This document shows, one piece after another, positions 1 to 9,469 of a DNA stretch of 9,469 nt. The notes under the pieces are model-generated. The model ran no database searches. It was given only the letters and a program-made list of their open reading frames with translations, and was not told where the DNA came from. Source of the stretch: Smithella sp. ME-1 (GTDB taxonomy: Bacteria; Desulfobacterota; Syntrophia; Syntrophales; Smithellaceae); the NCBI GenBank assembly GCA_000495415.1, contig AWGX01000802.1, positions 1 through 9,469 on the forward strand. The letters run 5' to 3'. Both the position numbers and the translations under genes were made by a program. How positions within the stretch are numbered: the stretch's first letter is position 1; every line of letters starts with the position of its first letter.

Positions 1-77
1 GGGGATTAAGGGGGAGGATGTTTCAGAAAAATCCACCTCCGTCCGCCATGGCGTCCACCTCCGCCAGCGGAGGATAA
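1..77. repeat. GC-rich palindromic intergenic repeat, copy A (left end cut by window)
   Basis: This copy shares an ordered series of blocks with the repeat at about 2474-2582: GGGGGAGGA (10-18), TTTCAGA (21-27), ATCCACC (31-37) and a terminal hairpin. The hairpin is CCTCCGC (58-64), loop CA, GCGGAGG (67-73). In copy B the same hairpin is CCCCCGC-CA-GCGGGGG, so the C/T and G/A differences keep the pairing. A second palindrome, CGCCATGGCG, lies at 44-53 and is absent from copy B. It looks like a REP- or MITE-type non-coding element; no transposase is visible. The copy ends about 20 bases before the first gene, so it forms part of that gene's upstream region. Confidence 0.6.
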
Positions 78-98
78 TAGGGATAGAAAGGAAAGTTT

Positions 99-536
99 AT
101 GGAATTTGAACCGAAAATATTAGGCATTGCCTGCAACTGGTGTACCTATACGGGAGCGGATTTGGCCGGAACAACAAGACTGCACTATCCGCAGAACTTA
201 CGAGTTGTCCGCGTGATGTGTTCCAGCCGCATCAATCCTTCATTTATTTTCCGCGCATTTCAACTGGGAGCGGACGGTGTGTTGGTCGGCGGCTGTCATC
301 CGGGCGATTGCCATTACAACACTGGCAATCTTTATGCGCGTAGAAGGCTGGCGGTGACCAGAAAAATACTGGAGTTTGCCGGAATTGAGCCGGGAAGATT
401 TCGTGTGGAATGGATTTCCGCCTCCGAGGGTAATAAATTCGCTGAGGTTGTCACCGAATTTACCGAGCAGGTCAAAAACCTTGGACCACAGACAAAATTC
501 AAGATTGAAAGTGAGCCATTGCCGGAGAAGATATGA
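99..536 (+). CDS. flxD: MvhD-like [2Fe-2S] electron-transfer subunit (FlxD-like)
   Basis: This 145-residue protein is a full-length, single-domain member of the MvhD family, the small iron-sulfur subunit that links an electron-donating module to heterodisulfide reductase HdrA. The family's five cysteines are present: C12 and C15 in CNWCTYTGAD, C41 in VMCSSRINP, and C66 and C71 in GGCHPGDCHY. In methanogens MvhD joins hydrogenase to Hdr; in anaerobic bacteria the counterpart FlxD joins the NAD(P)H-oxidising FlxABC proteins to HdrABC. The three following genes fit FlxC, FlxB and FlxA, so I favour FlxD over a hydrogenase subunit, and no hydrogenase large subunit is in the window. It has no signal peptide and should be cytoplasmic. 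GAAAGGAAAG at 86-95 is a good ribosome-binding site. Its stop overlaps the next start as ATGA (533-536), so the two are probably translationally coupled. hdrABC would be expected upstream, outside the window. Confidence 0.88.
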   Translation: MEFEPKILGIACNWCTYTGADLAGTTRLHYPQNLRVVRVMCSSRINPSFIFRAFQLGADGVLVGGCHPGDCHYNTGNLYARRRLAVTRKILEFAGIEPGRFRVEWISASEGNKFAEVVTEFTEQVKNLGPQTKFKIESEPLPEKI

Positions 537-1399
537 GCATCAATTTTAAGCAAATTGAAGACAGACTAAAAACTGAAGCAAAAAAATTGCTGGAAGAAGA
601 AAAGGTGAGCCTCGTGCTGGCCTATGGGAAAGGTTACGATGAAAAACATCCCCTGCCTTATGTTGCCAGAAAGACTTCCGATATCGAAAATATCGTTTTC
701 AACGAATACTGCACAGCGAACATGGCGCGTTATCTGGTTCGTTATCCGCGCGGAACAAAAATCGCCATCGCTGTCAAGGCGGCGGACAGCCGAGCGGTTA
801 TTCAACTGATTCAGGAAGACAAGGTAAAGCGGGAAGATCTCATTGTTTTAGGGATTCCGGTTTATGGGATGAAGAATTTCAAAACCGGTGAAACCATCGA
901 CAGCAAAACAACCTGCGGAATGTATAATCCGGTTATCTATGACACGCTGCTGGGCGAAGAAGTGCATGGCCAGCCGATTGTTTCACCGTACGACGTTCTT
1001 GCCGAGTATGAAAAAATGGATAAAGACGCGCGCTGGGCGTTCTGGAAAAAGGAACTCGATCGCTGTATCCGCTGTTATGCCTGCCGCAAGGCCTGTCCAA
1101 TGTGTTACTGCGATCCCTGCTTTATCGATCAGAACAAACCCAAGTGGGGCGAAAAATCGCCGGAGTCGCACGGAAACCTGATGTATCACCTGACCCGGTT
1201 TCATCATCTGGCCGGCCGCTGCATTGATTGCGGTGAATGTTCACGTGCCTGTCCCGTGGATATTCCGCTTTATCTGTTCCACAAAAAAGTAGCGAAGGAA
1301 TGCGAGGAAATGTTCGGCCAGGCCGCGGGAATGAAGATTGAAGACAAACCTGCGCTGGTTAATTTCCGCGTGGACGATTCCGATAAAATTCTGGAGTAA
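533..1399 (+). CDS. flxC: 4Fe-4S dicluster electron-transfer protein (FlxC-like)
   Basis: The 288-residue product has two parts. Residues about 20-125 resemble the N-terminal region found in FrhB/HdrA-linked iron-sulfur proteins, including a KAADSRAVIQLIQE stretch (82-95) like the KGCDSR motif of that group. Residues about 175-245 form a two-cluster ferredoxin domain. The first cluster motif is C178, C181, C184 and C188-Pro, followed by extra cysteines C191, C193 and C196. The second is C230, C233, C236 and C240-Pro. It probably relays electrons between the flavin subunit and the MvhD-like protein, in the cytoplasm. The start overlaps the upstream stop by ATGA, and the next gene begins 20 bases downstream. 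The flxC letter is assigned by family resemblance and gene context and is tentative; the ferredoxin-type redox role is secure. The extra CxCxxC cysteines could hold a further cluster or be structural. Confidence 0.75.
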   Translation: MSINFKQIEDRLKTEAKKLLEEEKVSLVLAYGKGYDEKHPLPYVARKTSDIENIVFNEYCTANMARYLVRYPRGTKIAIAVKAADSRAVIQLIQEDKVKREDLIVLGIPVYGMKNFKTGETIDSKTTCGMYNPVIYDTLLGEEVHGQPIVSPYDVLAEYEKMDKDARWAFWKKELDRCIRCYACRKACPMCYCDPCFIDQNKPKWGEKSPESHGNLMYHLTRFHHLAGRCIDCGECSRACPVDIPLYLFHKKVAKECEEMFGQAAGMKIEDKPALVNFRVDDSDKILE

Positions 1400-1419
1400 A
1401 AACAAAGGAGACACTTGTT

Positions 1420-2457
1420 GTGTTGAAAAAAGCAGCAATTCAAAAAATATCAGATCTGGCCGCTGAACTGTTGGAAAAAGGAACGCTGGTCGCACCCGTT
1501 AAGGAAGAAGCAGGCTATAATTTCCGCGAGATTTCCGATGCCAAACAGGTGGATTTGAATTTCTACAATACGCTGATGAGTCCCAAGTCGGCATTCTTTC
1601 CGCAAACGGAAGATTTTGTTCATTATGATAAAAACAAGTCCGTTCAGGATGCGCAGTGCGTAAGTTTGGATTTAAAGCCGGTTTTTCTTTTCGGTGTTCG
1701 CCCCTGTGATGTGAAGAGTTTTGAGATAATGGATATTCATTTTTCCGGTACGGGTGCGGTTGACCCATACTGGAAGAAGAGAAGAGAAGCCACGACTGTT
1801 TTCGGTTATGCCTTTGATCTGAATACGCCTGCCGACAAGGCAGATTTCTATTCGGCTCTGAACATTGGTGCGGCCGATCCGGAAGGCAGTGATATCTTTA
1901 TGATGAAAAAAGGCGATGATCTGCTTTTGAAAGCCGTCACACCCAAGGGAGAAACCCTTCTGGCTTCATTGAGTTCGCTTGCTGACGATTCAGAGAATGA
2001 ACAGAAATATTTTGATGACACTGTTGTCGCGGGACGCTCTTTCAAAACCCGCTTTACCTGTGTGGACGATAAAGTTATTGCCAAGAAACTGGAAGATATT
2101 TTCCTTAAAACGGAGTTCTGGGAAAAGATTTCCGATGCATGTTTAAGCTGCGGCGCCTGTACGTTTGTCTGTCCTACATGTTATTGTTTTGACATCTGTG
2201 ATGAAACGCTTTTCAGCAAAGGAGTCCGCAAGCGTGTCTGGGATGCCTGCATGTTCACGGATTTCACGCTGGAAGCGAGTGGTCACAATCCCCGCACGAA
2301 AGTTTATCAACGTTTGCGGCAGAAAGTATGTCATAAATATTCGTTTCACATTAGAAAATACGGAGTGATTTCCTGCGTCGGCTGCGGCCGCTGCACGCGC
2401 AACTGTCCGGTGAATATCGATATTTTCTCGATTGTGGATCAGGCGTTGAAATTATAA
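1420..2457 (+). CDS. flxB: AsrA/HydB-like 4Fe-4S dicluster subunit (FlxB-like)
   Basis: This 345-residue protein matches the beta subunit family of sulfhydrogenase and anaerobic sulfite reductase A. The family signature GVRPCDVKSFEIMD sits at 92-105, followed by DPYW (115-118). Two C-terminal 4Fe-4S motifs are seen: C241, C244, C247, C251-Pro, then C254, C256 and C260; and C319, C322, C325, C329-Pro. It should carry electrons between the FAD/NAD(P)-binding subunit (the gene at 2611) and the rest of the complex. The start is GTG at 1420, chosen because AAAGGAG (1404-1410) lies 9 bases upstream. Relatives of the AsrA/HydB type that I recall have a cysteine-rich stretch after the DPYW region. 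Here the matching part, FGYAFDLNTPADK (128-140), has no cysteine, so one metal site may be missing. About 150 bases containing a repeat separate it from the next gene. Confidence 0.8.
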   Translation: MLKKAAIQKISDLAAELLEKGTLVAPVKEEAGYNFREISDAKQVDLNFYNTLMSPKSAFFPQTEDFVHYDKNKSVQDAQCVSLDLKPVFLFGVRPCDVKSFEIMDIHFSGTGAVDPYWKKRREATTVFGYAFDLNTPADKADFYSALNIGAADPEGSDIFMMKKGDDLLLKAVTPKGETLLASLSSLADDSENEQKYFDDTVVAGRSFKTRFTCVDDKVIAKKLEDIFLKTEFWEKISDACLSCGACTFVCPTCYCFDICDETLFSKGVRKRVWDACMFTDFTLEASGHNPRTKVYQRLRQKVCHKYSFHIRKYGVISCVGCGRCTRNCPVNIDIFSIVDQALKL

Positions 2458-2473
2458 GCCGCTATTATTGTTT

Positions 2474-2582
2474 TATCCCCCTTAAGAGGGGGTGTCCCGA
2501 TGCGGCATCGGGACGGGGGAGGAAAGAATTTCAGAGTGAAGAGAGAAACATCCACCCCCTTCCCCCCGCCAGCGGGGGACAC
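2474..2582. repeat. GC-rich palindromic intergenic repeat, copy B
   Basis: Three hairpins can be read. CCCCC (2477-2481) pairs with GGGGG (2488-2492). GTCCCGATG (2494-2502), loop CGG, pairs perfectly with CATCGGGAC (2506-2514). CCCCCGC (2563-2569), loop CA, pairs with GCGGGGG (2572-2578). The ends, TATCCCCC and GGGGGACA, are imperfect inverted repeats. Blocks GGGGGAGGA (2515-2523), TTTCAGA (2529-2535) and ATCCACC (2550-2556) match copy A at the start of the window in the same order. No T-run follows any of the hairpins, so it is not a typical intrinsic terminator. It fills the gap between the FlxB-like and FlxA-like genes and could tune or stabilise the transcript there. REP- or MITE-like origin is inferred from the shape; no protein is encoded. 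Confidence 0.7.
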
Positions 2583-2610
2583 AAATAGAAAATATTTTTA
2601 AGGAAGGAAT

Positions 2611-3471
2611 ATGTCCGAAAATAATCCATACATTCCCATGCCGGTGGAAATAGTAAAAATCATCGACGAAGTGAATACCCATGATATCAAATCGTTTCGT
2701 CTGAAGTTTTTGAGTAAAGAAGACGAAGCAAAGTTTAAGTATCTTCCCGGCCAGTTTTCCGAACTATCCATTTACGGCAAAGGTGAATCTCCCATTGGAA
2801 TTGCTTCTTCACCGACCGAACCCGGTTATGTTGAATTTACTGTGCAGCGGGCGGGCGCCATCCAGCCTGGTTTGGTAACAGCTGCTCTACATGATATGGA
2901 TGAAGGCGCGAAAATCGGCTTACGCGGACCGCTGGGGAATTCCTGGCCGATTGAATTTCTGGAGAAAAAAAACATCGTGGTGGTGGGCGGCGGATTTGCT
3001 TTCACGACGTTGCGTTCTTTAATCAATTATATGCTGCACAAGGACAACCGTTCCCGTTTCGGCGAAATTACGGTTATTTACGGGGCGAGAACACCCGGTT
3101 TGCTTTTGTACAAGGACGAGCTGGCTGCGTGGGAGAAAAGAGACGATATTAAAACAATTATTACCGTAGATAAAGGAGACGAAACCTGGAAAGGCAGAGA
3201 GGGTTTTGTTCCTGCTGTTTGCAAGGAGGTGGCCCCATCGCCGAAAAACGCGGTGGCGGTTATCTGCGGACCTCCGATTATGATCAAGTTCACTCTGCCG
3301 GTATTTTTCGATCTGGGCTTTTCCAAGGAGAATATTCTGACATCGCTGGAAATGCGCATGAAATGCGGCATCGGCAAATGCGGCCGCTGTAATGTCGGAT
3401 TTAAATATGTCTGCTCGGACGGTCCTGTATTTTCTTTGGCCGAACTTGACGAATTACCCAGAGATTTTTAG
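2611..3471 (+). CDS. flxA: FAD/NAD(P)-binding reductase subunit with C-terminal Cys cluster (FlxA-like)
   Basis: At 286 residues this has the usual length of the AsrB / sulfhydrogenase gamma family. Order of parts: a flavin-binding beta-barrel with PGQF (46-49) and GESPIGIASSP (58-68); a Rossmann NAD(P)-binding part with VVVGGGFAFTTLR (123-135) and CGPP (219-222); and a C-terminal cluster site with C252, C257, C260 and C268 in the family pattern MKCGIGKCGRCNVG...VCSDGPVF. It should take hydride from NADH or NADPH onto FAD and pass electrons to the iron-sulfur subunits, in the cytoplasm. The glycine-rich loop differs from the GGGIGLAPLR that I associate with many AsrB/HydG proteins; the change may mark the Flx branch or alter nucleotide preference. 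AGGAAGG at 2601-2607 supports the ATG start. It closes the redox module, and a long gap follows. Whether it uses NADH or NADPH cannot be told from sequence. Confidence 0.82.
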   Translation: MSENNPYIPMPVEIVKIIDEVNTHDIKSFRLKFLSKEDEAKFKYLPGQFSELSIYGKGESPIGIASSPTEPGYVEFTVQRAGAIQPGLVTAALHDMDEGAKIGLRGPLGNSWPIEFLEKKNIVVVGGGFAFTTLRSLINYMLHKDNRSRFGEITVIYGARTPGLLLYKDELAAWEKRDDIKTIITVDKGDETWKGREGFVPAVCKEVAPSPKNAVAVICGPPIMIKFTLPVFFDLGFSKENILTSLEMRMKCGIGKCGRCNVGFKYVCSDGPVFSLAELDELPRDF

Positions 3472-3514
3472 CCGAGACTTAAAATACTGTGTCCATTTTT
3501 TAGGGTAAAAGAAT

Positions 3515-3549
3515 AATTGAAGAAAAAAACAACAATTTTTTCTTCAATT
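3515..3549. repeat. Perfect 14-bp inverted repeat, 7-nt loop, possible transcription end or element
   Basis: AATTGAAGAAAAAA (3515-3528) pairs without mismatch with TTTTTTCTTCAATT (3536-3549) around loop ACAACAA. It starts 43 bases after the stop of the FlxA-like gene. The stem is AT-rich and no T-run follows the right arm on the + strand, so it is a poor match to a classic intrinsic terminator. GTGTCC (3490-3495) and GGGGAC (3556-3561) flank it in opposite orientation, a pattern that could mark a small palindromic mobile element instead. Its function is not known. Confidence 0.5.
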
Positions 3550-3624
3550 GACATAGGGGACCCGTTATTCCTCCAGTTTCTTTTAAAAATAATATTATCA
3601 AGTTCAAAATTAGCCAATATTTTC

Positions 3625-3653
3625 TTGACATACGAGATTTAAATAATTATAAG
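3625..3653 (+). promoter_or_regulatory. Sigma70-type promoter for the KAS-ACP-ole operon
   Basis: A perfect -35 box TTGACA (3625-3630) is followed by a 17-base spacer and the -10 box TATAAG (3648-3653), five of six matches to consensus. The upstream bases (about 3580-3624) are A/T-rich, as in an UP element. The predicted RNA start is near 3660, giving a leader of roughly 360 nt before the ketosynthase start at 4023. It is the best promoter match in the intergenic region. Confidence 0.6.
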
Positions 3654-3738
3654 CACCGGATAAATAAATCTATTCAAAAAATATTGTTTTAGCATTGCCG
3701 CAAATATCCTCCGCAAGAGGTGAGATAATTTAGTTTGA

Positions 3739-3858
3739 ATGCAAGCGGACAACAAAAAACTAAAAAATAATCACTTCAAGGCGAGGATTAAGCGATTCAA
3801 TAAGTATTACGTAGTTGAATTCGGCAGGGAGATTGTTCATTGTTTTCCCTCTCAATAA
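3739..3858 (+). CDS. Possible 39-residue small protein in the operon leader
   Basis: An ATG ORF of 39 codons plus TAA lies in the leader downstream of the predicted promoter. The peptide starts MQADNKKLKNN and has a basic first half (KKLKNN, KARIKRFNK) and a more hydrophobic end (YYVVEF, IVHCF). AGAGGTGAG at 3716-3724 could serve as a ribosome-binding site but sits 14 bases from the ATG, which is long. An in-frame TGA directly precedes the ATG, so no longer version exists. I recognise no family. Its stop codon falls in the loop of a hairpin (3848-3867), which would fit a leader peptide, but it lacks the run of one amino acid seen in classic attenuators. It may be chance. Confidence 0.25.
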   Translation: MQADNKKLKNNHFKARIKRFNKYYVVEFGREIVHCFPSQ

Positions 3859-3917
3859 ACGGAGAGGTAATTTATTCTAATCTCCGGGGAATTGCTAAAA
3901 ACTTTTTTCGTTTTTTT
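3826..3917 (+). promoter_or_regulatory. Competing hairpins and T-runs in the leader (attenuator-like)
   Basis: Four segments can form mutually exclusive pairs. Segment 1 AGGGAGA (3826-3832) pairs with TTTCCCT (3844-3850), with one G-T pair. Segment 2 CCTCTC (3848-3853) pairs with GAGAGG (3862-3867). Segment 3 CGGAGA (3860-3865) pairs with TCTCCG (3881-3886). T-runs follow at 3903-3908 and 3911-3917. Overlap of the arms means 1:2 excludes 2:3, and 2:3 excludes 3:4. The stems are short (6-7 bp) and the T-runs begin 16 bases after the last stem, so termination activity is uncertain. The candidate leader ORF ends at 3858, inside the 2:3 loop. Confidence 0.25.
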
Positions 3918-4022
3918 ATCTTCTGAGGCTGTGACGTCGGAATTGCTCTAGCGAACGTAGGTATATAACAAAACAATTAAATTGCTAATTATACCAAGAA
4001 GATTTTAATACTGGGCGAGAAA

Positions 4023-5270
4023 ATGTCTGTAAGTAATAATCAAAAAGTCAGAGTTGTTATTACGGGTGTCGGGCTTACCGCACCTAATGCCAATAACCTG
4101 AAGGAGTTTCGCGATGCCCTGCTGAATCAGAAATCGGGAATTACACAGATGGAAGTTCGTTATATGGGTAACGTCGCGGTAGGAAACTGTAATTTCGACG
4201 AACATCTGTATCAAAAGAAAAAAATGCGCAGACGGGGGACCCGGGTAGGCTCAATTTCAATTTATTGCGCTAATGAGGCACTTAAAGACAGCGGATTATC
4301 CCTGGAATCAGTGGTTAAAGATAGAACTGGAATATATCTTGGAATTACAGAGCATGGCAATGTAGAGACTGAAAATGAAATATATGAACTTCATCAGAAC
4401 AATCTTGATGCCAGCTTATGGTCTCATCACCATAATCCAAGAACTGTGGCCAATACGCCTGCCGGTGAAGTCAGTTTAAACATGGGAATAACGGGGCCGG
4501 CCTACACTATTGGCGCTGCCTGTGCCGCGGGGAATATTGGGATTATTCATGGAATGCAAATGCTGCAACTTAACGAAGTTGATTTGGCTTTGGCGGGAGG
4601 GGTTTCCGAAAGCACGGGAACTTTCGGGATATTTGCCGGCTTTAAGAGTCAGGGAGCTCTCGGTTTTCATGAAGATCCGACTAAGGCCAGCCGCCCTCTG
4701 GATATAAGCCGTAATGGTATTGTTGTTTCGGAAGGAGGGGCAATTTTCGTTCTGGAAAGGTTGGGCGATGCCTTGAAAAGAGATGCGAAAATTTACGGTG
4801 AAATTGCCGGCTATCATGTTAATTCCGATGCCGTTGATTTTGTCCTTCCCGATACGCAAAGACAAATAGAGTGCATGAATGCTGCGATGTCTAAGGCAAA
4901 GATAACGGCCAGTGATGTTGATATAGTTAATCTTCATGCCACTGGAACAACGTCCGGAGATATTAATGAGTGCGAAGCAGTTAAAGTAATTTTCGGACAA
5001 TCCGAAAATACGTATATTAATTGTACCAAAGGATTTATTGGTCACGCGATGGGTGCTGCCGGAGCATTAGAACTTGCTGGGAATTTACCGAGTTTTACAG
5101 ATAATAAAATTCATTCGTGTAAATATATTGAAGATATTGATCCCAAATGCAGTCTGAAAAATTTAGTGAATGGTGATCCAGTGGAAAAGGACATAAATTT
5201 CATTTTGAGTAACTCCTTCGGCATGTTGGGAATTAATTCCGTTATAATTGTAAAAAAATGTAGAGAATAA
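4023..5270 (+). CDS. FabF-like beta-ketoacyl-ACP synthase (KAS I/II type)
   Basis: This 415-residue protein has the length and fold signature of a condensing enzyme that adds two-carbon units to an ACP-bound chain. The N-terminal strand is RVVITGVGLTAPNA (10-23). The catalytic Cys-His-His set is complete: C167 in GAACAAG, H305 in NLHATGTTSGD and H341 in KGFIGHAMGAAG, with K336. It should therefore be active and not a chain-length factor. Several motifs depart from housekeeping FabF: TACATG/ASG is replaced by GAACAAG, HGTSTPLGD by HATGTTSGD, and the KS(M/F)TGH style by KGFIGH. This points to a specialised branch, not the main fatty-acid enzyme. The ribosome-binding site is weak (GGGCGAGA, 4013-4020). 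The ACP gene follows after 23 bases and is the likely partner. It is first in the operon and probably elongates the acyl chain later used by OleA. The substrate is not known. Confidence 0.85.
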   Translation: MSVSNNQKVRVVITGVGLTAPNANNLKEFRDALLNQKSGITQMEVRYMGNVAVGNCNFDEHLYQKKKMRRRGTRVGSISIYCANEALKDSGLSLESVVKDRTGIYLGITEHGNVETENEIYELHQNNLDASLWSHHHNPRTVANTPAGEVSLNMGITGPAYTIGAACAAGNIGIIHGMQMLQLNEVDLALAGGVSESTGTFGIFAGFKSQGALGFHEDPTKASRPLDISRNGIVVSEGGAIFVLERLGDALKRDAKIYGEIAGYHVNSDAVDFVLPDTQRQIECMNAAMSKAKITASDVDIVNLHATGTTSGDINECEAVKVIFGQSENTYINCTKGFIGHAMGAAGALELAGNLPSFTDNKIHSCKYIEDIDPKCSLKNLVNGDPVEKDINFILSNSFGMLGINSVIIVKKCRE

Positions 5271-5278
5271 ATTCTAAT

Positions 5279-5286
5279 GGAGGAGG
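5279..5286 (+). promoter_or_regulatory. Strong ribosome-binding site deciding a TTG start
   Basis: GGAGGAGG lies 7 bases before TTG at 5294, the start of the acyl carrier protein. The nearby ATG at 5277-5279 is out of frame, so TTG is the only sensible start. Confidence 0.75.
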
Positions 5287-5293
5287 CGGAAAA

Positions 5294-5548
5294 TTGGACG
5301 TTAAGGCCATAAGACAAAAAATCATTGATATCATAGCTGATATCGCTGTCGATGAGGATATTTCAAATCTTGATGACACTATTAAATTAAGAGATCAACT
5401 TGATTTGGATTCAATGGATTTTCTGGATGTGGTAATGGAACTAAAGAAACGATACAAAATTGAAGTACCCACGGAAGATTACCCGAAGTTGGCAACATTG
5501 AAAAGTTGTATTGAATATCTTGGTCCCAAGTTTTCGTTTAATTCATAA
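5294..5548 (+). CDS. Acyl carrier protein, dedicated to this operon
   Basis: This 84-residue acidic helical protein has the carrier signature DLDSMDF at 37-43; Ser40 is the expected site of the 4'-phosphopantetheine arm. The region after it, LDVVMELKKRYKIEVP (44-59), fits helix II and the following loop of ACPs. Housekeeping AcpP usually reads DSLD followed by an acidic VE pair, so DSMDF and the rest of the sequence suggest a secondary-pathway carrier. It starts with TTG under a very strong ribosome-binding site. Its TAA stop shares a base with the next ATG (TAATG, 5546-5550). It likely holds the chain for the upstream ketosynthase, for the flavoprotein behind it, and possibly for delivery to OleA. 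Which acyl chain it carries cannot be seen. Confidence 0.9.
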   Translation: MDVKAIRQKIIDIIADIAVDEDISNLDDTIKLRDQLDLDSMDFLDVVMELKKRYKIEVPTEDYPKLATLKSCIEYLGPKFSFNS

Positions 5549-6933
5549 TGAATATTTATGACACGGTGATAATAGGTGCGGGTATGTCTGGTCTGGCAGC
5601 CGGAATCAGACTGGCGATGTTTGATCAAAAAGTATGTATTCTGGAAAGACATAACGTACCCGGGGGGCTTAACTCCTATTATGAACGTAAAGGAAGAAAG
5701 CTGGATGTTGGACTTCATGCCATGACCAATTTTGCCTGTCGGGGTGAAAGGGGACGGCCACTGACCAAATTGCTCAAGCAGTTAAGAATACCTTATGAAA
5801 AACTGGAGTTATCACAACAGAATTTTTCCAAAATTTCATTTCCCGGCAATTGTATATCTTTTTCCAACGCCCCGCAGTTACTAATAGCGGAAATCGAAAG
5901 AGACTTTCCTCAACAAAAAGATAATTTTGCAAGGCTCATTGAACTGGTTAAAGATTTTGACGATGTTAACTTGAATAATAAACAGCAGAGTGCTAAAAAA
6001 AAAGTCAGGGGAATTATTTCTGATGAACATTTGCTGGAAATGATTTTCTGTCCTTTGTTGATTTATGGAAGCGCCTGGGAAAATGACATGGATTTTTCCC
6101 AATTCGTCATCATGTTTAAAAGCATTTACCTGGAAGGTTTCAGCCGTCCTAAGAATGGAGTACGCACCGTCATAAATCTTCTACTTGAAAAATTTAAGCA
6201 ACTCGGTGGAGAATTGCGTCTGGGAACCGGTGTGAAGACGATAAATGTTGAAAACGGCTCGGTTACCGGCGTGACACTGGATTCCGGAGAAAAAATTCAG
6301 TCTACAAAGATTTTGTCGTCAATCGGTCTGCCGGAAACAATGAACATTGTTTCCGGGGGGAGTGAATCTACTGCTATAGGTAGCATGAGTTTTACAGAGA
6401 CGATTTTATTTTTTGATAAAAAACCGGGTGATAATGGAATCAAAGAAACCATTATATTTTGCAACGACAATGACAAATATGACTATAAACAACCGCAAAC
6501 TCTTTGTGATTACCGCAGTGCCGTAATTTGTTTTCCTAATAATTTTGGTTGTGACGACTATGAGGAAGGAATAATTCGTGTCACATTTATCGCCAATTTT
6601 GAAAAATGGAATGAATTGGATAGAAAAACTTATCTTAAAAGCAAGCAGGAAGTATATAATGAAGCGATGACATTGATTACCAGACTATTTCCTGATTTTC
6701 AGGCCAACTTGCTTTATCATGACGTTTTTACGCCTATGACTATCATGCGTTACACAGGTCATTTTAAAGGAGCTGTCTATGGCAGCACGCAAAAAGCCAG
6801 AGACGGCAGAACCGGCATTAAAAATCTTTTTATCTGCGGCACCGATCAGGGCTTTTTGGGGATAGTAGGAGCTATGTTGAGTGGCATTTCGATGGCAAAT
6901 CTTCATTGCCTGATGAATGGAGAGAAAGCATGA
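5548..6933 (+). CDS. Phytoene-desaturase-like FAD-dependent oxidoreductase
   Basis: The 461-residue product is a CrtI-type flavoprotein. The dinucleotide-binding loop VIIGAGMSGLAAG is at 7-19, followed by the ERH..PGGLNS region (33-43) and RKLDVGLHAM (50-59), which is like the second FAD contact of the family. The C-terminal FAD motif is LFICGTDQGFLGIVGAMLSG (427-446). It is slightly shorter than carotenoid desaturases (about 490 residues), and no carotenoid gene lies nearby. Placed between an ACP gene and oleA, it is more likely to desaturate, saturate or isomerise a polyene acyl chain than a carotenoid; this is inference. No ribosome-binding site is visible before its ATG, so translation probably depends on coupling to the ACP gene (TAATG). 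It ends in ATGA with oleA. Similar phytoene-desaturase-like genes next to FabF and ACP genes have been discussed as candidates for ladderane lipid synthesis in anammox bacteria. Confidence 0.8.
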   Translation: MNIYDTVIIGAGMSGLAAGIRLAMFDQKVCILERHNVPGGLNSYYERKGRKLDVGLHAMTNFACRGERGRPLTKLLKQLRIPYEKLELSQQNFSKISFPGNCISFSNAPQLLIAEIERDFPQQKDNFARLIELVKDFDDVNLNNKQQSAKKKVRGIISDEHLLEMIFCPLLIYGSAWENDMDFSQFVIMFKSIYLEGFSRPKNGVRTVINLLLEKFKQLGGELRLGTGVKTINVENGSVTGVTLDSGEKIQSTKILSSIGLPETMNIVSGGSESTAIGSMSFTETILFFDKKPGDNGIKETIIFCNDNDKYDYKQPQTLCDYRSAVICFPNNFGCDDYEEGIIRVTFIANFEKWNELDRKTYLKSKQEVYNEAMTLITRLFPDFQANLLYHDVFTPMTIMRYTGHFKGAVYGSTQKARDGRTGIKNLFICGTDQGFLGIVGAMLSGISMANLHCLMNGEKA

Positions 6934-7961
6934 AATTTAAAAACGTCGTTATTTCTTCGTTTGCTTATTATCTTCCCGAGCAAATAATGACTTCAGAGGA
7001 AATCGAAAACAGGCTTGCCTCCGTGTATAAACGGCTCAAACTTCCGGCGGGAAGAATAGAATTGATGACCGGAATCAAAGAAAGACGTTTTTGGCCTCCG
7101 GGAACAAGGCCCAGTGACTTATCCGCTCAGGCAGCCAGAAATTTATTTGAAAAAAATACTGTTAAACCGGAAAATATTGACCTTTTAATACATGCCTCTG
7201 TCTGTCGTGATTTTCTTGAACCTCCAACATCATCAATCGTTCACCATAACCTGGGGCTGCGACCGGAAACAATATTTTTTGACCTGTCCAATGCTTGTCT
7301 TGGTGTGATGAGTTCCATTGTTGTTGCCGCCAATATGATCGAAAACAATTTTATTAAGCATGCTCTTATCGTATCCGGTGAGAATGGCAGTCCGCTGCTG
7401 TTTCAGACAATTGAACGGTTGTTACAGGATGATGGTCTGACAAGAAAGGGTATAAAAAAGTACATCGCTAATTTAACAATTGGTTCTGCCGCTGTCGCCT
7501 ATACTGTCTCGCATAAAGATTGTGTTCCTGACGGTCATTTGCTGTTGGGTGGAGCATCTCTTGCCGATTCTTCTGCCAATGTTCTTTGCCACGGCGATGG
7601 TAATACATCGTCGCTGATGATGGAAACCGATTCCGAGGAACTGATGCAATCCGGTGTTGCTCTGGCTAAAAAAACATGGGAAGAAACAAAACGTGAACTT
7701 GAATGGACCAACGAAGATGTTGATTGTTTTATCGGTCATCAGGTTGGTGTGGCACATGAAACTCTTTTAAAACAGACGTTAAAACTCGATAATTGTCCAA
7801 CCTTTACAACTTATGGATATCTGGGGAACACCGGTGCGTCGGCCCTGCCCATTACACTTAATCTTTTTGAGGAACAAAAAGGTATTGCCAGGGGAAGCAA
7901 TGTCGGTTTGCTGGGCATCGGTTCAGGCCTTAATTCGATAATGCTGGGGGTAAAGTGGTAA
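6930..7961 (+). CDS. oleA: OleA, head-to-head acyl condensing thiolase-fold enzyme
   Basis: OleA joins two fatty-acyl thioesters head to head to give a 2-alkyl-3-ketoacid, the first step of long-chain olefin synthesis. From the ATG at 6930 the protein has 343 residues. All four residues known to matter in OleA are in place: E97 in FLEPPTSS (the glutamate that sets OleA apart from FabH), C123 in SNACLG, H270 in GHQVG and N300 in GYLGNTGAS. I chose ATG 6930 over the in-frame TTG at 6906 because GGAGAG (6919-6924) sits 5 bases before it, it makes the usual ATGA overlap with the preceding stop, and MKFKNVVISSFAYYLPE is a normal start for the family. It overlaps oleB by 7 bases. It may take acyl-CoA or the product of the operon's own ACP. 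If no OleB/C/D acted, the product would decarboxylate to a ketone. Confidence 0.9.
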   Translation: MKFKNVVISSFAYYLPEQIMTSEEIENRLASVYKRLKLPAGRIELMTGIKERRFWPPGTRPSDLSAQAARNLFEKNTVKPENIDLLIHASVCRDFLEPPTSSIVHHNLGLRPETIFFDLSNACLGVMSSIVVAANMIENNFIKHALIVSGENGSPLLFQTIERLLQDDGLTRKGIKKYIANLTIGSAAVAYTVSHKDCVPDGHLLLGGASLADSSANVLCHGDGNTSSLMMETDSEELMQSGVALAKKTWEETKRELEWTNEDVDCFIGHQVGVAHETLLKQTLKLDNCPTFTTYGYLGNTGASALPITLNLFEEQKGIARGSNVGLLGIGSGLNSIMLGVKW

Positions 7962-8815
7962 GACCGGACTGGTTAAATAAATTATATCCCTTCAAGTCAA
8001 ATTTTCTTAAACTGAAAAGTAACTTCTCCATGCACTATGTCGATGAGGGTCAGGGCATGCCGATAATAATGCTTCATGGTAATCCTACATGGTCCTTTTA
8101 TTACAGAAATTTGATTGCCGCATTTTCTTCCTCCCACAGAGTAGTTGTTCCTGATCATATCGGCTGCGGTCTTTCCGATAAACCACAGGATTATGAATAT
8201 ACGTTAAAACAGCATATTGATAATCTGGAAACGCTTGTTTCGTACTTGGGGCTAAAAGATTTTGTTCTGATTGTTCATGACTGGGGCGGGCCTATCGGGT
8301 TCGGGCTTTTAGAGCGGCATCCGAGTTTAGTCAAAAAAATAGTTATTTTTAATACGGCGGCCTACATTTCCAAAGTAATCGCTTTCCGGATAAATATCTG
8401 CCGCATTCCGATTTTGGCCGAGCAGATAATTCGCCGGCTGAACGGATTCGCGCTTACCGCTACTTACATGGCGGTGGCCAAAAAAATGCCACCGGAAATA
8501 AGAAAAGGATATCTTTACCCTTATGACAATTATAATAATCGCGTTGCCATAGCGCGATTTGTCGCCGATATCCCCATGAATCCCAGACATTGCAGTTATC
8601 AGACATTAAATAACGTAGAGCTATCGCTTTCTAAACACCATTGTCCGTGTCTTATTCTCTGGGGAAAACGTGATTTCTGTTTTCACGATTATTTTCTAAA
8701 TCGTTGGATGGAAATATATCCTCACGCTACAGTAAAAACATTTGAATCAGCCGGGCATTATGTGCTGGAAGATGCGGGTGAGGAAATAATTAAAGAATTA
8801 AAAAAGTTTCTGTAA
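7955..8815 (+). CDS. oleB: OleB, beta-lactone decarboxylase (alpha/beta hydrolase)
   Basis: The 286-residue protein resembles haloalkane dehalogenases, the family OleB belongs to. In the ole pathway OleB removes CO2 from the beta-lactone made by OleC, giving the cis olefin. Key parts: HGNPTWS (41-47) with the oxyanion and halide-site Asn43, nucleophile D109 in HDWGGPIG, D240 in WGKRDFCF as the likely charge-relay acid, and H268 in AGHYVLED. The GTG at 7955 gives a normal N-terminus, and a G-rich stretch at 7945-7950 may bind the ribosome; it overlaps the oleA stop by 7 bases. Position between oleA and oleC makes OleB far more likely than a true dehalogenase. OleB and OleC are fused in many actinobacteria; here they are separate genes, as in many Gram-negative bacteria. 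OleBCD form a large assembly in studied species, probably cytoplasmic. Confidence 0.88.
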   Translation: MVRPDWLNKLYPFKSNFLKLKSNFSMHYVDEGQGMPIIMLHGNPTWSFYYRNLIAAFSSSHRVVVPDHIGCGLSDKPQDYEYTLKQHIDNLETLVSYLGLKDFVLIVHDWGGPIGFGLLERHPSLVKKIVIFNTAAYISKVIAFRINICRIPILAEQIIRRLNGFALTATYMAVAKKMPPEIRKGYLYPYDNYNNRVAIARFVADIPMNPRHCSYQTLNNVELSLSKHHCPCLILWGKRDFCFHDYFLNRWMEIYPHATVKTFESAGHYVLEDAGEEIIKELKKFL

Positions 8816-8865
8816 TTTGTTTTATAGCGACATTAAAAAATAATTACGGTGAGAAACTGTCAATC

Positions 8866-9469
8866 ATGAATATCGCTGATCGTTTTACACAGATAGCCCG
8901 CACACATCAGCAAAAAATTGCAGTAAAATTTCCCCGTCGGGCGGGCAATAAGTATAACTATGATGTCATCACTTTTGGGGAATTAGAATCTTTGGTTGAC
9001 AAGTATGCCAACGGCCTTTCCCAAATCGGATTTAGCCGTGGAAGTAAAACTCTTCTTTTTGTCAGGCCGTCATTACAATTTCCCGCTCTGGTTTTTGCAC
9101 TTTTCAAATTGGGAGTAATACCGGTATTGATTGATCCCGGTATGGGCAGAAAAAATCTTCTGGCTGCAATTGAAGAAGTAGCACCTGAAGGATTGATTGC
9201 GGAACCGGAAGTGCACTTTTTAAGTTTGCTTTTCGGCAAGTCCTTTAAATCTGTTAAATTCAAAGTATCAACCAAATGGCCCCAAATAGGGAATTGCGTC
9301 CCTCTGGTTCATCTAGAGAGTTGTGATGCAACTTTTGTTAGCGAGCAGCTGGAACCGGATGAAATGGCGGCGATTCTTTTTACTTCGGGCGGAACAGGAC
9401 GCCCGAAGGGAGTTGTCTATACGCATAAAATTTATACTGAGCAAACGCGTCTTCTTCAGGAACTTTTTG
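8866..9469 (+). CDS. oleC: OleC, beta-lactone synthetase (AMP-forming), N-terminal part only
   Basis: The reading frame runs open from ATG 8866 to the window end: 201 codons and one extra base, against a usual family length of roughly 550 residues. OleC uses ATP to close the 2-alkyl-3-hydroxy acid into a beta-lactone. The N-terminus MNIADRFTQIARTHQQKIAV is typical of the OleC/acyl-CoA-synthetase fold. IDPGMGRKNL with the following AIEEVAPEG is a stretch I associate with OleC. The ATP-binding loop LFTSGGTGRPKGVVYTHK is near residues 169-186. The loop reads SGGTG where most relatives have SGSTG, a mild change. It starts 51 bases after oleB with only a weak ribosome-binding site (GGTGAG, 8848-8853). 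The NAD(P)H-dependent reductase OleD, which acts before OleC, is not in the window and should follow downstream. The adenylation domain's C-terminal part is beyond the edge. Confidence 0.87.
   Translation, partial: MNIADRFTQIARTHQQKIAVKFPRRAGNKYNYDVITFGELESLVDKYANGLSQIGFSRGSKTLLFVRPSLQFPALVFALFKLGVIPVLIDPGMGRKNLLAAIEEVAPEGLIAEPEVHFLSLLFGKSFKSVKFKVSTKWPQIGNCVPLVHLESCDATFVSEQLEPDEMAAILFTSGGTGRPKGVVYTHKIYTEQTRLLQELF

Follow-up and report, generated by a model that had tools for sequence, protein, structure and literature searches.

The 9,469-nucleotide stretch of DNA analysed here (the window) carries a FabF-like ketosynthase (KS), an acyl carrier protein (ACP) and a CrtI-like flavoprotein (CrtI1) in one run with oleA, oleB and oleC, and this run probably belongs to a dedicated dissociated (type II), Pfa-independent synthase that supplies polyunsaturated acyl-ACP to the Ole enzymes. 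The window would hold one half of the synthase, the rest being encoded just past it in relatives. KS, FabG, a dehydratase of FabZ type and a FabI-like reductase would lengthen the chain on the private ACP, while CrtI1 and a second flavoprotein (CrtI2) would introduce or retain double bonds. OleA would then join a pair of these chains head to head, after which OleD, OleC and OleB would convert the product to a polyunsaturated long-chain alkene, probably of C31:8/C31:9 type. The initial annotation had allowed for a ketone as well as a polyunsaturated hydrocarbon, but a ketone is the less likely end product because the window encodes OleB and a cut OleC, and relatives have OleD as well.

Gene run and its conservation

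All six genes lie on the forward strand. The KS of the chain-building set (4023..5270; Pfam PF00109/PF02801) scores 286 bits against the fabF model, whose cut-off is 494. It is followed by the ACP (5294..5548; PF00550), which has a TTG start with GGAGG ahead of it and the DSM carrier site noted initially, and by CrtI1 (5548..6933; PF01593), an FAD protein of the phytoene desaturase / carotenoid isomerase superfamily. OleA (6930..7961), the head-to-head condensing thiolase, lies above the cut-off of NF006720 (392 bits, cut-off 285), is alignable with OleA structures (3row and others) and has the Cys, Glu, His and Asn. OleB (7955..8815; PF00561 and haloalkane dehalogenase-type models) is an alpha/beta hydrolase and, by position, the beta-lactone decarboxylase, and the beta-lactone synthetase OleC (8866..9469; PF00501 and olefin beta-lactone synthetase models) is cut by the window end at 201 residues. 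The initial description as a run of overlapping genes holds for three of the five junctions, namely ACP/CrtI1 (1 base, TAATG), CrtI1/OleA (4 bases, ATGA) and OleA/OleB (7 bases), whereas short gaps of 23 and 50 bases separate KS from ACP and OleB from OleC. Gene calls and a profile search of the window gave no OleD, and no multi-domain PfaA protein is present in it. Rfam gave zero matches across the window, and a promoter and terminator scan of 3300-5400 stayed at chance level.

Residue conservation was read from alignment columns of the window and relatives' copies. The Cys-His-His set of the KS, reported as intact, is so in the window copy and is kept across relatives, with Cys in 71/72 copies (the region is missing in the odd one out) and both His in 72/72; a Lys column is conserved in 71-72 of 72. 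The attachment Ser of ACP and the nucleophile Asp of OleB are each found in 76/76 copies. In OleA, Cys and Glu are kept in 96/96 and His and Asn in 92/96, the remaining four being truncated.

The order KS-ACP-CrtI1-OleA-OleB-OleC recurs across two phyla and is kept by 42 of the 47 related loci (Smithella and Bdellovibrionota; contig-end partial copies counted), so the run is neither chance nor misassembly, and the neighbourhood is neither unique to this contig nor one whose FabF, ACP and CrtI genes always stand apart from ole in relatives. The run is broken off by a contig end in L007, L025, L029 and L033, and the draft run of L008 is incomplete, ACP and OleB not being found there. OleD, initially placed at the end of this order, does follow OleC in relatives and is outside the window here. 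Beyond the window the relatives also encode CrtI2, FabG, a FabZ-type dehydratase (DH) and a FabI-like reductase and therefore possess a complete set of separate elongation enzymes as well as two flavoproteins. The cycle CrtI2-FabG-DH-FabI is complete and in the same direction in seven Smithella loci, and a facing FabI completes it in 15 of 36 other loci, the further genes being present to the extent that the contig covers them. The relatives' OleD gives a strong score that is yet below the equivalog cut-off (388 bits, cut-off 580), and a full-length OleC relative in L010 exceeds that of NF006754 (608 bits, cut-off 478), so that OleB, OleC and OleD of the OleABCD system are all represented, OleD via relatives only.

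Three arrangements link the module to ole: oleABCD within the run (Smithella, Bdellovibrionota), oleABCD behind FabI (L078, L081, L082, L084, L085), and oleBCD facing the module (L152-L154, L156, L157) or 18 kb away from it (G662, L155). In split operons FabI is still beside OleA (G027 and G183). Cultured carriers include Desulfocapsa sulfexigens, Halobacteriovorax marinus and Bacteriovorax stolpii. In the family holding D. sulfexigens, 7 of 10 genomes have OleC at most 25 kb from CrtI1, and oleBCD faces the module in all six that were fetched of those seven. Of the 17 Desulfobacterota genomes having both OleA and CrtI1, 7 have OleA away from the module. Duplicates or other loci (L048-L071, L089, L090, L102-L106) were excluded from the motif and gene-order comparison, and the CrtI2 label within L034 and L037 is a cross-hit on CrtI1. 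L088 was excluded from the gene-order database, where its lack of CrtI1 is thus no finding; it carries a CrtI1 fragment, then CrtI2, FabG, DH and a piece of FabI.

As a separate observation, four Smithella loci have a KS pair on the opposite strand upstream of the run, and in L005 and L009 a B12 radical SAM gene comes after this pair.

Co-occurrence with OleA and near-exclusion of Pfa

Three samples were compared: 395 Desulfobacterota genomes, 240 Bdellovibrionota genomes and a third set of 93 genomes whose family was taken as Desulfocapsaceae. CrtI1 tracks OleA, which occurs in 17/21 CrtI1 genomes of Desulfobacterota vs 26/374 others and in 61/64 of Bdellovibrionota vs 6/176 others. Fisher values for such counts overstate independence because the genomes are related, five label changes being sufficient on the OleA tree (rows below 300 residues left out; the CrtI1 and KS trees were built by a quick method from chosen subsets of 65 and 57 rows).

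Pfa synthases show the opposite distribution in the PfaA search, which covered chosen genomes of the 395 and 240 sets as well as genomes of the third set. A Pfa-like match was found in 26/26 Desulfobacterota genomes with OleA and no CrtI1 (15 above the PfaA cut-off, 11 at 510-933 bits) vs 0/21 with CrtI1 (top score 231 bits), and none of the CrtI1 genomes of Bdellovibrionota (0/64) or of the third set (0/87) was above the cut-off. Pfa is thus nearly excluded where CrtI1 occurs, the exception being G651 of the third set, with CrtI1, OleA and a Pfa-like match of 695 bits. In G592, a Bdellovibrionota genome with PfaA, OleA falls within the Pfa-type clade of the OleA tree. Pfa synthases have FabA-like, isomerising dehydratase domains, whereas the dehydratase of the relatives is of FabZ type, with Glu in 43/43 copies and Asp in none. 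Membership of the Pfa family was rejected on this ground and on the lack of PfaA in the window and above cut-off in CrtI1 genomes. This distribution suggests that the CrtI1 kit may stand in for the giant Pfa-type synthase that supplies polyunsaturated chains elsewhere.

In Shewanella, Pfa is described as feeding OleA (PMC6463001). As far as the accounts of Shewanella and Geobacter go (PMC6463001, PMC3098273), these systems resemble ours in having OleABCD, in encoding a dedicated chain synthase elsewhere or nearby within one genome, and in the polyunsaturated hydrocarbon expected of them; ours differs in its separate small proteins, one ACP, two CrtI-like flavoproteins and no Pfa except in G651. 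The plain oleABCD operon of Xanthomonas type likewise keeps the active sites of OleA, B, C and D, but it uses general acyl-CoA and has no KS, ACP or CrtI-like gene.

On the other hand, KS, ACP and the flavoproteins might make another product, such as a membrane lipid or pigment, and adjoin ole by shared inheritance, with Ole using housekeeping acyl chains. Several facts fit this: some genomes have oleABCD and neither supplier, OleA occurs with neither supplier found in five small Bdellovibrionota and five Desulfocapsaceae genomes, OleA was not found in 4/21, 3/64 and 3/87 CrtI1 genomes (10 across the three sets, many assemblies being fragmentary), and OleA is apart from the module in the Desulfocapsaceae set. 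Against it, the linkage to ole is maintained in three different arrangements, and the Pfa pattern would be left unexplained; we regard it as quite improbable. Mere passenger genes are also unlikely given the order, the splitting pattern and the Pfa pattern. The initial suggestion that the local genes make a special chain for OleA is partly supported: two of the genomic checks proposed with it, on gene order and on co-occurrence with OleA, turned out in its favour, and its chemistry, with OleA drawing a polyunsaturated chain from this ACP, remains the probable reading.

Role of the two flavoproteins

CrtI1 has the CrtI fold, with an AlphaFold model of mean pLDDT 85.9 and 4rep as the nearest solved fold, but it fails the curated carotenoid family cut-offs. 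Its best NCBIfam is carotenoid isomerase at 98 bits (cut-off 587), with 67 of 238 for the second model, and CrtI2 reaches 110 of 587 and 76 of 238 bits, respectively. CrtI1 thus shares fold and FAD motif with the carotenoid CrtI desaturase and CRTISO isomerase, though it is only 16 to 21% identical to solved members and sits among fatty-acid genes. A carotenoid cluster was rejected for the low scores of both flavoproteins and this same setting. An aryl-polyene-like cluster was also rejected for CrtI1; such a cluster holds a third, about 22% identical CrtI-like protein in three Smithella-type genomes and one Halobacteriovorax (L102-L104, L106). In a homologue search with the CrtI1 alignment, at least 8000 candidates passed (every one that was scored), and the best 120 of them were close relatives. 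The flavin-dependent fatty acid isomerase of P. acnes (2b9w) ranked 31st, under many unrelated oxidases, and is a precedent for the chemistry, not evidence of kinship.

Similar proteins in fatty acid synthase II (FASII) clusters were proposed to be desaturases passing electrons to quinone or another acceptor (Rattray 2009; PMC2649909). As a variant of the dedicated synthase, CrtI1 and CrtI2 could accordingly be true desaturases that oxidise finished or growing acyl-ACP. However, the reducing cycle encoded by the set is complete and includes an intact FabI-like reductase as well as the FabZ-type dehydratase, and something must therefore keep the double bonds during elongation. Moreover, both flavoproteins score best, if far below its cut-off, on the carotenoid isomerase model, and Smithella and similar hosts are strict anaerobes. 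We thus lean weakly towards redox-neutral double-bond isomerisation, which may well be the reaction without reaching even chances, and consider desaturation somewhat unlikely. More speculatively, and with some doubt, the module may be a second oxygen-independent bacterial route to polyunsaturated chains. Its two carotenoid-isomerase-like flavoproteins would set cis double bonds in successive rounds while the chain is on the private ACP, a task that falls to the isomerising dehydratase domains in Pfa. The module as a whole would have been swapped for Pfa next to Ole, and it would be related to the first ladderane steps.

The chain dimerised by Ole could instead be non-methylene-interrupted, that is, conjugated, cyclic or ladderane-like. 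The make-up of the set is akin to that described for anammox FASII clusters with CrtI-like proteins (PMC2649909), and the upstream KS pair and B12 radical SAM gene mentioned above could be read in the same way. Nevertheless, an incidental look at the loci showed a radical SAM gene inside the conserved module only in L087, adjoining CrtI1, and the sole measured product given for the relevant family is C31:8/C31:9 (PMC2649909). Such a chain is therefore unlikely, and a polyunsaturated chain of the C31:8/C31:9 type remains our preferred reading.

Relation to anaerobic hydrocarbons of Desulfotalea psychrophila

CrtI-like proteins in FASII clusters were already suspected in 2009 of making polyunsaturated chains anaerobically, and Desulfotalea psychrophila was reported to produce C31:8 and C31:9 hydrocarbons although it has no Pfa-like synthase (Rattray 2009; PMC2649909). 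The clusters described there for D. psychrophila and Kuenenia resemble ours, which also has CrtI-like proteins within a FASII gene cluster, and in D. psychrophila two CrtI-like genes are consecutively numbered (DP2405, DP2406). In a comparison by description, the account counts radical SAM enzymes among the members of those clusters and, in describing them, does not mention ole genes (PMC2649909); in our loci a radical SAM gene was noticed beside CrtI1 in L087 and upstream in L005 and L009. D. psychrophila is in the same NCBI family as D. sulfexigens, and by analogy the module would explain its C31:8/C31:9 output.

The module is thus a candidate gene set for the 2009 puzzle of anaerobic C31:8/C31:9 hydrocarbons made without a Pfa-like synthase. 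Its genes (KS, ACP, CrtI1, CrtI2, FabG, dehydratase and FabI) form a compact set that can be expressed together with OleA in a laboratory strain, so that the part played by CrtI-like proteins in desaturation without oxygen, long a matter of guesswork for ladderanes, becomes directly testable. Moreover, it is frequent in two large sampled groups, with CrtI1 in 64 of 240 Bdellovibrionota genomes and in 87 of 93 of the family taken as Desulfocapsaceae.

Gene order in the window and in related loci

The run in the window lies on the plus strand and consists of a FabF-like ketosynthase (KS, 4023-5270), an acyl carrier protein (ACP, 5294-5548), a CrtI-like FAD flavoprotein (CrtI1, 5548-6933), OleA (6930-7961), OleB (7955-8815) and OleC (from 8866, cut at the window end). 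ACP and CrtI1 overlap by 1 base, CrtI1 and OleA by 4 and OleA and OleB by 7, while gaps of 23 and 50 bases separate KS from ACP and OleB from OleC. Positions 99-3471, 5' of the run, hold an electron-transfer set that is different in kind, encoding an MvhD/FlpD-like protein (99-536), an FeS protein (533-1399), a HydB-like FeS protein (1420-2457) and a HydG/AsrB-like flavoprotein (2611-3471). The same set precedes KS in loci L008 and L010 and is absent from the other loci. The Smithella locus L010 is also the closest partner of the window in the OleA, CrtI1 and KS trees, the KS-tree pair being without support.

With CrtI1 as query, 47 loci were recovered from genome contigs of bacteria and archaea. 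Smithella and its relatives account for 11 of them, at 77 to 88% identity, and the other 36, mostly Bdellovibrionota by title, are 51 to 60% identical. The order KS-ACP-CrtI1-OleA-OleB-OleC was found in 42 of the 47, partial end copies included; the exceptions either end at a contig edge (L007, L025, L029, L033) or are an incomplete draft run (L008). Further genes were identified by family scans: OleD, a second CrtI-like flavoprotein (CrtI2), FabG, a FabZ-type dehydratase (DH) and a FabI-like reductase (FabI) follow 3' of the run in this order and on the same strand in seven Smithella loci, and FabI lies on the facing strand behind OleD in 15 of the 36 non-Smithella loci, with DH, FabG or CrtI2 up to the locus limit. 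A gene in front of the run is common to 26 loci; a scan of one copy pointed to MarR/ArsR-type regulators, below all cut-offs. The gene set is real, conserved and widespread.

Upstream of KS, an adjacent pair of KS-like genes is found on the minus strand in L003, L005, L009 and L022, followed in L005 and L009 by a B12 radical SAM gene whose best models are TIGR04013 and the ladderane-type TIGR04072, below cut-off. In the second KS of the pair in these two loci, the active Cys and both His are missing and Glu takes the place of the second His, a likeness to Kuste3606 and Kuste2805, for which Glu333 is listed in PMC2649909.

Other arrangements in Desulfobacterota

CrtI1 (E 1e-60 or better) was found in 21 of 395 Desulfobacterota genomes, of which G001, G007 and G341 are Smithella-like. 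The wider comparison took in 16 other loci (L072-L087), with G024 left out. KS and ACP lie 5' of CrtI1 in all 16 and CrtI2 directly 3' in 14, and five (L078, L081, L082, L084, L085) carry the complete series KS-ACP-CrtI1-CrtI2-FabG-DH-FabI-OleA-OleB-OleC-OleD. Where the operon is split, its pieces keep their neighbours: FabI is immediately 5' of OleA in the closed genome G027, and G183 has FabG-DH-FabI-OleA-OleB. In G351, G369 and G388 OleA is solitary, with no OleB, OleC or OleD within the stretch examined. In L087, OleA lies 5' of KS-ACP-CrtI1 and a B12 radical SAM-like gene immediately 3' of CrtI1.

The family of G369 was taken as Desulfocapsaceae, because over 456 residues the CrtI1 proteins of its member G662 and of Desulfocapsa sulfexigens DSM 10523 do not differ; D. 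psychrophila also belongs to this family per NCBI. KS-ACP-CrtI1-CrtI2-FabG was found in 10 of 10 Desulfocapsaceae loci examined and DH in nine. All ten genomes searched have OleC. In seven it is at most 25 kb from CrtI1; in G667 the distance is 151 kb, and in G351 and G388 the two genes are on different contigs. OleB-OleC-OleD are grouped in all six loci examined from those seven genomes, facing the KS-ACP-CrtI1 module at about 7 kb in five and about 18 kb off in G662. OleA is apart from the module; in G662, for instance, 2.2 Mb separate it from CrtI1.

Co-occurrence with OleA and distribution of Pfa

Among the 395 Desulfobacterota genomes, 43 have OleA and 17 both OleA and CrtI1 (Fisher p 7e-15); in 10 of the 17 the two share a contig and are no more than about 7 kb apart. 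CrtI1 and OleA were found in 64 and 67 (65 above cut-off) of 240 Bdellovibrionota genomes, 61 having both (p 5e-46) and adjoining in 59 (exceptions G544, G559), and in 87 and 89 (88 above cut-off) of 93 Desulfocapsaceae genomes, 84 having both. These p values overstate independence, because the genomes are related. OleA was not found in 4/21, 3/64 and 3/87 CrtI1 genomes of Desulfobacterota, Bdellovibrionota and Desulfocapsaceae, respectively.

PfaA of the giant polyunsaturated fatty acid synthase (Pfa) was searched in genomes with OleA or CrtI1. All 26 Desulfobacterota genomes with OleA but without CrtI1 have a Pfa-like match (15 above the PfaA cut-off, 11 below at 510 to 933 bits), and all CrtI1 genomes score 231 bits or less. 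Matches near 140 to 230 bits reflect shared domains, since matches at 1e-40 also occurred in 8 of the 14 well-known genomes used as controls, none above cut-off. PfaA above cut-off was found in none of the 64 Bdellovibrionota CrtI1 genomes, all searched (best 331 bits), nor in the Desulfocapsaceae genomes with OleA or CrtI1. The clear exception is G651 (Desulfocapsaceae) with CrtI1, OleA and a Pfa-like match at 695 bits, which is either contamination or a true double carrier; three further Desulfocapsaceae matches lie at 343 to 362 bits. Neither CrtI1 nor PfaA was found in five Desulfocapsaceae OleA genomes. Six Bdellovibrionota genomes have OleA without CrtI1: G592 has PfaA above cut-off, and in the other five, which are small (1.3 to 2.0 Mb), neither supplier was found. 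Four of these five have stand-alone oleABCD and the fifth is a fragment; OleA of L091, L092, L093 and L138, from such small genomes, falls in one clade. Around OleA of the Pfa-type Desulfobacterota loci L100 and L101, no OleB, OleC or OleD match was found in the stretch examined, which raises the question of a ketone as end product.

In the OleA tree (92 rows) the five labels require five changes. Telling among them is OleA of G592, which falls within the Pfa-type Desulfobacterota clade (fork 100/100). Smithella KS is nested in Bdellovibrionota KS (the two together have SH-aLRT 99, the inner fork 89), and Smithella OleA groups with Bdellovibrionota, apart from other Desulfobacterota; the CrtI1 tree is less resolved. 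Together with the oleABCD insertion behind CrtI1 common to both groups, these placements suggest that the cluster was transferred between them.

Known systems and reading of the gene set

In D. psychrophila, C31:8 and C31:9 were found with no Pfa-like synthase, FASII clusters contain the CrtI-like proteins DP1860, DP2405 and DP2406, and an anaerobic polyunsaturated route was put forward (Rattray 2009, PMC2649909); the terms 'head-to-head' and 'OleA' are absent from the text searched. In L102, L103, L104 and L106, KS has beside it another CrtI-like protein, the third kind, with about 22% identity; FabG and genes for small carrier proteins or lipoproteins are nearby in places. The surroundings resemble an aryl polyene cluster, and this protein is possibly the counterpart of DP1860. 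Pfa-like synthases were tied to Ole, Geobacter included (Shulse and Allen 2011, PMC3098273), OleA connects Pfa to C31:9 with cognate ACP recognition suggested (Allemann 2019, PMC6463001), Kuste3336 and kuste3607 gave no lycopene in E. coli (PMC4790861), and a screen with p-nitrophenyl esters found an OleA of Halobacteriovorax marinus to be active (PMC7064751). Locus L023 is from the latter species, matched by species only.

Among the open-access titles and abstracts searched, with subscription papers mostly outside, we found no description of KS, ACP and CrtI-like genes joined to an ole cluster, or of Pfa exclusion by such a cluster. The combination of a chain synthase with Ole is already known and the flavoprotein route already hypothesised; the gene set is best read as a putative Pfa-independent chain supplier for Ole.
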